DNA from: Cytophagaceae bacterium
Lineage (GTDB): Bacteria; Bacteroidota; Bacteroidia; Cytophagales; Spirosomataceae
DNA length: 64,000 nucleotides
Reading direction: 5' to 3'
NCBI GenBank assembly: GCA_027488335.1
Contig: JAIYBU010000085.1
Coordinates: 1-64,000, forward strand
Shown: positions 1 to 64,000 of the stretch, piece by piece
Layout: each line of letters opens with the position of its first letter
Position numbering within the stretch: the stretch's first letter is position 1
Position numbers and translations under genes: made by a program
Notes under the pieces: generated by a model
Told to the model about the DNA's origin: nothing
What the model saw: the letters and a program-made list of their open reading frames with translations, nothing else
Databases searched by the model: none

Positions 1-227
1 TAGATGTCAATCAGACGCTTGTAAGTACACAATTGGAATTGTTCACGTGCTTTTTTGTTAACGTGAGGTGATTTCAAAACTGTGAAGATTTCTTTACGAG
101 TTGGCAACGGAATTGGACCACTAACAACTGCACCTGTAGATTTTACAGCCTTCACAATTCTTTCAGCCGATTTGTCCACTAAATTGTGGTCAAATGACTT
201 CAATTTGATTCTGATTTTTTGTGACAT
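1..227 (-). CDS. rpsJ: 30S ribosomal protein S10 (partial, C-terminus outside window)
   Basis: The first 75 codons of ribosomal protein S10 read leftwards off the window edge. The N-terminus [20 protein letters not shown] and the segment [20 protein letters not shown] are typical of S10, which sits in the 30S head and also acts as the NusE transcription antitermination partner. The ATG at 225-227 is the only sensible start. The gene normally opens the S10-spc ribosomal protein operon, so rplC, rplD and others are expected to the left of position 1. Its upstream neighbour is nadB rather than fusA, so here S10 appears to start its own transcript from the promoter at 319-349. The identification is firm; only the C-terminus is missing. 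Confidence 0.96.
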
Positions 228-243
228 TGGTTCGATTTTTTTT

Positions 244-312
244 AGAGTGTAAAAAAAACTCTGCCGAAAGAACCATTCGCTTCGACAAAGCAACTTGATA
301 CTTTTCAGTATC
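244..312 (-). promoter_or_regulatory. structured 5' leader of the S10 operon
   Basis: The predicted leader begins with a perfect hairpin (297-312): GATACT and AGTATC pair around a GAAA tetraloop right at the likely 5' end of the RNA. A second short inverted repeat, AGAGT/ACTCT around a T-rich loop (244-262), lies about 17 bases before the ATG. Autogenous control of S10 operons through leader structure is known in other phyla. Whether this leader is regulatory is inference. Confidence 0.35.
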
Positions 313-318
313 GAGGTG

Positions 319-349
319 CAAAATTAGATAAAATATTTATTATTTGCAA
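319..349 (-). promoter_or_regulatory. Bacteroidota-type promoter of rpsJ
   Basis: On the minus strand a TAATTTTG box (326 to 319) matches the Bacteroidota -7 consensus TAnnTTTG. A TTG (349-347) lies 20 bases upstream, at the place of the -33 element. Transcription would start near 312, giving a leader of about 85 bases before rpsJ. The promoter lies just beyond the nadB stop codon. Confidence 0.65.
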
Positions 350-355
350 TTTTCT

Positions 356-1945
356 TTATAATACCGAGTTTTCGGGCTTTCCACCCAACTTATAGGGGTA
401 ATCGGTTGTATAGTGAAGCCCACGACTTTCTTTGCGTTTCATGGCACATTTGATGACGAGTTCGGCACATTGTACTAAATTACGCAATTCGCAGAGTTTC
501 ATCGAAAGTTTAGTTTTCTTATAAAACTCTTCGGTTTCGTCTTTGATAAGTTTTAGGCGTCGCATGGCACGCTCCAAACGAAAATCTGAGCGAACAATTC
601 CGACGTAATCGGCCATCATTCGTTGTAATTCTCGAAGGTTGTGCGTCACCAAAATTTCTTCGTTCGATTGTTCTGTGCCAAACTCGTTCCAGTCGGGTAC
701 GTTTTCTTGGAAAGTCAATTTATCGAAATCTTCGAGGGCTTCTTGGGCAATTCGATGACCAAAAACGGCTGCTTCGAGCAAAGAGTTAGAAGCCAGACGA
801 TTAGCTCCGTGCAAACCCGTTGATGAACATTCGCCACAAGCAAACAAACGATTGATTGTTGAACGCCCCATTTCATCGACCAAAATTCCGCCGCACAAAT
901 AATGAGCGGCAGGAACAACTGGAATCTGGTCTTTCGTAATATCAAGTCCGATACTCAAACATTTCTCATAAATTGTTGGAAAGTGTTGAAGTATCAGCTC
1001 TTTTGGTTTGAATGAAATATCCAAATATACATGGTCTTCGCCAGTCTTTTTCATTTCGGCATCTATCGAACGAGCCACAATATCACGTGGAGCAAGCGAG
1101 CCACGTGGGTCATAGCCGTGCATAAATTCCTCACCTTTTTTGTTTTTCAAAACACCACCTTCGCCACGAACGGCTTCGGTAATCAAGAAGCTTGGGTATT
1201 CACCAGGGTTGTAGAGTGACGTTGGGTGAAACTGTATCATTTCCATATCTCGCACACGACCTTTGGCACGGTAAACCATTGCGATGCCATCTCCCGTAGC
1301 AATAACAGGATTGGTTGTTGCCGAATAAATATGCCCCGCACCACCCGTTGCCATGACAGTCATCTTCGATAAAATTGTTTCGACTTCGCCCGATTGTAAA
1401 TTCAAAGCATAAACGCCATAACAAGTTACATCATTTGTTTCACGGTTTACTTCGATGCCCAAATGGTGCTGCGTGATTAGCTCAACGGCATAGTAATGCG
1501 TCAGGATTTCGATATTTGGGTTTTTGCTAACCTCTTCGAGCAATGCCCGTTCGATTTCTTTGCCTGTAATATCTTTGTAGTGCAAAATTCGCTTTTCCGA
1601 GTGTCCGCCCTCACGAGTGAGGTCATATTCGCCATCGTGTTTATCGAAGTTTGTGCCGTATTCAATTAATTCTTGAATACGGTCTGGGCCTTCTTTTACC
1701 ACAATCTCTACGATTTTTCGGTCGCAAAGACCATCGCCTGCGATGAGCGTATCGCTGATGTGTTTCTCAAAAGAATCTACATTTGCATCAAAAACAGCTG
1801 CAATACCACCTTGTGCATATTTGGTGTTAGTTTCGTCGGCGTTTACTTTGGTTAGAACCAATACTTTACCTTTTGCCGAGGCTTTCAATGCGAAACTCAA
1901 ACCCGCAATGCCCGAACCTATAACTAAAAAATCTACTTTTGTCAT
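356..1945 (-). CDS. nadB: L-aspartate oxidase
   Basis: FAD enzyme that oxidises L-aspartate to iminoaspartate, the first step of de novo NAD synthesis; NadA and NadC are not in the window. The N-terminus has the dinucleotide-binding motif VIGSGIAGLSFAL. The substrate and flavin segments characteristic of the succinate dehydrogenase/NadB family follow: TKYAQGGIAAV, EGGHSEKRILH, ATGGAGHIYSATTNP, MEMIQFHPTSLY, and the C-terminal HGANRLASNSLLEA. The length of about 529 residues is normal. A TTG six bases upstream would add two residues, but the ATG at 1943-1945 (MTKVDF) is preferred. A TAACTTTG promoter box lies about 55 bases upstream. The enzyme is cytoplasmic. Confidence 0.95.
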   Translation of the reverse strand: MTKVDFLVIGSGIAGLSFALKASAKGKVLVLTKVNADETNTKYAQGGIAAVFDANVDSFEKHISDTLIAGDGLCDRKIVEIVVKEGPDRIQELIEYGTNFDKHDGEYDLTREGGHSEKRILHYKDITGKEIERALLEEVSKNPNIEILTHYYAVELITQHHLGIEVNRETNDVTCYGVYALNLQSGEVETILSKMTVMATGGAGHIYSATTNPVIATGDGIAMVYRAKGRVRDMEMIQFHPTSLYNPGEYPSFLITEAVRGEGGVLKNKKGEEFMHGYDPRGSLAPRDIVARSIDAEMKKTGEDHVYLDISFKPKELILQHFPTIYEKCLSIGLDITKDQIPVVPAAHYLCGGILVDEMGRSTINRLFACGECSSTGLHGANRLASNSLLEAAVFGHRIAQEALEDFDKLTFQENVPDWNEFGTEQSNEEILVTHNLRELQRMMADYVGIVRSDFRLERAMRRLKLIKDETEEFYKKTKLSMKLCELRNLVQCAELVIKCAMKRKESRGLHYTTDYPYKLGGKPENSVL

Positions 1946-1998
1946 TTTCAATGAGTGATTGAGTGAATGTGTTCAAATAAAATGAACAAATCATGTTT

Positions 1999-2006
1999 CA
2001 AAGTTA
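1999..2006 (-). promoter_or_regulatory. -7 promoter box before nadB
   Basis: TAACTTTG on the minus strand matches TAnnTTTG about 55 bases before the nadB ATG, in the 85-base gap after the upstream gene's stop. No clear -33 element is seen, so this is a partial match. Confidence 0.4.
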
Positions 2007-2029
2007 GTATAAAACCTTGAAGACTATCT

Positions 2030-5000
2030 CTAATTTTGTTTAATAATCTTTCGAGTGGCTATTTTATTTCCAACAATTATTTTCAAAAGATATGTTCCAC
2101 TTGGTAGTGATTCTAAATCAATATTTTGACTAAAGAATGGAGCAATTTTAGGTTTTTCTGCTTTAGAAAGTAATTTCCCATCGCTACTGAATAGTTGCCA
2201 ATCAAGTTTTTCGGGCAATGCCATTTCTATGGTTAATTGACAAGTGCTTTGAGTTGGAACTGGAAATAGGTTTATTTTTGCTCCTTCGATTTCTTCAGTT
2301 CCCAAAATAATTATTTTTACTTCGGCTTTGCCATTGACAGTTCCATCTCCACAGCCATTTTTTACCGAAGCTAATTCATACACTGTTGTCTGCGTTGGTT
2401 TTACATTAAACTCGAAAGGTGTTTTTTCTGCCGTAAAAGTTTGGCTATTGGTCAGTTTTATTGTCCAAGGAGCAGAGGATGTCAAATCAATTTTGATGCG
2501 TGTAGAATCTCCAGCATTTATTTCTTTACCTCCTCCACTAATGTTGGCTGTTGGAAGGACTAATTTTTGATACACTTTTACAGGGTAACTCAAAGTCACA
2601 CAATCTCCTGACTCTATTTGTGTTTGATAAACACCTACCTCTGAAGCTTTTATAGACGAATTTGTTTGATTTAGAATTGCTTTTTTGTCTTTTGCCCATG
2701 TATATTTGTTAGCGGCAGCGGCTTCACTTGATAATTCTATAAAACCACCATTTGGACAAAACGTTGCACTATCCTTTGGGGTTATTTCACGAGATATTTT
2801 CTTATAATCTATTGTAATGGGGTTAGTTGTAACGCTACATTTCCCTTGTTTGATTGTAACAGAGTACGTGCCTTTTTGAACATTTTCTATGTATTGTTCT
2901 TTACTAAAATCAATGCCATCTTTTTGCCATTGGAAAGATGGAGGATTTACCTGTTCATTGTTATGATTATAATAAATGTAGCTTTTTATTTGAGGAGATA
3001 GACCCAAAATCTCTCCATAACAAGGTATTTCTTTATATGGATTTTCGAGTGAAGCTTCCAATTTTCCGAACGTTACGGTAAAAGGCTTAGAAATAAATTG
3101 GCAATTTTTTGTAGTATACTCCCATTGATAAGTACCTGATTGATACGACTTTATAGAATAAAGTGTGTCTTGCGGCAGATAATTGTCGTTGAATTTCCAG
3201 CGAAATCTACCAGAACCGTAAAAGTTACTATAAAGCCTGATAGTATCTAAACACGTTGAAATGTTTTCGCTAAAAGTTTCTATTTTATTTCCTCCAATTT
3301 TTACATTTACAGTATCACTAATCGCTACACAGGTTTCTTGTGAACCTTCTATTGAATAAGTTTGAGTTACCCAGTAACTCCCTGGTTTAGAAGCGTAAAA
3401 AGTATTATTATCTTTTGGAAGTTCTTTTATAATCTTATCATTACTGTATATTGTTGTTGGAAAATTATAGTGTAATTCTCCTCTACCATAAAAATATAAA
3501 TTAACACTATCGCCACTACAAGCTACTATATTTTTATTACTATCATAATAAGAAGTTTCAGAATTATTGACTAACCGAAGTTTAGTTTTATTAGAAAACT
3601 TTATTTGCGTAGTTTTTGAATACGCAACACAAGAGCCTTGCGAAATTTTTAAGCGATAATTACCAGCTTTCTCTATTTTGTAGGAAACACTATCGGCTTT
3701 CTCTATATCAACGCCATCTTTTTGCCATTGCAGCTGTACTTCTCGTCTAAAAGAATCGGGAGCATACCTATCCCAATAAGGTGCGTAATAGAGATAATAA
3801 GGAGTCCCTTTGCACAAATCTACTTGAGTTGGATTATAATCACTCCCATTACTTCCATAACCTATAACACTATTAGGCAAAATATCACCTACATATACTT
3901 GTGTTGGGTCAGATGTTGCTTCGCAATTTCCTTGTTTGATTGTTAACGTATAGCTGCCCCTTTTTGCTGCTTTTATGGTAGAAGCACTCATTTTATCTAT
4001 CGGTTTCCCATCAAGATTCCATAGAAAAGAAACATCTTTTGGATAATTACTACTTAATAAATCAACGGTGAATCCTTCGCATACATAAGGCGTATTTTGT
4101 GAATACACATACGGCTTATCAAGTTTACCGATTACTACTTTCGTTTCACTACTTGGATGAGTACTGGAAGTACATCCATTTTGTGAAACATCCACAGAAT
4201 ATCCCCCATTTTGAGTAGCCGAATAGTTAGCTGATGTTGCACCGTCTATGACTTTTCCATCTAATTTCCATTGAATTTTATCGTATTTATAATCAACTTT
4301 TAAATCTACTTTATAGCCTGTGCAGGCACTTAGGTTTGTATAACTAATACTGGGGTAATTTACATAAATGATATTCAAATAGTCACTTGGTGAACTACTT
4401 ATATTTCTATCATTTGCGGTAATAATTACTCTATAATAGCCTGATATTCTTACTTTTATAGGACTTTTTGTACCTGAACCAAGAGGTTGTAATTTTCCAT
4501 CATAATCTATATAACTAATAGTGAATATTGTATTTGGGGCAAATTTGCCTGCGATTGTAAAAGGTATTTCCACTTCACTATTATAACAAATTTTTATTTT
4601 TGATAAATCAGCGATTGTAATTGAGGGGCAGTCTGATTCAGTATTAATATTAACTTTGGTAGTAGCAGTGGTTTTACATTGATTATTGTAGTCGATTGCT
4701 GTTATGGTATAAATTCCTGCCATTTTTTGGGTGATATTGTCTCGGGTTAAGCTGCTACTAATAAAACTAAATCCAACATTATCAGGGGTGCTCATATTAT
4801 AATAAACCAAATTATTATAATATGACTTAGTTGTAATAGTAAACGATTTTCCTAAACAAATAATCTCTGGAATTTGTATTGAGAATATAGGCGAGGGATT
4901 TACTTTTATAGTAACACTATCTCTGAACGTGCAATTATTTCCATTAGTAGTTTTTAAGAAATACTGCCCTTGGTTGGCTAATATCGCTTTAGGAATATTC

Positions 5001-6694
5001 GGATTTTGAATTGTTGAAGTAAATCCATTTGGCCCAGTCCATTCGTAAGAATTAGCCATACTGGTACTTAGTTGTAGTGTTTGCCCTTCGCAAATAGTTG
5101 AATTTGCTACAATTTTTGCCCCTACGGGTATTTCAGACAAAGCAACCGAACAATAATCTTGATTGATTACAACAGAATAATTACCCGCTTCTTTTGTAGT
5201 AAATGTAGCTTCATTGGCATTTAGAATGGCTTTCCCATTTTTTTTCCAAGCATAAGTTAAGCCTTCACCTTTTTCGGCGGATAAACTAAAAATACCATTT
5301 TGACATAAGGTATTATTAAGAGTTATTGGGGCTGTTTTTCTACCTTTCAGGATTACCTCCAATGTATCCGAATATTGCGTACATACATTCCCCTCTCTGA
5401 TAATTGCATAGTATTTCCCAGATTCTGTTATTAAGGGTAATTGGCTTTTATCAGTTGTGTGTATTAACTTATTATCTTTATATAGTTCTAATAAGCCTTT
5501 TCCAAATGAAAAGAAATATAAAGATAAGGCTTGTCCTACGCAGGCTTCTACTCTTTTACTATTTATGTTATATATTCGAAGTGGTATTACATCTTTATTT
5601 AATGCCTTTACCTCTAAAGGGGACGACTCACCTATACATTGACCATTTTTGACAATGGCTTTATATGTTCCTAACTCATTTATAACAAAAGGGGGCCATA
5701 TAGTTTGTTCTACTTGCTTTATACCATCTCTCTGCCATTCAACAGAAATATCATTTCCATTGGCAAAATCTACTACTTCAGATGTATTTGTGATATAAAT
5801 GTTTTTTTTACCACAATCGCTAACAAGAGAAATACCGCCAATACTTAACTTCGGAAATGATTTTACGAAGTTAATTTCTATAGTTGGGGTTACAAGCTGA
5901 CAATCGCCTTTTTTTAGTTCTATTCTATATTTTCCAGATTCCCTAATTGTACCTCCATTATTAAAAGGAATGAGTTTATTATCTTTGAATACTTTAAAAT
6001 CTGTATAAATAGCCATTTCGTACTCCGTCAACATTTGTACTGATTTCCCTTCACAAAATGTCAGTGTTGTATCTCTTGTATAAACTGCCTTGTTGATAAT
6101 GATTTGATTTGTTTTTAAATCAGAGGGTTTTACTTCGACTGGTTTCGTCGTTGTGCTACACTTTCCTTGTGTAACTCTTACTGTATAAACTCCTGGTTTT
6201 TCGGCACGATAGTCGTAATTTACGGCTCCTTCAATATCAATTTTATCCATTTGCCATTGATATTTAAAATTATCTTCGGGATATGGATATGCGACTAATC
6301 TTGCCCATCCATTTTTATCACACATACTTGATTTTGAACCAATATGAAGAAGTGCGGCAAAAGATTCAGAAAAATTGATTATTACATCCCGACTGTATTT
6401 ACAAGAACCCAAAACAGCTTTTACGGTATATTTTCCTCCTACATCACCTATTGAATAACTTATTTTCGTTGCCCCTTTTATTTCTACATCATCAAAAAAC
6501 CACTGATATGAAGCATTGGGAATATCATCGGCTATCAAAGTTATTGGGATACCTGAACAAAACCATAACGTATAATTGTCTATAAATCTTTTATTGGTAT
6601 AGTCAATTTTTACCCCAAATTCCAGATTGCAATTCTGTCCAAATAAGTTGTGAAAAATTAAAAAGAAAAAACTAATGGTAAATATTTTCCTCAT
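2030..6694 (-). CDS. giant secreted Ig-like repeat protein with T9SS C-terminal sorting domain
   Basis: A 1,554-residue exported protein. The N-terminus MRKIFTISFFFLIFHNLFGQ is a signal peptide. The body consists of about 16 Ig/PKD-like modules of roughly 80-90 residues. Each ends in a variant of G-x-Y-x-V-x-I-x-x-G-x-C followed by a P-[LI]-x-[VI] strand, and many carry W-Q-K-D-G-[VI]-[DE]. The last 80 residues (LFPVPT..., SGTYLLKI, KIIKQN) form a type A T9SS sorting domain, so the protein should cross the outer membrane through the Por/Gld secretion system and be anchored or released. The paired cysteines, about one or two per module, suggest disulfides. No catalytic domain is visible, so an adhesin or surface-layer role is likely but inferred. 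The gene stands alone between glpK and nadB. Confidence 0.85.
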   Translation of the reverse strand: MRKIFTISFFFLIFHNLFGQNCNLEFGVKIDYTNKRFIDNYTLWFCSGIPITLIADDIPNASYQWFFDDVEIKGATKISYSIGDVGGKYTVKAVLGSCKYSRDVIINFSESFAALLHIGSKSSMCDKNGWARLVAYPYPEDNFKYQWQMDKIDIEGAVNYDYRAEKPGVYTVRVTQGKCSTTTKPVEVKPSDLKTNQIIINKAVYTRDTTLTFCEGKSVQMLTEYEMAIYTDFKVFKDNKLIPFNNGGTIRESGKYRIELKKGDCQLVTPTIEINFVKSFPKLSIGGISLVSDCGKKNIYITNTSEVVDFANGNDISVEWQRDGIKQVEQTIWPPFVINELGTYKAIVKNGQCIGESSPLEVKALNKDVIPLRIYNINSKRVEACVGQALSLYFFSFGKGLLELYKDNKLIHTTDKSQLPLITESGKYYAIIREGNVCTQYSDTLEVILKGRKTAPITLNNTLCQNGIFSLSAEKGEGLTYAWKKNGKAILNANEATFTTKEAGNYSVVINQDYCSVALSEIPVGAKIVANSTICEGQTLQLSTSMANSYEWTGPNGFTSTIQNPNIPKAILANQGQYFLKTTNGNNCTFRDSVTIKVNPSPIFSIQIPEIICLGKSFTITTKSYYNNLVYYNMSTPDNVGFSFISSSLTRDNITQKMAGIYTITAIDYNNQCKTTATTKVNINTESDCPSITIADLSKIKICYNSEVEIPFTIAGKFAPNTIFTISYIDYDGKLQPLGSGTKSPIKVRISGYYRVIITANDRNISSSPSDYLNIIYVNYPSISYTNLSACTGYKVDLKVDYKYDKIQWKLDGKVIDGATSANYSATQNGGYSVDVSQNGCTSSTHPSSETKVVIGKLDKPYVYSQNTPYVCEGFTVDLLSSNYPKDVSFLWNLDGKPIDKMSASTIKAAKRGSYTLTIKQGNCEATSDPTQVYVGDILPNSVIGYGSNGSDYNPTQVDLCKGTPYYLYYAPYWDRYAPDSFRREVQLQWQKDGVDIEKADSVSYKIEKAGNYRLKISQGSCVAYSKTTQIKFSNKTKLRLVNNSETSYYDSNKNIVACSGDSVNLYFYGRGELHYNFPTTIYSNDKIIKELPKDNNTFYASKPGSYWVTQTYSIEGSQETCVAISDTVNVKIGGNKIETFSENISTCLDTIRLYSNFYGSGRFRWKFNDNYLPQDTLYSIKSYQSGTYQWEYTTKNCQFISKPFTVTFGKLEASLENPYKEIPCYGEILGLSPQIKSYIYYNHNNEQVNPPSFQWQKDGIDFSKEQYIENVQKGTYSVTIKQGKCSVTTNPITIDYKKISREITPKDSATFCPNGGFIELSSEAAAANKYTWAKDKKAILNQTNSSIKASEVGVYQTQIESGDCVTLSYPVKVYQKLVLPTANISGGGKEINAGDSTRIKIDLTSSAPWTIKLTNSQTFTAEKTPFEFNVKPTQTTVYELASVKNGCGDGTVNGKAEVKIIILGTEEIEGAKINLFPVPTQSTCQLTIEMALPEKLDWQLFSSDGKLLSKAEKPKIAPFFSQNIDLESLPSGTYLLKIIVGNKIATRKIIKQN

Positions 6695-6724
6695 ATTTAG
6701 AGCTTTGTGTGTTTAAAATTTTTC

Positions 6725-6732
6725 CAAATATA
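6725..6732 (-). promoter_or_regulatory. -7 promoter box before the giant Ig-repeat gene
   Basis: TATATTTG on the minus strand, about 30 bases before the ATG, matches TAnnTTTG. A TTTG about 17 bases further upstream lies inside the glpK terminator hairpin, so promoter and terminator are packed together. Confidence 0.4.
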
Positions 6733-6735
6733 AAC

Positions 6736-6766
6736 AAAAAAGCCATCTTCAAAAGACGGCTTTTTT
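6736..6766 (-). terminator. rho-independent terminator after glpK
   Basis: A 14-base stem (AAAAAAGCCGTCTT with AAGATGGCTTTTTT, one G-U pair) has a short loop and ends in a run of six T. It lies 22 bases past the glpK stop codon. Confidence 0.8.
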
Positions 6767-6787
6767 GAAATATAAAAACGTACTTTC

Positions 6788-8284
6788 TTACTTCTCCCAA
6801 TCAAATGAACGCTTAATTGCTTTCTTCCAACCTAAATATAATTTTCTACGTTCGGCAGCTTTCATTTTTGGTTTCCATGTTTTGTCTTTGCCCCAATTTT
6901 GTAGCAAATCATCTAAATTTGCCCAAAAACCAACGGCCAAACCTGCGGCATAAGCAGCACCGAGTGCGGTTGTTTCAATCATTTTTGGGCGAATAACTGG
7001 TACTTTAAGCATATCTGACTGAAACTGCATTAATAATTCGTTGACAACCATTCCGCCATCAACTCTAAGCGATAATACTTCTATACCCGAATCTTTTTCC
7101 ATGGCTTCCAGTACATCACGGGTTTGGTAAGCTGTGGCCTCCAAAACCGCACGAGCAATGTGGCCTTTATTTACGTAGCGAGTAAGACCCGCAATTACGC
7201 CACGTGCCGACGATTTCCAGTAAGGTGCATAAAGTCCCGAAAATGCAGGAACAAAATATGCTCCGCCGTTATCTTCAACCGTTTTGGCCAAAGCCTCCAC
7301 ATCGGTGCTTTTCTGAATTATTCCCATATTATCACGTAACCACTGTACCAAAGCTCCTGCAATGGCCACCGAACCTTCGAGTGCGTAATGAACTGGCTGA
7401 TTTTCAAACTGATAGGCAACCGTTGTGAGCAAACCTGCTTTTGATGGAACGATTTCTGTGCCTGTATTCATCAACATGAAACAGCCTGTTCCGTAGGTAT
7501 TTTTTGCTTCGCCAGGTTGATAACAAGTTTGTCCAACGAGTGCGGCTTGTTGGTCGCCCAAGATTCCTGCTAATGGCACGCCATTCATGGCTTCGGATAT
7601 AATTTTGCCATAAACTTTGCTACTTGGCTCAATTTTAGGCAACATTTGTAGCGGAATATTCATGATTGCGGCCAACTCGGCATCCCACTGAACAGTTTCG
7701 AGGTTCATGAGTTGCGTTCGACTGGCGTTCGTAACGTCGGTAATGTGTAAGCCACCTTTAACGCCACCCGTAAGATTCCACATCAAAAATGTATCCATAT
7801 TTCCGAAAATGGCATCACCTTTTTCAGCATCTTCACGTACGCCAGCAACGTTATCAAGAATCCATTTGATTTTTAAACCGCTAAAATACGTTGCCAATGG
7901 CAAACCCGTACGGTCTTGAAAAAATTGTGAACCGTGGCTTTTCGTAAGAGCATTTACGGTGTCGCCCACACGAGTATCTTGCCACACGATAGCATTGTAG
8001 TAGGCTTTTCCTGTGCGTTTGTTCCAAACTACAGCGGTTTCTCGTTGGTTGGTTATGCCGCAAGCGGCAATGTCTTCTACCTTGATATTTTTATTGATTC
8101 GAGCTTTGGCGATTACTTCCAGCGTATTTTTCCAGATTTCTTCCGAATCATGTTCTACCCAACCTGGTTTTGGGTAAATCTGCTCGTGTTCTTTTTGTCC
8201 AACCGAAACAATGTTTCCTTTTTTATCAAAAATTATGCAGCGAGTGCTGGTTGTGCCTTGGTCAATAGATGCGATGTATTTCAT
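6788..8284 (-). CDS. glpK: glycerol kinase
   Basis: ATP-dependent phosphorylation of glycerol to sn-glycerol 3-phosphate, feeding phospholipid synthesis and glycolysis. The 498-residue protein is the usual GlpK length. It shows the FGGY-kinase start [18 protein letters not shown] (phosphate-binding DQGTTSTR), WQDTR, the loop [20 protein letters not shown] and the C-terminal signature region [16 protein letters not shown]. No glpF or glpD lies next to it, so it appears monocistronic, with its own terminator. Its start ATG is followed by the normal [11 protein letters not shown]. The protein is cytoplasmic. Confidence 0.96.
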
Positions 8285-8363
8285 AGTTTGGTTTTATTGA
8301 ATAGATATGCTATACGGTGTTGAATTTGTTGGTCAAATATAGGAATAAATTTATTTGTCGCTC

Positions 8364-8384
8364 GAACAAGTTTCCAACTTGTTC
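8364..8384. repeat. perfect inverted repeat at the 3' end of the RsmB-like gene
   Basis: GAACAAGTT and AACTTGTTC form a 9-base perfect hairpin with a 3-base loop that reaches into the stop codon of the RsmB-like gene. There is no run of T, so it is either a weak terminator or a small palindromic intergenic repeat. Confidence 0.45.
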
Positions 8385-9589
8385 TACAAACGCTCAATCA
8401 AAGCCATGTAAAAACCATCAAACCCATCTTTGGCTGGCGAGGTCCGTTTTTCTTCAAGCAGTTGATAATCAGCATTTTGAGCGACGAATTTTTGTACTTG
8501 TTCTTCGCTTTCCGAAGGTAAAATACTACACGTGGCGTAAACCATTTTACCCCCGTGTTTGAGCATTTTTGAGTAGTTTGTAATGATTTCGGCTTGCGTT
8601 TGCTTGATTTTTTCCAAGAAATCTTTCTTCAACTTCCATTTAGCGTCAGGGTTTCGGCGTAAAACTCCTAAACCCGAACACGGTACATCGAGCAAAAGTC
8701 GGTCGGCACTTTCTTTTAATCTTTTGATGGTTTTAGCTTCAATCAATTTCGTTTCTACGTTTCCGATTCCGTTGCGTTTGGCTCGGCGTTGGAGTTCTTG
8801 CAGTTTATACTCTTCTACGTCCATCGCTATTACTCGGCCTTTGTTTTCCATCAAAGTTGCCAAATGAAGTGTTTTTCCACCCGCACCTGCACAGGCATCA
8901 ATTACTCGCATACCAGCTTTTACGTCCAAAAACGATGCAATTAACTGACTACCAGCATCTTGCACTTCAAACAAGCCTTTTTTAAAAAGTTCGGTCGAAA
9001 AAACATTCGCTCGTTTGGGCAGCACTAAAGCATCTTGTACACTCGGCAAAGTTTCGGTTTCAATACCAATTTCTCTGAACGATTTTTTAAGGTCTAATTT
9101 ATTGGTTTTCAGGGTGTTGGTTCGTAAAACTACGGGGGCTTGGAAATTCATGGCATGAAGTTCGGCTTCCCAATTTTCGCCCAATTCTTCTTCGCCAATG
9201 GCATCTATCCAATCGGGAATTGATTCTCTGACTTTTCTGGTATTTTTTGCTTCTTCGTTTCGGGCTAAAACTTCTTTGGTATTTATGGTTTTAAATTCCG
9301 TCCATTCGGGCAATTTATCGCCTTGAATGACCCGCCAAGCAGCAAAAATCTGCCAGAATAAAGCCTCTTCTTCCACTCTTACACAATTGATATTGGCCAC
9401 GAATTTCAGTAAACGCCACCAACGCACAATTTCGTAGGTGTTTTCGGCAATAAAAGCTCTGTCTCGACTCCCCCATTTTTTATTCGACTTCAAAACCTGC
9501 TCAATTACCTTATCGGCTTGGCGATTTTCGTTGAAAATCTGTTGCAAAGCAAAAACGATGGCTTCGACTAAAACTCGGTGATATTTCAT
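8384..9589 (-). CDS. RsmB/NOP-family rRNA cytosine-C5 methyltransferase
   Basis: SAM-dependent RNA m5C methyltransferase of the Sun/NOL1/NOP2 family. The Rossmann glycine loop is VIDACAGAGGKTLHLA. The two catalytic cysteines lie in DVPCSGLGVLRRNPDAKW and YATCSILPSE, and the acidic SAM-ribose contact is in VIAMDVEEYKL. The N-terminal ~150 residues form a helical NusB-like region, and the total of 401 residues is usual for the Bacteroidota version. It acts in the cytoplasm on rRNA. The exact position modified (RsmB-type C967 or another) cannot be told from sequence, so no gene symbol is given. It is divergent from the class D beta-lactamase. Confidence 0.88.
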   Translation of the reverse strand: MKYHRVLVEAIVFALQQIFNENRQADKVIEQVLKSNKKWGSRDRAFIAENTYEIVRWWRLLKFVANINCVRVEEEALFWQIFAAWRVIQGDKLPEWTEFKTINTKEVLARNEEAKNTRKVRESIPDWIDAIGEEELGENWEAELHAMNFQAPVVLRTNTLKTNKLDLKKSFREIGIETETLPSVQDALVLPKRANVFSTELFKKGLFEVQDAGSQLIASFLDVKAGMRVIDACAGAGGKTLHLATLMENKGRVIAMDVEEYKLQELQRRAKRNGIGNVETKLIEAKTIKRLKESADRLLLDVPCSGLGVLRRNPDAKWKLKKDFLEKIKQTQAEIITNYSKMLKHGGKMVYATCSILPSESEEQVQKFVAQNADYQLLEEKRTSPAKDGFDGFYMALIERL

Positions 9590-9665
9590 ATAAAAACTCT
9601 TAATTTTAAAGCAAAATTCATCAGAACAATCTCTTTTCTTCGGAGAATCTCTCGATTTTGCCAGC

Positions 9666-9673
9666 TATATTTG
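9666..9673 (+). promoter_or_regulatory. -7 promoter box before the class D beta-lactamase
   Basis: TATATTTG matches TAnnTTTG exactly, 38 bases before the ATG at 9712. This places the transcription start downstream of 9658 and excludes the longer reading frame that starts there. No convincing -33 box is seen. Confidence 0.45.
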
Positions 9674-9711
9674 TAAATATTTCATCAAAATTAACCTTCT
9701 TTCTGCAAGCA

Positions 9712-10500
9712 ATGAAAAAAATCTTTTTTGCCAGCCTTTTTACTTGTTCGTTTTTTGGGGTGTCTGCCCAAGAATTGGTCAACTTTGGGCAATATTTTAA
9801 AGAATATAACCTCGAAGGTGGATTTTTTATATATGATTATAAAACCAAAACCTACAAAGTGAGCGATAAAGCAGATTTTTTGCGAGAAACATCACCCGCT
9901 TCAACGTTTAAGGTTCCGAACTCGTTGATTGCCTTGGAAGTTGGGGCGATAAAAGATGAAAATGAGGTAATAAAATGGGATGGTGAAAAACGCTGGCTAC
10001 CCGTTTGGGACAAAGACCATGACTTAACCGAAGCCTACAAAAACTCAACGGTTTGGTTTTATCAGGAATTAGCTCGTAGAATTGGCAAAAAAAACTACGA
10101 AAAGTATCTGAGAGCCTGCAATTACGGAAATAAAGATATTAGTAGTGGACTAACGCAGTTTTGGCTGGGAAATAGTTTGAAGATTTCGCCTAAAAACCAA
10201 ATTGAGTTTTTAAGAAAACTTCACGAAGAAAAGCTACCATTCTCGAAGCGTACGTTTGAAATTACGAAACGAATAATGGTTCGTGAAAAAACCAATGATT
10301 ATACATGGAGGGCTAAGACAGGAATGGCAACGGTTGATAAAATAGATATTGGTTGGTTTGTGGGCTATGTAGAAAAACAAGACAATGTTTATTTTTTCGC
10401 TCTGCGAATGCAGAAACCTGAAGATAAGCAAATGCCCGAATTTGCTTCAAGACGCATCGAAATCACGACAAAAATCTTGAAACAAATGGGCATTCTATAA
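9712..10500 (+). CDS. class D (OXA-type) serine beta-lactamase
   Basis: Periplasmic penicillin-hydrolysing enzyme. The ATG at 9712 gives MKKIFFASLFTCSFFGVSAQ, a clean signal peptide; an in-frame upstream start at 9658 would spoil it. All class D motifs are present: S64-T-F-K67 (nucleophile and the lysine that is carboxylated in this family), S112-T-V, Y138-G-N, W151 in QFWLGNSL (which stabilises the carbamate) and K202-T-G. About 262 residues is normal. The residues argue for an active enzyme; which beta-lactams it hydrolyses cannot be predicted. Its base composition and codon use look like the neighbours, and no IS or integron site is visible, so it appears to be a resident chromosomal gene. 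It converges on the HNH gene with a single base between the stop codons. Confidence 0.92.
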   Translation: MKKIFFASLFTCSFFGVSAQELVNFGQYFKEYNLEGGFFIYDYKTKTYKVSDKADFLRETSPASTFKVPNSLIALEVGAIKDENEVIKWDGEKRWLPVWDKDHDLTEAYKNSTVWFYQELARRIGKKNYEKYLRACNYGNKDISSGLTQFWLGNSLKISPKNQIEFLRKLHEEKLPFSKRTFEITKRIMVREKTNDYTWRAKTGMATVDKIDIGWFVGYVEKQDNVYFFALRMQKPEDKQMPEFASRRIEITTKILKQMGIL

Positions 10501-10501
10501 T

Positions 10502-11083
10502 CTATTCATCAATTTTTACATAACCCCAGTTCTCGCCCGAACGAATGCGGTTGAGTTGCGTATGCGTGATTCCGAACTGCTTAGCAATCATTTTGAGGCG
10601 AGTGCTTTCGTGTTGAAGCATTTTTTTTATCATTATAACCTTTGTTTCAGTAAGTTTATAATTTTTTGTTCGTCTCGGAATCGGCTTATTGATAACCGCA
10701 GGGTTTAGCTTATTGTGAGCCACCATTTCATCTTTGGTAACCCATTTGAGGTTTTCAAAATGATTGCTTTGTTTATCAAAGTCGAGGTGTATCACAAATT
10801 TGTGGTCGATACTTGGCTTTTCTACGAAAGTCTCAGCCACCAATTTATGAACATATCTATTAAAAGATTTGCCTTTCGGTAATCTAATATTGAGCGAACG
10901 ATAACCCTGTATCACCGAACCTTTTATAATCTCGCCCTTTTCGGTATTCTGAAAACTTCTTAATCGCCCAAAATTTGAAACCTCATAACGAGGCGGCTGC
11001 TCCACGCCTTCAACATCAATTACAATAGGACTCCATTTTTCTGCCCAAAGAATTGCCTTCTCACTATTCATACCATTGCTCAT
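10502..11083 (-). CDS. NUMOD4-HNH endonuclease with C-terminal HTH
   Basis: A 193-residue protein resembling free-standing homing-type or phage HNH nucleases. The N-terminal NUMOD4 motif is RYEVSNFGRLRSF. The HNH-like core follows: HKLVAETFV, then VIHLDFDKQSNHFENLKWVT and MVAHN, keeping the H-N-H spacing although the usual D-H of the first histidine is I-H. The last 60 residues look like a helix-turn-helix (KMIAKQFGITHTQLNRIRSG) that would bind DNA. It is not inside an intron, intein or prophage here, so its target is unknown. The gene is convergent with the beta-lactamase. Start could also be the in-frame ATG at 11071. Confidence 0.78.
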   Translation of the reverse strand: MSNGMNSEKAILWAEKWSPIVIDVEGVEQPPRYEVSNFGRLRSFQNTEKGEIIKGSVIQGYRSLNIRLPKGKSFNRYVHKLVAETFVEKPSIDHKFVIHLDFDKQSNHFENLKWVTKDEMVAHNKLNPAVINKPIPRRTKNYKLTETKVIMIKKMLQHESTRLKMIAKQFGITHTQLNRIRSGENWGYVKIDE

Positions 11084-11204
11084 AGCGGTCTATGATTAAA
11101 TTGAAAAAAACGACATTGTTTTTGTCTATAATCATCATAACTCTTTGTTCAGAAAAATGTTTATTGGTTGATAAATATTTGTAAGTCAACCAATTATCAG
11201 TTTT

Positions 11205-12104
11205 TTAAACTCCACCTAATTCTTCATAAGCCGCTTGTAAACTACGTATAATTCCATCACCTTTCATTTCCGTAACGTTGGGTACTGTTGTTGTTTTCAA
11301 AAACTCCTCTTTGGTTTTACCTGCTTTTATTTCCTTTTCGGTATATACGAGAAGTTTAGAAAGATAGTCTTGAAAAACTTTGATATCTTCTTTCGAGCCT
11401 GTAATTTTATCAGGGTCGAAGGCATGACCAAAGACGAAAAGTGTTTCGTTATCGAAAGTCGAGAGGGCTTTATCAAGGACCGAAATCCAACTTTTGATTG
11501 AAGCACCCGCCGCTCTGTCAACAAACGGATAACGACGATTGAAAACCAAATCGCCCGTATGTACGATATTGGCGTGTTCGAAATGGATAAAACTATCGCC
11601 GTTTGTATGTCCCGCTCCAAAATAATGAGCTTTGATACTTTCTTTGCCTACTTTTTGCTTCCAAGTGTCCGAAAATGTAACGTCAGGATAAAGTTGTTTA
11701 TCTTCCGATTTTTGTTTTTGAGCGGCTTCTTTCTGGTTTTTCAACGAATTTTCGTGGGCAACTACGTGTTCGACCAAACCTTTGAACGAAATATTTCCGC
11801 CCGAATGGTCGCCGTGGTGGTGCGTATTAACCAATAATTGTATGGGTTTTTCAGAAAGTTTTTTTAATTCATCAATTAAATGTTTCGATTGGTCGGGAAA
11901 TTGTGAATCGACAACCGCAAAGCCTTTTTTAGTATTTAGGTAGGCAATCGTTCCGCCACGCTCGGTGAAAACGCCCACTCCGCCACGCAATTCACGCATT
12001 TTGTAGGGGTTTTCAGCCAACATATTGGCCAATAAACTTTTTCCCGAAAGAGCTAATGTGCCGAGTGTAAAACCCGACGTCTGAATAAAATTTCTGCGAT
12101 TCAT
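11205..12104 (-). CDS. exported MBL-fold metallo-hydrolase
   Basis: Metallo-beta-lactamase-fold hydrolase of 299 residues. The N-terminus MNRRNFIQTSGFTLGTLALS resembles a Tat signal (RR-N-F), so export is likely. The zinc site motif H95-x-H-x-D-H (THHHGDHSGG) is followed by the third-site histidine in GAGHTNGDSFIHF, an aspartate in HTGDLVFNRRYP and a C-terminal VFGHAFDPD histidine. The bridging position is Asp, not the Cys of B1 beta-lactamases, so a carbapenemase role is not supported. Substrate unknown. It is followed at 12228 by another MBL-fold gene of the same strand but low similarity. Confidence 0.83.
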   Translation of the reverse strand: MNRRNFIQTSGFTLGTLALSGKSLLANMLAENPYKMRELRGGVGVFTERGGTIAYLNTKKGFAVVDSQFPDQSKHLIDELKKLSEKPIQLLVNTHHHGDHSGGNISFKGLVEHVVAHENSLKNQKEAAQKQKSEDKQLYPDVTFSDTWKQKVGKESIKAHYFGAGHTNGDSFIHFEHANIVHTGDLVFNRRYPFVDRAAGASIKSWISVLDKALSTFDNETLFVFGHAFDPDKITGSKEDIKVFQDYLSKLLVYTEKEIKAGKTKEEFLKTTTVPNVTEMKGDGIIRSLQAAYEELGGV

Positions 12105-12227
12105 AGTTTTGTTTTTTAGTTTAGAGAAAAAAGACTAATTATTTTAGAAGGAAAATAATTTTACACGAAAGCAACTCTTCTATTTATATTGAGGCAAAAA
12201 TCTAATCGAGTAAATCTGAAAATCTCT

Positions 12228-13040
12228 TTAATCCTGTCTTAGTGCTGCTTCAATCATATATTCTACTGAAACATCATTTGAGAGTAAAAGTTTTAAGAGG
12301 CTGTTTTCTCGAAACCGCATGGCTTTCATTATTTCTTTGGTAGTAAAGCCTTTTTGATGAAAATGCTGGGCTTTTCCTGCAAAATCTTCAAAATATTGGA
12401 GCTTCTGTGCCAACATTTTCTTGCCATCTTTTAGCCGTGGATGATGCCCACAAAACAATACATCAAAATCATAGGTCAGGATTTTACGAAAAGCCTCCAC
12501 TTGCGACCAAAAATGCTCACCTTTACGGAAAAATCTGATTTTTACGCCTACATACAAATCACCCGAAAAAAGCCAACCATTTTCTTTTTCCAGAAAAACG
12601 GTATGGTCTTCGGCATGGCCTGGAGTAAAAATTGGTAAAAGTTTATGATTGGGTGTTTCGATAGTAGCTTCAAAGTCAGAAATTTTTCCTCGAAATGGCT
12701 TTATTTTCCCGAAAAGAAACTTTTCGTAGGGCAGAATCTCAAATCCTTGACGGAGTTTTTCTTGCGTGAATGGGTGTGCGTAAACTTGAGCGTTGTGAAG
12801 TTTAGCAAGTTTGGCGGTATTGCCCGAATGGTCTTCGTGCCAGTGCGTAAGCAATATTGTGTCGATGGATTTGTTTTCAAAGGTTTTCAGTACCTTTTCT
12901 TGGCAATTGGTTTGGGCGGTGTCAATCAGCACATTATCAATGAGGTAGCAATAGACACTCAACCACGGCTTGCCAATGGGCGAATAGCCAAAGCGAAACA
13001 TTTCGACATCGGCAAATTTTTGATGTTTTAGGTATTGCAT
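12228..13040 (-). CDS. cytoplasmic MBL-fold (glyoxalase II-like) hydrolase
   Basis: A 270-residue MBL-fold protein without signal peptide. The binuclear metal motif is LLTHWHEDHSGN (H66, H68, D70, H71), followed by TPGHAEDHTVF, the bridging aspartate in LFSGDLYVG and the final histidine in VLFCGHHPRL. The C-terminal 60 residues form a helical tail as in glyoxalase II-like and LACTB2-like hydrolases. Substrate cannot be assigned; a thioester or ester hydrolase is the family expectation. It lies 123 bases from the upstream end of the exported MBL gene and 29 bases after the KTSC gene, so it may share a transcript with the latter. Confidence 0.8.
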   Translation of the reverse strand: MQYLKHQKFADVEMFRFGYSPIGKPWLSVYCYLIDNVLIDTAQTNCQEKVLKTFENKSIDTILLTHWHEDHSGNTAKLAKLHNAQVYAHPFTQEKLRQGFEILPYEKFLFGKIKPFRGKISDFEATIETPNHKLLPIFTPGHAEDHTVFLEKENGWLFSGDLYVGVKIRFFRKGEHFWSQVEAFRKILTYDFDVLFCGHHPRLKDGKKMLAQKLQYFEDFAGKAQHFHQKGFTTKEIMKAMRFRENSLLKLLLSNDVSVEYMIEAALRQD

Positions 13041-13069
13041 GGGTTTATTTCTGCCTTTTAACGGCAGTA

Positions 13070-13624
13070 TTATTTTTTATAAGCGTAAAAGTAGTATTCG
13101 TCTCCATCTTCAAAACAAATTTCACCTTCTATACCTTCATTTTCATCATCCATCAAAATCCAACCTGTGCCTGCGGCATCATCGGCTTCATCGTTGCCTA
13201 TCCATTTGAAAGAAAAGATTTCTTTACCGTCTTTTTCTTTGATTTTCCCTTCAAAACACCCAGTAATAACGCCAAAGTAAAATTTGCCACTTCCGTTTTC
13301 ATGAATAATTAGTGTAGGGTCGCCGTCCATGTTTAGGTAGGTATCATCAAAATCGGGCATTTCGGTAATTGTGTATTCACCGATAAATGGCTTGAACAAA
13401 TTTCGTTTGGGTTCGTCCGAAACTTTATAGCAATCCATTATGCAGTTTCGCAGATAAATTCCTTTTGAGTCACTTTCCATCAATTGTTCGTAAACCATTT
13501 TGGGCACGTCATAATACTCATAGCTAAAACCTGTATCAATAAATCTAATTTCGAGGGTTTTGGTGCCAGCATCATAGCCGACTATATCTATTATTGAAGA
13601 ATCTACTTGTGTGTATTCAAACAT
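13070..13624 (-). CDS. KTSC-domain protein
   Basis: A 184-residue cytoplasmic protein. Residues 6-65 match the KTSC domain: VDSSIIDIVGYDAGTKTLEI, then F-x-Y-x-Y-Y-D-V-P and YLRNCIMDCYKV at its end. KTSC domains are named for conserved residues and are linked to lysyl-tRNA synthetase or DNA metabolism in some genomes; no function is established. The C-terminal 110 residues are acidic, beta-rich and unrecognised. It lies between recG (upstream) and the MBL hydrolase, and could be co-transcribed with recG. Confidence 0.72.
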   Translation of the reverse strand: MFEYTQVDSSIIDIVGYDAGTKTLEIRFIDTGFSYEYYDVPKMVYEQLMESDSKGIYLRNCIMDCYKVSDEPKRNLFKPFIGEYTITEMPDFDDTYLNMDGDPTLIIHENGSGKFYFGVITGCFEGKIKEKDGKEIFSFKWIGNDEADDAAGTGWILMDDENEGIEGEICFEDGDEYYFYAYKK

Positions 13625-13654
13625 ATTTTTTTACTTGATTTTGGCTGTTTTTCT

Positions 13655-13682
13655 TTCGTGAAGCCATTTTCGTGAAGCCATT
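13655..13682. repeat. 14-base tandem duplication at the recG stop codon
   Basis: TTCGTGAAGCCATT occurs twice head to tail and reaches the first two bases of the recG stop codon (13681-13683, read on the minus strand). It looks like a small replication-slippage duplication in the 56-base recG-KTSC gap. Confidence 0.6.
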
Positions 13683-15786
13683 AACTAATCCGACTCCAGT
13701 TCGTTTCATTACTCCGTAAAGCGTTTACGTGCTGCTTAATTGGTTGATTTTCAGTAGATTCCAATTCGGGGTCGTTGTCCAGAATTTCCATAACCGCCTC
13801 ACGGGCGTATTTCAGAATTTCGCCATCTTTGGCCAAATCGGCTACTTTTAGGTCGAGCATTCCGCTTTGTTGTGTACCAGCCATATCACCAGGCCCACGC
13901 AACGATAAATCTACCTCCGAAATCTCAAAACCGTTGTTGGTTCTTACCATTGTATCAATTCTGAGGCGAGTATCTTTCCCCAGTTTATGGTCGGTCATCA
14001 GAATACAATACGATTGCTCTGCTCCTCGCCCCACACGCCCACGCAACTGATGCAACTGCGAAAGTCCAAATCGATTGGCACTTTCAATCAGCATCACCGA
14101 AGCATTAGGCACGTCAACGCCTACCTCAATAACGGTAGTTGCTACTAAAATTTCGGTTTCTTTATTCTTGAAACGCTGCATTTCGTAGTCTTTTTCTTTC
14201 CAGCCCATTTTTCCGTGTACAATACTCAGAGCATATTCTGGAAAAGCCCTCGCAATGCTTTCGTAGCCATCCATAAGGTTTTTTACGGTCATGGTTTCTG
14301 ACTCTTCAATGAGCGGATACACAATATACACTTGTCGGCCTTTCTGTATTTCGCTTCTCAAGAACTCAAAAACTCGCAAGCGGTCTGCATCGTATTTATG
14401 GAGCGTTTTGATGGGTTTTCGTCCTTTTGGTAATTCATCAATGATTGAAATATCCAAATCTCCGTAAAGGGTCATGGCCAATGTTCTTGGAATCGGCGTG
14501 GCGGTCATTACCAAAATATGTGGTCGAAAGTTTTGGTTTTTCTCCCAAAGTTTGGCTCGCTGAGCTACGCCAAAACGGTGTTGTTCGTCAATTACACAAA
14601 GACCAAGGTTTTTAAACTGAACGTGGTCTTCGAGCAAAGCGTGCGTACCGACAATAATATTAATGCTACCATCAAGCAACCCCGCATCAATAATTCGGCG
14701 TTGTTTCTTTCCGACCGAACCCGTGAGTTCAACAATTTTAAGACCCATCAAATCGGCAAATTTTTTCAGACCCGTATAATGTTGGTCGGAAAGAATTTCG
14801 GTCGGGGCCATCAAACACGCTTGGGCATCATTATCAAGAGCCAGTAGCATCGTAATAAACGCCACGATTGTTTTTCCGCTACCCACATCACCTTGTAGCA
14901 ATCGGTTCATTTGTTTTCCCGAACGCATATCGTGGAAAATCTCTCGAATCACTTTCTTTTGAGCATTAGTTAAGTCGAAAGGAAGGTGATTTTGGTAGAA
15001 ATCGGTCAGTAACTTTGTTTTATCAAAAACCTGTCCCGCATAATCGTGCTTACGAATCAATTTTTGTTTAATCAGACGAAACTGATTGTAGAATAATTCT
15101 TCAAACTTTAAGCGACGAGTGGCTTGTCGAAGTGCCTCTTGATTGATGGGTAAATGAATATGGTAGATAGCTTCTTGCTTAGAAATCAGTCGAAACTTCT
15201 GCACCAATGGAGCGGGTAAAGTTTCTCTGATATTCGTAACGGCCGATTCGAGCAAAGTCCGCATCCAACGGCTAATTTGCTTACTATCAATGTATTTCTT
15301 ACGAAGTTTATCGGTTAGCGGGTACACTGGCTGAAAATACCCGCCACGTTCATTTTCGGGCGTAAGCACATCCATATCGGGGTGTGTAATCTGCCATTTA
15401 CTTCCAAAAGAACTTGGTTTTCCGTAAACGATATAATCGCCTTGAAGTCGAAGGTTCTTCTCGACCCACGTAATACCCTGAAACCAAGTGAGTTCTAAAA
15501 CACCCGTTCCGTCGGTAAACTGACCGACCAATCGGGCCTTTGCACCTTCACCAACTTTTTCCCACGAACGTAACCTTCCTTTTATTTGAGCGGCAGTCAT
15601 GGTATCGTTCAAATCGCAGATTCTATGAAACTGAGTACGGTCTTCGTGGCGAAAAGGGTAATATTCTATCAAGTCACCAAAAGTAAAGATTGTCAACTCT
15701 TTGTTGAGAATCTCGGCTTTTGATGGCCCTACACCTTTTAAATACTCTATTTTGGTGTCAAAAAAAGATGTTTTACGCTCGCTCAT
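13681..15786 (-). CDS. recG: ATP-dependent DNA helicase RecG
   Basis: Branch-migrating helicase that remodels stalled forks and Holliday junctions. The 701-residue protein is full length. An N-terminal wedge/OB domain (residues about 10-190, including KGVGPSKAEILNKE and LVGQFTDGTGVLELTWFQG) precedes the two helicase lobes. These carry Walker A LLQGDVGSGKTIVA, the DEQH box CVIDEQHRFGVAQRA, motif III MTATPIPRTLA, and the C-lobe motifs ATTVIEVGVDVPNASVM and QLHQLRGRVGRG. The TRG motif region sits before DLSLRGPGDM. It is probably first in a transcript with the KTSC gene, and lies divergent from tRNA-His. Confidence 0.96.
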   Translation of the reverse strand: MSERKTSFFDTKIEYLKGVGPSKAEILNKELTIFTFGDLIEYYPFRHEDRTQFHRICDLNDTMTAAQIKGRLRSWEKVGEGAKARLVGQFTDGTGVLELTWFQGITWVEKNLRLQGDYIVYGKPSSFGSKWQITHPDMDVLTPENERGGYFQPVYPLTDKLRKKYIDSKQISRWMRTLLESAVTNIRETLPAPLVQKFRLISKQEAIYHIHLPINQEALRQATRRLKFEELFYNQFRLIKQKLIRKHDYAGQVFDKTKLLTDFYQNHLPFDLTNAQKKVIREIFHDMRSGKQMNRLLQGDVGSGKTIVAFITMLLALDNDAQACLMAPTEILSDQHYTGLKKFADLMGLKIVELTGSVGKKQRRIIDAGLLDGSINIIVGTHALLEDHVQFKNLGLCVIDEQHRFGVAQRAKLWEKNQNFRPHILVMTATPIPRTLAMTLYGDLDISIIDELPKGRKPIKTLHKYDADRLRVFEFLRSEIQKGRQVYIVYPLIEESETMTVKNLMDGYESIARAFPEYALSIVHGKMGWKEKDYEMQRFKNKETEILVATTVIEVGVDVPNASVMLIESANRFGLSQLHQLRGRVGRGAEQSYCILMTDHKLGKDTRLRIDTMVRTNNGFEISEVDLSLRGPGDMAGTQQSGMLDLKVADLAKDGEILKYAREAVMEILDNDPELESTENQPIKQHVNALRSNETNWSRIS

Positions 15787-15827
15787 GTGTCGAAGTTAGC
15801 AGGTTGAATAAATTTGAGCAAGTTTTT

Positions 15828-15858
15828 TTTGAGAAATAAAAAAATACTTCTACCTTTG
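15828..15858 (+). promoter_or_regulatory. consensus promoter of tRNA-His
   Basis: TTTG (15828-15831), a 19-base spacer and TACCTTTG (15851-15858) match the Bacteroidota TTTG-N19-TAnnTTTG promoter at every defined position. Transcription would begin about 12 bases before the mature tRNA. This is the best promoter match in the window. Confidence 0.85.
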
Positions 15859-15876
15859 CATTCTCAAATACGAGAC

Positions 15877-15951
15877 GGAGGTTGTAGCTCAGTCGGTTAG
15901 AGCATCGGTTTGTGGTACCGAGGGTCGTGGGTTCGAGCCCCATCTACCTCC
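15877..15951 (+). tRNA. tRNA-His (GTG anticodon)
   Basis: The cloverleaf folds with D stem GCTC/GAGC, anticodon stem TCGGT/ACCGA around loop TTGTGGT (anticodon GTG) and T stem GTGGG/CCCAT with loop TTCGAGC. The acceptor stem GAGGTTG/CTACCTC has one T-T mismatch. The genomic G at 15877 (G-1) faces C at 15951 (position 73), the pair that marks histidine tRNA for HisRS. CCA is not encoded. Confidence 0.95.
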
Positions 15952-15959
15952 CTTCTGAA

Positions 15960-15998
15960 AGGTTTACTTGAAAAAGTAAGCCTTTTTTTTTTTTTTTT
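15960..15998 (+). terminator. terminator of tRNA-His
   Basis: AGGTTTACTT and AAGTAAGCCT pair (one G-U) around a GAAA loop and are followed by 16 consecutive T. It begins 9 bases after the tRNA. Confidence 0.9.
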
Positions 15999-16112
15999 CG
16001 TTTACAGACTAATCTGTGTCGAAGATTTGGAGAATTTTCAAAAGTTATCAAATCTTCGCTTTTTTTTGTTTTATATTTTTTACTAAATTGTCCCGCCATA
16101 ACTATCTATGCA

Positions 16113-17162
16113 ATGTACAAATTACTAACCCTTCTATTGGTCTCTACACAAATCTTTGCTCAGACATTTAAACAAAAAATTGTTGATGAATGGGTAAAAG
16201 ATAATATTTCGCTCTACGATGGCAGTCCGATTCTGAAAGACGAAGTTCGGAATATGCAATTGAGATACACTTTCATGAAAAATGATTCGTTTCAAGTTAC
16301 TATTAATGGGAAAACAGGAAGAGGAACTTACCATGTAAAAAATGACACGTTGTATTTTGGCAAAAACATTGCTTTCAAGATTGAACGTTTAGATGACATA
16401 AAACTTGTTTTTAGGGCTGCAAATTTAGACTCTGCCAGCCAGTCAAAAGCGTTGAGGTTATCATTTATTCCTGCTCGTTTTCATAACTTAGGTTTTACTC
16501 CCCAGACGTATCGCACGAAAGGTCAAGACACAATTTATGTTTCTAAGCATAATTATCTTGAACCACTCTTTATGGATGCTGAAATATCGGCTTCGCAGTT
16601 TATTTCTGAAAGGTTCTATTTTCCAGAATATAAAGCAGGAGATTTCTACGCACGATTTATTATCACTAAACAAGGTGAGATTAAAGGAATAGAGGTTTTG
16701 GAGAGTACCCACGAAAATTACAATAAGTATTTAATAAAAGCTATCAAAGCAACCGCAGGAAAATGGCGACCTGCCGAATGGGAAGGAAAGCCCGTAAATA
16801 CTGAAGTAAAAATGGGATTCGATATGGGATGGTCTGAAAAAATGGAACGAAAAAATGGCAATGCTGATACTAAGAAAGATACGATTGATGCCAACGAATC
16901 GAACTATTATTTAATGCAAGGCAACATTAATGTTGAAGCGAAGCGTTACTCGTTGGCTATCAAAGACCTCACGAAAAGTATTACCTTAGACCCCCTAAAT
17001 ATTGATGCTTATTATGCTCGTGCAGCGGTTTATGCTCTCACAAAAGATGTGCAGAAAATGTGCATAGATTTACAACAACTCAAAAATATGCAACAAACCA
17101 AAGGCACAGAACTTTGGAATAAATTTTGTCAAGACAAAAAGAAAACCCCTTCGCAAGACTGA
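16113..17162 (+). CDS. exported TonB-C-like and TPR protein
   Basis: A 349-residue protein with signal peptide MYKLLTLLLVSTQIFAQ. The middle part (about 150-235) resembles the TonB C-terminal fold: AGDFYARFIITKQGEIKGIE, then AIKATAGKWRPAEWEGKPVN. This is the W-x-P-[AG] signature seen in Bacteroidota TonB-like proteins that lack the N-terminal membrane anchor. The C-terminal 80 residues hold about two TPR repeats (NYYLMQGNINVEAKRYSLAI, DPLNIDAYYARAAVY). With no TM anchor or proline-rich linker it is probably not a working energy transducer; a periplasmic scaffold role is inference. A strong terminator overlaps its stop codon. Confidence 0.72.
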   Translation: MYKLLTLLLVSTQIFAQTFKQKIVDEWVKDNISLYDGSPILKDEVRNMQLRYTFMKNDSFQVTINGKTGRGTYHVKNDTLYFGKNIAFKIERLDDIKLVFRAANLDSASQSKALRLSFIPARFHNLGFTPQTYRTKGQDTIYVSKHNYLEPLFMDAEISASQFISERFYFPEYKAGDFYARFIITKQGEIKGIEVLESTHENYNKYLIKAIKATAGKWRPAEWEGKPVNTEVKMGFDMGWSEKMERKNGNADTKKDTIDANESNYYLMQGNINVEAKRYSLAIKDLTKSITLDPLNIDAYYARAAVYALTKDVQKMCIDLQQLKNMQQTKGTELWNKFCQDKKKTPSQD

Positions 17163-17173
17163 CGAAGGGGTTT
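17143..17173 (+). terminator. terminator overlapping the end of the TonB/TPR gene
   Basis: An 11-base perfect stem (AAACCCCTTCG/CGAAGGGGTTT) has its loop over the last codons and the stop codon, so the gene's 3' end is part of the terminator. There is no long T run after it. Confidence 0.6.
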
Positions 17174-17240
17174 AAATGGTCTACTGTTGAGAGTCAACAA
17201 TGATGAGTTATTACTAACAGTTTATGATAATCTCTCTGCT

Positions 17241-18218
17241 TTACGAAATCCAGCTAAATTGATATTCGATGTTTGGTATTTTCGTACGCTCGGCTACTCT
17301 TCTTAATCTACTTGGCAAAGCCATCAAATAATCACGAGCTTTTTCGCCTGCATCATTCAGGTTCTGAATACTATCAATTTTCCAGTCTTTCAACAACGAC
17401 TCCATGATTTCGATGTAATCGTAAGTGGTATAAACACCCAAACGTTGAGCAGCATCCGAAAAATGAGAGAACGTTTGTCCCATATTGATACCAGTTTCAC
17501 GTAAGAAGTGAGCAGGCATCACAATTTTCTTTTTCATCATATCCTCAAAAGCCAACATCATTTCAGATGGGTCAACTTCAAAAATGTGACTAATAAAAGT
17601 TTTGTAGGCACGGGCATGACGCATTTCGTCGGCCGCAATTACACCACAAATTTTTGCCAAAGGGGTATTTCCATATTCCTTTGCCAATTTTGCAGTATTT
17701 CGATGCGAAATATTGGTCGCCAATTCTTGGAAAGAAGTATAAACAAAGTTTTTGTATGGGTCACGCCCTGTACCAATATCGAATCCATCGGCAATCAAAT
17801 ATTGAGTTGATGTTTCCATAGCACGCATATTCACACGACCCGATAAATACAAAAATTTATTCAATAAATCTCCATGACGGTTTTCTTCGGCAGTCCAAGC
17901 ACGAACCCATTTGGCCCAGCCATTTGGTTCATCAACTTGGTCAACTCCAACCACATCAATCAACCATGATTCGTAAGTAGGAAGAGCTTCTTCAGTAATT
18001 GTATCACCAATCAAAACCGCAATGTAATCGTAGGGTAAATCTTTGGCTGTTTCACGCAATTCTTTTACTTGTACCAAAAAATCTTCGCTTCTTGAATCAG
18101 GCAAGAAATCGGTTGGTTGCCAGTTTGTGTCAATAGGTTTTAGAAATTCGTCAACAAAATAGTCAATTTTTTGACCGACGAACTTCATCACCTCTAATCT
18201 GATATTGGATAATTCCAT
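17241..18218 (-). CDS. soluble acyl-[acyl-carrier-protein] desaturase
   Basis: Diiron desaturase of the plant stearoyl-ACP type, inserting a cis double bond into ACP-bound acyl chains to adjust membrane fluidity. The two iron ligand motifs are TAEENRHGDLL and AADEMRHARAYK, and the LYLSGRVNMRAME segment is typical. The reading frame is open upstream to 18311, but the ATG at 18216-18218 (MELSNIRLEV) is chosen because the extension is not conserved-looking and would run into the plsC promoter region. That gives 325 residues, close to bacterial homologues. It is divergent from plsC, another phospholipid gene. Cytoplasmic. Confidence 0.88.
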   Translation of the reverse strand: MELSNIRLEVMKFVGQKIDYFVDEFLKPIDTNWQPTDFLPDSRSEDFLVQVKELRETAKDLPYDYIAVLIGDTITEEALPTYESWLIDVVGVDQVDEPNGWAKWVRAWTAEENRHGDLLNKFLYLSGRVNMRAMETSTQYLIADGFDIGTGRDPYKNFVYTSFQELATNISHRNTAKLAKEYGNTPLAKICGVIAADEMRHARAYKTFISHIFEVDPSEMMLAFEDMMKKKIVMPAHFLRETGINMGQTFSHFSDAAQRLGVYTTYDYIEIMESLLKDWKIDSIQNLNDAGEKARDYLMALPSRLRRVAERTKIPNIEYQFSWIS

Positions 18219-18328
18219 ATTAATATTTGAAATGTAAAGTTTAGTTTCAACAACAGTGCAAGGTACTTCTAATTTTAGAAAAAAACGCAGATTATTACAC
18301 TTTTTCTGCAAACTCTGTGCTTTTTACG

Positions 18329-18336
18329 TATTTTTG
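18329..18336 (+). promoter_or_regulatory. -7 promoter box before plsC
   Basis: TATTTTTG matches TAnnTTTG but sits only 4 bases before the ATG at 18341, so the transcript would be nearly or fully leaderless. No clear -33 box. The alternative is that it is chance in an AT-rich gap. Confidence 0.3.
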
Positions 18337-18340
18337 TGGC

Positions 18341-19078
18341 ATGAAAAAGATTGTTGATTACATACTGAGTTCGGTATATTTGGTCTATTTTGGCCTATTG
18401 TTAGTCGTGTTTCACGTACTTCAAGTGATAGCTTTTACTATTTTTGGCCGTGATGCCCAGCAGAAAGTTGTCTATGTTCTAAATTTTTTCATTACTTATG
18501 GTTGGTATCTGACAGGCACAACCGTAACGTTTACACAATCGTATCAACTACCAACCGACCGACCAATTGTCTTTATTGCCAATCACCAGAGTACATTTGA
18601 TATTCCTGCTATGTATTGGTTTTTGCGTAAATATAAATTGATTTTTGTATCAAAAATTGAGTTGGCGAAGGGAATTCCGAGTATTTCTTATAATCTTAAT
18701 AAAAGCAATGCAGCTCTTATTGACCGTAAAGATGGTAAACAAGCGGTGAGCGAAATTTTGAAGTTGAGTAAGTATATTAGTGAAAATAATTACTCGGCAG
18801 TGATTTTTCCAGAAGGCACTCGCTCTCGTTCGGGCGTGATGAAACCTTTTGCCGCAGGTGGAATCAATGCTTTGCTGAAAAAAGCACCAAATGCTTTAGT
18901 TGTACCGATTGCGATTAAAGGAAACAATAAATTTGACCCAAACGGTGGACTTTTTCCATTGGTTTCTTTCTCAAAACTCTCTTGGACGGTTCTTGAACCA
19001 ATTGAGCCAAAAGGCAAAACTGGTGAAGAAATTGCCAATTTATCGCAAGAAGCTATTCGTGTTGCGTTGGAGGCATAA
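18341..19078 (+). CDS. plsC: 1-acyl-sn-glycerol-3-phosphate acyltransferase
   Basis: Inner membrane acyltransferase that adds the second acyl chain to lysophosphatidic acid to form phosphatidic acid. The catalytic H-x4-D motif is in NHQSTFDIPAMY and the substrate-binding motif is FPEGTRSRSGVMKPF. An N-terminal hydrophobic segment (residues about 8-35) anchors the protein. The ATG at 18341 (MKKIVDYIL) is preferred over the in-frame ATG at 18317 because it begins the recognisable N-terminal helix. About 245 residues is normal. It is divergent from the acyl-ACP desaturase, so both could respond to the same lipid signal. Confidence 0.9.
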   Translation: MKKIVDYILSSVYLVYFGLLLVVFHVLQVIAFTIFGRDAQQKVVYVLNFFITYGWYLTGTTVTFTQSYQLPTDRPIVFIANHQSTFDIPAMYWFLRKYKLIFVSKIELAKGIPSISYNLNKSNAALIDRKDGKQAVSEILKLSKYISENNYSAVIFPEGTRSRSGVMKPFAAGGINALLKKAPNALVVPIAIKGNNKFDPNGGLFPLVSFSKLSWTVLEPIEPKGKTGEEIANLSQEAIRVALEA

Positions 19079-19302
19079 TTTATATTTCCCCGAATAAATT
19101 CGGGGGCTATGGGAACCATGGATTTGGGTTTGTATCATAAAAACGATTTAAATCGTTTTAAATAAAATCATTCCATTTTTCCCATAACTGACAATTTTAA
19201 TCGCTCTATTTAAATGAAAAGCCCAGCTTGATTTTTCAAGTTGGGCTTTTCATTTATGTGATAAACAAGTTATTCGCTCATTATATCATTCAATTATTGA
19301 AT
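19079..19302. other. hairpin-rich gap between plsC and fabD
   Basis: No gene. Three symmetric elements lie here: CCCCGAAT/ATTCGGGG (19088-19105) without a T run; a perfect 20-base palindrome built on AAAACGATTT (19140-19159); and a bidirectional terminator at 19217-19250. Confidence 0.6.
19217..19250. terminator. bidirectional terminator between plsC and fabD
   Basis: AAAAGCCCAGCTTG pairs with CAAGTTGGGCTTTT (one G-U) around a 6-base loop, with A and T runs on both flanks. It serves the converging plsC and fabD genes. Confidence 0.8.
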
Positions 19303-20175
19303 TTAAACGCCTACCGCTTCGGCTTCTGGAGCGATTTTCTTCACTAAACCTTGTAAAACTTTTCCTGGGCCACATTCAACAAATTTTGTTGCACCGTTGG
19401 CTACCATATTTTGTACAGATTGTGTCCAACGAACTGGGCCTGTAAGTTGTGCTATCAAATTAGCTTTGATAGTTGCTACATCCGTAGAAGGTTGAGCATT
19501 TACGTTTTGATAAATTGGGCAACTTGGCGTTGAGAATGTAGTACTTTCAATCGCTGCGGCCAATTCTTCACGAGCTGGTTCCATCAGTGGCGAGTGAAAC
19601 GCCCCTCCTACTGGCAAAATTAAGGCTCTTTTTGCTCCTGCGGCTTTTAATTTTTCGCAAGCTTCGGTTACAGCTTCGATTGTTCCTGAAATCACGAGTT
19701 GACCTGGACAGTTATAATTAGCCGCCACTACAACGCCGTCAATTCCTGCACAAATATCTTCTACAACATCATCAGCTAAATTTAAAATTGCAGCCATTGT
19801 TGATGGATTTATCTCGCACGCACGTTGCATAGCATTTGCTCGTTGCGAAACCAATTTCAACCCATCTTCAAATGATAAAGCACCTGCTGTTACTAAAGCT
19901 GAAAATTCGCCTAAAGAGTGACCCGCAACCATATCGGGTTTAAAACCTTCGATGGTAGAAGCCAATATCACTGAATGTAAAAATATGGCAGGTTGAGTTA
20001 CATTGGTTTGTTTGAGTTCTTCGTCTGTTCCTTCAAACATTACTTTTGTAATCTCAAATCCTAAGATTTCGTTGGCTTTTTCAAACATTTGGCGGGCCGA
20101 ATCCGAACTTTCGTAAAGATTTTTACCCATTCCACTAAACTGAGCTCCTTGCCCAGGAAAAACATAAGCTGTCAT
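19303..20175 (-). CDS. fabD: malonyl-CoA:ACP transacylase
   Basis: Transfers malonyl from CoA to ACP to supply type II fatty acid synthesis. The 290-residue protein begins YVFPGQGAQFSGMGK, has the active-site serine in VAGHSLGEFSALV, the RANAMQRAC arginine region, the catalytic histidine in VGGAFHSPLMEPA, and ends GPGKVLQGLVKKI. Full length with a normal start. Other fab genes are not adjacent; fabI lies about 11 kb away. It follows the SPOR lipoprotein gene on the same strand with a 96-base gap. Cytoplasmic. Confidence 0.96.
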   Translation of the reverse strand: MTAYVFPGQGAQFSGMGKNLYESSDSARQMFEKANEILGFEITKVMFEGTDEELKQTNVTQPAIFLHSVILASTIEGFKPDMVAGHSLGEFSALVTAGALSFEDGLKLVSQRANAMQRACEINPSTMAAILNLADDVVEDICAGIDGVVVAANYNCPGQLVISGTIEAVTEACEKLKAAGAKRALILPVGGAFHSPLMEPAREELAAAIESTTFSTPSCPIYQNVNAQPSTDVATIKANLIAQLTGPVRWTQSVQNMVANGATKFVECGPGKVLQGLVKKIAPEAEAVGV

Positions 20176-20271
20176 ATATTCATTAACTGGTTACTGGAAA
20201 ATTGCGGGGCCGCACGTACGTTTATTGGTTTTGAGCTTTTCCTCCCCATTCCCTCGCTCAAAACACAAAAT

Positions 20272-20823
20272 TTATTTAGTTTGCATACTTTTCTTAATAT
20301 CAATTTTTTCTGAAACTATCATGGCCATTGAGTAGCGTTGTTTGATGAAAGAATAATAGCGTTCGGCATCTAATTTTGAGGTAAAGTCTCCCGCTTTGAG
20401 TTTGTAGGTGGGTTGGCTGAAAGTAAGGTATGTATTGAGTTCGGGAAAATTTTGATAAATAAATACTTTGGCTTCATCTACTTCTCGGCGGTCATTACCG
20501 ACATAAACTTGGATTCGATAACCTGATGAATAGCGAACGTTTTTATTTCTGACAGCAATAGAATCAAGAGCAATGTCAACTTGTGAATTTACTTGCTGCG
20601 GAAATTGAGCAATTATCCCATTTGACTTTTCTTTGACAGGTACTTTTTCAGCGGGTGCTGTCGCTAATGGTTTGGCATCGTATTTTACACGAATATCCGA
20701 AAGGTCTTCTTCATAATTGCCAATTCCAACGTTTGTATTTTTGCTTGGCGTTGCCAACCTACTACAAGCACTAACAATAATTGACAGACAAACACAAAGC
20801 ACTACTTTTGAAAAAATATTCAT
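20272..20823 (-). CDS. SPOR-domain lipoprotein
   Basis: A 183-residue envelope lipoprotein. The N-terminus MNIFSKVVLCVCLSIIVSAC ends in an SPase II lipobox (VSAC-S). After a low-complexity linker, residues 105-180 form a SPOR-like domain (YRIQVYVGNDRREVDEAKVF, LKAGDFTSKLDAERYYSFIK), the fold that binds denuded septal peptidoglycan. It is probably an outer membrane lipoprotein that contacts the cell wall, perhaps at the division site. It is upstream of fabD on the same strand, but a 96-base gap leaves co-transcription uncertain. Confidence 0.8.
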   Translation of the reverse strand: MNIFSKVVLCVCLSIIVSACSRLATPSKNTNVGIGNYEEDLSDIRVKYDAKPLATAPAEKVPVKEKSNGIIAQFPQQVNSQVDIALDSIAVRNKNVRYSSGYRIQVYVGNDRREVDEAKVFIYQNFPELNTYLTFSQPTYKLKAGDFTSKLDAERYYSFIKQRYSMAMIVSEKIDIKKSMQTK

Positions 20824-20961
20824 TGTATATTTTTTAGATTTTGGGCAGAACTCTCTTTTATCACGAAACGACGGTCAAAATTATAAAAATATTCTTTCTT
20901 AATGATAAAAATACAAAAAAGATGTTGATTGAGGCTTAAAGAAGCTACTTTGGTTTCAAAC

Positions 20962-20999
20962 AAAAAACCCAATCTTATCAAATGATAAAAGTGGGTTTT
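20962..20999 (-). terminator. terminator after fadD
   Basis: On the minus strand AAACCCACTTTTATCA pairs with TGATAAGATTGGGTTT with small internal mismatches and is followed by TTTTG. It lies 42 bases after the fadD stop. Confidence 0.7.
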
Positions 21000-21040
21000 A
21001 AGACAATTTACATTAATTCTCTCGAAGCTTTATCTAAAAT

Positions 21041-22750
21041 CTATTTTTTTGCCATTTCTTCTTCTTTTAAGCTTCTGCGTAAAATCTTACCGACGTTTGT
21101 TTTGGGTAATTCCGTACGGAATTCGATATGTTTCGGACACTTATAGGCCGTTAGATTTTCTTTACAATGTGCCTTTATTTGCTCGGCAGTTAGGCTTTGG
21201 TCTTTCTTCACTACAAAAACCTTTACAGCTTCCGTTGATTTTTCGTCGGCCACGCCAATACATGCCACCTCCAAAACACCTGGGCAAGTTGCCACCACAT
21301 CTTCGATTTCGTTTGGATAAACATTAAAGCCCGAAACTAAAATCATGTCTTTCTTTCTATCCACAATCTTAAAGAAACCATCGGTACTCATTACACCCAC
21401 ATCCCCTGTCTTAAACCAAGATTTTCCTTCACTATCCACAAACGTAACCTTTGCTGTTTCATCTGGACGGTTGTAATATCCTGCCATAACTTGCGGCCCA
21501 TGAGCCACGATTTCGCCAGCTTCGCCAACTTCTGCCCAAGTTTCGTCGTCTTTCAAGATTCTGACCTCAGTACTTGGCCACGGAATTCCGATTGTGCCAA
21601 CTCGGTTTTCGCCAACAAGTGGATTTGACGTAAGTACAGGCGAAGTTTCTGATAACCCATAGCCTTCGGCTGGGAGATTCCCTGTTAATTCTTTCCAACG
21701 ATTAGCCACCACTCCTTGCAGAGCCATTCCACCCGCCGAAGTAATAATCAATTTACTAAAATCAACTTCTCCGATTTTAGGGTGATTTAGTAAGCCATTA
21801 TATAAAGTATTCACACCCGTAAATACGTGCGGAGGATATTTTTTCAAATCTTTGATGAAAGCCTCCAAATCACGAGGATTGGTAATTAGTAAATTCATCG
21901 TACCTGTTTTCAAAGCCGTAAGTGCATTTACCGTCAGAGCATAAATATGGTAAAGCGGCAATGCGGCAACTACAACAGGTTTTTCATCAGTAATCTTATC
22001 GGTCAAAACTCCTTGCCAAACATTGTTGGCTTCGAGATTAGATACGATATTTCGGTGCGTAAGCATTGCTCCTTTCGATACGCCAGTTGTTCCGCCAGTG
22101 TATTGAATAAAAGCTAAATCCGAATTATTCATCGTAGGCTTTGTCCAAGTTTGGTTGGCACCTTTGCTCACGGCATCCATGAAAGACTGTGCCGTAGGTA
22201 AATTAAATGCAGGAACCATTTTCTTGACGCTCTTCACAACAAAATTCACAATCTGTTTTTTCGGAAAGCCAAGCATGTCGCCCAGTTCTGTCACAAAAAT
22301 GTGCTTGATTGACGTATTTCCCAGAATTTTTTCAAGACTCGAAGCAAAGTTTGCTACAATAACAATCGCTTTTGCTCCCGAATCTTTAAACTGATGCTCC
22401 ATTTCTCGTGGCGTGTAAAGTGGATTGGTATTCACAACCGTTAGTCCTGCACGCAATGCACCAAACATAGCCACTGGATATTGCAATACATTGGGCATCT
22501 GAATCGCAATACGGTCGCCTTTTTGCATACCAATACTTTGCAGATACGCAGCAAAATTACGTGAAAGTGTGTCAAGCTGTCCGTAGGTAATTTCTTTGCC
22601 CATACAGGCATAAGCAGCCTTATGACTAAATTTATTGAAGCCGTCTTCCATCAATTCTAAAATCGAAGGATAGGCCTCGGGATTTATTTCATACGGGACA
22701 CCCTTTGGATAATATTTTAGCCAAGGGTAAGTTTCAGTGGTAACAGGCAT
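21041..22750 (-). CDS. fadD: long-chain fatty acid-CoA ligase
   Basis: ANL-superfamily enzyme that activates fatty acids to acyl-CoA through an acyl-adenylate. The 569-residue protein shows the P-loop IQYTGGTTGVSKGAMLTH, the AMP-binding GYGLSETSPV, the hinge region TGDVGVMSTDGFFKIVDRKK and the C-terminal catalytic lysine in LPKTNVGKILRRSLKEE. The N-terminal ITYGQLDTLSRNFAAYL is typical of FadD rather than acetyl-CoA synthetase. No fadAB operon is nearby, but an acyl-CoA dehydrogenase lies 9 kb away. It has its own terminator and is divergent from the glycosyltransferase cluster. Peripheral inner membrane or cytoplasmic. Confidence 0.9.
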   Translation of the reverse strand: MPVTTETYPWLKYYPKGVPYEINPEAYPSILELMEDGFNKFSHKAAYACMGKEITYGQLDTLSRNFAAYLQSIGMQKGDRIAIQMPNVLQYPVAMFGALRAGLTVVNTNPLYTPREMEHQFKDSGAKAIVIVANFASSLEKILGNTSIKHIFVTELGDMLGFPKKQIVNFVVKSVKKMVPAFNLPTAQSFMDAVSKGANQTWTKPTMNNSDLAFIQYTGGTTGVSKGAMLTHRNIVSNLEANNVWQGVLTDKITDEKPVVVAALPLYHIYALTVNALTALKTGTMNLLITNPRDLEAFIKDLKKYPPHVFTGVNTLYNGLLNHPKIGEVDFSKLIITSAGGMALQGVVANRWKELTGNLPAEGYGLSETSPVLTSNPLVGENRVGTIGIPWPSTEVRILKDDETWAEVGEAGEIVAHGPQVMAGYYNRPDETAKVTFVDSEGKSWFKTGDVGVMSTDGFFKIVDRKKDMILVSGFNVYPNEIEDVVATCPGVLEVACIGVADEKSTEAVKVFVVKKDQSLTAEQIKAHCKENLTAYKCPKHIEFRTELPKTNVGKILRRSLKEEEMAKK

Positions 22751-22958
22751 GGTTTTATAGTTTGTTTGTATTTTTCGATGTAAAAATAAGACGTTTTATT
22801 GATTAGAAGGGTTTAGAAAGCAAAAAAATGTCTGATTATCAGAATATTTAACGCCATTCTAATATTAGAAGAGCTTTTTGGCGTAATTTTACCAACCATT
22901 TTGTGAAAATTCGCAAACAACAAGCGTTTTATTTCCATAAGTTAATTGTAGAAATTCC

Positions 22959-23966
22959 TTGAATACTTTTCCAAACGAACATTCGGATATAAAAGTCAGT
23001 GTGATAGTTTTGACTTACAATCACGAAAAATTTATTCGCAAAACTCTCGATTCGATACTTTCGCAACAAGTCAACTTTACATTTGAAGTAATTGTGGGCG
23101 ATGATGCCTCACCCGATTCTACTGCTGACATCATCAGAGAATATCACGCCAACTACCCTGATATCATTGTGCCAATGCTTCACGAGAAAAATCTCGGTGG
23201 ATTTGGTAAAGCTAATACATTGGCCGCTTTGGCCATCGCCAAAGGAAAATACATTGCTCCGATGGATGGCGATGACTATTGGACTTCCGACCAAAAACTT
23301 CAAAAACTGGCTGATTTTTTAGACCAAAATCCTGACTTCGTGGCGTGTTTTCATAATGCCGAAATTATCTTTGATGATGATTCTCACCCCAATCAGTTCG
23401 TCAATGCTCCCGACCAAAAAGAAATCGTTACGGTCGAAGATTTTATTGGTGAAGATGAAGTTTGGTTTATTGCAACTTCGGCGATTTTATTCCGCAATGG
23501 TGTGATTACGCATTACCCGCAATGGTTTCATGAATCAAAAAGTGGTGATATTCCTCGCTATATTTTGTTAGGAAAAGGCGGAACAAAGTTTAAGTACATC
23601 AACGAAGTCATGTCGGTTTACCGAAAAAATCGCAACAGCGGCATGAGTTTTACCGATGGCTATAAAGATGCCGAGTTCTTGCAAAACCGTGTAGGAATGT
23701 ACCGAGGTATTGACCAAGAATTAGATTATAAATTTCATGAAACGCTCAATAAAAATATTGCTCGCTACTACCGCATGATGCTTGATAGTAAACAGTTTGT
23801 GGGTAAATATTTCAAGCAAATGCCTACGGCTATTACATATTTGAGGCTTGCTAAACCAAGCCGCGAGATACAACGAGAGATTATCAGAGAATATATTTTC
23901 CCGAAATGGCTGAGTAATCTGTATAGTTTTTTTGCACTTTTACCACATCGAATTAAGAAAGGATAA
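22959..23966 (+). CDS. family 2 glycosyltransferase
   Basis: GT-A fold inverting glycosyltransferase of 335 residues. The N-terminus shows VSVIVLTYNHEKFIRKTLDS, then VIVGDDASPDSTADI and the metal-binding DxD variant MDGDDYWTSDQKLQKL. The acceptor region includes VMSVYRKNRNSGMS. No membrane helix, so it is probably a cytoplasmic or peripheral enzyme. The start used is TTG at 22959, since no suitable in-frame ATG lies before the conserved N-terminal strand; this is the weakest part of the call. It is the first gene of the glycan cluster and is a paralogue of the next gene (same GDDYW-T-x-x-x-KLQK motif and YRK segment). Confidence 0.82.
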   Translation: MNTFPNEHSDIKVSVIVLTYNHEKFIRKTLDSILSQQVNFTFEVIVGDDASPDSTADIIREYHANYPDIIVPMLHEKNLGGFGKANTLAALAIAKGKYIAPMDGDDYWTSDQKLQKLADFLDQNPDFVACFHNAEIIFDDDSHPNQFVNAPDQKEIVTVEDFIGEDEVWFIATSAILFRNGVITHYPQWFHESKSGDIPRYILLGKGGTKFKYINEVMSVYRKNRNSGMSFTDGYKDAEFLQNRVGMYRGIDQELDYKFHETLNKNIARYYRMMLDSKQFVGKYFKQMPTAITYLRLAKPSREIQREIIREYIFPKWLSNLYSFFALLPHRIKKG

Positions 23967-23967
23967 G

Positions 23968-24081
23968 GTCTGCACCGAAGGTTATGCACCCCAGGTCTGA
24001 CCTTATATATTTGTAAATCTAAATAACCGCAAGTTCAACGCCTTATTGTCAGACTGGGGTGCGTAACTATGCGGTACAGAC
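23968..24081. repeat. 34-base imperfect inverted repeat between two glycosyltransferase genes
   Basis: The left arm (23968-24001) and right arm (24048-24081) are near-perfect reverse complements sharing GTCTG-ACCG, TTA-GCACCCCAG and TCTGAC, separated by 46 bases. The right arm is also bracketed by its own inverted repeat, CTTATTGTC (24042-24050) and GACAATAAG (24079-24087), which would compete with the long hairpin. It fills nearly the whole 124-base gap. It may be a mobile palindromic element of the MITE/REP kind or an attenuator; the sequence alone does not decide. Confidence 0.65.
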
Positions 24082-24090
24082 AATAAGAGT

Positions 24091-24918
24091 ATGCCACCAA
24101 AAGTAAGTGTTTGTATTCCGACTTATAATCACGAGCAATATATTCGTCAAACCCTTGATGGGGCTTTGATGCAGCAAACCGATTTTGAGATTGAAATCGT
24201 CATCGGGGATGATGCTTCGACAGATAATAATCAACAAATTATTCAAGAATATGTGGATAAGTACCCAAATATCTTTCAAGCATTTTTGCACAAAGAAAAT
24301 CAAGGGCCAAAAGAACCCAAAGAGTTTGGTGGTAGAAACAATGTATTAGGACTTTTGAAAGCCTGTAAGGGAGACTATGTAGCCCTTTGTGAAGGTGACG
24401 ATTATTGGACTGACCCTCTGAAACTACAAAAACAAGTAGATTTCATGGAAGCAAACTCAGATTATGCCATTTGTCACCACAACATGCGAGTAATTTATGA
24501 AGATGGTTCGCCTGAGCATTTCTTCAATGACGCAAATCAAAAAACCGAATCAAGCATTGTGGATATTTTGGAAGACCGTTGGTTTATTGCCACCGCATCT
24601 ACACTTTACCGAAATATTTTCCGTGAACAAGACTTTGTAGAATGGCACAGCCGAGCCGCAGCGGGCGATTGGGCTTTGGTTATTCAACTGGCCGCAACGG
24701 GCAAAATTCACTATATAAACGAAACAATGGGTGTTTACCGCAAACACAGTGGTGGATTGAGCAATGTACAATCTTCCACCAATTTGTATTTTCTACGAAA
24801 TCGCCAACAAATGTTTACTGACATTAACGAATGGTTGGCTTTTAAGTACGATAACACGATTCAACAAACGCTGGTATCATACGATAAACAAATTCAAGCA
24901 ATTGAAGCGAATATTTAG
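24091..24918 (+). CDS. family 2 glycosyltransferase
   Basis: A 275-residue GT2 enzyme and paralogue of the preceding gene. It has VSVCIPTYNHEQYIRQTLDG, VIGDDASTDNNQQII, the DxD-type CEGDDYWTDPLKLQKQ, and GVYRKHSGGLSN near the acceptor site. There is no transmembrane segment. Family members transfer sugars to lipid-linked or protein glycans; the donor cannot be told. It is separated from its paralogue by the long inverted repeat and from the next gene by 52 bases. The tandem pair suggests duplication and divergence to act on successive sugars. Confidence 0.85.
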   Translation: MPPKVSVCIPTYNHEQYIRQTLDGALMQQTDFEIEIVIGDDASTDNNQQIIQEYVDKYPNIFQAFLHKENQGPKEPKEFGGRNNVLGLLKACKGDYVALCEGDDYWTDPLKLQKQVDFMEANSDYAICHHNMRVIYEDGSPEHFFNDANQKTESSIVDILEDRWFIATASTLYRNIFREQDFVEWHSRAAAGDWALVIQLAATGKIHYINETMGVYRKHSGGLSNVQSSTNLYFLRNRQQMFTDINEWLAFKYDNTIQQTLVSYDKQIQAIEANI

Positions 24919-24970
24919 TAATTTTACAAAAATTTGATTTTTCACCTCTCCGCTGGGGGATTGGAATTTT

Positions 24971-25888
24971 ATGAAAATAGCAATAGTTACACCACTTTTT
25001 AATGATTGGGATTGCCTTTACAGACTCGTTGAAGACATTCGTAAGGTGCTTTCACCAACGCAATTTGCCGATTATCGAATTGTGGTTGTAAACGATTGCT
25101 CAAGTTTGGAAGTGGATGCTGCTAAATTAGCTGGCCACCCCATTGAGATTATTCACCTCAACAAAAACCTCGGTCATCAGAAATCTATTGCTATTGGGGT
25201 TTCTTACCTAAATAAAAATTCAGAGCAAGATTTGTTAGTGGTTATGGATGTTGATGGCGAAGATAAGCCCGAACATTTACCAATTTTATTGGAAGAAGCC
25301 ATCAAAGGTAAAGCTAATGAGATAGTTTTTGCCCGCCGAACCAAACGAAAAGAGAGTTTTTTCTTCAAAATCTTCTATAAAATCTATAAATATATTTTTG
25401 TTTTCTTAACAGGAAAAGTAATCAACTTTGGTAATTATTCGGTCATCCCGAAAAGTTTACTCGATAAAGTAGCTCATATATCTGATATTTGGAATCATTA
25501 CCCTGGGGGTGTAATTCGTTCAAGATTATTATATAAGTCAGTTGGTTTAGAACGTGGCGAAAGATACATGGGTAAATCAAAAATGAATTATACTTCGCTG
25601 GTGATTCATGGCTTGAGTGCCGTAGCCGTTTATGTCGATACCGTTTCGGTAAGATTACTCATTGCAGTTTCTTTGCTTATTCTGACCGCCATTTTTGGTA
25701 TTTCTTTGGTTTTTGTTTTCGATTATCATATTCCCATTTGGGGTTTACTTCTATTTTTTGGGATATTGAGCCAAGCCTTTCTTAGCACCCTGATATTAGT
25801 TTTTACGGTTCTTTCTTACCGAGTAAACTTCAATTTTCTTCCTGCGGTACACTTTCAAGATTATATCCAGACCGTTGAGCAACTATAA
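24971..25888 (+). CDS. DPM1/GtrB-like glycosyltransferase with two C-terminal membrane helices
   Basis: A 305-residue polyisoprenyl-phosphate-type GT2. The catalytic domain begins KIAIVTPLFNDWDCLYRLVE, has NKNLGHQKSIAIGVSYL and the acidic VVMDVDGEDKPEHLP, and is followed by ARRTKRKESFFFKIFYKIYK. Two hydrophobic helices end the protein (RLLIAVSLLILTAIFGISLV and LLLFFGILSQAFLSTLI), the arrangement of GtrB/ArnC/DPM enzymes that load a sugar onto undecaprenyl phosphate. The next gene encodes a polytopic protein that could use such a donor. It is 23 bases upstream of that gene, so the two are probably co-transcribed. Confidence 0.84.
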   Translation: MKIAIVTPLFNDWDCLYRLVEDIRKVLSPTQFADYRIVVVNDCSSLEVDAAKLAGHPIEIIHLNKNLGHQKSIAIGVSYLNKNSEQDLLVVMDVDGEDKPEHLPILLEEAIKGKANEIVFARRTKRKESFFFKIFYKIYKYIFVFLTGKVINFGNYSVIPKSLLDKVAHISDIWNHYPGGVIRSRLLYKSVGLERGERYMGKSKMNYTSLVIHGLSAVAVYVDTVSVRLLIAVSLLILTAIFGISLVFVFDYHIPIWGLLLFFGILSQAFLSTLILVFTVLSYRVNFNFLPAVHFQDYIQTVEQL

Positions 25889-25911
25889 AAATCCAATTTC
25901 AATTTCCGAGC

Positions 25912-27723
25912 ATGAATAAAAAACTCATCACATATTTGTTGATACTTCTGCCAATTATTGGCTTTTATGTATTCGTTTTTCATAATGCCTTCAATATTGG
26001 TTGGAATGACGACTGGCATGGAATCGAAGGTTTTTTGGCAAGTTGGATGCAACAAGAGACATTTTCTGAAAAAATTACTTTGTTGTTTTCGCAAATGTGC
26101 GAACACCGAATCTTATATGTTCGACTCAGCACACTCCTTTGCTATACCCTTTTTGGCGAAGTAAACTACAAAGTTTTGATGCTCATGGGAGTTTCGTATT
26201 TGCTTATACTACCTTTTGTTTTTTACCGACTTTTGCGTGAAATCAATCTAAAATTAGCTTACCTTATTCCGATTGTTTTTATCATTTTCAACACCCAGCC
26301 CATCGAAAATATTTTTTGGGCGATAACTTCACTTCAACCCAATACTGTAGTTATTTTTGGACTTTGGGGTTTTTCTCTTTTGTTGTTTTATAAGCAATCA
26401 TGGGCGTTTTACTTAGCAAACACCTTATTTTTCGTAGCTATGTTTACGAACGGTAATGGAATGTTTTCTTTCATTGCAGCTATTCCTTTAGTTTTATATA
26501 CCCGCACACGAAGCGAGAAATTTCAGTTTCTTGCTTTTTCTACTTTTTCGTTTTTACTCTATTTCTTTGATTTCAAAAAACCAGGTATCCGCCCCGATGT
26601 GAAGATAAATTTCACCCAATATCCACATATTATTGTAGGAGATATTTTTGCATTTTTCGGCTCACCGATTGACAGTACTGTTCAATTTTACAGCACAAAT
26701 CTTAAATTTGCCGTTGCCATTACAGCAGGGGTTTTGATGCTTGGTTGGGTTTTATACATACTTTTTAGCTTTCTCTATTTTTGGTATCTAACTAATTATA
26801 AATCACTTGCAACAGAAAAGACAAGTGCATTGTACCAAACTATCTTAAAGTACCCAAAATTCAACCTTTACCTACTGGCAGCTTTCATATTTGTGGGTTT
26901 GAGCGGTGCCGCTTTTGCAGCTTCTCGTGCCAGCCAAGGACTCGAGCAAGCTTTTGCGAGTCGCTACAAAACAGTTTCGCTGATTTTGTTTGTGGTGGTT
27001 TATTTGAGCTTCTATAATATTGTTCAAGCTAAAAACTGGAAAAAGTATTTACAGATTTCGATAATTGTTACGATTCTATTTAGTGCCTTTTCGTATTACG
27101 AAAGTTGGGACGATGTAGAAAACCGTCGAAAATTTTTCGGAACAACCATTTTAAACTGGAAAAACAACGGACGCTATTATTATTACGCCTTCGATAATTC
27201 CAGAAATCCCGACGACCACGCTCCTATAAACACTTATCAACGACTACCGATTCCGCCGTATAACTATGCAGGTTTCGTGCATGGCGTGATGAAATATGTC
27301 AACGACATTTTGTGGATAAGTCGTGTACATTTCAAAAACTACACACCGCCTGCCGAAATTGATGAGTTAAATCAATCCTTATACAAGAATCCAGTTGCCA
27401 CAAATTCGGGGGAGGTTGTTAAAATCAAGGAAGAGAAGAACCTTTTCCACATAGAAATCAACAATGTGTTTATACATGCCAATCGCAGATACGATGGATA
27501 TTATGCCATTTTTAGCAATAACACCAATCGTTTGGCATTTTATCTCGAAACACAAGCCAATAAATTCTCAACATTTTTGAGTACGCAACGCTACTACAAT
27601 AATCATATAGACATGATTGTAGCGAAACCCGATTTACCGATTGGAAGTTTCAATATGCAAATCGGTAAACTCGAAAATGGTCAGTTTAAAGTCATAAAAG
27701 AAGAAGCTATTGAAATAAAATAA
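25912..27723 (+). CDS. polytopic membrane protein, GT-C glycosyltransferase-like
   Basis: A 603-residue integral membrane protein with about 10-11 hydrophobic helices in the first 400 residues and a soluble C-terminal domain of about 200 residues. After the first helix the loop reads NIGWNDDWHGIEGF, with an acidic pair at the place where GT-C glycosyltransferases hold their metal or catalytic acid. No named family is recognised with certainty. The position directly after a GtrB-like sugar-loading gene suggests it transfers a sugar from undecaprenyl phosphate on the periplasmic side. That role is inference from topology and context. Confidence 0.62.
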   Translation: MNKKLITYLLILLPIIGFYVFVFHNAFNIGWNDDWHGIEGFLASWMQQETFSEKITLLFSQMCEHRILYVRLSTLLCYTLFGEVNYKVLMLMGVSYLLILPFVFYRLLREINLKLAYLIPIVFIIFNTQPIENIFWAITSLQPNTVVIFGLWGFSLLLFYKQSWAFYLANTLFFVAMFTNGNGMFSFIAAIPLVLYTRTRSEKFQFLAFSTFSFLLYFFDFKKPGIRPDVKINFTQYPHIIVGDIFAFFGSPIDSTVQFYSTNLKFAVAITAGVLMLGWVLYILFSFLYFWYLTNYKSLATEKTSALYQTILKYPKFNLYLLAAFIFVGLSGAAFAASRASQGLEQAFASRYKTVSLILFVVVYLSFYNIVQAKNWKKYLQISIIVTILFSAFSYYESWDDVENRRKFFGTTILNWKNNGRYYYYAFDNSRNPDDHAPINTYQRLPIPPYNYAGFVHGVMKYVNDILWISRVHFKNYTPPAEIDELNQSLYKNPVATNSGEVVKIKEEKNLFHIEINNVFIHANRRYDGYYAIFSNNTNRLAFYLETQANKFSTFLSTQRYYNNHIDMIVAKPDLPIGSFNMQIGKLENGQFKVIKEEAIEIK

Positions 27724-27777
27724 GTCAAAAGTATAAAAATTTATAAAATATTATCCCCTTTTAGGGGTTAGGGGTTT

Positions 27778-29106
27778 ATGGAAAAACTAACAATTATCGG
27801 TGGCGGAATGACGGGCCTTGCAGCGGCCTATATCGCAGCCAAACAAGGCGTGAAAGTAACAGTAGTTGAAGGAAGCGATAAATTCGGTGGGCTTCTCAAT
27901 ACGTTTGAAATAGGTGGAAACCAACTCGAACACTATTATCACCACTTTTTCACGCAAGATGCCGAGCTGCGTTGGTTACTCGAAGACCTCAAAATATCAG
28001 ATAAAGCCTTCTACAAAAAAACCACGATGGGGGTTTTTCGTAATGGTAAAATCTATGATTTTAATTCACCGATTGATTTATTGAAATTCAAGCCCGTAGG
28101 TTTAATCGGCAAAGTTCGTTTCGGTCTGACAAGCCTTTTCTTAGGTAAAATGGCCAAATGGCGTGAAAACGAAGGAATTCCGACACTTGATTGGTTTTAT
28201 CGTTGGGCTGGCCGTGATATTACCGATGCACTTTGGAAACCAATGCTCAATATAAAGTTTGGGCCGTATGCCAATAAAGTTCCGTTGGCTTGGATGATTG
28301 GCCGAATGGCACAACGCCTAAATTCTCGCAAGGGTGGCGACGAACGCCTCGGTTATATCAACGGTAGTTGGAAAATTTTGATGGATACGCTAATTTCTCG
28401 TTTAGAGCAAATGGGCGTAGAATTAATCAAGAACGAACCAATCGAAGAGTTTAAGATAGCAAATGGAAAGGTAGAAGGCATTATTACCAAAAACATGACC
28501 ATTGATGGTGGAAAGTTTCTTTTAACAATTCCGTCGCTGTATTTCGATAAAATCAAAAATTGCCCACTCGATGCCAATGGCGTTGAATATTTCGGAGCAG
28601 TTTGTACGATTTTAGAATTGAAAAAATCGTTTAGCCATATTTATTGGATGAACGTTGCCGACGAAGGTTATCCTTTCGGTGGAGTTATCGAACACACGAA
28701 CTTCATTCCGAAAGAAGAATACAACGGCTCGCACATTGTGTATCTTTCTCGTTATTTTGCCATGAGCGAATCTTTGGCAACCATGACCGAAGATGAAATC
28801 AAAGCAGTGATGATTCCGCCATTGAAGAAAATCAACCCTGAGTTTTCGGAAGATTGGATTAAAAATGTTTTTGTTTTCAAAACCAATACAGCCGCAACGG
28901 TCTGCGATTTGAATTTCTCTGAAAAAGTAACTAATTGCAAAACCGCTACCGAAAATCTTTACTTAGCAAATATGGTGCATATTTATCCCGACGAACGCAG
29001 CACCAACAACTCAATCAGGGTTGCTGCCGAAGCCTGCAAAGCAATGGGAATAAATGCAGATTCAGTACCTTACGGAGCTTCTCTTTCGGGTCAAATTGGA
29101 TTTTAA
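27778..29106 (+). CDS. FAD-dependent amine-oxidase-like oxidoreductase of the glycan cluster
   Basis: A 442-residue flavoprotein. The N-terminal FAD motif is LTIIGGGMTGLAAAYIAAKQ, followed by VVEGSDKFGGLLNTFE, the GG motif typical of protoporphyrinogen oxidase, phytoene desaturase and UDP-galactopyranose mutase relatives. The C-terminus LYLANMVHIYPDERSTNNSI closes the FAD site. It has no signal peptide. Homologues of this kind are often found beside GT2 genes in surface polysaccharide clusters, where the reaction is not established; heme biosynthesis is unlikely here because no hem genes are adjacent. It starts 54 bases after the membrane protein gene. Confidence 0.72.
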   Translation: MEKLTIIGGGMTGLAAAYIAAKQGVKVTVVEGSDKFGGLLNTFEIGGNQLEHYYHHFFTQDAELRWLLEDLKISDKAFYKKTTMGVFRNGKIYDFNSPIDLLKFKPVGLIGKVRFGLTSLFLGKMAKWRENEGIPTLDWFYRWAGRDITDALWKPMLNIKFGPYANKVPLAWMIGRMAQRLNSRKGGDERLGYINGSWKILMDTLISRLEQMGVELIKNEPIEEFKIANGKVEGIITKNMTIDGGKFLLTIPSLYFDKIKNCPLDANGVEYFGAVCTILELKKSFSHIYWMNVADEGYPFGGVIEHTNFIPKEEYNGSHIVYLSRYFAMSESLATMTEDEIKAVMIPPLKKINPEFSEDWIKNVFVFKTNTAATVCDLNFSEKVTNCKTATENLYLANMVHIYPDERSTNNSIRVAAEACKAMGINADSVPYGASLSGQIGF

Positions 29107-29198
29107 TGATTTTTTGAAAAATAGTTAAATAATTTTTCAATTATAAAACTTTTCATATAATGTTGGCGTTTACCTATCATACGCATTGAAAAGTTGCA

Positions 29199-29236
29199 AA
29201 GTCTTGTCTGTCACTCAGGCAAGACTTTTTTGTTTT
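29199..29236 (+). terminator. terminator inside the glycan cluster
   Basis: AAGTCTTG pairs with CAAGACTT, extended by CTG/CAG inside, and is followed by TTTTTTG. It ends the transcript of the FAD oxidoreductase and separates it from the last glycosyltransferase gene. Confidence 0.75.
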
Positions 29237-29262
29237 CTTGCCCTTTTATGCTTCAAAAAATA

Positions 29263-29270
29263 TATCTTTG
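29263..29270 (+). promoter_or_regulatory. -7 promoter box before the fourth glycosyltransferase
   Basis: TATCTTTG matches TAnnTTTG, 27 bases after the terminator T run and about 80 bases before the ATG at 29352. A TTG at 29238-29240 lies 22 bases upstream, slightly farther than ideal. Confidence 0.5.
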
Positions 29271-29351
29271 TAACTAAAAGTTTTTACTCATCAAAACTGA
29301 AGACTCGTTGACTTTAAACAACTAACGAACTTCGACCTACTTTACACACCA

Positions 29352-30299
29352 ATGATTTCGATTGTTATCCCGATTTATAACGAAGAAGAAAACCTACAAA
29401 ATCTTTATACTCGCCTGACCAATGCTGCTCCATCTTGGAAAGAAGATTACGAAATTGTCTTGATTGATGATGGCTCACGTGATAGCTCGTTGACGATGAT
29501 GCGAGTAATGGCGGAAAAAGATTCGCACGTGCGGGTTATTAAACTTTCGAGAAATTTTGGTCATCAACCAGCTATTTCTGCAGGAATTCAAGAAGCCAAA
29601 GGCGATGCAATTATTATCATGGATGGCGATTTGCAAGACCCTCCTGAAGAATTACACCGTTTTCTGGATAAATGGCGTGAAGGCTATGAGGTTGTTTATG
29701 CGGTAAGAACAAAACGTAAAGAAGGTTTCTTCAAGAAATTGGCCTATTCGAGTTTTTATAGAATCATGGCTGCCATTTCAGATATTGAAATTCCACTTGA
29801 TTCAGGCGATTTCTGTGTCATGGATAGAAAAGTAGTAAATGTGCTGGTGCATGATATGCCCGAACAAATACGCTTTATTCGTGGTATGCGTGCGTATGCA
29901 GGTTTCAAGCAAATAGGAGTAACGTATGAGCGTGCCGAGCGTGCCGCTGGCGAAGTCAAATATACTTTCAAAAAATTAGTACAATTGGCTCTTGATGGGC
30001 TTTTCGGATTTTCGAGTTTCCCGCTTAGACTTTCTACGTATCTGGGTATTTCTATTGCCATTCCTTCCCTTATTATTGGTGTTTTCTTTTTGGTTCACCG
30101 TCTTTTCGGATTCAAAGTATTTGGACATACGCCCGAAGAAACCCCAGGCTTAGCTTCATTGGCCGTTGGAATGTTTTTCTTGGGCGGAGTAATGCTAACG
30201 ATGCTCGGAATTATTGGCGAATATATCAGCCGAATTTATATTGAAGTCAAAAAACGTCCGTTTTTTGTCATTGACGAGATTATTGAGAAGAAAAAATAG
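29352..30299 (+). CDS. GtrB/ArnC-like undecaprenyl-phosphate glycosyltransferase
   Basis: A 315-residue GT2 enzyme: MISIVIPIYNEEENLQNLYT, VLIDDGSRDSSL, KLSRNFGHQPAISAGI, and the DxD region IIMDGDLQDPPEELHRF. The characteristic motif near residue 195, YERAERAAGEVKYTFKKL, belongs to the GtrB/DPM1 group. Two C-terminal membrane helices follow (LGISIAIPSLIIGVFFLV and GMFFLGGVMLTMLGIIGEY). It should transfer a sugar from a nucleotide donor to polyprenyl phosphate at the inner membrane. It has its own promoter and is the second enzyme of this kind in the window, although it resembles the known GtrB family more closely than the first. Confidence 0.88.
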   Translation: MISIVIPIYNEEENLQNLYTRLTNAAPSWKEDYEIVLIDDGSRDSSLTMMRVMAEKDSHVRVIKLSRNFGHQPAISAGIQEAKGDAIIIMDGDLQDPPEELHRFLDKWREGYEVVYAVRTKRKEGFFKKLAYSSFYRIMAAISDIEIPLDSGDFCVMDRKVVNVLVHDMPEQIRFIRGMRAYAGFKQIGVTYERAERAAGEVKYTFKKLVQLALDGLFGFSSFPLRLSTYLGISIAIPSLIIGVFFLVHRLFGFKVFGHTPEETPGLASLAVGMFFLGGVMLTMLGIIGEYISRIYIEVKKRPFFVIDEIIEKKK

Positions 30300-30358
30300 T
30301 TTTCTTTCATTGGTTCAGACAATTTCCTTGATGCTCCGCTCAACCACTGAAAAAACTA

Positions 30359-30616
30359 TTAAAGTGATGTTTTTCTGTATTTAAACTTGAAAAACAAAAT
30401 CACTAACGAAAGAATCAACGTGAAGGCATTTGCTGCAATCACAGGAAAAGCGTTTGCTTTAATTCCGTAAACCAACCACATCAATACTCCAGTAGTAAAA
30501 ATCAAAAACATGGCCAGCGATACATCTTTGGCTGATTTGGTTTTATAGATTTGTAACACTTGAGGAACAAAGGCAATCGTGGTCAGAATACCTGCTACAT
30601 AACCGAGGGTTTCCAT
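30359..30616 (-). CDS. SemiSWEET / PQ-loop family transporter
   Basis: An 85-residue protein with three predicted membrane helices, forming one half of a SWEET-type sugar transporter that works as a dimer. The PQ motif is in GILTTIAFVPQVLQIYKTKS, and the conserved tryptophan/asparagine region follows (GVLMWLVYGIKANAFPVIAA). Bacterial SemiSWEETs move sugars across the inner membrane; the substrate is unknown. A TATTTTTG promoter-like box lies about 25 bases upstream. It is a single-gene unit convergent with the glycosyltransferase cluster. Confidence 0.85.
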   Translation of the reverse strand: METLGYVAGILTTIAFVPQVLQIYKTKSAKDVSLAMFLIFTTGVLMWLVYGIKANAFPVIAANAFTLILSLVILFFKFKYRKTSL

Positions 30617-30726
30617 TGTATTAAAATATTTGTTTCTACAAAAATAACGGAAAAATTATATAAATCAGTTCAAAAACGCCAATAATCACAGATAAAACTT
30701 TAAAAAGTACAATATTAACAAAAATA

Positions 30727-30762
30727 AAAGCCCCATAATCTCGAAAATTATGGGGCTTTATT
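30727..30762 (-). terminator. terminator after fabI
   Basis: AAAGCCCCATAAT and ATTATGGGGCTTT form a 13-base perfect stem, with a T run on the minus-strand 3' side. It lies 20 bases past the fabI stop codon. Confidence 0.85.
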
Positions 30763-30779
30763 ATGAAATTATTCTTGGG

Positions 30780-31592
30780 TTATTTTTCCATAAATGCCAT
30801 CACATCTTCCGAAATACCAGTATTCACAAAGCCACCATCGTGGAAAAGGTTTTGCATCGTAACCATACGAGTAAGGTCAGAGAAAAGTGTAATACAATAA
30901 TCGGCACAAGAATCGGCCGAGGCATTTCCCAATGGAGATATTTTATCGGCAAAATCAAAGAATTTATCAAAACCACCAATGCCAGAGCCAGCCGAAGTTT
31001 CGGTAGGAGACTGAGAAATGGTATTGACACGCACTTTTTTTAGTTTTCCGAAGCGGTACCCATAGCTACGAGCAATCGACTCAAGCATGGCTTTTGCCTC
31101 GGCCATATCGGTATAAAACGGAAACGTTCGTTGAGCCGCCATATAGCTTAGTGCCACAAACGAACCCCATTCATTCATAGCATCCAATTTTTCGGCTGTC
31201 TGTAAGAATTTATGAAACGAAAGAGCCGAAATATCAACACTTTTCAGAAACCAATCATAATTCAAATCGCCGTAGGCTTTTCCTTTACGAATATTGGGCG
31301 ACATTCCGATGGAGTGCAACACAAAATCAACCTTTCCACCAAAATGCTCCATTGATTTTGTGTACAGGTTTTCAATATCTTCAACCGAAGTGGCATCTGC
31401 AGCTATAATTGGTGCTTCGCAAATCTCAGCCAATTTATTGATTTCGCCCATACGCATCGCAATCGGGGCATTGGTCAAAACTATCTTTGCTCCTTCTTCG
31501 TGTGCTTTTAAAGCCACCTTCCAAGCAATTGATTTTTCGTTTAATGCACCAGAAACGATGCCTGTTTTACCTTTAAGAAGTCCGTATGCCAT
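30780..31592 (-). CDS. fabI: enoyl-[acyl-carrier-protein] reductase (NADH)
   Basis: Last step of each fatty acid elongation cycle, reducing trans-2-enoyl-ACP; target of triclosan-type inhibitors. The SDR fold begins LKGKTGIVSGALNEKSIAWK, with the variant cofactor loop GALNEKSIAW typical of FabI. The active site Tyr-x6-Lys lies in FYTDMAEAKAML, and substrate loop QSPTETSAGSGIGGF follows. 270 residues is full length. A TACCTTTG promoter box is present at 31642-31649. The gene is monocistronic with a strong terminator. Cytoplasmic. Confidence 0.95.
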   Translation of the reverse strand: MAYGLLKGKTGIVSGALNEKSIAWKVALKAHEEGAKIVLTNAPIAMRMGEINKLAEICEAPIIAADATSVEDIENLYTKSMEHFGGKVDFVLHSIGMSPNIRKGKAYGDLNYDWFLKSVDISALSFHKFLQTAEKLDAMNEWGSFVALSYMAAQRTFPFYTDMAEAKAMLESIARSYGYRFGKLKKVRVNTISQSPTETSAGSGIGGFDKFFDFADKISPLGNASADSCADYCITLFSDLTRMVTMQNLFHDGGFVNTGISEDVMAFMEK

Positions 31593-31641
31593 TATTTTGT
31601 TGTTTACGAATAGATAAGCCTACTTTTAAATTTTAAGGTCT

Positions 31642-31649
31642 CAAAGGTA
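31642..31649 (-). promoter_or_regulatory. -7 promoter box before fabI
   Basis: TACCTTTG on the minus strand matches TAnnTTTG exactly, 50 bases before the fabI ATG. The -33 position is not clear. Confidence 0.5.
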
Positions 31650-31669
31650 CATTTTTTCTAAAAAATAAA

Positions 31670-31699
31670 AAACCGCCTCTCAAATCAGAAAGACGGTTT
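31670..31699 (-). terminator. terminator after the acyl-CoA dehydrogenase gene
   Basis: On the minus strand an AAACCGTCTTTCT / AGAGGCGGTTT hairpin with minor mismatches is followed by TTTTTT. It lies 52 bases past the stop codon. Confidence 0.65.
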
Positions 31700-31750
31700 A
31701 TTGATTTTTAGTTGTTGATTCTAAGCCTTTTTAAAAAATTACCCTATTCT

Positions 31751-33550
31751 TTAAAAAATGTATTTGTTTTCCTCAATCATTGCATCGGCCACACGACGAC
31801 GAGCGTTTTTGAGGTTCATTGGTTCAATCTTAGTGAAACGTTTCAAACCCATAAGCATTACTCTGAGTTCATCGCCTTCTGCAAACGATGTGATAGCCTC
31901 ACGACCCGCATTATTTACTCTTGCTACTGCTTCGTGCAAATAAATTAAAGCCATATCTTTTTGCAGCTCAACCGCAGCTTCGCCTTTAATACCGATAAGT
32001 TTTTCAACTCTCAATAGTGCCGATTCGGCAACATAAATTTCGATAGCCATGTCGGCTACATTCATCAAAATTTCTTGTTCGTTCGAAAGCGACATCATGA
32101 ATTTCTGTACTGCCGCACCCGAAACCATCAACGCTGCTTTTTTCAAGTTTTTCAATACTTTTTTCTCTGCTGCAAATAATGTTTCATCGTCAGCCGAACT
32201 GAAGTCTGGAATCGACATAATTTCCTTACCAACTGCCATTGCAGGACCCATAAGGTCAAGTTCGCCTTTCATAGCACGCTTCAAAAGCATATCAACAATC
32301 AACATACGGTTGATTTCGTTTGTGCCTTCAAAAATACGGTTGATACGTGCATCACGGTAAGCACGCTCCATCGGAGCATCGGCCGAGTAACCCATTCCAC
32401 CATACACCTGCAAGCTTTCATCGACTACATAGTCCAGAACTTCTGAGCTATGCACTTTCATAATGGCACACTCAATAGCAAATTGTTCGAGTGCCTTTAA
32501 TTTTGCTTCAGCATCACCCAAACCTTGTGATTTAAGGTCTTCGATGGCATCATCAATATTTTGTCCTGCACGATAATTGGCTGTTTCAGAAGCAAAAATG
32601 CGAGTAGCCATTTCGGCCAATTTATGCTTTATTGCCCCAAATGAGGAAATAGAAACACCAAATTGTTTTCGTTCGTTTGCGTAATTGATTGCATGATTTA
32701 ACGAACCTTTTGACCCACCTACTACAGCAATGCCGAGTTTGATACGACCAATATTTAGGATATTTACTGCAATCTTAAAGCCATTTCCACGAGTTGATAG
32801 CAAATTTTCAACAGGAACATGACAATCGTTAAAGAAAACTTGACGTGTATCCGAACCTTTGATACCAAGTTTATGCTCAGGTTCATTCATCGTGATTCCA
32901 CCAAAAGTTTTTTCTACGATGAAAGCTGTTAGATTTTTATCGTCATCAATTTTAGCAAAAACGATAAACAACTCGGCAAAACCGCCATTGGTTATCCACA
33001 TTTTTTGTCCGTTGATGATATAATGCTTTCCATCAGCAGAAAGAGTAGCTTTTGATTTTCCAGCATTTGCATCCGAACCAGAATCAGGCTCTGTCAGGCA
33101 GTAGGCAGCTTTCCATTCGCCAGAAGCCAAAAGAGGTAAATATTTAGCTTTTTGCTCTTCGTTGCCATAATAGACAATTGGCAAAGTACCGATACCTGTA
33201 TGAGCTGATTGTGCTACCGAGAACGAATGACCTGTTCCGAGAGCCTCAGCAACCAACATCGAAGTATTAAAATTCATACCAAAACCACCATATTCTTCAG
33301 GAACAGCTGTTCCAAGAATACCCAACTCTCCAGCTTTTGTCATTAATGAAGAAATTAATTCTGGGGATTTAGCCGTATCAATTTCGTTGAGGCGAGGGTG
33401 AACTTCGGTTTTCAAGAAATCACGGCAAGTTTCGGCAATCATTTGTTGCTCTTCCGTAAATTCTTCTGGAATGAAAATTTGGTGAGCTTCAACTTCTTTG
33501 ATTAAAAATTCGCCACCTTTGATTGATGATTTGTTTTCGGTTGCTGTCAT
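31751..33550 (-). CDS. acyl-CoA dehydrogenase
   Basis: FAD enzyme for the first oxidation of fatty acyl-CoA in beta-oxidation. The 599-residue protein has the family domains in order: N-terminal helices, the middle beta domain (YCLTEPDSGSDANAGKSKA, KMWITNGGFAELFIVFAK) and the C-terminal helical domain with QVYGGMGYSADAPMERAYRD and the FEGTNEINRMLI motif that contacts FAD. An extra C-terminal ~150 residues make it a long variant, like mammalian VLCAD-type and many Bacteroidota enzymes. The open frame extends to 33637, but the promoter and operators lie inside that stretch, so the ATG at 33548-33550 (MTATENKSS) is chosen. Regulation is probably by a repressor at the twin sites upstream. Confidence 0.92.
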   Translation of the reverse strand: MTATENKSSIKGGEFLIKEVEAHQIFIPEEFTEEQQMIAETCRDFLKTEVHPRLNEIDTAKSPELISSLMTKAGELGILGTAVPEEYGGFGMNFNTSMLVAEALGTGHSFSVAQSAHTGIGTLPIVYYGNEEQKAKYLPLLASGEWKAAYCLTEPDSGSDANAGKSKATLSADGKHYIINGQKMWITNGGFAELFIVFAKIDDDKNLTAFIVEKTFGGITMNEPEHKLGIKGSDTRQVFFNDCHVPVENLLSTRGNGFKIAVNILNIGRIKLGIAVVGGSKGSLNHAINYANERKQFGVSISSFGAIKHKLAEMATRIFASETANYRAGQNIDDAIEDLKSQGLGDAEAKLKALEQFAIECAIMKVHSSEVLDYVVDESLQVYGGMGYSADAPMERAYRDARINRIFEGTNEINRMLIVDMLLKRAMKGELDLMGPAMAVGKEIMSIPDFSSADDETLFAAEKKVLKNLKKAALMVSGAAVQKFMMSLSNEQEILMNVADMAIEIYVAESALLRVEKLIGIKGEAAVELQKDMALIYLHEAVARVNNAGREAITSFAEGDELRVMLMGLKRFTKIEPMNLKNARRRVADAMIEENKYIF

Positions 33551-33577
33551 GGTATTTATAGTTGAATATTTTTGTCG

Positions 33578-33603
33578 AAAATTATTATGCGTGCATACTA
33601 TTA
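33578..33603 (-). promoter_or_regulatory. operator-like repeat 1 of the acyl-CoA dehydrogenase promoter
   Basis: One of two 26-base direct repeats; this one contains the palindrome TATGC-GT-GCATA (33586-33597). It lies just downstream of the predicted transcription start, where a bound repressor would block initiation. Another TATGC half-site follows at 33602-33606. Confidence 0.65.
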
Positions 33604-33605
33604 TG

Positions 33606-33637
33606 CAAATATAAATATTTTTAAAATTATTATGCAA
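33606..33637 (-). promoter_or_regulatory. promoter of the acyl-CoA dehydrogenase gene
   Basis: Minus-strand TATATTTG (33613 to 33606) fits TAnnTTTG, with TTG (33637-33635) 21 bases upstream as the -33 element. Expected start is near 33600, giving a 5' leader of about 50 bases. The -33 element lies inside operator-like repeat 2. Confidence 0.6.
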
Positions 33638-33648
33638 GCATACTAATA
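33623..33648 (-). promoter_or_regulatory. operator-like repeat 2 of the acyl-CoA dehydrogenase promoter
   Basis: The second copy of the 26-base repeat differs from the first at three positions and contains the palindrome TATGC-AA-GCATA (33631-33642). It starts 45 bases from copy 1 and overlaps the -33 element. A dimeric TetR-type regulator is a plausible reader, by analogy with fatty-acid regulators, but none is encoded in the window. Confidence 0.65.
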
Positions 33649-33668
33649 AAAATATTTTAAAAAAATAA

Positions 33669-33709
33669 AAAAATCCTCGGTCTTCATAATTGAAATACCG
33701 AGGATTTTT
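33669..33709 (-). terminator. terminator after the GH78-like gene
   Basis: AAAAATCCTCGGT and ACCGAGGATTTTT form a 13-base perfect stem around a 15-base loop, with a T run on the minus-strand side. Confidence 0.85.
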
Positions 33710-33727
33710 AAAATAGGCACTTTACTA

Positions 33728-35398
33728 CTACTCTATCATGAACTCATAGTTTCCGCTTGAAACGTCAAAGATTGCTTTATCTTTTTCTGTTTTTATGTAG
33801 GTAATGCCTTCTATTTTTACAGGTTTCTTTTTTACCACGAAGAGCTTCCCTCCTTCTTTAATATTATTAATTGTTTTACCAGTGGGTAGTAGCAACTGTA
33901 CTTGTGCCGATGAATTTGCTGGAATACTCAGTTTTAGACTAAATTTAGTTCCTTGCCAATTCGATTGGCTCGTAATCTGTCCATAGTTTGTATCAAAAGT
34001 TTTCGATTCGGTAGTCAAACTTGTAGCTATCACCGTTTTTGATTCATTAAGATTGGGTTCAACAATGGCTTTTTTTGTATAAACTTTATTTAGAAAATCT
34101 TCTGAATACGCATAGTTTTCTACGAATGGAGTATTTTCGGCTATTACTTTGGCAAGCAAAGTATTTTCATCTGCCTTTTTAGGAAGTCCCTCTACCTCAA
34201 CATATCTAAATCCGTGATAGCTAAATTTAGGTTCCCACTTTTCAAGGCCATATCCTTTTAAGAGATATTTGTCAGTGGATTTGATTCCTTTTTGGTCGGC
34301 TAAACCTTTGTCGGTTAGGGTTTCGGCAAATTTAAGTTCTACTTCTTTGGTTGCTTTACCTTCCGTTTGTAGATACACAAAGCCAACAATATTTTGTCCG
34401 AAATCAAACACATAACGGCCTTTTCGTGGTTCGGTCATTTTTACAGCCTTAATTTCTTTGATAACCTGCATTTGTGGCGAAATCAAGGGTTTTAATTCGA
34501 TTCCACTTTGAGCCTCATCCATCATTGCGGCATTTTCCCAATCTTTGCCATATTCGAGTTGGGCATTATACGTTTCGCCGCCATACATTAAGTTTGAAAT
34601 GATTGGTGAAAGTCGAGTTTTCCAACTTCCATCAGAAATAACTGTTTGACGAGAACCATCATAAAACTCCATTTCCATCTGAAATAAAAGTTTGTTTGGT
34701 TGATTTCCTTTTTGCCAAGCATTGCCGAGTGTTGCCGTAATGAAGTTGATTCCGATGCTTAAATCTTCATTCGAGATTTCATAAATTTGGTAAGGAATGG
34801 CCTTTGAATTTTGAAGGATACCAGGTGAAAGAAAATCTTGTCCTACTTTTTTTCCATTGAAAATCAAATGGTAAGCTCCTACTCCAGTTACATAAATTCT
34901 TGCTCTTGTGGCACGTTTGCTTAAGTTAAATTCTTTTTGAAGCTCGATAGATTTGCCATCAGTTCCGTTTTTCCCAATCCAATGAGCTGACCAATCTTCT
35001 TTTTTGAGTAGAGCCATTTCCCACCAAGTTGGCTCAGAATATTGTGTTGGTTTGTTTTTTTCATTCCACACTTTCACTTTCCAGAAATATCTCTTTCGTG
35101 ATTCGAGTGGCTTTCCTGCATAATCTATTTTTATTGATTGCTCGGATTTTACCATTCCTGAGTTCCAAACGTTTCCATTATCTTTTTTAAGGTCGGCTTC
35201 GTTATCGGCTACTAATATTTGGTAAGCTGTTTGTTTTACTCCACGATTAGTGGCTTTCATTTGCCACGATAATCTTGGGGTTATAACTTCCAAGCCCAAT
35301 GGCGTTTCTTGGTATTCACATCTGAGTTTTTCAAGTGTTTGTGCATTTGCTTGAAAAATATTCAAACTTATAAAAAGCAAAATGAGTGTTTTCTTCAT
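33728..35398 (-). CDS. GH78 alpha-L-rhamnosidase-like protein lacking the catalytic domain
   Basis: A 556-residue exported protein (signal peptide MKKTLILLFISLNIFQANAQ). Residues about 20-130 form the Ig-like domain that opens Bacteroidota rhamnosidases (LRCEYQETPLGLEVITPRLS). Residues 135-300 (WSAHWIGK, YVTGVGAYHLIFNGKKVG, LGNAWQKG) are the rhamnosidase N domain, and about 320-425 (VFDFGQNIVGFVYLQ, YHGFRYVEVEG) the next beta domain. In full enzymes (about 900 residues) the (alpha/alpha)6 catalytic barrel follows. Here only its first strand, VENYAYSEDFLNKVYT, is left. The sequence then runs straight into a C-terminal beta domain (YGQITSQSNWQGTKFSLKLS, IPANSSAQVQLLLPTGK). It should therefore be inactive, perhaps a carbohydrate-binding protein. 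A deletion origin is inference. Confidence 0.75.
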   Translation of the reverse strand: MKKTLILLFISLNIFQANAQTLEKLRCEYQETPLGLEVITPRLSWQMKATNRGVKQTAYQILVADNEADLKKDNGNVWNSGMVKSEQSIKIDYAGKPLESRKRYFWKVKVWNEKNKPTQYSEPTWWEMALLKKEDWSAHWIGKNGTDGKSIELQKEFNLSKRATRARIYVTGVGAYHLIFNGKKVGQDFLSPGILQNSKAIPYQIYEISNEDLSIGINFITATLGNAWQKGNQPNKLLFQMEMEFYDGSRQTVISDGSWKTRLSPIISNLMYGGETYNAQLEYGKDWENAAMMDEAQSGIELKPLISPQMQVIKEIKAVKMTEPRKGRYVFDFGQNIVGFVYLQTEGKATKEVELKFAETLTDKGLADQKGIKSTDKYLLKGYGLEKWEPKFSYHGFRYVEVEGLPKKADENTLLAKVIAENTPFVENYAYSEDFLNKVYTKKAIVEPNLNESKTVIATSLTTESKTFDTNYGQITSQSNWQGTKFSLKLSIPANSSAQVQLLLPTGKTINNIKEGGKLFVVKKKPVKIEGITYIKTEKDKAIFDVSSGNYEFMIE

Positions 35399-35791
35399 CT
35401 AATTTTCTTTTGGTTTCTACTAAAAAAACTGTTATTTCTTAATTGTTTGGCAATTTCTTAAAATATTGTCTATTATTTACCCTATTTATTGTGTTTTGTT
35501 GATAAAAGTCGCTCATTTCCCTTTTATCATTCAAAACTTCCGCTTCGTCAAACAAAACTTTCAGCCTATTTGACATGTTGTTACATTTGACGGGTAATCT
35601 TGGTTTTGTATCAAGCTTATTAATTTCTATTATTTAAAATTCATCAACCGTTCAAAACAAAAACCTACCATTCTTCACTATTTTTCAAGCAAAAAGTATT
35701 CAAAATTGTCTTGGAATTAAATTTTTACCGTTTTGAAAACTTATAAGAACAGTATTATCATTTTAATTTATTACTACAAAAAATCCAATTT
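35399..35791. other. 393-base non-coding region between divergent genes
   Basis: AT-rich gap between the divergent GH78-like gene and the TonB receptor gene. I see no RNA gene, repeat or exact TAnnTTTG promoter; the nearest candidates (TAATCTTG near 35582) have one mismatch. It presumably holds both promoters. Confidence 0.5.
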
Positions 35792-38152
35792 ATGAAAAAA
35801 CTATTATTGTTGTTATTTAGTCTATTTTTCACGTGGAATCTATCTGCACAAGACAAGTTTACGGTCAGTGGGTACATAAAAGATGCTGCCAATGGCGAAG
35901 GTTTGATTGGTGTTTCGGTTTATGTACAAGAAGTAAAGACAGGTACTCAGACGAATCCGTATGGATTCTATTCTCTAACGCTTCCCAAAGGAACGTATAA
36001 CTTGGTGATGACGTATGTGGGCTTTGAAAAAATCACAAAAAAAGTGGAGCTTTTAAGTCAAGATGTAAAATTAGATGTCGAGTTAAAAGATGACTCGAAG
36101 CTTTTGCAGGAAGTAGTGATTACAACTAAAAAGGCCGACGATAATGTAAAAAGCCTTGAAATGTCGGTCAATAAAGTTGATATAAAAACGATGCAAAAAA
36201 TGCCAGCCTTGCTCGGTGAAGTGGACATTATTAAAAGCATTCAGTTTTTACCCGGAGTTACATCGGTTGGAGAAGGGGCATCAGGTTTTAATGTGCGTGG
36301 TGGCGGAATTGACCAAAATTTAGTTTTGCTCGATGAAGCTCCTGTTTACAATTCTTCTCACCTTTTTGGTTTTTTCTCGGTTTTTAATCCTGATGCCGTA
36401 AAGGATGTAAAACTGATTAAAGGTGGGATTCCTTCACAGTATGGCGGACGTGTTTCTTCTATCTTAGATGTACGAATGAAAGAAGGAAACTCAAAAAAGC
36501 CACAGTTTTCGGGCGGAATTGGTAGCATCTTTTCGAGATTTACATACGAACGTCCTTTTTTGAAAGATAAAGGTTCGTTTATTGTGGCGTTGCGTAGGTC
36601 CTACATTGATATTTTGGCTAAACCATTTTTAAATTCTGATTTGAAAGGAACGAGTTTTTATTTCTATGATTTCACGGCAAAGGCCAATTATCGGGTTAAT
36701 GAAAAAAATACGGTTTTTCTTTCGGGGTATTTTGGGCGTGATACTTTCGGTGCTGACTTTGGCTTTAACTGGGGAAATGCAACTACGAGTTTCAGATGGA
36801 ATCACGTTTTCAACAACAAGCTATTTTTAAATAATACTGTTTTTTATAGCAACTACGATTACGCTCTTCAGTCAGACCTTAAACAGAAAAATGACCAAGA
36901 TGCTTTTCGTTGGAAATCAAATATTATTACATATAGTATAAAGCCCGATTTTACGTATTATCCAAATACCAAAAACACGATTACTTTTGGTGGACAGATG
37001 ACATACTATACTTTTAATCCTGGGCAAGCGGTAGCCATTTCGGGTGGTGTTGAACGACAAATCGGTTTAGCTGATAAGTTTGCGTCAGAAGCGGCCATTT
37101 ATGTTGGAAATGAACAAAAATTGACCTCAAAAATTTCGCTTCAATACGGACTTCGTTATTCGCTCTATAATTATCTCGGTAAAGGAAACGCTTATCAATT
37201 GAGTGCCATAAATAATGATGGAGAACGTAGAAGTATTACTAAAACAACTGAATATAGTTGGGGGAAAAGTATTCAACAATATGGAAACTTTGAGCCTCGA
37301 TTTGCCGCCAACTTTACTCTTGGACAAGATAATTCAATTAAACTGAGTTACAATCGTTTGGCTCAATACATTCACCTTCTTTCAAATACTACGGCATCGT
37401 CTCCGCTTGATGTTTGGACTCCGAGCAGCAATAACATAAAACCTCAGTTGGCCGACCAATATGCTTTGGGATATTTTCATAATTTTAGCGATAACCTTTT
37501 TGAAACTTCGGTCGAGGTTTATTATAAAGACCTTTATAACCAAATTGATTATGTTAGAAACGCCGATTTATTGTTGAACCCAGCCGTTGAAGCAGACTTA
37601 CTTTCGGGGAAAGGTCGGGCCTACGGAGCGGAATTTTATGTAAAGAAAGCGAAGGGAAAGTTTAACGGTTGGGTAAGTTATACATTGGCTCGCACAGAAA
37701 GAAAAATTGAAGGTTTAAATCAAAATAATTGGTTTCCGAGCAGAATTGACAAAACTCATAATTTATCGGTTGTGGCTATTTATGACTTGAATAAACGTTG
37801 GACATTCTCAAGTAATTTTTCATTCAGTACTGGCACGCCTGCGAGCTTCCCGACTAATAAGTTTATTTGGCAGGGTTATGCTCTTCCGCACAATTATTAT
37901 GATACTCGAAATGCCTATCGAATTCCAGCATCGCACCGTCTTGATTTTGCGGCAACTCGTCAAACCAACTATGGTTTCTTTAAGCGTGGTACTGGCGAAT
38001 GGGTTTTCTCGGTGTATAATGTTTACAATCGTCGTAATCCTTTTTCGGTTTTTGTTCGCCAAAATGAAACTGACCCTACTAAAACCGAGGCGGTTCGTTA
38101 TGCGGTTTTCGGTTCGATTATTCCAGCAGTTACTTATAATTTTAAATTCTGA
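35792..38152 (+). CDS. TonB-dependent outer membrane receptor with carboxypeptidase-like N-domain
   Basis: A 786-residue outer membrane transporter with signal peptide MKKLLLLLFSLFFTWNLSAQ. Residues 22-105 form the CarboxypepD_reg-like domain (FTVSGYIKDAANGEGLIGVS, LPKGTYNLVMTYVGFEK). The plug follows (LGEVDIIKSIQFLPGVTSVG, GFNVRGGGIDQNLVLLDEAP), then a beta barrel ending in the aromatic terminus YNFKF. Length and domain order fit the receptor class that pairs with DUF4249 lipoproteins rather than SusC. The substrate is not known. The partner lipoprotein gene follows after a REP-like palindrome, so the two likely form one transport unit. Confidence 0.9.
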   Translation: MKKLLLLLFSLFFTWNLSAQDKFTVSGYIKDAANGEGLIGVSVYVQEVKTGTQTNPYGFYSLTLPKGTYNLVMTYVGFEKITKKVELLSQDVKLDVELKDDSKLLQEVVITTKKADDNVKSLEMSVNKVDIKTMQKMPALLGEVDIIKSIQFLPGVTSVGEGASGFNVRGGGIDQNLVLLDEAPVYNSSHLFGFFSVFNPDAVKDVKLIKGGIPSQYGGRVSSILDVRMKEGNSKKPQFSGGIGSIFSRFTYERPFLKDKGSFIVALRRSYIDILAKPFLNSDLKGTSFYFYDFTAKANYRVNEKNTVFLSGYFGRDTFGADFGFNWGNATTSFRWNHVFNNKLFLNNTVFYSNYDYALQSDLKQKNDQDAFRWKSNIITYSIKPDFTYYPNTKNTITFGGQMTYYTFNPGQAVAISGGVERQIGLADKFASEAAIYVGNEQKLTSKISLQYGLRYSLYNYLGKGNAYQLSAINNDGERRSITKTTEYSWGKSIQQYGNFEPRFAANFTLGQDNSIKLSYNRLAQYIHLLSNTTASSPLDVWTPSSNNIKPQLADQYALGYFHNFSDNLFETSVEVYYKDLYNQIDYVRNADLLLNPAVEADLLSGKGRAYGAEFYVKKAKGKFNGWVSYTLARTERKIEGLNQNNWFPSRIDKTHNLSVVAIYDLNKRWTFSSNFSFSTGTPASFPTNKFIWQGYALPHNYYDTRNAYRIPASHRLDFAATRQTNYGFFKRGTGEWVFSVYNVYNRRNPFSVFVRQNETDPTKTEAVRYAVFGSIIPAVTYNFKF

Positions 38153-38197
38153 CCTCGACTACGCTCGGTCACCGTTGGTATCTGAGCGAAGTCGAAG
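38153..38197. repeat. REP-like palindrome between receptor and lipoprotein genes
   Basis: CCTCGACTACGCTCGG and CTGAGCGAAGTCGAAG form an imperfect 15-16 base stem. Palindromes built on CTTCGAC and GAGCG are a common dispersed intergenic repeat in Bacteroidota. It lies directly after the receptor stop codon and could set the ratio of receptor to lipoprotein mRNA. Confidence 0.7.
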
Positions 38198-38213
38198 ATA
38201 AACTAAGTTAAAA

Positions 38214-39116
38214 ATGAAAAATATTCGCATTTTATTTTCTATATACTTTTTATCCGTATTTTTATTTTCTTGTACGGATGTGATTGATATTAATGTGAAG
38301 GAAGGTGTATCACAACTTTCAGTAGATGCACTTGTCAATAACAAGCCTGAAACACAAACCATCAAATTAACCTTAACTCAAGGATACTTTGATAATTCAG
38401 CCATCAAACCTGCTCTTGGAGCTTCGGTTTTTGTGTTTGACCAAGATAGTGTTGCTTATGAATTTAAGGATTTAAAAAATGATGGAGTTTATACCTACGA
38501 TGCTAAAACTAAGCCTTTGAATAAAATAGGAAAGCAATATGCTTTGTATGTAAAATATGGTAATGATGAATTTATTTCAGTCTCAAAGCTTAACAGAGTT
38601 CCAAAGATTGATTCTGTGAATTATGCAGTCGAAAAGCTACCTATCAAACCTGATAATGGTCCACAGGAAGGTTTTCTTCCACAATTTTATGCCAAAGATT
38701 TTGAAGGCGAAGGAGATTGCTATTGGGTTAAAGCGGCAAAGAATAATAAGTATTTTTCAAAGGCTACCGAAATTCAGGTAGCTTATGATGCTGGATTTAG
38801 TCCAGGCTCAAAAACAGATGGTCTTTTGTTTATTTTGCCGATTCGAACATCTGTCGCCCGAGAATTATATTCTGATAAAGATACTTTGAAAGTAGACCTT
38901 TATTCGATAACTCAAGAACAGTTTTACTACTTGCAGTTTGTTCAGCAGGTTTCGCAAGATGGTAGTTTATTTTCTACGCCATTGGCAAATATTCCTACCA
39001 ATATTATCAATCGAAATTCAAATTCTACAAAAAAGGCTGTTGGATTTTTTGGTATTTCGGCAGTAAGTTCGATAGAAGCAATTATTGATAAAAATAAGGC
39101 GAAACCTAAGAAATAG
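38214..39116 (+). CDS. DUF4249 outer membrane lipoprotein
   Basis: A 300-residue lipoprotein whose signal ends in a lipobox (SVFLFSC-T). The DUF4249 family start VSQLSVDALVNNKPETQTIK, followed by PALGASVFVFDQDSVAYEF, identifies it. Family members occur next to TonB-dependent receptors of this type and are thought to form a surface-exposed lid or substrate-binding partner, as SusD does for SusC; that comparison is inference. It is complete and shares the transcript with the receptor upstream (61-base gap). Confidence 0.87.
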   Translation: MKNIRILFSIYFLSVFLFSCTDVIDINVKEGVSQLSVDALVNNKPETQTIKLTLTQGYFDNSAIKPALGASVFVFDQDSVAYEFKDLKNDGVYTYDAKTKPLNKIGKQYALYVKYGNDEFISVSKLNRVPKIDSVNYAVEKLPIKPDNGPQEGFLPQFYAKDFEGEGDCYWVKAAKNNKYFSKATEIQVAYDAGFSPGSKTDGLLFILPIRTSVARELYSDKDTLKVDLYSITQEQFYYLQFVQQVSQDGSLFSTPLANIPTNIINRNSNSTKKAVGFFGISAVSSIEAIIDKNKAKPKK

Positions 39117-39181
39117 TAACAAAGTTTCAGAGGAACAAAGGAACATAGTGCGATTGTTCTATATTTTTATTACTAAAAAAA

Positions 39182-40159
39182 TTAAAACAAATTCTTCCAA
39201 GTGCCTTTTATGTAGTTATATTTTAAGGTACTTGGAAGTGCTTTCCAAAAGTATTTATTAATTTCTACCGAAAAAGATGGTTGCATGTAGCAGTTAATTA
39301 CACAACCTTCACATTCTTTCAATTTCCCTTCTAAAGCCACAATTTCTTGCACTTCTTCTGATTCGTATAAATCAAATAAGTTTCCCTTTATTTCAAAGTC
39401 TTTTGTTCCGAGGTGATAACAGGGCAGTACCAATTTGTTTTCTGGGGAAATAACTATTGTTGTTGAAGCAGCTCGACAGACAGGGTTTTCAACACTATTT
39501 CCGCCGTTTTTCCGCAGGTCAACAAATGCTTCATTCAGATAAACATTTTTTTGTTTTCCCCACCACAAAAGTTTTTGTAAACTCGCTTCCGAAAGGTTTT
39601 CCCCAGTTTCCACTGTATTATAGTTAAAAACTGGATTAAGAATTAAGACCAAATCGTTGGGTTGCGTAATTTCATTCCATACACGTTCTATCTTATCCAC
39701 ATTTTGTTCAAATACTGTAAATAGAATATCTGGTCGTTCTTTATTATTTTTCGCTATTTGTATAGAATCAAGTATTTTATCAAAACACTTCACCCCTCTC
39801 GATAAATTATGTTCTTCCTCATCAGGTGAATCCAACGAGAAATGAAGCATGTCAATTTTGTCCTTTAAGCGGTCGGCATATTTAGGGTAAAGCAAACAGT
39901 TGGTTGTTACTGTAGTTATGAATCCAGCTTTTTTTGCTTCTTCTAAAAGTACATCTAATTTTCGGTGTAGTAGTGGTTCACCTCCTGTGAAATCAATGAC
40001 TTTGACTCCGAGTTTTTTTAGGTCTTTGAGGTTTTCTCTGAAATTTTCGAGGGTAATATAAGGTGAAGGTTTTTCCCAAATATCACAAAAACTACAGGTA
40101 GCATTGCAGCGATAGGTTACGTAGTAGTTACACAAAACTGGGTGTTTGATTAGCCTCAT
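39182..40159 (-). CDS. radical SAM protein with C-terminal cysteine cluster
   Basis: A 325-residue iron-sulfur enzyme. The [4Fe-4S]-SAM motif C-x3-C-x2-C is at C18, C22 and C25 (YRCNATCSFCDIWEK), followed by the SAM-binding DFTGGEPLLHRKL. The C-terminal part has further cysteines (PVCRAAS, VLPCYHLG, CEGCVINCYM) in a SPASM/twitch-like arrangement that could bind an auxiliary cluster, as in peptide-modifying maturases and heme or lipid enzymes. No small peptide substrate gene is visible next to it, and the reaction is unknown. It lies 95 bases downstream of accD on the same strand. The frame opens with MRLIKHPVLCNYYVTYRC, so the start is secure. Confidence 0.8.
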   Translation of the reverse strand: MRLIKHPVLCNYYVTYRCNATCSFCDIWEKPSPYITLENFRENLKDLKKLGVKVIDFTGGEPLLHRKLDVLLEEAKKAGFITTVTTNCLLYPKYADRLKDKIDMLHFSLDSPDEEEHNLSRGVKCFDKILDSIQIAKNNKERPDILFTVFEQNVDKIERVWNEITQPNDLVLILNPVFNYNTVETGENLSEASLQKLLWWGKQKNVYLNEAFVDLRKNGGNSVENPVCRAASTTIVISPENKLVLPCYHLGTKDFEIKGNLFDLYESEEVQEIVALEGKLKECEGCVINCYMQPSFSVEINKYFWKALPSTLKYNYIKGTWKNLF

Positions 40160-40254
40160 TTTTTGAGAGTTTAGACAAAAGACAAGAGAATAAAGATTTT
40201 TAGTTTTTGAAGAAAACTTATCTCATGTCTCTTGTCTAAAATCTTTTATCTACT

Positions 40255-41097
40255 TTATTGTAGCATTTTCAATAAACTTGCGAGTTTATCTTTTAAGTCT
40301 TTTCTATCAACAATAAAATCAAGGAAACCATGTTCTAAAACAAATTCAGCAGTTTGAAAACCTTTTGGTAATTCTTTACCGATTGTTTCTTTGATTACAC
40401 GTGGCCCAGCAAAACCAATAAGTGCTTCAGGCTCTGAAATATTAAAATCACCGAGCATGGCGTAAGAAGCCGTAACACCACCTGTTGTTGGGTCAGTCAA
40501 TAATGATATGTACGGAAGACCCGCTTCTGATAGTTGAGCCAAACGAGCTGAGGTTTTTGCCATTTGCATTAATGAAAAACCTGCTTCCATCATTCTCGCA
40601 CCACCCGATTTTGAAATCATCAAAAATGGCATTTTGTGCTTGAGTGCGTAATCAATTCCACGGGCAATTTTTTCTCCTACAACTGACCCCATTGAACCAC
40701 CAATGAAGCTAAAATCCATACACGTAATAACGATGTCGAGTTCATCCATTTTACCGTAGGCTGTTCGAGCGGCATCTTTTAAACCTGATTTTTTTTCAGT
40801 TGCTCGAACTCTATCAACGTAAGATTTTGTATCGGTAAATTTTAGTGGGTCGCCTGAACGGAGGTTTTCGTCGAGTTCGGTGTATTCACCTTCATCAAAC
40901 AAAATTTGAAAATATGCTTCTGAGCCAATTTTCTCGTGGTAGTTGCAATGGATACACGTAAAGGCATTGAGTTTATGCTCTCGGGTGTGCATCGCTTTCT
41001 TGCAATTTGGACATTGATACCAAAGCCCATCGGGGGCTTCACGCTTCATCTCCGTCGGAGTTTGTATTCCTTTATCTGTTCTCTTAAACCAAGACAT
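40255..41097 (-). CDS. accD: acetyl-CoA carboxylase carboxyltransferase subunit beta
   Basis: Beta subunit of the carboxyltransferase that makes malonyl-CoA, the first committed step of fatty acid synthesis; its alpha partner accA is elsewhere. The N-terminal zinc ribbon has four cysteines ([11 protein letters not shown] and [11 protein letters not shown]). The crotonase-like core includes [38 protein letters not shown] and [19 protein letters not shown]. 280 residues is typical. A TACCTTTG promoter box is at 41123-41130. Cytoplasmic. Confidence 0.95.
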
Positions 41098-41122
41098 AGT
41101 AGGTTATCATATTTTGAGGGGA

Positions 41123-41130
41123 CAAAGGTA
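41123..41130 (-). promoter_or_regulatory. -7 promoter box before accD
   Basis: TACCTTTG on the minus strand is an exact TAnnTTTG match 25 bases before the accD ATG. The -33 element is not evident. Confidence 0.5.
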
Positions 41131-41194
41131 ATTAAACTTGGCCGTTGATTTATTCAGTTTTCATCAAAATTTTATTTTACTGTTAGTATAAATC

Positions 41195-41225
41195 AGAAAG
41201 GCTTCGTTTAAAACGAAGCCTTTCT
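41195..41225 (-). terminator. terminator after the metallopeptidase-MORN gene
   Basis: A 15-base perfect stem (AGAAAGGCTTCGTTT/AAACGAAGCCTTTCT) with a 1-base central loop. It ends 9 bases past the stop codon and could also act for the opposite strand. Confidence 0.8.
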
Positions 41226-41234
41226 TTAATCTAT

Positions 41235-42494
41235 TTATCTGATTTTCTTATCGGGTATATACCCTTTTTTTTCTATATCATTGACAAAAAATGTATCTTC
41301 TCTCCTACCATCTGGGTAGATTCTCATGGCTTTTCCATGTTTTATATTGTTTTCCACACGAACGACCAATCTGATGTTATTATTGAAAATGAAATAACCT
41401 TTATCATCATTCATAAAGCCATTTTTGTACTTACCCACATACTTATCCCCATTTTTGTAGAAAAACGAACCATTACCTTCATACTTACCATTTTTGAAGT
41501 TTCCTACATACTTTTTCTCACCATCAGCATAGAATTCTACACCTCTTCCATCCCGTTTTCCGTTTCTCCACTCTCCTTCGTACTTTTCTTCTGTTTTAGG
41601 ATTTATCATTTTTCCAAAACCATCACTACAATCTCCTTCAAAACATCCACCTTTTTTCACAACTTCATTATTGTTTTCCACATTTGTTGTGTTAGTTGCA
41701 ATAATATCTGGCCTTTTACTTGATACATCCGAATTGCCCACTGAGTTATCCACTTTATCCACATTTTCTTGATTATTTGTTGGTTGTGGGTCAGTTCGAG
41801 GTGGTTGCTGTGGAGGACTTTGTGGCTGCGGAGCTTGTTGCGTTGGCTGAGACTTTGGCTGAGTAACTACACTTCCATCGCTTTTCTTGATATTTGGGTA
41901 AAGCTCTTGGGCATTATCATAACCCTTTTTTATGGCTGCTAAGCGTTTGGGCCTTGCAGGGTGAGTTCCGCCATCATAATCGGATGTTAGTTTGTTTATG
42001 GCTGCTTGTGCATCTTTTAGTGAAGCTCCCATTTGGTACATAACAAAGCCTGAAAATTCATCAGCTTCGAGTTCTTTGGCTGGGTCGCTGCCTCCTTCTA
42101 TGATTGTATGGCCTTGCAAGTGATGTCCGATTTCATGGGCTAAGATACTCAATGCTCCCCAATCTGATTTTGATAAATCATTGGCTTTTTTCATGAATGA
42201 ACCATCGTAAACTATCAATCGAGTTTGCCCTTGAATGGCCGCAAAACAGTTATCAGTATTTGGGCATTCCATGACGTAGAAGTTTCTTTTTAGTCCGCTT
42301 CTTCTTACAATTTCGTCAACGGCTTTTTCGGCTACTTCTTTTGAGCGAAAACTGAATTGACTACAAAATGCTCTTTCATTTATTTTTTGTCCGTAGTAGT
42401 TATATCCAAAAGATTTTACTCTTTCTTCTTGTGCATTAGCTAATAATACAAATGTGGATAACAATGTGGATAATGTGCATAACTTGAATTTCAT
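41235..42494 (-). CDS. exported HExxH metallopeptidase fused to MORN repeats
   Basis: A 419-residue exported protein (signal peptide ending LLANAQ near residue 22). Residues about 30-195 form a zinc peptidase domain: H120-E-I-G-H124 in LSILAHEIGHHLQGH and the downstream ELEADEFSGF that supplies the glutamate ligand, as in M48-like gluzincins. A Pro/Gln-rich linker (about 210-245) and an Asn-rich stretch lead to three or four MORN repeats (YEGEWRNGKRDGRG, YVGNFKNGKYEGNG, YVGKYKNGFMNDD) up to the C-terminus. The substrate is unknown. It is followed by accD on the same strand (138-base gap) and preceded by the TPR gene. Its signal-peptide codons contain three DnaA-box sequences, noted separately. 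Confidence 0.78.
   Translation of the reverse strand: MKFKLCTLSTLLSTFVLLANAQEERVKSFGYNYYGQKINERAFCSQFSFRSKEVAEKAVDEIVRRSGLKRNFYVMECPNTDNCFAAIQGQTRLIVYDGSFMKKANDLSKSDWGALSILAHEIGHHLQGHTIIEGGSDPAKELEADEFSGFVMYQMGASLKDAQAAINKLTSDYDGGTHPARPKRLAAIKKGYDNAQELYPNIKKSDGSVVTQPKSQPTQQAPQPQSPPQQPPRTDPQPTNNQENVDKVDNSVGNSDVSSKRPDIIATNTTNVENNNEVVKKGGCFEGDCSDGFGKMINPKTEEKYEGEWRNGKRDGRGVEFYADGEKKYVGNFKNGKYEGNGSFFYKNGDKYVGKYKNGFMNDDKGYFIFNNNIRLVVRVENNIKHGKAMRIYPDGRREDTFFVNDIEKKGYIPDKKIR
41746..41763 (+). promoter_or_regulatory. two abutting DnaA-box sequences inside the peptidase gene
   Basis: TTATCCACT and TTATCCACA (consensus TTATCCACA) directly abut. They lie in the Asn-rich linker codons, so chance is possible. 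Confidence 0.3.
42453..42482 (-). promoter_or_regulatory. three tandem DnaA-box sequences in signal-peptide codons
   Basis: On the minus strand TTATGCACA, TTATCCACA and TTATCCACA occur in a row within 30 bases (starts at 42482, 42473 and 42461); two match the consensus DnaA box exactly. They overlap codons for the signal peptide of the metallopeptidase-MORN gene. Confidence 0.4.
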
Positions 42495-42585
42495 GGGGTG
42501 AAAGTTTGTAAGTGATTATTTTAGATAAACGAGGAAAAGTAGTTTCAATGGCTATCTAAGGGGTTTATGAAGACTCTTTTAACAA

Positions 42586-42618
42586 AAACGCCCCAAAGCA
42601 GAAAGTTTTGAGGCGTTT
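42586..42618 (-). terminator. terminator after the TPR gene
   Basis: AAACGCCCCAAA pairs with TTTGAGGCGTTT (one mismatch) around a 9-base loop, with T residues on the minus-strand 3' side. Confidence 0.7.
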
Positions 42619-42641
42619 CAATAATATAAATGTAAAAAGGC

Positions 42642-44444
42642 TTAATTTATTGTATCGCCTCTTAAATATCTGAATCTTTTACGGGCTTCCGCTCCGAAGA
42701 TTGAACCTGGAAATTTTTGGAGAATTTCTCGGTATAATTCCATCGCTTTATCCTTTTGCTGAAAGTTTTCTTCGTAAATCTTTGCTTGCAAAAATAAGGC
42801 ATCATCGGCCAGAATATCGAAGTTATAATTTTTACGAAGTAGCTCTAAATCTTCTAATGCTTTTTCCGGCTTATTGATTTTGAGATTGGTATTTGCCCGT
42901 AACCATAAAATGTCATCCGCCAACGAATGAGATTTATACTTTTCAAAAATTTGGTCGAGTGCTGCCATTGCTTCTGAATTTCTGTTTTGGAAAAGTAGCA
43001 AATCGACTTTGGCATATTCTTTCATGGCAACTTCTGAAGTATCAAGTCCAATATTATCTTGAATCAATAAACTTAACTGCATGGCATCGTTGGCGATTTC
43101 ACGAGTAGTGGCTTTTTTCAAAATATCCAATACATCTTTTGCTAAATCAAATTCTCCGTTGTAGTAATGTAACTTTGCATTTTTGAGTTTTGCTTCTTGT
43201 CCGAGAAAATCTTCTTTCTGAGATTTTTCAACTTGTGAATAAAGTAATGTTGCTTCCCACGGCTCGTTTTTCAGTATATAAATATCACCTAAATCTAATT
43301 TACATTTATCTCTGAAAGTGTTATCAGAACCAGCAATCATGATGGCGGTTTCGAGAACAGAAATTGCCGTATCTCTTTCGTTGAGATAAAAAGCGTAGAG
43401 TTGAGCGGTATTTCTAAGAGCCTCCATTGTTTTTATATTTCGGCCTAAATCAGAAAATAAACCTTGATAGTCTTTTATCAACGAACGAATGTCAGCAATG
43501 CTCACAGGATAAGTTGTCTTTACGACTTCTTCTTTGCAGAATAAAGCATTTCGTCGGGCGTAGGCATAGTACTGTCCTTGTGGATATTCTTTCATCACAT
43601 ATTCATACATCTGAATGGCACTTTTGTAGTCTTTGTTTACCAAGGCTGTTTGGGCTAATTCAAAAACACGCTGTCCGTCTTGTCTTAAACGTCGGTCTAA
43701 TGCTCTTGTTTGAATAAAAGCCTTCGTAAACTCTTTCTGTTGGATTAAATGCCAAATTAGGATGTCAGTGTAGTACTGCTCAGTCGGGAACTTCTGTACC
43801 TTGCTGTAAAGGGCTTTTTCGAGCATATCTACTTCGGCTTCCGTTTTCAGATTATCTTGAAACGTAGCTTTTACATACTCTTGATTTCCTTCCAGCAAAC
43901 CATATTTTAGCATTTCTTCAATCATCGGTTCTTTTTGACCGTTGTAAAGAAATGCTCTGGCCATCAAGATTGCGTACTTGTTTTCGTCCTTTGCAATTTC
44001 ACGCCCTTTTTTCAATAACTGAATGACGAGTTCGGTTTTTGAATTTCGGTATAGCAAATCTTGGAGTTCGTAGATTGAGCCTTCGCTTCTTGCTGCAAGG
44101 TCAATCAAGTTCTCCATTTCTTTTTGGGCTTCCTCAAACTTCCCTGTCATTTCGAGCAAGCTCGTATAATCCGAGCGAAAGACTATTCCAGTTAGGTCAT
44201 TACTTTTTATCTGACGTTTCAAATATTTTTCAGCATCATCAAAATTTTTCAGCTTAAACAAACACTGAATATAATTTTGATGAATCAACCGAATGTTGTT
44301 TTTATCCTTCGCTATTTTTTGGAAAATATCTTTAGCCTTTTCGTACTCTCCTTGTTTAAAGTATTCATTTGCCAATTCAATGTCTTGACCTTTAGCCATG
44401 ATTTGAATTCCAAAAAATAGAATTATCAATAAATACCGTTTCAT
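42642..44444 (-). CDS. exported TPR-repeat protein
   Basis: A 600-residue protein with signal peptide MKRYLLIILFFGIQIMAKGQ and TPR-like helical repeats along its whole length, for example ELANEYFKQGEYEKAKDIFQ, then LDLGDIYILKNEPWEATLLY and LRANTNLKINKPEKALEDLE. The C-terminus (IYEENFQQKDKAMELYREIL, QKFPGSIFGAEARKRFRYLR) resembles the tetratricopeptide domains of BamD/YbgF-like envelope proteins. No enzyme domain is present. It is most likely a periplasmic scaffold; a partner is not identifiable. It lies upstream of the metallopeptidase gene on the same strand, with a terminator between. Confidence 0.75.
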   Translation of the reverse strand: MKRYLLIILFFGIQIMAKGQDIELANEYFKQGEYEKAKDIFQKIAKDKNNIRLIHQNYIQCLFKLKNFDDAEKYLKRQIKSNDLTGIVFRSDYTSLLEMTGKFEEAQKEMENLIDLAARSEGSIYELQDLLYRNSKTELVIQLLKKGREIAKDENKYAILMARAFLYNGQKEPMIEEMLKYGLLEGNQEYVKATFQDNLKTEAEVDMLEKALYSKVQKFPTEQYYTDILIWHLIQQKEFTKAFIQTRALDRRLRQDGQRVFELAQTALVNKDYKSAIQMYEYVMKEYPQGQYYAYARRNALFCKEEVVKTTYPVSIADIRSLIKDYQGLFSDLGRNIKTMEALRNTAQLYAFYLNERDTAISVLETAIMIAGSDNTFRDKCKLDLGDIYILKNEPWEATLLYSQVEKSQKEDFLGQEAKLKNAKLHYYNGEFDLAKDVLDILKKATTREIANDAMQLSLLIQDNIGLDTSEVAMKEYAKVDLLLFQNRNSEAMAALDQIFEKYKSHSLADDILWLRANTNLKINKPEKALEDLELLRKNYNFDILADDALFLQAKIYEENFQQKDKAMELYREILQKFPGSIFGAEARKRFRYLRGDTIN

Positions 44445-44921
44445 AGTTTCCTAAAAAAAAGAAATAAAATATATTTTTAAATTACTGTTTTAAGTTATTA
44501 CTGCTGTGGATATGTGAATAAACTTTGTTTGTTGACAACACTTTAAATGTGCTTGTATATAATTAATAGCTTTGTCCACAGCTTTATTACTTTAATTAAC
44601 ACTTATATTATTGATTATCAATTCTAATACCATTTATTGACAATGCCCTTAAATATTTTTTGTTTATTATTATATTTCATTTCCACATAGTGTGTCCACG
44701 TTAATCAACATGATGTGAATTGAGGATAAACCATGAGTTTTATTCGTTTTCCACTTCTTTTGATTTCTGTCCACGGTTTATAATAATTACCCACAACGCT
44801 TTCAACGACTCAATTCACATTATTGGTATTCAATCCACATCTTTGTCCACAAAATTTCTTGGATATTTTTTATTTTGAATTGACCTTTTCAGTTCTTCGC
44901 GAAATTATATTGATTATATTC
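44445..44921. other. AT-rich gap with DnaA-box-like sites (candidate origin)
   Basis: A 477-base gene-free region. It has single-mismatch versions of the DnaA box TTATCCACA at 44505-44513 (reverse strand), 44572-44580, 44787-44795 and 44843-44851, and weaker TCCAC copies at about 44680, 44695, 44769 and 44831. Very AT-rich stretches suited to unwinding lie at 44461-44495 and 44641-44680. No RNA gene or terminator is evident. With parS-like sites 4 kb away this may be oriC, but both flanking genes are on the minus strand and no initiator gene is present, so this is only a candidate. Confidence 0.4.
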
Positions 44922-46532
44922 TTATTTCACAACTATTCCACGTACCTCAAAATTGGCTTTTAGTCTGATTGGTTCGGCATAAAACGTCACTTCTTCTGGT
45001 AAAATATTCTTTTCTACATTGCCATAATCCCAATATCCGTTTTCATTTTTGTCATTTATTGTTCGTAATAGATATATCCCAGGTTTTATATTTTGAAACA
45101 AAAACTTGTCTCTGGTTTTTTGTTCGGCTACGACTTCATATTTATCATTGATAATCTGAATGATTTTGCTGGTTTTCTTCTCCTCAAAGTTTCCTTCAAT
45201 CAATCCATAATTTTCTGATTTTAAGATTGGGTATTTTAAATCTTGTTTATCACTTGAATCTCCTTTGATGTTTATGAATACTCCCCTACTCATTTCAATC
45301 TTTACTTCTCGCTCTGAATTTATCTCTTTTGTGATTATTAACTTTGTTTTGGATTTATTCCACGTGAAGTTGTTGGTTTCAAGTTTCTCCTCTCTGATGG
45401 TATCTGACAGAATCTTAAATAGGCTCTTATTAAAGCTAAGAATGGGCGTATCGAAACTTATTTCGTATTTGAAGTTTTTATCTACTACTTCCCCAACTTT
45501 AGGTTTCATGTTTAATGTTAAATATGCTCTTTTTTCTTTTTTCTTTTTTTCTGGTTCTCTGAATTTTATCTTCTGTAAATAAGTCAAAGTATTTCCACTT
45601 GAATCAGTCACAGTAATATTTACTTTTAAAGTATCTGTTCGTTGGGTTGAATTATAAAATTTTAATTCTTTGTCTTCTCCGTAATAAGGAATACTATCGT
45701 TTTTGTTTTCAAACTTTACTTCAAACGATTTTATATTCTTATCATACAATATAGTGTAGTCTTCTGCCCGAGGTAGTACTTTTTGGCTTTTTGGTTTTTC
45801 GTTATTTGCATTTGCCAATAATAAATCAATTCCACCAAAGTTTTTATCTAAATTAATTGTGTCATTTCTGAATCCGATGGCTTCGGTTTTTGTATCATAT
45901 TTCAGGTTACTATTTTTATCCATAAAAGCATAAATACGATACTTACCACTTTTAATATTTTCAAACTGATAATTGCCACTCGAATCAGTTTTTATGAAAT
46001 AATCAGGTTTTGTTTTTTTGAGGTCTAATGAATCTTGAAGTTTATATAGTGCAACATGTGCTTCTAAAACTGGTTGATTAGTGAGTAAGCCTTTTACGTT
46101 TCCACTAATTTTTAATGAATCAATCTGATTGCCTGTACTAAAAACTAATTTCAGATTTCTTGATTCGTTTCTTTCATTCAAGTCTTTTATTCCTTTTCTG
46201 AAATTTAGCGTATAAGTTGTACTATCTTTAAATGCTTTATCAAATTTCAGAATTACTGTATTTGATTTTGAACGAATATCATACGTGCCTTCTGCTTCTG
46301 GAATTATCAAAAGCTCTTGTCTCAAACTTGTAACATCCACTAATTCATCAAATTCTAAACTTATTGTTTTTTCTTTGAAGTTTTTTTGCTCAGCTTTTGG
46401 AGTTGAGTTTATGAGTTTAGGTGCAATTTCATCCCTCTTTCCTCCTGTTGGTGGAACAAATTGTGCACAACTTATTAATAACTTACAACCAGTAATCAGA
46501 ATTACGGTTTTTAATAAACTACTTTTAATCAT
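44922..46532 (-). CDS. Ig-like (SbsA/Big_5-type) lipoprotein
   Basis: A 536-residue lipoprotein with lipobox LLISC-A at residue 22. Residues 25-140 form an Ig-like domain of the SbsA/Big_5 class (FVPPTGGKRDEIAPKLINST, ISLEFDELVDVTSLRQELLI, TYTLNFRKGIKDLNERN). This is the usual start of a widely conserved Bacteroidota lipoprotein that begins PPTGGKRD. A carboxypeptidase regulatory-like fold follows (YQFENIKSGKYRIYAFMDKN), then further beta-rich regions. No enzyme motif. It is probably outer-membrane anchored; function unknown. It lies just downstream of mnmG on the same strand (78-base gap with a terminator). Confidence 0.78.
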   Translation of the reverse strand: MIKSSLLKTVILITGCKLLISCAQFVPPTGGKRDEIAPKLINSTPKAEQKNFKEKTISLEFDELVDVTSLRQELLIIPEAEGTYDIRSKSNTVILKFDKAFKDSTTYTLNFRKGIKDLNERNESRNLKLVFSTGNQIDSLKISGNVKGLLTNQPVLEAHVALYKLQDSLDLKKTKPDYFIKTDSSGNYQFENIKSGKYRIYAFMDKNSNLKYDTKTEAIGFRNDTINLDKNFGGIDLLLANANNEKPKSQKVLPRAEDYTILYDKNIKSFEVKFENKNDSIPYYGEDKELKFYNSTQRTDTLKVNITVTDSSGNTLTYLQKIKFREPEKKKKEKRAYLTLNMKPKVGEVVDKNFKYEISFDTPILSFNKSLFKILSDTIREEKLETNNFTWNKSKTKLIITKEINSEREVKIEMSRGVFINIKGDSSDKQDLKYPILKSENYGLIEGNFEEKKTSKIIQIINDKYEVVAEQKTRDKFLFQNIKPGIYLLRTINDKNENGYWDYGNVEKNILPEEVTFYAEPIRLKANFEVRGIVVK

Positions 46533-46564
46533 TTTACGATTTAATATTTTTTAGTAAAAATAAA

Positions 46565-46587
46565 ACCCTCAACGAATAGTTGAGGGT
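46565..46587 (-). terminator. terminator after mnmG
   Basis: ACCCTCAAC and GTTGAGGGT form a 9-base perfect stem around GAATA and are followed on the minus strand by TTTTA. It lies 23 bases past the mnmG stop. Confidence 0.75.
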
Positions 46588-46610
46588 AATTAAGAAACTT
46601 TAATTTTTAT

Positions 46611-48473
46611 TTATCTTCCGAGATGTATCATTATCACTGCAATATCGGCTGGCGAAACTCCACTTATTCTTGATGCTTGTCCGAGTGTTTGTGGTTTTAT
46701 CTTTTTTAATTTTTGTCTTGCTTCGATAGATATTGATAATAATTTTTCGTAATCGAAGTTTGGATTAATATTTAAGTCTTCTAAACGAGACATTTTTTCT
46801 GCCATCAACAACTCCTTCTCAATATAGCTTTCGTACTTAACATGTATTACTGCTTGTTCGATTACTTCATCGTCATACCGACTAAGAAATTCTTTCATAT
46901 CATTATCCAATGAACGAATGTTTTCTATTTCTATTTCAGGGCGTTTCAGAATACTATAAAAAGAAGACTTCTCTCTTAAAGATGACGAACCTATTTGTTC
47001 GAGGTAATTATTGGCGTTATCGGGGGTAATCTTTCTGACTTTAATTTCCTCTACGATTTTTCCAGATTCATTTTTTTTGTAATTCATTCTTTCTAAACGA
47101 GTCTCAGAAGCTAAACCTAAATCATATCCTTTTTGAGTCAGGCGAATATCTGCATTATCTTGTCTTAATAAAGTTCTGAACTCTGCTCTTGATGTAAACA
47201 TTCTATAAGGCTCATCTGTGCCTTTATTTACTAAGTCATCTATTAATACTCCGATGTATGCTTCGTTTCTTTTGAGAACAAAGTCTCCCTTTTCGTGTAC
47301 TTTATTGTGGGCGTTAATTCCTGCCATCAATCCTTGACATGCTGCTTCTTCATATCCTGTCGTTCCATTGATTTGTCCTGCAAAATATAAGTTTTCAATC
47401 AAGTGAGTTTCAAGCGTAAGTTTTAATTGTGTTGGCGGAAAGAAATCATATTCGATTGCATAACCTGGTCTGAACATTTTTACATTTTCAAAACCTTTTA
47501 TTTTCGTTAATGCCTCGTATTGTATTTCTTCGGGTAATGATGTAGAAAAACCATTAATATACATCTCTACTGTATTCCATCCTTCAGGTTCTACAAATAT
47601 TTGGTGATGGTCTTTATCTGCAAACCTATTTATTTTATCTTCTACTGAAGGACAATACCTTGGTCCAAGACCTTTTATTCTTCCGCTAAACATTGGTGAT
47701 TTATCAAAGCCTTTTCTAAGTACTTCGTGAACTTTTTCGTTCGTATATGTTACGTAACAGCTTCGTTGTTTGGTTAGTCTTGGTGTATCCGTGTACGAGA
47801 ATTTTTCTGGTTTTTCATCGCCTTTTTGCTCTTCCATTAAATCCCAGTTTAATGAACGACCATCAATTCGTGGAGGCGTTCCTGTTTTCATACGGCCAGA
47901 TTCAAAGCCTAATTCAATTAATTGTTCCGTAATTCCATGAGCAGCTTTTTCACCTGTTCTACCACCACCGAAGTTTTTCTCTCCTATATGAATCTTTCCA
48001 TTCAAAAATGTTCCATTCGTTAATACAACCGATTTTCCTTTAATTTCGATACCCATCCCTGTACGAACGCCCACTACCCTATTATCTTTTATAACTAAAC
48101 CCTCAATCATTTCTTGCCAAAAGTCAAGGTTCGGGATGTTTTCCATTGTATCTCGCCATTCTTGAGCAAACATCATTCTATCGCTCTGACACCTTGGACT
48201 CCACATTGCTGGACCTTTGGAGCGATTAAGCATTCTAAATTGAATCATTGTTTTATCACTAATAATTCCTGATTGACCACCTAAAGCGTCTATTTCACGA
48301 ATTATTTGTCCTTTAGCTACACCTCCCATTGCTGGGTTGCACGACATTTGTGCAATTGTGTGCATATTCATTGTGACTAATAAAACTGATGAACCCATAT
48401 TAGCTGCCGCAGATGCTGCTTCGCATCCTGCGTGCCCTGCTCCAACTACTATTACATCGTATTCTTTAAACAT
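46611..48473 (-). CDS. mnmG: tRNA uridine-34 5-carboxymethylaminomethyl enzyme MnmG
   Basis: FAD enzyme (GidA) that with MnmE installs the cmnm5 group on wobble uridines. The FAD motif is YDVIVVGAGHAGCEAASAAA. Conserved segments include MSCNPAMGGVAKGQIIREID, LNRSKGPAMWSPRCQSDR, GGRTGEKAAHGI and TGYEEAACQGLMAGINAH. The C-terminal helical domain ends ISGVSPADIAVIMIHLG. 620 residues is full length. In many bacteria gidA lies near the replication origin, which fits the parS-like pair only 16 bases upstream of its start; that association is from general knowledge. Confidence 0.96.
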   Translation of the reverse strand: MFKEYDVIVVGAGHAGCEAASAAANMGSSVLLVTMNMHTIAQMSCNPAMGGVAKGQIIREIDALGGQSGIISDKTMIQFRMLNRSKGPAMWSPRCQSDRMMFAQEWRDTMENIPNLDFWQEMIEGLVIKDNRVVGVRTGMGIEIKGKSVVLTNGTFLNGKIHIGEKNFGGGRTGEKAAHGITEQLIELGFESGRMKTGTPPRIDGRSLNWDLMEEQKGDEKPEKFSYTDTPRLTKQRSCYVTYTNEKVHEVLRKGFDKSPMFSGRIKGLGPRYCPSVEDKINRFADKDHHQIFVEPEGWNTVEMYINGFSTSLPEEIQYEALTKIKGFENVKMFRPGYAIEYDFFPPTQLKLTLETHLIENLYFAGQINGTTGYEEAACQGLMAGINAHNKVHEKGDFVLKRNEAYIGVLIDDLVNKGTDEPYRMFTSRAEFRTLLRQDNADIRLTQKGYDLGLASETRLERMNYKKNESGKIVEEIKVRKITPDNANNYLEQIGSSSLREKSSFYSILKRPEIEIENIRSLDNDMKEFLSRYDDEVIEQAVIHVKYESYIEKELLMAEKMSRLEDLNINPNFDYEKLLSISIEARQKLKKIKPQTLGQASRISGVSPADIAVIMIHLGR

Positions 48474-48488
48474 TGCTTTTATATTTAT

Positions 48489-48504
48489 GTTTCCACGTGA
48501 AACG
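48489..48504 (+). promoter_or_regulatory. parS-like ParB-binding site 1
   Basis: GTTTCCACGTGAAACG, centred on CACGTG, agrees at 13 of 16 positions with the parS variant TGTTCCACGTGAAACA. It is the left arm of a 13-base perfect inverted repeat with site 2. Confidence 0.55.
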
Positions 48505-48526
48505 TTTGTGTTTTTATTGATTACCG

Positions 48527-48542
48527 TGTTTCACGTGGAACG
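48527..48542 (-). promoter_or_regulatory. parS-like ParB-binding site 2
   Basis: The plus strand TGTTTCACGTGGAACG matches 15 of 16 positions of TGTTTCACGTGGAACA, the reverse complement of the Bacillus-type parS TGTTCCACGTGAAACA. Its centre is 38 bases from site 1 and the two are inverted. ParAB is not encoded in the window. Confidence 0.7.
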
Positions 48543-48702
48543 TGAATTTTTAATCTTGTATTTTGGAGGAATTTCTTCCGTTGCGTTGTTTTAAAATAAT
48601 ACAAAAAAATATTATTGTATAAAGGGATTTTAAAAACTCCTTTGTTAACCTAAAAAAAGAAAAGTTGTTTAAAAGGAAAAAAAGTGTCTTATGATAATCA
48701 AC

Positions 48703-48728
48703 AAAAAAAGGACGCATTTAGTGCGTCC
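48703..48728 (-). terminator. terminator after the DUF4175 gene
   Basis: GGACGCA and TGCGTCC pair around a 5-base loop and are followed on the minus strand by TTTTTTT. It lies 25 bases past the stop codon. Confidence 0.8.
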
Positions 48729-48752
48729 CTGCAAATTTACTAAGAAAAACGT

Positions 48753-51700
48753 TTACTTGATTTTTCTAAAATAATTATCCGTTTGTTTCTTATAGAATGG
48801 TGTATAATTAGGCGGAACTGTGCGAATTAATTCTACTTGCTTTTGTTTCTCTTGTAAGAATTTATCCATTGATGGCGGAGACTGACGGTTAAACTGTTGG
48901 GCAGCCTTCGATTGACGTGTAGGGTCTTCTTCTTGCTGTTGTATGGCTTTCTCTGCTTCAAGCAATCTTGTTTGAATGTCACGAGAGCGTTTGATTAAAT
49001 CTGAATTTATTCGCTTGTTTACCAAATCTGTCTCGTTCTCATCCATTTTCTTCTCAAGTTCTTTTAATTCATTGCCAAGCTTTTTACCAGTATCTGTGCC
49101 TTTTAATTCATCTTGCATTTGTTGGATACGTTTTCTGAGTTCGGCTTGCTCTTGTGCAAGCTTAGCAGCTTCTTCCGATAAACCACGCCCAGATTTGCCA
49201 GATTTAGACAATTGTTCCATAGATTTATTAAGTTGTTCTTGTTTCTCTCCCATCGAAGAAGGTGTTGGAGCTTTACCTTTCTTTCCTTTACTGCCGCTTC
49301 CTGGCATTGCATTGGCCATCATTTGTTGCATTTGGCTAAAAGTATCACTAAGCATTAAAGCAAGGTTATTAATGGAAGTCATAGAAAACTGTTGTTTAGC
49401 AGAAGCCACATTCAATTTACGTTCTTTAATGAATTTCACACTTTCGTCCATTGAGTTTCGCATAGAAGTTACTTCTTTAGTCACGAAAGACTTAATTTGA
49501 AGAACTCTCTTAGCCAAAGAATACAAACTGTCCTCAATCATTTTGGCGTCGTCTTGAATCTTTAATTGGTCTTGCGATAGTTTCACGAAGCGAGGGTCAG
49601 CTACATTCATATTACGGAAGTCTTTCATAATCTTCTCTTGGTCGAATGAAAGTTTAACAAGGTTCTCAAGAATTGCTCTTAAAGCATCCATATCTTCATC
49701 CATTTCTTTCATCTCTTGAGACTGCATAGACTCTTTCATTTTCTGAGCCATCTTCTTCATTTTTGATGCAGCTTTCTTTTGGCTCTTTGAAGCAGCACCA
49801 CTTTGCTTTTGGTCGAGTTGTTCTTCTGAGTTTTCTTGTTCTTCAGACACCTCTTCTTGCTCTTCTTTCTGTTCATCGAATTCTTTCTTGATTTCTTTGC
49901 TCAATTTTTCGATGTCTTTTATTTGTTCTTTTTTATCTTCAAACTCTTTCGAGAGCTTTTCTTGCTCTTTTTTCAGTTCTTCATTCTTAGTATCTTTTTG
50001 CTGTTGATTTTGTTCTTTCTCATTTTTCTGAGATTCATCACCCAATTTATCTTGTTTCTCGGCAAGTTTCTCCAGTTCATTGGCAGTTTTCTCAACCTTC
50101 TGTTGCATTTGAAGTTGTTTGAAAAGTTTAAGCGTACGGTCAATGTCTTTATCCATATTACGCTCTTGGTTTTTTAGCTTTTCAAGTTGCTCAACCGTTT
50201 TCTCATCTAAACCCTTTTCCATCATTTTTTTCAACTCTTCGTACATTTTGTTGGTTTCATCATTCATGATTTCTTCCATCAACTTTTTGAGTTGGTCCAT
50301 TTTCTTCTGGAGTTCGGGAGATTGTTGCTGAAAACGGTTAGTTTTCTCTTGCATCTTTTCAAACTGCTCTTGCATTGCTTTCATTTCAGCCATTAGCTCG
50401 TCACGCTTTTTAAGCAATTCTTCCAACTGTTTTTTCTCTTGAAAATCTAAGTCTTTTTTACTCTTAAGTTTATTCTCTAAGTTATTGAGGTCATTCTTCA
50501 ATTTCTTCGATTTCTCGTTGAGCTTCTCAAGCATATTTTCGGTCTTCTCAGTCGCTTTTTCTACTTCGGCGTCATAATTCTTTGCTGAAGGTAAAGAAAA
50601 CGTCAGAACGGGTGTTTTTGTGCTTTTAGAACCATTTACGCCGTCGTTATCCCAGAGCTGTAAGAAGTATTCAACTTTCTCTCCAGGATTGAGTTTTAAA
50701 TCATTTAAAGGAAACTGATAATAGAAACTTTGAGAAATTTGAGTTTTATTAAAAGCCACATCAACCGAAGTAAATGCAGGTGCTTGATTTTGTGCTACAT
50801 CACGCACGGGACGATAAAAAAGCTTGAATTGAGCCAAACCATAATCATCGTTAATATTTCCTCCTAAAACAATGTAATTGAAGAGCGTAGTATCACGAAT
50901 TTGTTCGAGTTGAATTTGTGGATACTTATCAGGAATCACATTAATGTAGAAATCAATGTTTTCACGATTAGCACTAAACTCATTTTTTAATTGAATTTTA
51001 TAAGAAGAAGAATTTTTTAAACGACGAACGAAAGAAAAATTATCACCAAAACCATCTTTTGATAAATGCTTCGGTTCGTTTTCAAATATTAAATACAAAG
51101 AATCTGTATTAGCAGCTCTAAAATTCCACTCAACAGTTGTTCCCTCTGGCACAACGAGGTTTCCAACATTATCAAAACTTTCATTCGATTTATTCAAATA
51201 CGAAGGATAATTCAAGGCAACATCAAAAGAGAGAAGATTCGGGCGGCTAATTAATTCAAGCTCAAATTCGTTTGATTTAAAACCTGATGCTAAAAAGTGA
51301 AAGTCAACAGGGTTTTGAACTTTTGAAAAAGTAAACGTATAATTCTTGTTATCAACCGAATTCATTTTAAACTTACGGTCGTTGGCTACTAAATAAACAG
51401 CCTCAGGAATAGCATTGCCAATAAGTGTAAGATTCAGGTTGAAATCTTCGTTTTTAACTGCTTTTAACTCTTCGTTTGTTATTTTAAACTTAAATGGAGC
51501 TTCTTCCGCAAAATCTTTCTGAAAATAAACAATACGCTCGGTACTGTTTTTGAAAAACTTTGGCGAAACCGCCGCAATCAACAATATAAGTAACAAAGGA
51601 GGAATAGCATATTTTAAGTATTTTTTGTTTTCGTCAATCTTGATGGCATCAGCAAACTTTACAAAACGCAGTTCATTGGCTTTTTGAGCAATACTCGCTT

Positions 51701-52079
51701 GAAGTAAAGAATTATCCTTATCAGAAAGCTGAGATAATTGAAGAGTATTGAGCAGCCTATCTCCTATTTCTGGGAAAAACTTGCCAATTTCATTCGCAGC
51801 TTTTTCGTAAGTAAGTGGCTCGTTGAAATGAAAGAGATAAAGTAATGGCTTAACTACCCATGCAAAAAGTGAGTAAATAACCATTCCGAGAAAACTAAAA
51901 AACAAGATTGCTCGAATGGTTGAGTTAAAACGACCGAAATATTCGACTGTATTAACTAATAAGAAGGCAGAGAATATCAAAGCCAAAGTAAATAAAGAAC
52001 CTTTGATAAGCAGGTTTTTATAATACTTTCTTTTGTAATCGTCTATTTTTTCAAAAATAGTTTTTACAGATGTTGACAT
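48753..52079 (-). CDS. DUF4175-family coiled-coil membrane protein
   Basis: A 1,108-residue protein. Two close membrane helices near the N-terminus (LLIKGSLFTLALIFSAFLLV and AILFFSFLGMVIYSLFAWVV) and a third near residue 155 (YAIPPLLLILLIAAVSPKFF) are followed by a beta-rich region with Ig-like segments (about 180-500). Then comes a very long Glu/Lys/Gln-rich coiled coil (about 510-820). The last 250 residues are again helical and charged. The family is widespread in Bacteroidota and unnamed functionally; a structural or membrane-organising role is inferred from architecture. It is 24 bases downstream of the exonuclease III gene, so it is probably co-transcribed with it. Confidence 0.8.
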   Translation of the reverse strand: MSTSVKTIFEKIDDYKRKYYKNLLIKGSLFTLALIFSAFLLVNTVEYFGRFNSTIRAILFFSFLGMVIYSLFAWVVKPLLYLFHFNEPLTYEKAANEIGKFFPEIGDRLLNTLQLSQLSDKDNSLLQASIAQKANELRFVKFADAIKIDENKKYLKYAIPPLLLILLIAAVSPKFFKNSTERIVYFQKDFAEEAPFKFKITNEELKAVKNEDFNLNLTLIGNAIPEAVYLVANDRKFKMNSVDNKNYTFTFSKVQNPVDFHFLASGFKSNEFELELISRPNLLSFDVALNYPSYLNKSNESFDNVGNLVVPEGTTVEWNFRAANTDSLYLIFENEPKHLSKDGFGDNFSFVRRLKNSSSYKIQLKNEFSANRENIDFYINVIPDKYPQIQLEQIRDTTLFNYIVLGGNINDDYGLAQFKLFYRPVRDVAQNQAPAFTSVDVAFNKTQISQSFYYQFPLNDLKLNPGEKVEYFLQLWDNDGVNGSKSTKTPVLTFSLPSAKNYDAEVEKATEKTENMLEKLNEKSKKLKNDLNNLENKLKSKKDLDFQEKKQLEELLKKRDELMAEMKAMQEQFEKMQEKTNRFQQQSPELQKKMDQLKKLMEEIMNDETNKMYEELKKMMEKGLDEKTVEQLEKLKNQERNMDKDIDRTLKLFKQLQMQQKVEKTANELEKLAEKQDKLGDESQKNEKEQNQQQKDTKNEELKKEQEKLSKEFEDKKEQIKDIEKLSKEIKKEFDEQKEEQEEVSEEQENSEEQLDQKQSGAASKSQKKAASKMKKMAQKMKESMQSQEMKEMDEDMDALRAILENLVKLSFDQEKIMKDFRNMNVADPRFVKLSQDQLKIQDDAKMIEDSLYSLAKRVLQIKSFVTKEVTSMRNSMDESVKFIKERKLNVASAKQQFSMTSINNLALMLSDTFSQMQQMMANAMPGSGSKGKKGKAPTPSSMGEKQEQLNKSMEQLSKSGKSGRGLSEEAAKLAQEQAELRKRIQQMQDELKGTDTGKKLGNELKELEKKMDENETDLVNKRINSDLIKRSRDIQTRLLEAEKAIQQQEEDPTRQSKAAQQFNRQSPPSMDKFLQEKQKQVELIRTVPPNYTPFYKKQTDNYFRKIK

Positions 52080-52103
52080 GATGGTATAAGGTTTAATAAA
52101 TTT

Positions 52104-52865
52104 TTAAAGCAAGTTTAATTCTATTGGACAATGGTCAGACATCAACTGGTCAGGGTGAATAGCGGCACTTGCTAAACGATTTTTAAGGCTTTCGGTAGCA
52201 AAATGATAATCAATACGCCAACCTAAGTTTTTTTGCTTCGCTCCTGCCCTATATGACCACCAAGTATAATGATGTGGCTCTTGATTGAAATGTCTAAAAG
52301 TATCAACGTAACCAGTATCAAGAAATTTGCCAACCCATGTACGTTCCTCGGGTAAGAAGCCCGATGAATTTGCATTACCCTTAGGATTGTGGATATCAAT
52401 CTCCCGATGACAGATATTTACATCACCGCTGATAATTAAATTAGGCAACTCTTTTTGCAGTTCTTGAACATAAACAAGGAAATCATCTAAGAAAGTCATC
52501 TTTAAACCTTGGCGTTCATCGCCTGACGAACCCGATGGAAAATACATATTCAGGATAGAAAATGTATCGAAATCAGCCCTTAAGATTCTGCCTTCAGCAT
52601 CAAAAAGAGAATTACCAATTCCGTATTGCACATTATTGGGTTTTGTTTTAGATAAGATAGCAACGCCGCTATAGCCTCGTTTTTGAGCAGGATACCAATA
52701 ACAATGATAACCAAGTTCTTCAAAAAGTGGACTTACTAACTCTGTTTCAGAAAGTTTAATTTCTTGTAAACACAAAATATCGGGGTTGCTGGTTTTTAAC
52801 CAATTAATTAAACCTTTATTAATTGCCGAACGAATACCGTTTACGTTATATGAAATGATTTTCAC
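52104..52865 (-). CDS. xth: exodeoxyribonuclease III
   Basis: AP endonuclease and 3'-5' exonuclease of the exonuclease III family, for base excision repair. The start is GTG at 52863-52865, directly before MKIISYNVNGIRSAINKGLI. The metal and catalytic residues are visible: the asparagine of YNVNGIR, LCLQEIKLS (Glu ligand), the tyrosine in LNMYFPSGS, LIISGDVNICH (Asp-Asn), and the terminal catalytic pair region WRIDYHFATESL followed by SDHCPIEL (Asp-His). 253 residues is typical. Probably heads an operon with the DUF4175 gene. Cytoplasmic. Confidence 0.93.
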   Translation of the reverse strand: MKIISYNVNGIRSAINKGLINWLKTSNPDILCLQEIKLSETELVSPLFEELGYHCYWYPAQKRGYSGVAILSKTKPNNVQYGIGNSLFDAEGRILRADFDTFSILNMYFPSGSSGDERQGLKMTFLDDFLVYVQELQKELPNLIISGDVNICHREIDIHNPKGNANSSGFLPEERTWVGKFLDTGYVDTFRHFNQEPHHYTWWSYRAGAKQKNLGWRIDYHFATESLKNRLASAAIHPDQLMSDHCPIELNLL

Positions 52866-52895
52866 TTTTTAGATATATAATAGTTATAATGCCTT

Positions 52896-53255
52896 TTAAA
52901 TATGAAGTCCAACCTCTTTTCTGAAATACTCAATTACGAAATGTTTGAGTAATTTTTCTTGTGAAAGCATATCAAAATGTGGTAGTGGTGTAATTAATTT
53001 CCAGTGTGGCCAGCCTTCTTCATCTCTACCTTCGAGTTCATAATAGCCACCGAAGCTTAAAACCTTGCAAATAGCAATGTGCATAAGGTCTTGTTTTTGT
53101 TCTTTTGTAAAAACTTTTTTACCTTGTCCAAGTTCTTGGACACCAATAAGAAATAAAACCCCATTAAGGTCGGTTGGTTTTTTGCCGAGGTTATTTTTTA
53201 GGAAACTTTGTAATGTTTGCCAATTTTCTTTTAAAATGTTGTCTTCTTGTGTCAT
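52896..53255 (-). CDS. conserved hypothetical protein
   Basis: A 119-residue protein using the ATG at 53253-53255 (MTQEDNILKENWQTLQSFLK). The frame is open further to 53309, but that extension overlaps the comF start and looks random. Recognisable segments are FLIGVQELGQGKKVFTKEQK and WPHWKLITPLPHFDMLSQEK, a compact alpha/beta protein of unknown function seen widely in this phylum. It starts 37 bases from the divergent comF gene and lies just upstream of xth on the same strand. Confidence 0.65.
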   Translation of the reverse strand: MTQEDNILKENWQTLQSFLKNNLGKKPTDLNGVLFLIGVQELGQGKKVFTKEQKQDLMHIAICKVLSFGGYYELEGRDEEGWPHWKLITPLPHFDMLSQEKLLKHFVIEYFRKEVGLHI

Positions 53256-53291
53256 AATATAAGATTTTATACACAAACTTAAACAAACACT

Positions 53292-53978
53292 ATGAAATGG
53301 TTTAAGCATTTTTTAGATATAATCTATCCACGAAGCTGTGAAGCTTGTGGAGAGGCTCTTTTGAGTGGAGAAAATCTGATTTGTATGAATTGTATGATTG
53401 ATTTGCCAAGAACTAATTCACACATTCAAAGACTGGATGTGGTTTCCAATAGGTTTTGGGGTAAAATTCCTGTGACTGATACCATTACCTTTATGAAGTT
53501 TTCAAAGAAAGGAAAAGTTCAGAAACTGCTGCATGAACTTAAATATAGAAATAAACCAGAGGTTGGAAAGTATTTGGGTAGAATCTACGGTGTTGATTTG
53601 AAAGCAGCTAATTTTGACAAAAAGATTGACTTAATAATAGGAGTGCCATTACATCCAACAAAATTAGTTCAAAGGGGTTATAACCAAGCTGATTGCATTG
53701 CAGAGGGGCTTTCTGAGGCCTTAAATGTGCCTTATGAGACTAATATAGTGAAAAGGCTTACACATACCTCAACACAAACAAAAAAGAGCCGTATAGAGCG
53801 TTTTCAGAATGTTGAAAATATATTTGAAGTAGTTAATAATGAAAGAGTTAAAAATAAAAGAATAGCTATTGTGGATGACGTGTTGACAACTGGTTCAACT
53901 ATCGAATCGTTGGGTATAACGCTTTTAAATGCTGAGGTAAAAGAGATTTCGGTGATAACAATTGCGGCAGCATGCTAA
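53292..53978 (+). CDS. comF: ComF-family phosphoribosyltransferase-like protein
   Basis: A 228-residue ComF protein, linked in competent bacteria to DNA uptake and in others to DNA repair. The N-terminal zinc finger has CEACG and CMNC cysteine pairs (IIYPRSCEACGEALLSGE). The PRTase domain includes LIIGVPLHPTKLVQRGYNQA and the PRPP-binding loop IAIVDDVLTTGSTIESLG. Length is normal. It is on the plus strand between minus-strand neighbours, so it forms its own transcription unit ending at a shared terminator. Confidence 0.92.
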   Translation: MKWFKHFLDIIYPRSCEACGEALLSGENLICMNCMIDLPRTNSHIQRLDVVSNRFWGKIPVTDTITFMKFSKKGKVQKLLHELKYRNKPEVGKYLGRIYGVDLKAANFDKKIDLIIGVPLHPTKLVQRGYNQADCIAEGLSEALNVPYETNIVKRLTHTSTQTKKSRIERFQNVENIFEVVNNERVKNKRIAIVDDVLTTGSTIESLGITLLNAEVKEISVITIAAAC

Positions 53979-53982
53979 AACA

Positions 53983-54010
53983 AAAATCCCCTCTTTTGGG
54001 AGGGGATTTT
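53983..54010. terminator. bidirectional terminator between comF and gldJ
   Basis: AAAATCCCCTC and GAGGGGATTTT form an 11-base perfect stem with A and T runs on both flanks, placed between two converging genes. Confidence 0.85.
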
Positions 54011-54031
54011 ACTGATAATCAGTGTTTTTAA

Positions 54032-55321
54032 TTAGAGTTTACGTTTGCCTTTTGGGCCGATTGCAATCATTGCACAGCGGAAACCAATAGTTGCAGTAGA
54101 AGAATCTTGGTCGAGAGCACGGCGAGTTCCTGGTGATAACCAATAAGCTACATCATTCCACGAACCACCTTTATACACTCTTAAATTATTATCTACTAAA
54201 GAGTTAAAGTTTTTCTTATCGTACATACTCGCTTCATCCAAGAACTCATTACGACGAATAGGATTTAAATCATTTACATCTTGGAAAGAGTTTGGACGAT
54301 AAAGGTCATAAACCCATTCATTTACATTACCTGCCATTTGATATAAACCAAAGTCATTCGGAGGGAATTCATAAACTTCTACAGTAATTGTTCCTTTATC
54401 ATTTTGGTGTCCTGCAATACCCGCATAGTCACCACGTCCACGTTTGAAATTAGCAAGCATTGTTCCTTTCGTTTTTCCTTTGCTTTTACGCATTGATGAA
54501 CCGTCCCAAGGATAAATACGTTGGTTTGATTGGTTTTCATCCATATACTGAGTTCCAATCAAAGCTTTTGCTGCATATTCCCACTCTGCTTCTGTTGGGA
54601 GACGATAAGCTGGTAAAACGTTGCCTGATTCAATTGCTAAACGACCTCCAACTTTAACTGATGGAGCTTCTGGTGCTGCTGCTCTTTTCTTAGATTTTTT
54701 ACCAAAGCCACCACTTTTAGATTTTTTAGCTTTATCGCCAAAGCGAGCGGCCATTTCTCCATTTACTGCTTCAGTTCTCCATTTACAATAATCAGAAGCT
54801 TGTACCCAAGAAACACCCACTACAGGGTACATACGGAAGCCTGGATAACGAAGGTATTGCTCAGTAAATTGGTCGTTAAAAGATAATTTACTTAACCAAA
54901 CAGTTGTATCTGGTAAAGCTGTATCGTAGAATTCTTGTGAAGAGTCTTTTTGAATGGCATGTAAATATTCTAACCAGTGAAGATTCGTAATTTCTGTTTC
55001 ATCCATATAGAAAGACGAAACAGTCACAGTTCTTTCAAGATTATCACGAGAGAAAGTTACATCCTCTTCAACAGTTCCCATCGTAAAACGTCCACCCTCA
55101 ATAAACACAAGGTTTGGTCCTGCTGGTTGGCCTTTGAAGTCTTTAACTTGTAAACCCTCAGGCTCTTTTCCTTTCTTACTTTTCTTGTTGTAGGCAATAC
55201 CAGTAGCCGTACTTTTGCGGCCAGGATTGATACTTGAAGCTTTCTTTTTGCTCGAACAACCACTTAGAATTAGCACAAAAGCTAATGCAACCGCAGTCGA
55301 ACTAAAAAGTAGTTTTTTCAT
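54032..55321 (-). CDS. gldJ: gliding motility/T9SS lipoprotein GldJ
   Basis: A 429-residue outer membrane lipoprotein (lipobox LILSGC-S) with a formylglycine-generating-enzyme (SUMF1) fold that lacks enzymatic use. GldJ is needed for gliding and for type IX secretion in the phylum. Diagnostic segments: GPNLVFIEGGRFTMGTVEED, SFYMDETEITNLHWLEYL, VVGVSWVQASDYCKWRTEAV, YRLPTEAEWEYAAK, AGNVNEWVYDLYRP and YKGGSWNDVAYWLSPGTRRA. GldK is a close paralogue, but GldK is normally followed by gldLMN, which are absent here. A Lys/Gly/Ser-rich insertion (about residues 200-225) is unusual. A TATTTTTG box at 55357-55364 may be its promoter. Confidence 0.8.
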   Translation of the reverse strand: MKKLLFSSTAVALAFVLILSGCSSKKKASSINPGRKSTATGIAYNKKSKKGKEPEGLQVKDFKGQPAGPNLVFIEGGRFTMGTVEEDVTFSRDNLERTVTVSSFYMDETEITNLHWLEYLHAIQKDSSQEFYDTALPDTTVWLSKLSFNDQFTEQYLRYPGFRMYPVVGVSWVQASDYCKWRTEAVNGEMAARFGDKAKKSKSGGFGKKSKKRAAAPEAPSVKVGGRLAIESGNVLPAYRLPTEAEWEYAAKALIGTQYMDENQSNQRIYPWDGSSMRKSKGKTKGTMLANFKRGRGDYAGIAGHQNDKGTITVEVYEFPPNDFGLYQMAGNVNEWVYDLYRPNSFQDVNDLNPIRRNEFLDEASMYDKKNFNSLVDNNLRVYKGGSWNDVAYWLSPGTRRALDQDSSTATIGFRCAMIAIGPKGKRKL

Positions 55322-55425
55322 TTTCGGAATGATTTTTGTTAATTAAATTCGTTTTGCAAAAATAGGTAATTCAATATATATTTCAGTAGAAATCTGAAAA
55401 TCAATTACTTGAGAAACAGGATAAA

Positions 55426-58400
55426 TTAAATAATACCGCTTAATAATTTATCTAAAACATCAATAGATTGTACTTTTTCGACTGTAAGTAGCAGTTTAGA
55501 CTTAATTTCTTTAAGTGAGCAATGTTTTGGATTATTTTTAATGTAATCAAGAATTTTGCCAAACTTATCGGTCTGAAAATATTCTATACGCTCTTGTGAA
55601 ACGAAGTATCCTTTTAGTATATTGTTTTTTAAAGTCAATTTTTCAAATCCAATCTGCTCAGCTTTCCATCTTATTCGGGCAATTTTGAATAGATTTTCAA
55701 CTTCTTCGGGCATGGAACCGAATCGGTCAACCATTGATTTTTGGAATTCTTGCAGTTCGTCTTCTCTTTCAATATTATCTAATTGATTATAAAGCGAAAG
55801 TCTTTCTGAAATATTACTTACATAAGTTTCGGGAATAATGATTTGTAAGTCGGTTTCGATTTGGCAATCTGGAAGTCTTAAATCAATAGCCGAAGATAAA
55901 TCTTTTGTGAAGAGGTCTTTAAATTCGTTTTCTTTTAGTTCTTGAACTGCCTCATCTAAAATTTTATGATAAGTTTCGTAGCCTAAATCATTGATGAATC
56001 CACTTTGTTCAGCTCCTAAGAGATTTCCTGCTCCACGAATATCTAAATCTCGCATTGATACTTTGAAACCATCACCCAAATCTGAAAATTCTTCAAGCGT
56101 TTGCAGACGCTTACGTGCATCTTTTGAAAGCAGCGAAACTGGTGGAGTTAGTAAATAACAAAACGCTTTTCGGTTGGAACGCCCTACCCTACCACGCATT
56201 TGGTGAAGGTCAGACATACCAATGTTTTGTGCTTGATTAATAATAATGGTATTGGCATTAGAAATGTCAAGGCCTGATTCAATGATATTGGTCGAAACCA
56301 AAATATCGTATTCGCCTTCGATAAATTTCATCATTACTTTCTCCAGCTTATCACCGTCCATTTGTCCGTGAGCGATTCCAATTTTAGCATCAGGCACAAG
56401 TCGGAAAATAATATTGGCAATTGACTCAATATCGTTCACGCGGTTGTGAACGAAGAAAACTTGTCCACCTCGTTTCAGTTCGTAGCTGATAGCATCTCTG
56501 ATAAGTTCTTCTTTGAAAACATGTACCTCGGTCGTAACAGGTTGGCGGTTAGGTGGAGGTGTAGAAATAATAGACAAGTCTCTTGCACCCAGTAAAGAAA
56601 AATGTAATGTTCTCGGAATCGGAGTTGCCGTCAATGTCAATACATCCACATTGTGCTTTATTTCTTTCAAACGGTCTTTGGCTTTTACTCCAAACTTTTG
56701 TTCTTCGTCAATAATAAGTAAACCGAGGTCTTTAAACGCTATATCTTTATTAAGAATGCGGTGTGTACCTACAAGAATATCAGTTTTACCTTCTTTTATA
56801 TTTTTTAATGTTTGAGAAATTTCTTTGGCTGTTCGGAAGCGGCTAATTTCTTCGACATTGACAGGCAATTTAGAAAGACGTTCGGCAAATGTTTTGTGGT
56901 GTTGCATGGCCAAAATAGTAGTTGGTACTAAGACCGCTACTTGCTTGCTATCGGCCACCGCTTTGAAGGCCGCACGAATAGCAACTTCGGTTTTTCCAAA
57001 ACCAACATCTCCACAAACCAGCCTATCCATTGGATACGGTTTTTCCATATCATCTTTCACATCGCTTGTTGCTTTTGCTTGGTCGGGGGTATCTTCATAA
57101 AGAAATGAAGATTCTAACTCAGCTTGCATGAAACCATCTTTTGAAAACTGAAAACCTGGAGCGAGGCGACGCTTGGCGTAAAGAGCAATCAACTCTTTGG
57201 CAATGTCTTTTACCTGTCGTTTTACCTTTGATTTTTTGTTTTCCCACTCGCCCGAGCCGAGTTTACTCATGGTTGGTGGGGCTCCTTCTTTACCAGAATA
57301 TTTCGCAATTTTATGTAAAGAGTGTATATTTACGAGCAGAATATCATTGTCACGATAAATCAATCTCACAGCTTCTTGTTCTTTATCGCCAACCATAATC
57401 TTTTCTAAACCAACAAATCGGCCGATTCCATAATCTATGTGCGTAACGAAATCGCCCGTTTGTAGCGACCTTAATTCTTTTAAAGTTAAGGCCTTTGATT
57501 TACTAAATTTATCACGGACTTTGAATCGATGATAGCGGTCAAAAATTTGATGGTCGGTATAACAAGCCACTTTTGTGAGTTCATCAATAAAACCCGCACG
57601 AAGCGAAATTTCTAAGGCTTGAAACTTGGTTTGCGGGTCAATTTCATCAAAAATAGATTCAAGTCGATTGAGTTGCTTAAGAGAATCGGATGTAATAAGG
57701 GTTGAAATCCCATTTAATTGATTATCCTTGACATTATCAATAAGCCTCTTGAAGTCTTTATTAAATGAAGGTTGGCTCTTTGATGGGAAAACCATTTTCT
57801 CTGCATCTTTGAAATAAGACTTCGTGCCGAATTCGATTATATCAAACTTTTTTAGTTCGTTTAAGTAAGTTCGGCGAGTCTCAAATAGCTCTTCGGGTTT
57901 CAAAACTATTTTTATTCCACCACTTTGTTCAAGTATTTTATGGAATTGTTGTTCAACATTATTGAAGCAATCTTCCATACATTCTAAAGAATATTCGGCG
58001 TCTTTTATCCATATAGTGCTTTTATTCCGAATAAAATTAAAGAAAGATTCTCTTGTTTCTTGAATCAATTTACTATGCACATCAGGAATGACATTGATTT
58101 GATTGACCGATTGAAGTGATAGTTGAGACTCAGGATTGAAGAGTCGGAGGCTATCAATTTCATCGCCAAAGAGTTCGATTCGACAAGGAAATTCAGAAGC
58201 ATAAGAAAAAATATCCACGATACCCCCACGAACAGAAAACTGCCCAGGCTCATAAACAAAATCAGTTTTCTCGAAATCATAAGAAACCAATAACTCTGAA
58301 ATAAAACTTACATCAAGCTTCTCTCCTATTTTGATTTGAAGTGTATTGGCAATTAATGATTTCTTGTTAATTACCTTTTCAGAGAGTGCTTCGGGGTAAG

Positions 58401-58764
58401 TAACAATCAAAAGATTAGTTTTATCATTATTGAGCTGATTCAAAACCTCCGAACGTTGCAGCACATTCGCATTATCAATTTCTTCATACAAATAAGGCTT
58501 TTTGTATGACATTGGAAAAAGAAATACATTGTCTTCACCCAGCAAGTTTTGCAAGTCATTATAAAAATAGGCGGCATCTTCTTTATCGCTTAGAATAAAG
58601 ACATTATGTTGCGGGTTTACCTTATAATTGACCGAAGCTATGATAGCGTCTAAACTTCCTGATAGTCCTTTGATATAAACATTCTTTTTTGATTTTATTT
58701 CTTCAAGAAGGTTCTTTATAAAACTATCTTCTTCGTAAATTTTTAATAATTCGTGTGCCTTCAC
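55426..58764 (-). CDS. mfd: transcription-repair coupling factor
   Basis: SF2 translocase that removes stalled RNA polymerase and recruits UvrA. The protein of about 1,112 residues has UvrB-like N domains (FVYEPGQFSVRGGIVDIFSY), the RNAP-interacting domain (KALTLKELRSLQTGDFVTHI, YGIGRFVGLEKI), Walker A CGDVGFGKTEVAIRAAFK, DEEQ box LIIDEEQKFGVKAKDRL, TATPIPRTLHFSLLGARDLS and STNIIESGLDISNANTI with GRVGRSNRKAFCYLL. No ATG fits the normal N-terminus. The GTG at 58762-58764, preceding KAHELLKIYEED, is chosen. An upstream in-frame ATG at 58831-58833 would add 23 residues over a hairpin and is less likely. Confidence 0.94.
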   Translation of the reverse strand: MKAHELLKIYEEDSFIKNLLEEIKSKKNVYIKGLSGSLDAIIASVNYKVNPQHNVFILSDKEDAAYFYNDLQNLLGEDNVFLFPMSYKKPYLYEEIDNANVLQRSEVLNQLNNDKTNLLIVTYPEALSEKVINKKSLIANTLQIKIGEKLDVSFISELLVSYDFEKTDFVYEPGQFSVRGGIVDIFSYASEFPCRIELFGDEIDSLRLFNPESQLSLQSVNQINVIPDVHSKLIQETRESFFNFIRNKSTIWIKDAEYSLECMEDCFNNVEQQFHKILEQSGGIKIVLKPEELFETRRTYLNELKKFDIIEFGTKSYFKDAEKMVFPSKSQPSFNKDFKRLIDNVKDNQLNGISTLITSDSLKQLNRLESIFDEIDPQTKFQALEISLRAGFIDELTKVACYTDHQIFDRYHRFKVRDKFSKSKALTLKELRSLQTGDFVTHIDYGIGRFVGLEKIMVGDKEQEAVRLIYRDNDILLVNIHSLHKIAKYSGKEGAPPTMSKLGSGEWENKKSKVKRQVKDIAKELIALYAKRRLAPGFQFSKDGFMQAELESSFLYEDTPDQAKATSDVKDDMEKPYPMDRLVCGDVGFGKTEVAIRAAFKAVADSKQVAVLVPTTILAMQHHKTFAERLSKLPVNVEEISRFRTAKEISQTLKNIKEGKTDILVGTHRILNKDIAFKDLGLLIIDEEQKFGVKAKDRLKEIKHNVDVLTLTATPIPRTLHFSLLGARDLSIISTPPPNRQPVTTEVHVFKEELIRDAISYELKRGGQVFFVHNRVNDIESIANIIFRLVPDAKIGIAHGQMDGDKLEKVMMKFIEGEYDILVSTNIIESGLDISNANTIIINQAQNIGMSDLHQMRGRVGRSNRKAFCYLLTPPVSLLSKDARKRLQTLEEFSDLGDGFKVSMRDLDIRGAGNLLGAEQSGFINDLGYETYHKILDEAVQELKENEFKDLFTKDLSSAIDLRLPDCQIETDLQIIIPETYVSNISERLSLYNQLDNIEREDELQEFQKSMVDRFGSMPEEVENLFKIARIRWKAEQIGFEKLTLKNNILKGYFVSQERIEYFQTDKFGKILDYIKNNPKHCSLKEIKSKLLLTVEKVQSIDVLDKLLSGII

Positions 58765-58792
58765 AATAAATGTTCTTTTATAAATACAAAAG

Positions 58793-58816
58793 GGACGCAG
58801 ATATAATTCTGCGTCC
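58793..58816 (-). promoter_or_regulatory. hairpin in the mfd leader
   Basis: GGACGCAG and CTGCGTCC form an 8-base perfect stem about 30 bases before the mfd GTG, followed on the minus strand by CCCTTTTG. It resembles a weak terminator, so it could be an attenuator or the end of a short upstream RNA. Confidence 0.4.
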
Positions 58817-58976
58817 TGATAAATATGATACAAAGGTAAAAAAGCCCTTTAAGTTATGATTAAATACCGTCAAATCTTTTGTTAAGATGATGTTTTATTG
58901 TTTATTCTATAAAACGATTAAATTATATAGTATTAGTGTTTTTTTGTAAAAATGGTGCCGTTTAATAATATCGCTA

Positions 58977-58996
58977 TTTTTTTTTTTTTTTTTTTT
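58977..58996. repeat. 20-base poly-T (poly-A) homopolymer
   Basis: Twenty consecutive T on the plus strand, located 10 bases past the ppk2 stop (59006) on the minus strand and about 210 bases before mfd. A length-variable tract is likely. Confidence 0.85.
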
Positions 58997-59005
58997 ATTG
59001 CGAAA

Positions 59006-59896
59006 TTAATTTTTGTCTTGCAAACGGATTTTATGAATCAAACCTTTCAAGGCTTCTTGCCGTGCAGCATCTGATTTTGGGAAATCAATATCCAACGATT
59101 TTAGCTTTTCAGCAAGCACACTGGCCACAATCAACCGCATATTTTTCTTATCATCTGCTGGAATGATATACCACGGACATTGCTCGGTCGAAGTGGCATT
59201 TATGGCATCTTCGTAAGCTGCCTGGTAATCATCCCAAAATTCTCTTTCTTTTACATCTTGCTCTTCAAACTTCCAATTTTTGGTTGGGTCTTCAATACGT
59301 TCGATGAGGCGTTCTGATTGCTCTTTTTTTGAAACATTCAGAAAAAACTTTACAACTTGAATGCCATTGCGAGTAAGATATTTTTCCAAGTTTGAAATAT
59401 CTTCGTAGCGGTTTTCCCAAACTGTATTCAAATTGTCCGATGTCTCCGCAGGAAGCCTTTGGGTATTCAAAAGAATTTCTGGATGAACTTTCACGACCAA
59501 AACTTCTTCATAATAAGAACGATTGAAAACCGTAATTGTTCCACGTTCGGGAAGTTGCATGTTTGTTCGCCACAAAAAATCGTGGTCAAGTTCGGTTTCG
59601 GTTGGACGTTTAAAAGAATAAATTTTGATGCCTTGCGGGTTTACTCCCGAAAATACAGCCTTTAGTGTTCCATCTTTTCCTGCGGCATCCATCGCCTGCA
59701 AAATAACCAACAGACCATATCTATTATGAGCAAACATTTTTTCCTGAAGTTCATCAAGTTCCGTTTGTAGCGATTTCAAAGCGATTTCATATTCTTCTTT
59801 ATCTTCATAAAAATCCTTAACTTTGGTCTCCGATTTCTTAATAGAAAACTTTCCTTTGCCGTTAAATTTAAAGTCGTTAATATCAATTTTTTTCAT
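59006..59896 (-). CDS. ppk2: polyphosphate kinase 2 family nucleotide phosphotransferase
   Basis: Uses polyphosphate to phosphorylate nucleoside mono- or diphosphates. The 296-residue protein has the Walker-A-like motif LQAMDAAGKDGTLKAVFSGV, the lid and base region KRPTETELDHDFLWRTNM, TVFNRSYYEEVLVVKVHPE, and FFLNVSKKEQSERLIERIED with the DDK region WYIIPADDKKNMRLIVASVL. The frame is open to 60172, but the ATG at 59894-59896 (MKKIDINDFKFN) begins the conserved part. The extension overlaps the divergent msrA gene and its leader. Class III versus I/II activity cannot be set from sequence. Cytoplasmic. Confidence 0.88.
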   Translation of the reverse strand: MKKIDINDFKFNGKGKFSIKKSETKVKDFYEDKEEYEIALKSLQTELDELQEKMFAHNRYGLLVILQAMDAAGKDGTLKAVFSGVNPQGIKIYSFKRPTETELDHDFLWRTNMQLPERGTITVFNRSYYEEVLVVKVHPEILLNTQRLPAETSDNLNTVWENRYEDISNLEKYLTRNGIQVVKFFLNVSKKEQSERLIERIEDPTKNWKFEEQDVKEREFWDDYQAAYEDAINATSTEQCPWYIIPADDKKNMRLIVASVLAEKLKSLDIDFPKSDAARQEALKGLIHKIRLQDKN

Positions 59897-59986
59897 TGGA
59901 TTGTAGATTTTGCTATGCAATGTAGCGTGATGGTTTAAAGTTAAATTTGATAGGAAAGAAACATAACCCAAAAGTAAATTGTTAGA

Positions 59987-60643
59987 ATGAAAAATAAAGT
60001 CGCACTGATTGTGTTTCTGCTGATTGGAAATTTGTCCAATGCTCAAATCGTAAAAAACAAAGTTAAGAAAATGAATCAAGAAAATGTAAAAGTAGAAAAT
60101 AAGGCTCTGCCAAGCAATGCTATTGCAACGTTGGCTGCAGGTTGTTTCTGGTGTGTAGAGGCGGTGTTTCAAAAGCTAAAAGGCGTAGAAAAAGTAGAAT
60201 CAGGCTACATGGGTGGCACGCTCAAAGACCCAACTTATAAAGATGTATGTACAGGTCAAACAGGCCATGCTGAAGTTTGTCAGATTACCTATAACCCTAA
60301 CATTATTTCGTTTGAAGAATTGTTGGAGGTATTTTGGAAAACCCACGACCCAACTACGCTCAATCGTCAAGGTGGAGATATTGGCACACAATATCGCTCG
60401 GCAGTATTTTATCATGACGCAAATCAAAAACAAATTGCCGAAAGTATTAAAAATGATTTAGGCCAATCAGGGGCTTATGATGCCCCAATCGTAACGACGT
60501 TCGAACCTGCGAGTGTTTTCTACAAAGCCGAAGATTATCACCAAGATTACTTTAACTTAAATGGTTCTAACCCTTATTGCCAAATGGTGGTAAAACCAAA
60601 AGTTGAGAAGTTCAAAAAAGTATTTAGTGATAGAATAAAATAA
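59987..60643 (+). CDS. msrA: exported peptide-methionine (S)-S-oxide reductase
   Basis: Reduces methionine-S-sulfoxide in oxidised proteins. The catalytic motif is AAGCFWCVEAVFQKLKGV (catalytic cysteine in GCFWC), followed by SGYMGGTLKDPTYKDVCTGQ, TGHAEVCQI and GTQYRSAVFYHD. The first 20 residues (MKNKVALIVFLLIGNLSNAQ) look like a signal peptide, so this version probably repairs envelope proteins. The 218-residue length includes that signal and a 25-residue linker. An internal ATG would give a cytoplasmic form; the signal-like start is preferred. The stop codon abuts the stop of the convergent nitroreductase gene. Confidence 0.9.
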   Translation: MKNKVALIVFLLIGNLSNAQIVKNKVKKMNQENVKVENKALPSNAIATLAAGCFWCVEAVFQKLKGVEKVESGYMGGTLKDPTYKDVCTGQTGHAEVCQITYNPNIISFEELLEVFWKTHDPTTLNRQGGDIGTQYRSAVFYHDANQKQIAESIKNDLGQSGAYDAPIVTTFEPASVFYKAEDYHQDYFNLNGSNPYCQMVVKPKVEKFKKVFSDRIK

Positions 60644-61321
60644 TTAATGCTGGTACCAAATAAGCACATCTTTTTTGCTCTTTCGTTGAATATCTGGAAC
60701 GGTCGCATCATCGGCAGGGTAGCCAACAGGAATCAATAAATATGGTCGTTCATTCGATGGGCGTTCTAAAATTTTAGTTAAAAAATCCATTGGGCTTGGT
60801 GTATGTGTAAGTGCAACCAAGCCCAATTTGTGTATAGCTGAAAGTAGAAATCCACATGCAAGCCCGACTGACTCATTGACATAATAATTTTGGTGTTTCT
60901 TCCCTCCTATCTCGAATTCGTACACCCGCTTGAATACAATAATCAAATATGGTGCGATTTCCAAAAAAGGTTTTTGCCAATTGGTGGCAAAAGGTTTTAG
61001 GTCTTCTTTCCATTCTTCCGACATCCTACTTGCGTAGCTTATTCGTTCTTCTTCTTCGGCAGCGATTCTGATTTGCTTTTTCAGTTCGGGTGAAGATACG
61101 ATACAAAAAGTCCATGGTTGTTTGTTTGCCCCCGATGGTGCGGTTGAAGCAGCCATCACCACGTTTTCAATTACTTCGGCTGGAAAAGTTTTATCAGAAA
61201 AAAATCTCAACGAACGACGTTTTTTGAGAGCCAGCAAAATAGTTTCCGATTCAGCTATCAATTCTTCCTCGCTCAAATTTAATTCGTTTTTGTAGCTTAT
61301 ATGCTTATGTTCACATTCCAT
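60644..61321 (-). CDS. nitroreductase family protein
   Basis: A 225-residue FMN-dependent NADPH oxidoreductase of the nitroreductase fold. The flavin-binding start is RRSLRFFSDKTFPAEVIENV, then AASTAPSGANKQPWTFCIVS, and the C-terminal RPYLLIPVGYPADDATVP is typical. It has no signal peptide. Members reduce quinones, nitroaromatics or flavins, and some (iodotyrosine dehalogenase-like) act on halogenated aromatics; the substrate here is not clear. It converges with msrA with no gap between stop codons. Confidence 0.87.
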   Translation of the reverse strand: MECEHKHISYKNELNLSEEELIAESETILLALKKRRSLRFFSDKTFPAEVIENVVMAASTAPSGANKQPWTFCIVSSPELKKQIRIAAEEEERISYASRMSEEWKEDLKPFATNWQKPFLEIAPYLIIVFKRVYEFEIGGKKHQNYYVNESVGLACGFLLSAIHKLGLVALTHTPSPMDFLTKILERPSNERPYLLIPVGYPADDATVPDIQRKSKKDVLIWYQH

Positions 61322-61511
61322 AAAATACTTTTTTGACCGTTAAGTAAATATTTTTTTAATTTTAATTGTACAGGAAATGCAAAGATAAAATTTTTGTGTT
61401 CATTTGTATTTTATGAAAATAAATGCTGATTATCAATACAATCATTTTGTAAATCAACTTTTATTTTATACCCAAGTAATCATTCTCTTAACAATTAAAC
61501 CATTTGTTCGT

Positions 61512-62135
61512 ATGAAAAAATTAATCCTATTCCTTTCTGCAATTGTAGTGTTAGCCTCTTGCCAAAAGAAAGAATATGCTTCTTTCCAAAAGAGTAGCAC
61601 ACCCACTTATACAGTGGTTAAAAAACAAGTAGTAGCAGCTCAACCATCAATGGATGTTGCCATTGTCGAACAAGCAACCGCTTCGATTGTCGCCCCAACA
61701 GAAGTGACATTAGCAGCTGACAATTCAGTAACAGTATCCTCTTTGAATACTGAAACTACAACAGTTCCTGCAGTAACAGAAAGCCAAGTAATGACTTTCA
61801 ACGAGCAAGCAGTAAATGCAGAATTTGAAAAATTGAATAAGTTAGAGCAATATGTTGCTGCTCACGAAGGAGTAACTATTGAGGATGTAAAAGAAACAGC
61901 ACTTACAGAAGACCTAAAATTAGATACAAATGTAACTAATGCAGTCGTAGCTGGAGAATTACCATTGGGTATTCCTGCTTTCTGGTGGGGTTGTGTACTT
62001 GGCTTACTTGGAGTATTAGCAGTTTACTTAATCACTGATAAAGACAAAGAGCAAACTAAAAAAGCATTATATGGTTGTTTAGCATGGACTGTTCTTTGGG
62101 CAGTTTACTACTTTGTAGTATTAGCTTCATTCTAA
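61512..62135 (+). CDS. lipoprotein with two C-terminal membrane helices (paralogue A)
   Basis: A 207-residue protein. The ATG at 61512 gives MKKLILFLSAIVVLASC-Q, a lipobox signal; an open frame to 61404 would add an unsupported extension. A threonine/valine-rich middle (about 25-100) leads to FNEQAVNAEFEKLNKLEQYV and then a C-terminal part with two hydrophobic helices (IPAFWWGCVLGLLGVLAVYL and LAWTVLWAVYYFVVLASF) joined by DKDKEQTKKALYGC. It is about the same length as the next gene and shares its lipobox, FEKLNK motif and C-terminal block. A lipid anchor plus two TM helices implies an inner membrane lipoprotein. No named family is recognised. A terminator follows, so each paralogue may be transcribed separately. 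Confidence 0.7.
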   Translation: MKKLILFLSAIVVLASCQKKEYASFQKSSTPTYTVVKKQVVAAQPSMDVAIVEQATASIVAPTEVTLAADNSVTVSSLNTETTTVPAVTESQVMTFNEQAVNAEFEKLNKLEQYVAAHEGVTIEDVKETALTEDLKLDTNVTNAVVAGELPLGIPAFWWGCVLGLLGVLAVYLITDKDKEQTKKALYGCLAWTVLWAVYYFVVLASF

Positions 62136-62158
62136 TAGTAAATATTAGCATCCTCAAA

Positions 62159-62190
62159 AATAGCCCAAATCAAAAGACTGGGCTATTTTT
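62159..62190 (+). terminator. terminator between the two paralogous lipoprotein genes
   Basis: AATAGCCCA and TGGGCTATT form a 9-base perfect stem followed by TTTT. The TATTTTTG inside its 3' flank (62184-62191) also matches a -7 promoter box, so the next gene may start from the terminator itself. Confidence 0.7.
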
Positions 62191-62220
62191 GTTTATTGAT
62201 AATCACAAAAATCTAATGTT

Positions 62221-62856
62221 ATGAAATCGACAATTATTTCTACAATTGCATTGGTTTTAGCACTTACTTCTTGTCATCAAAAGCAATTTGCTTATGTACA
62301 GAAAGGTAAAGTAGAAAACTATGAGTCTTCGAGAATAGTAATCCAACGCCAAGTTTCTAATCAGGCCAAGAATGAAATAATAGGCACAACAACTAATGAT
62401 ATTACTGAAACAAATCAACTGACTGCTTCGGAAGTGTTGACAAAAAATGTTGAAATATCGTCATTGAATAATAATATTTCGGAAAATGAAGTTTTAGTAT
62501 ATAACCAAGAAAACATAAATACCACTTTCGAAAAACTTAATAAAGTTGAGGCATTTGTTGAGCAAAATACTGAAGCAAGTTTTGAAACAATAAAAAATAC
62601 AGACCTATTAAAGGATATTGAACTTGACACAAATACTTTAGACAATGTGACAAAAGATACGGAGTTACCTTTAAATATTCCAGCCTTTTGGTGGGGATGT
62701 TTCTTAGGGGGATTAGGTATCTTACTTGTCTATGTAATTACTGAAGATAAAGAACAAACCAAAAAAGCTCTCTATGGATGTTTGACTGCTGGTGGAGTAG
62801 TGGCGGTTATTTACATTGTCTTGATTGCAATCGGATTGAGTGCAGGAACATTTTAA
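62221..62856 (+). CDS. lipoprotein with two C-terminal membrane helices (paralogue B)
   Basis: A 211-residue lipoprotein (lipobox ALTSC-H) paralogous to the preceding gene. The middle region is Asn/Glu/Thr-rich, then FEKLNKVEAFVEQNTEASFE, and the C-terminal block LPLNIPAFWWGCFLGGLGIL, TEDKEQTKKALYGCLTAGG and a final hydrophobic helix. The conserved features shared by both copies are the WWGC and YGC cysteines and the DKEQTKKAL loop, which would face the same side. Function unknown. It may share a transcript with the two genes downstream (gaps of 39 bases, then an overlap). Confidence 0.7.
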   Translation: MKSTIISTIALVLALTSCHQKQFAYVQKGKVENYESSRIVIQRQVSNQAKNEIIGTTTNDITETNQLTASEVLTKNVEISSLNNNISENEVLVYNQENINTTFEKLNKVEAFVEQNTEASFETIKNTDLLKDIELDTNTLDNVTKDTELPLNIPAFWWGCFLGGLGILLVYVITEDKEQTKKALYGCLTAGGVVAVIYIVLIAIGLSAGTF

Positions 62857-62895
62857 GAGCAAGATTCGCTGAGATTTTACTTGAAATTGGATTTT

Positions 62896-63633
62896 ATGAA
62901 AAAAAACATTTTTCTTTTATTAATGACATTTATTTTGGGTGTTCAGGTTGGTAACGCTCAACAATTTTATCGAATCAAATCTGATGTTTCTATCAAAGAT
63001 AAACTCTCGAATGGTTCGTTTCGTTTGACCGTCGGGAAGGTTTATTATGATAAGACCTCTCTAAAAGTTATTTATAAACTTACTTTTCCACAAAAAGAAA
63101 CTATCATTATTAAAGATACTACACTTTACAAAATCACGAAAGATAGTGTTTCTACACAAACCGTTTTGGCATCAAATGAATTTTCGATATTTCATTTATC
63201 ACTTTCTGGAAAACTGGCCGATTATGGATTAAATTCAGGAAATGTGGCAAAAATTTACAAAATATCAAAAGTTGAAAAAGATAAAGATGGTAGAGTAATA
63301 ACAACTTGGAGCGTCGTTGAAAAACAGCTAATGAAAACGCTCGGAAAAATAAAAATGGCCAATGTCAACAAAAAATTAGATGCGATTGCCTTTTATGATG
63401 CCAACGAAAAACTATTGAGTCAACAGTTTTTTAAAGAATATTCTAATTTCAACGGTGTGGAGTTTCCGAAGCAGGTAACTCAAATATCCTATAATTCAGA
63501 TGGTACACAAAACATTCAACAAACAACTTATAAAAATATTATCATTGACCAAGAGGATGAAAACGAAACCTATAATTATCCTATTCCTGTTATTAAATCT
63601 AAGTCTAAACAATCAACTAAAGGCACAAAGTAA
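62896..63633 (+). CDS. exported protein with LolA-like features
   Basis: A 245-residue protein. The ATG at 62896 gives signal peptide MKKNIFLLLMTFILGVQVGN. The rest is beta-rich: FRLTVGKVYYDKTSLKVIYK, AIAFYDANEKLLSQQFFKEY and TTYKNIIIDQEDENETYNYP, loosely resembling the incomplete barrel of LolA-type lipoprotein carriers; this resemblance is weak. The last 26 codons overlap the following YidD-domain gene in another frame. Its position after two lipoprotein genes is what makes a lipoprotein-handling role worth testing. Confidence 0.55.
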   Translation: MKKNIFLLLMTFILGVQVGNAQQFYRIKSDVSIKDKLSNGSFRLTVGKVYYDKTSLKVIYKLTFPQKETIIIKDTTLYKITKDSVSTQTVLASNEFSIFHLSLSGKLADYGLNSGNVAKIYKISKVEKDKDGRVITTWSVVEKQLMKTLGKIKMANVNKKLDAIAFYDANEKLLSQQFFKEYSNFNGVEFPKQVTQISYNSDGTQNIQQTTYKNIIIDQEDENETYNYPIPVIKSKSKQSTKGTK

Positions 63634-63952
63634 GGCAGAGATAAATTTGCTTAGAGGGGTTATTCAGCCACCACAAAAACGAACATATACTGAAGCTAAA
63701 GAAAATCGTAACGAGGTTCAGTATTTGTTTTCGGGTTTATTTCTTTTTTATAAAACTTTCTTTTCTTCGCAAGATTTGACCGTCTGCACTTTCAGCCCGT
63801 CTTGTTCCGAGTTTGGAATTTTAGCCGTTAAAAAAAGCGGAGTCGTGATGGGCGGAATCAAAACAATGGATAGGCTCACTCGCTGTAATGGTTTGAGCCC
63901 CGAAAAATACACAATGGATTTTAAAGCAAAATTACTGATAGATAAACCTTGA
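63557..63952 (+). CDS. YidD-domain protein with an N-terminal signal peptide
   Basis: A 131-residue protein. Residues about 60-117 carry the YidD domain: LFLFYKTFFSSQDLTVCTF, CTFSPSCSEFGILAVKKSG and MDRLTRCNGLSPEKY, with the three family cysteines in C-x5-C-S-E and RC-N. YidD normally aids membrane protein insertion from the cytoplasmic side and lacks a signal peptide. Here the start at 63557 gives MKTKPIIILFLLLNLSLNNQ ending in LKAQ, a good signal, so the domain should be periplasmic. AAGAGG just upstream could be its ribosome binding site. The first 77 bases overlap the previous gene. Confidence 0.8.
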   Translation: MKTKPIIILFLLLNLSLNNQLKAQSKAEINLLRGVIQPPQKRTYTEAKENRNEVQYLFSGLFLFYKTFFSSQDLTVCTFSPSCSEFGILAVKKSGVVMGGIKTMDRLTRCNGLSPEKYTMDFKAKLLIDKP

Positions 63953-63954
63953 CG

Positions 63955-64000
63955 ATGCAAAAAAAACTTTTAATACTTTTTATATTTATATACAGTACAA
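63955..64000 (+). CDS. start of an exported protein (partial)
   Basis: An ATG two bases after the YidD-domain stop opens a frame reading MQKKLLILFIFIYST to the window edge, which looks like the beginning of a signal peptide. The tight spacing suggests translational coupling and a fifth gene in the cluster. Nothing more can be seen. Confidence 0.5.
   Translation, partial: MQKKLLILFIFIYST

Follow-up and report, generated by a model that had tools for sequence, protein, structure and literature searches.

The described systems closest to this locus are the YidD family, the LolA and LolB carriers, and the DUF5683/TM2 proteins. YidD (PF01809/TIGR00278) is annotated as a "membrane protein insertion efficiency factor", and the E. 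coli protein assists Sec/YidC membrane insertion according to Yu et al. (2011) as cited in PMC8082313. In Flavobacterium johnsoniae, the flexirubin locus includes the genes for the paralogues LolA2 and LolB2 (PMC11885536), which provides a precedent for a LolA paralogue tied to a single locus, and for a third Bacteroidota paralogue, LolA3, no role is known (PMC11885536, PMC13103446). The locus studied here draws its parts from known families, and the module that they form is apparently undescribed. In the literature searched, which lay largely outside subscription journals, we came across no report of either an exported YidD or the module, and the possibility that the system is new is a real one.

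The window, that is, the whole 64,000-nucleotide stretch analyzed, belongs to contig C73 of an Emticicia genome, and the contig extends 5.8 kb further to the right of the window edge. The module lies on the + strand in the order lipoprotein A (207 aa, 61512..62135), a hairpin (62155..62191), lipoprotein B (211 aa, 62221..62856), a LolA-fold protein (245 aa, 62896..63633), a YidD-domain protein that we refer to as YidD2 (131 aa, 63557..63952), and a TPR protein, TPRa (275 aa), which occupies 63955..64000 in the window and ends at contig position 64782. Beyond the window, on the same strand, follow a second TPR protein, TPRb (contig 64793-65632), and a small beta-barrel-like gene (contig 65758-66276). 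Judged from sequence, every module product bears an export signal. These gene positions agree with those given in a preliminary description of the cluster, including the gap of 2 bp between the YidD2 stop codon and the next start, and extension to the right identified the fifth exported gene of that description as TPRa.

YidD2 and the LolA-like gene share 77 bp, an overlap that falls on the signal-peptide codons of YidD2. The hairpin between the lipoprotein genes (-18.7 kcal/mol, z = -4.06) is followed by a T-rich tail and is a probable intrinsic terminator, so that lipoprotein A probably forms a transcription unit of its own. The same genome encodes a canonical YidD on contig C17 (open frame of 82 aa) and a housekeeping LolA (PF03548) on contig C147, and thus YidD2 and the LolA-like protein are extra copies. 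The 5' ends of TPRa (63955-63990) and TPRb (64793-64828), both of which code for signal peptide, share 97% DNA identity, suggesting a recent exchange, while the two proteins have otherwise diverged.

YidD2 shares the domain and Cys pattern of the YidD family and scores above the cut-offs of both family models (PF01809, 57.7 bits against 27, E=1e-15; TIGR00278, 46.4 bits against 40), but it differs from canonical YidD in several respects. Canonical YidD is a short protein of the cytoplasmic side, with the domain at its N-terminus and no signal peptide, whereas YidD2 has a signal peptide, MKTKPIIILFLLLNLSLNNQLKAQ, and a spacer of ~50 residues ahead of the domain. Signal peptides were identified in nearly every YidD2 orthologue, most with the xxAQ/SQ sites usual for Bacteroidota, and they were also present where YidD2 does not overlap the upstream gene (L062, L063, and L060). 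The Cys motif lay at or beyond residue 40 of the open frame in all 65 motif-bearing YidD2 proteins, in contrast to canonical YidD, in which the first Cys motif is typically at about residue 23-33 and there is no AQ/SQ signal site. Before the third Cys region, a DR motif was found in 63 of 67 YidD2 proteins and in none of 30 canonical ones, which have K/HR in its place, and the GG..DPVP tail showed the opposite distribution (0/67 against 28/30). In a tree built from only 64 alignment columns, YidD2 and canonical YidD fell on opposite sides of one branch (support 95/86, recovered in 96% of bootstrap trees). The first two Cys of the YidD domain are nearly universal in YidD2 and the third is mostly kept. 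In the YidD2 proteins of families f36 and f54 (L089, L090, L101, and L112) the third Cys is replaced, with FTRD.N instead of RCN.

YidD2 also differs from canonical YidD in adjoining, or being fused to, a TPR protein. Two independent fusions of YidD and TPRa into one protein were identified (L077, 372 aa; L086, 400 aa), both with the layout signal peptide, YidD, TPR, and PGAGYVYSG hairpin. A structural model of a fusion showed an array of TPRs and, predicted with confidence, a C-terminal helical hairpin, the helix being broken at PGxG (pLDDT ~97); the YidD part was of low confidence (pLDDT 36-62) and, consequently, no YidD-TPR interface was predicted. MAFFT misaligned a set in which rows of YidD2 and TPRa were mixed beneath the fusion, and this alignment was left out of the folding. 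Both TPRa and TPRb carry conserved PGxG hairpins, the C-terminal region of TPRa reading PGSGRMY...FYLGNIYGS. The PGxGQ/K-x-Y-x-G motif is common to this region and to DUF5683/TM2 proteins (PF18935, PF05154), although the Pfam matches are sub-threshold (PF18935, 17.2 and 19.2 bits for TPRa and TPRb against a cut-off of 26.7), and TPRa and TPRb differ from those proteins in having the hairpin fused to an exported TPR domain and in having a second motif, FYxGNIxGS. The C-terminal region of TPRa is moderately hydrophobic, below a simple TM threshold, which makes its embedding in the membrane uncertain. The possibility that the module is plasmid-borne was discarded, as TPRa had no match in 72,556 plasmids.

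Gene order was studied in 11-kb stretches around YidD2, and it was found to be kept far beyond the genus. A second, longer YidD was present in about twenty genomes among the first 59 relatives, and the order LolA-like, YidD2, TPRa, TPRb was repeated in family after family. TPRa adjoined YidD2 or was fused to it in 68 of the 69 YidD2 or fusion loci read across Bacteroidota; the sole exception, L045, is a second YidD2 copy in a genome with the full module elsewhere. The TPRa profile used for reading loci included one unrelated row (the gene downstream of YidD2 in L045), and a clean alignment was used for the genome search. The genome in question (G044, family f9) has its LolA-like and YidD2 pair on contig C1 (L045) and the complete locus on contig C10 (L054). 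In two of the 68 loci, both from one genus of family f14, a further gene separates TPRa from YidD2 (L068:5156-5755 and L069:5400-5990), and in L068 its product has a VTT (DedA-type) domain. The five-gene order with a tail protein related to the window lipoproteins was also found in Mariniphaga (L134) and in family f44 (L084 and L085), the latter being outside the class of the window and its tail protein a weak match (~E 1e-6). The loci of families f36 and f54 consisted of YidD2-TPRa-TPRb, lacked LolA-like and tail genes, and usually had an acyl-CoA dehydrogenase gene on one side and ACT-domain or other genes on the other. A second YidD match was present in 26/26 sampled f36 genomes and in 11/13 sampled f54 genomes. 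TPRb was absent from L114, L115, L117, L040, and the fusions; together with the f36 and f54 loci this leaves the YidD2-TPRa pair as the only universal part.

The co-occurrence of these genes followed the same pattern. Across 293 genomes of the order, YidD2 was identified in 32, all of which carry TPRa, and TPRa was identified in 33 (Fisher p = 6e-42, phylogeny ignored); the TPRa-only genome (G125) had a short match without the N-terminus. The LolA-like protein gave strong matches in 17 genomes of a 213-genome sample, all 17 YidD2-positive, and one weak extra match (G054) was to a PF17131 LolA-like protein of another kind. The tail protein was found in 10 of the 293 genomes, in six genera, and all ten have YidD2. 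Eight of its 21 copies were away from the module, including the sole copy in G044, and these unlinked copies occurred only in YidD2-positive genomes. Counted by genus, which is the more cautious figure as the p-values ignore phylogeny, the association of the tail protein with YidD2 had a hypergeometric p = 2.5e-5. As far as sequence distribution indicates, the LolA-like and tail proteins depend on YidD2-TPRa in the sampled order.

The LolA-like protein had been read as a secreted LolA relative, and structural modeling bore this out. The protein is Sec-exported and its AF2 model (pLDDT 90.8) confidently predicts a LolA fold, with best Foldseek matches to the LolA superfamily structure 3buu (E=1.9e-11, probability 1.00) and a further match to 9tp6, LolA3 of P. 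gingivalis (E=3.3e-10). Its sequence kinship to the known carriers is weak: the window protein had no Pfam match, including to PF03548, and a search for solved relatives by sequence returned only 4z48, a DUF1329 protein (E=0.014). Among 36 LolA-like members, PF17131 matched 13 at E <= 0.01 (best 2.2e-5; below the cut-off among the scores listed) and PF03548 matched two at the same E-value. The predicted fold and Sec export are common to the LolA/LolB carriers, and the binding of a paralogue to one locus is shared with the flexirubin LolA2. The LolA-like protein is nevertheless module-specific and distinct from the housekeeping LolA, having partners other than those of LolA/LolB, LolA2/LolB2, and LolA3 and, unlike the known carriers, occurring only alongside YidD2 in the sampled order.

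The two lipoproteins of the window each have a lipobox (LASC in A, LTSC in B), two C-terminal hydrophobic segments (residues 156-174 and 189-207 in A), FWWGC, and DKEQTKKALYGC, as first described. Two features taken from this pair did not extend to the family: the lipobox is not family-wide, and WWGC is not invariant, since across 19 aligned relatives the invariant core is WG...G...G, with the second W and the Cys variable. An ordinary Sec signal takes the place of the lipobox in the tail relatives from Lacihabitans, Jiulongibacter, L048, L066, and L134, and the combination of lipobox and long linker, present in lipoprotein A, was confined to Emticicia-type members, other genera having a shorter tail protein. 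Lipoprotein A matched Pfam LPAM_1 (24.7 bits, cut-off 20), as did only four of the 19 aligned relatives. The A and B paralogues are a local duplication, seen as a pair in one other Emticicia locus only (L053), with A the top tail-protein match within its genome. The lipoproteins are a lineage-specific form of an accessory partner and not part of the system core. Sequence searches for solved relatives gave chance matches only for the tail protein and none for YidD2. An assignment of the locus to a defence system was rejected, PADLOC having given one weak match only, to lipoprotein A (E=0.0024). Replacement of the WWGC protein elsewhere by another exported hairpin protein was not supported either: such proteins accounted for 4/40 upstream neighbours, compared with 8.8% of genes in the background, the candidate substitutes judged by eye being PEGA lipoproteins (L117 and L086), the L040/L071 family, and L115. 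A stand-alone, Sec-exported WWGC tail protein of 141 aa is encoded in the genome of the window far from the module (L140:4887-5312, contig C122).

Together, the sequence comparisons place the core of the module at YidD2-TPRa(-TPRb), which the LolA-like gene joins in Bacteroidia-type loci. The preliminary description had seen in the cluster an envelope machine that it did not recognize. This was a fair reading, given that neither gene-order conservation nor the position of the YidD2 start contradicted it, but it misplaced the core, which is mostly outside the window. That the module works as a machine is something we infer.

We consider the chances about even that this is an envelope-biogenesis module, a device for membrane insertion or trafficking from the periplasmic side whose building blocks are a displaced YidD and a specialised paralogue of LolA, because YidD2 and TPRa are adjacent or fused and co-occur, the LolA-like and tail genes keep to YidD2 genomes in the sampled order, YidD2 forms a separate branch, the LolA-like protein has a LolA fold by model, and LolA2/LolB2 offer a precedent. 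In such a module, TPRa and TPRb would sit in or on the inner membrane by their C-terminal PGxG hairpin regions with their TPRs in the periplasm, and YidD2 would dock on TPRa at the periplasmic face, the TPRs serving as scaffold and YidD2 as the membrane-active part. The groove of the LolA-fold protein would take up a hydrophobic moiety and carry it to or from the TPRa/YidD2 complex. The WWGC tail protein, which takes the form of a lipoprotein in Emticicia and of a Sec-exported hairpin protein in other lineages, may be a dedicated partner or substrate, and in tail-bearing species may itself be the hydrophobic cargo. The fuller proposal, that the exported YidD, the TPR-hairpin scaffold, and the LolA-fold carrier insert or assemble hydrophobic tail proteins into a membrane from the periplasmic side, is tentative and we regard it as rather doubtful. 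As LolA-like and tail genes are absent from the f36 and f54 loci, a cargo model of this kind would cover at most part of the distribution.

The main rival has a lipid or lipid-linked compound, such as a pigment, a polyprenol, or a lipid modification, as the cargo of the module instead of a protein, with the LolA-fold protein as periplasmic lipid carrier and TPRa, TPRb, and YidD2 as an inner-membrane docking complex. We consider this possible but less likely than not. The LolA fold is common to many lipid binders, and the VTT gene between YidD2 and TPRa in L068 would be in keeping with lipid movement, albeit the insertion is confined to one genus. Some DedA proteins are lipid transporters. The flexirubin locus, with its LolA2/LolB2 (PMC11885536), points the same way, but no biosynthetic genes recurred next to the module among the loci read, and f36 and f54 keep the rest of the module without the LolA-like gene. 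In addition, genomes with the tail protein have the module even where the two are not linked, a distribution more in keeping with a protein partner.

An alternative that we think unlikely is that YidD2-TPRa-TPRb is itself the system, for instance a stress-sensing, peptidoglycan, or divisome scaffold, to which the LolA-like and tail genes were added later for separate jobs. This would account for the retention of YidD2 in f36 and f54, where every locus read had the three-gene form, and for the presence of the other two genes in only part of the distribution. It does not sit well with their never occurring without YidD2 in the sampled order, nor with the five-gene order in lineages as far from Emticicia as Mariniphaga and f44. 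Finally, that YidD2 is an ordinary cytoplasmic YidD starting downstream, its signal-like segment an artefact of overlapping frames, is hardly credible and was rejected: the signal codons do overlap the LolA-like gene in Emticicia and the family models do still name the protein as YidD, but against this stand the conserved signal peptides at non-overlapping loci, the position of the Cys motif, the fusions that start with a signal peptide directly ahead of the YidD domain, and the separate canonical YidD in the same genome. The preliminary description had noted both the signal peptide and the possibility of a later, cytosolic start; the orthologues indicate that the signal peptide is genuine.

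YidD was put forward as an insertion factor and its role has been unclear ever since; an exported YidD locked to a TPR protein, in two lineages even fused to it, offers a separate route to what the YidD fold does. The module is conserved and has clear marker motifs, and its parts would at present be annotated only singly as "YidD", "TPR protein", or "hypothetical". Its LolA-like protein is a further LolA paralogue that is tied to a single locus.

A YidD fusion of another kind was found in a 0.7-Mb genome of family f21 (G122), where an in-frame fusion joins a YidD of canonical type to a complete alanine racemase (L094:4773-6098); the predicted protein has 441 aa and Pfam matches to both YidD and alanine racemase.
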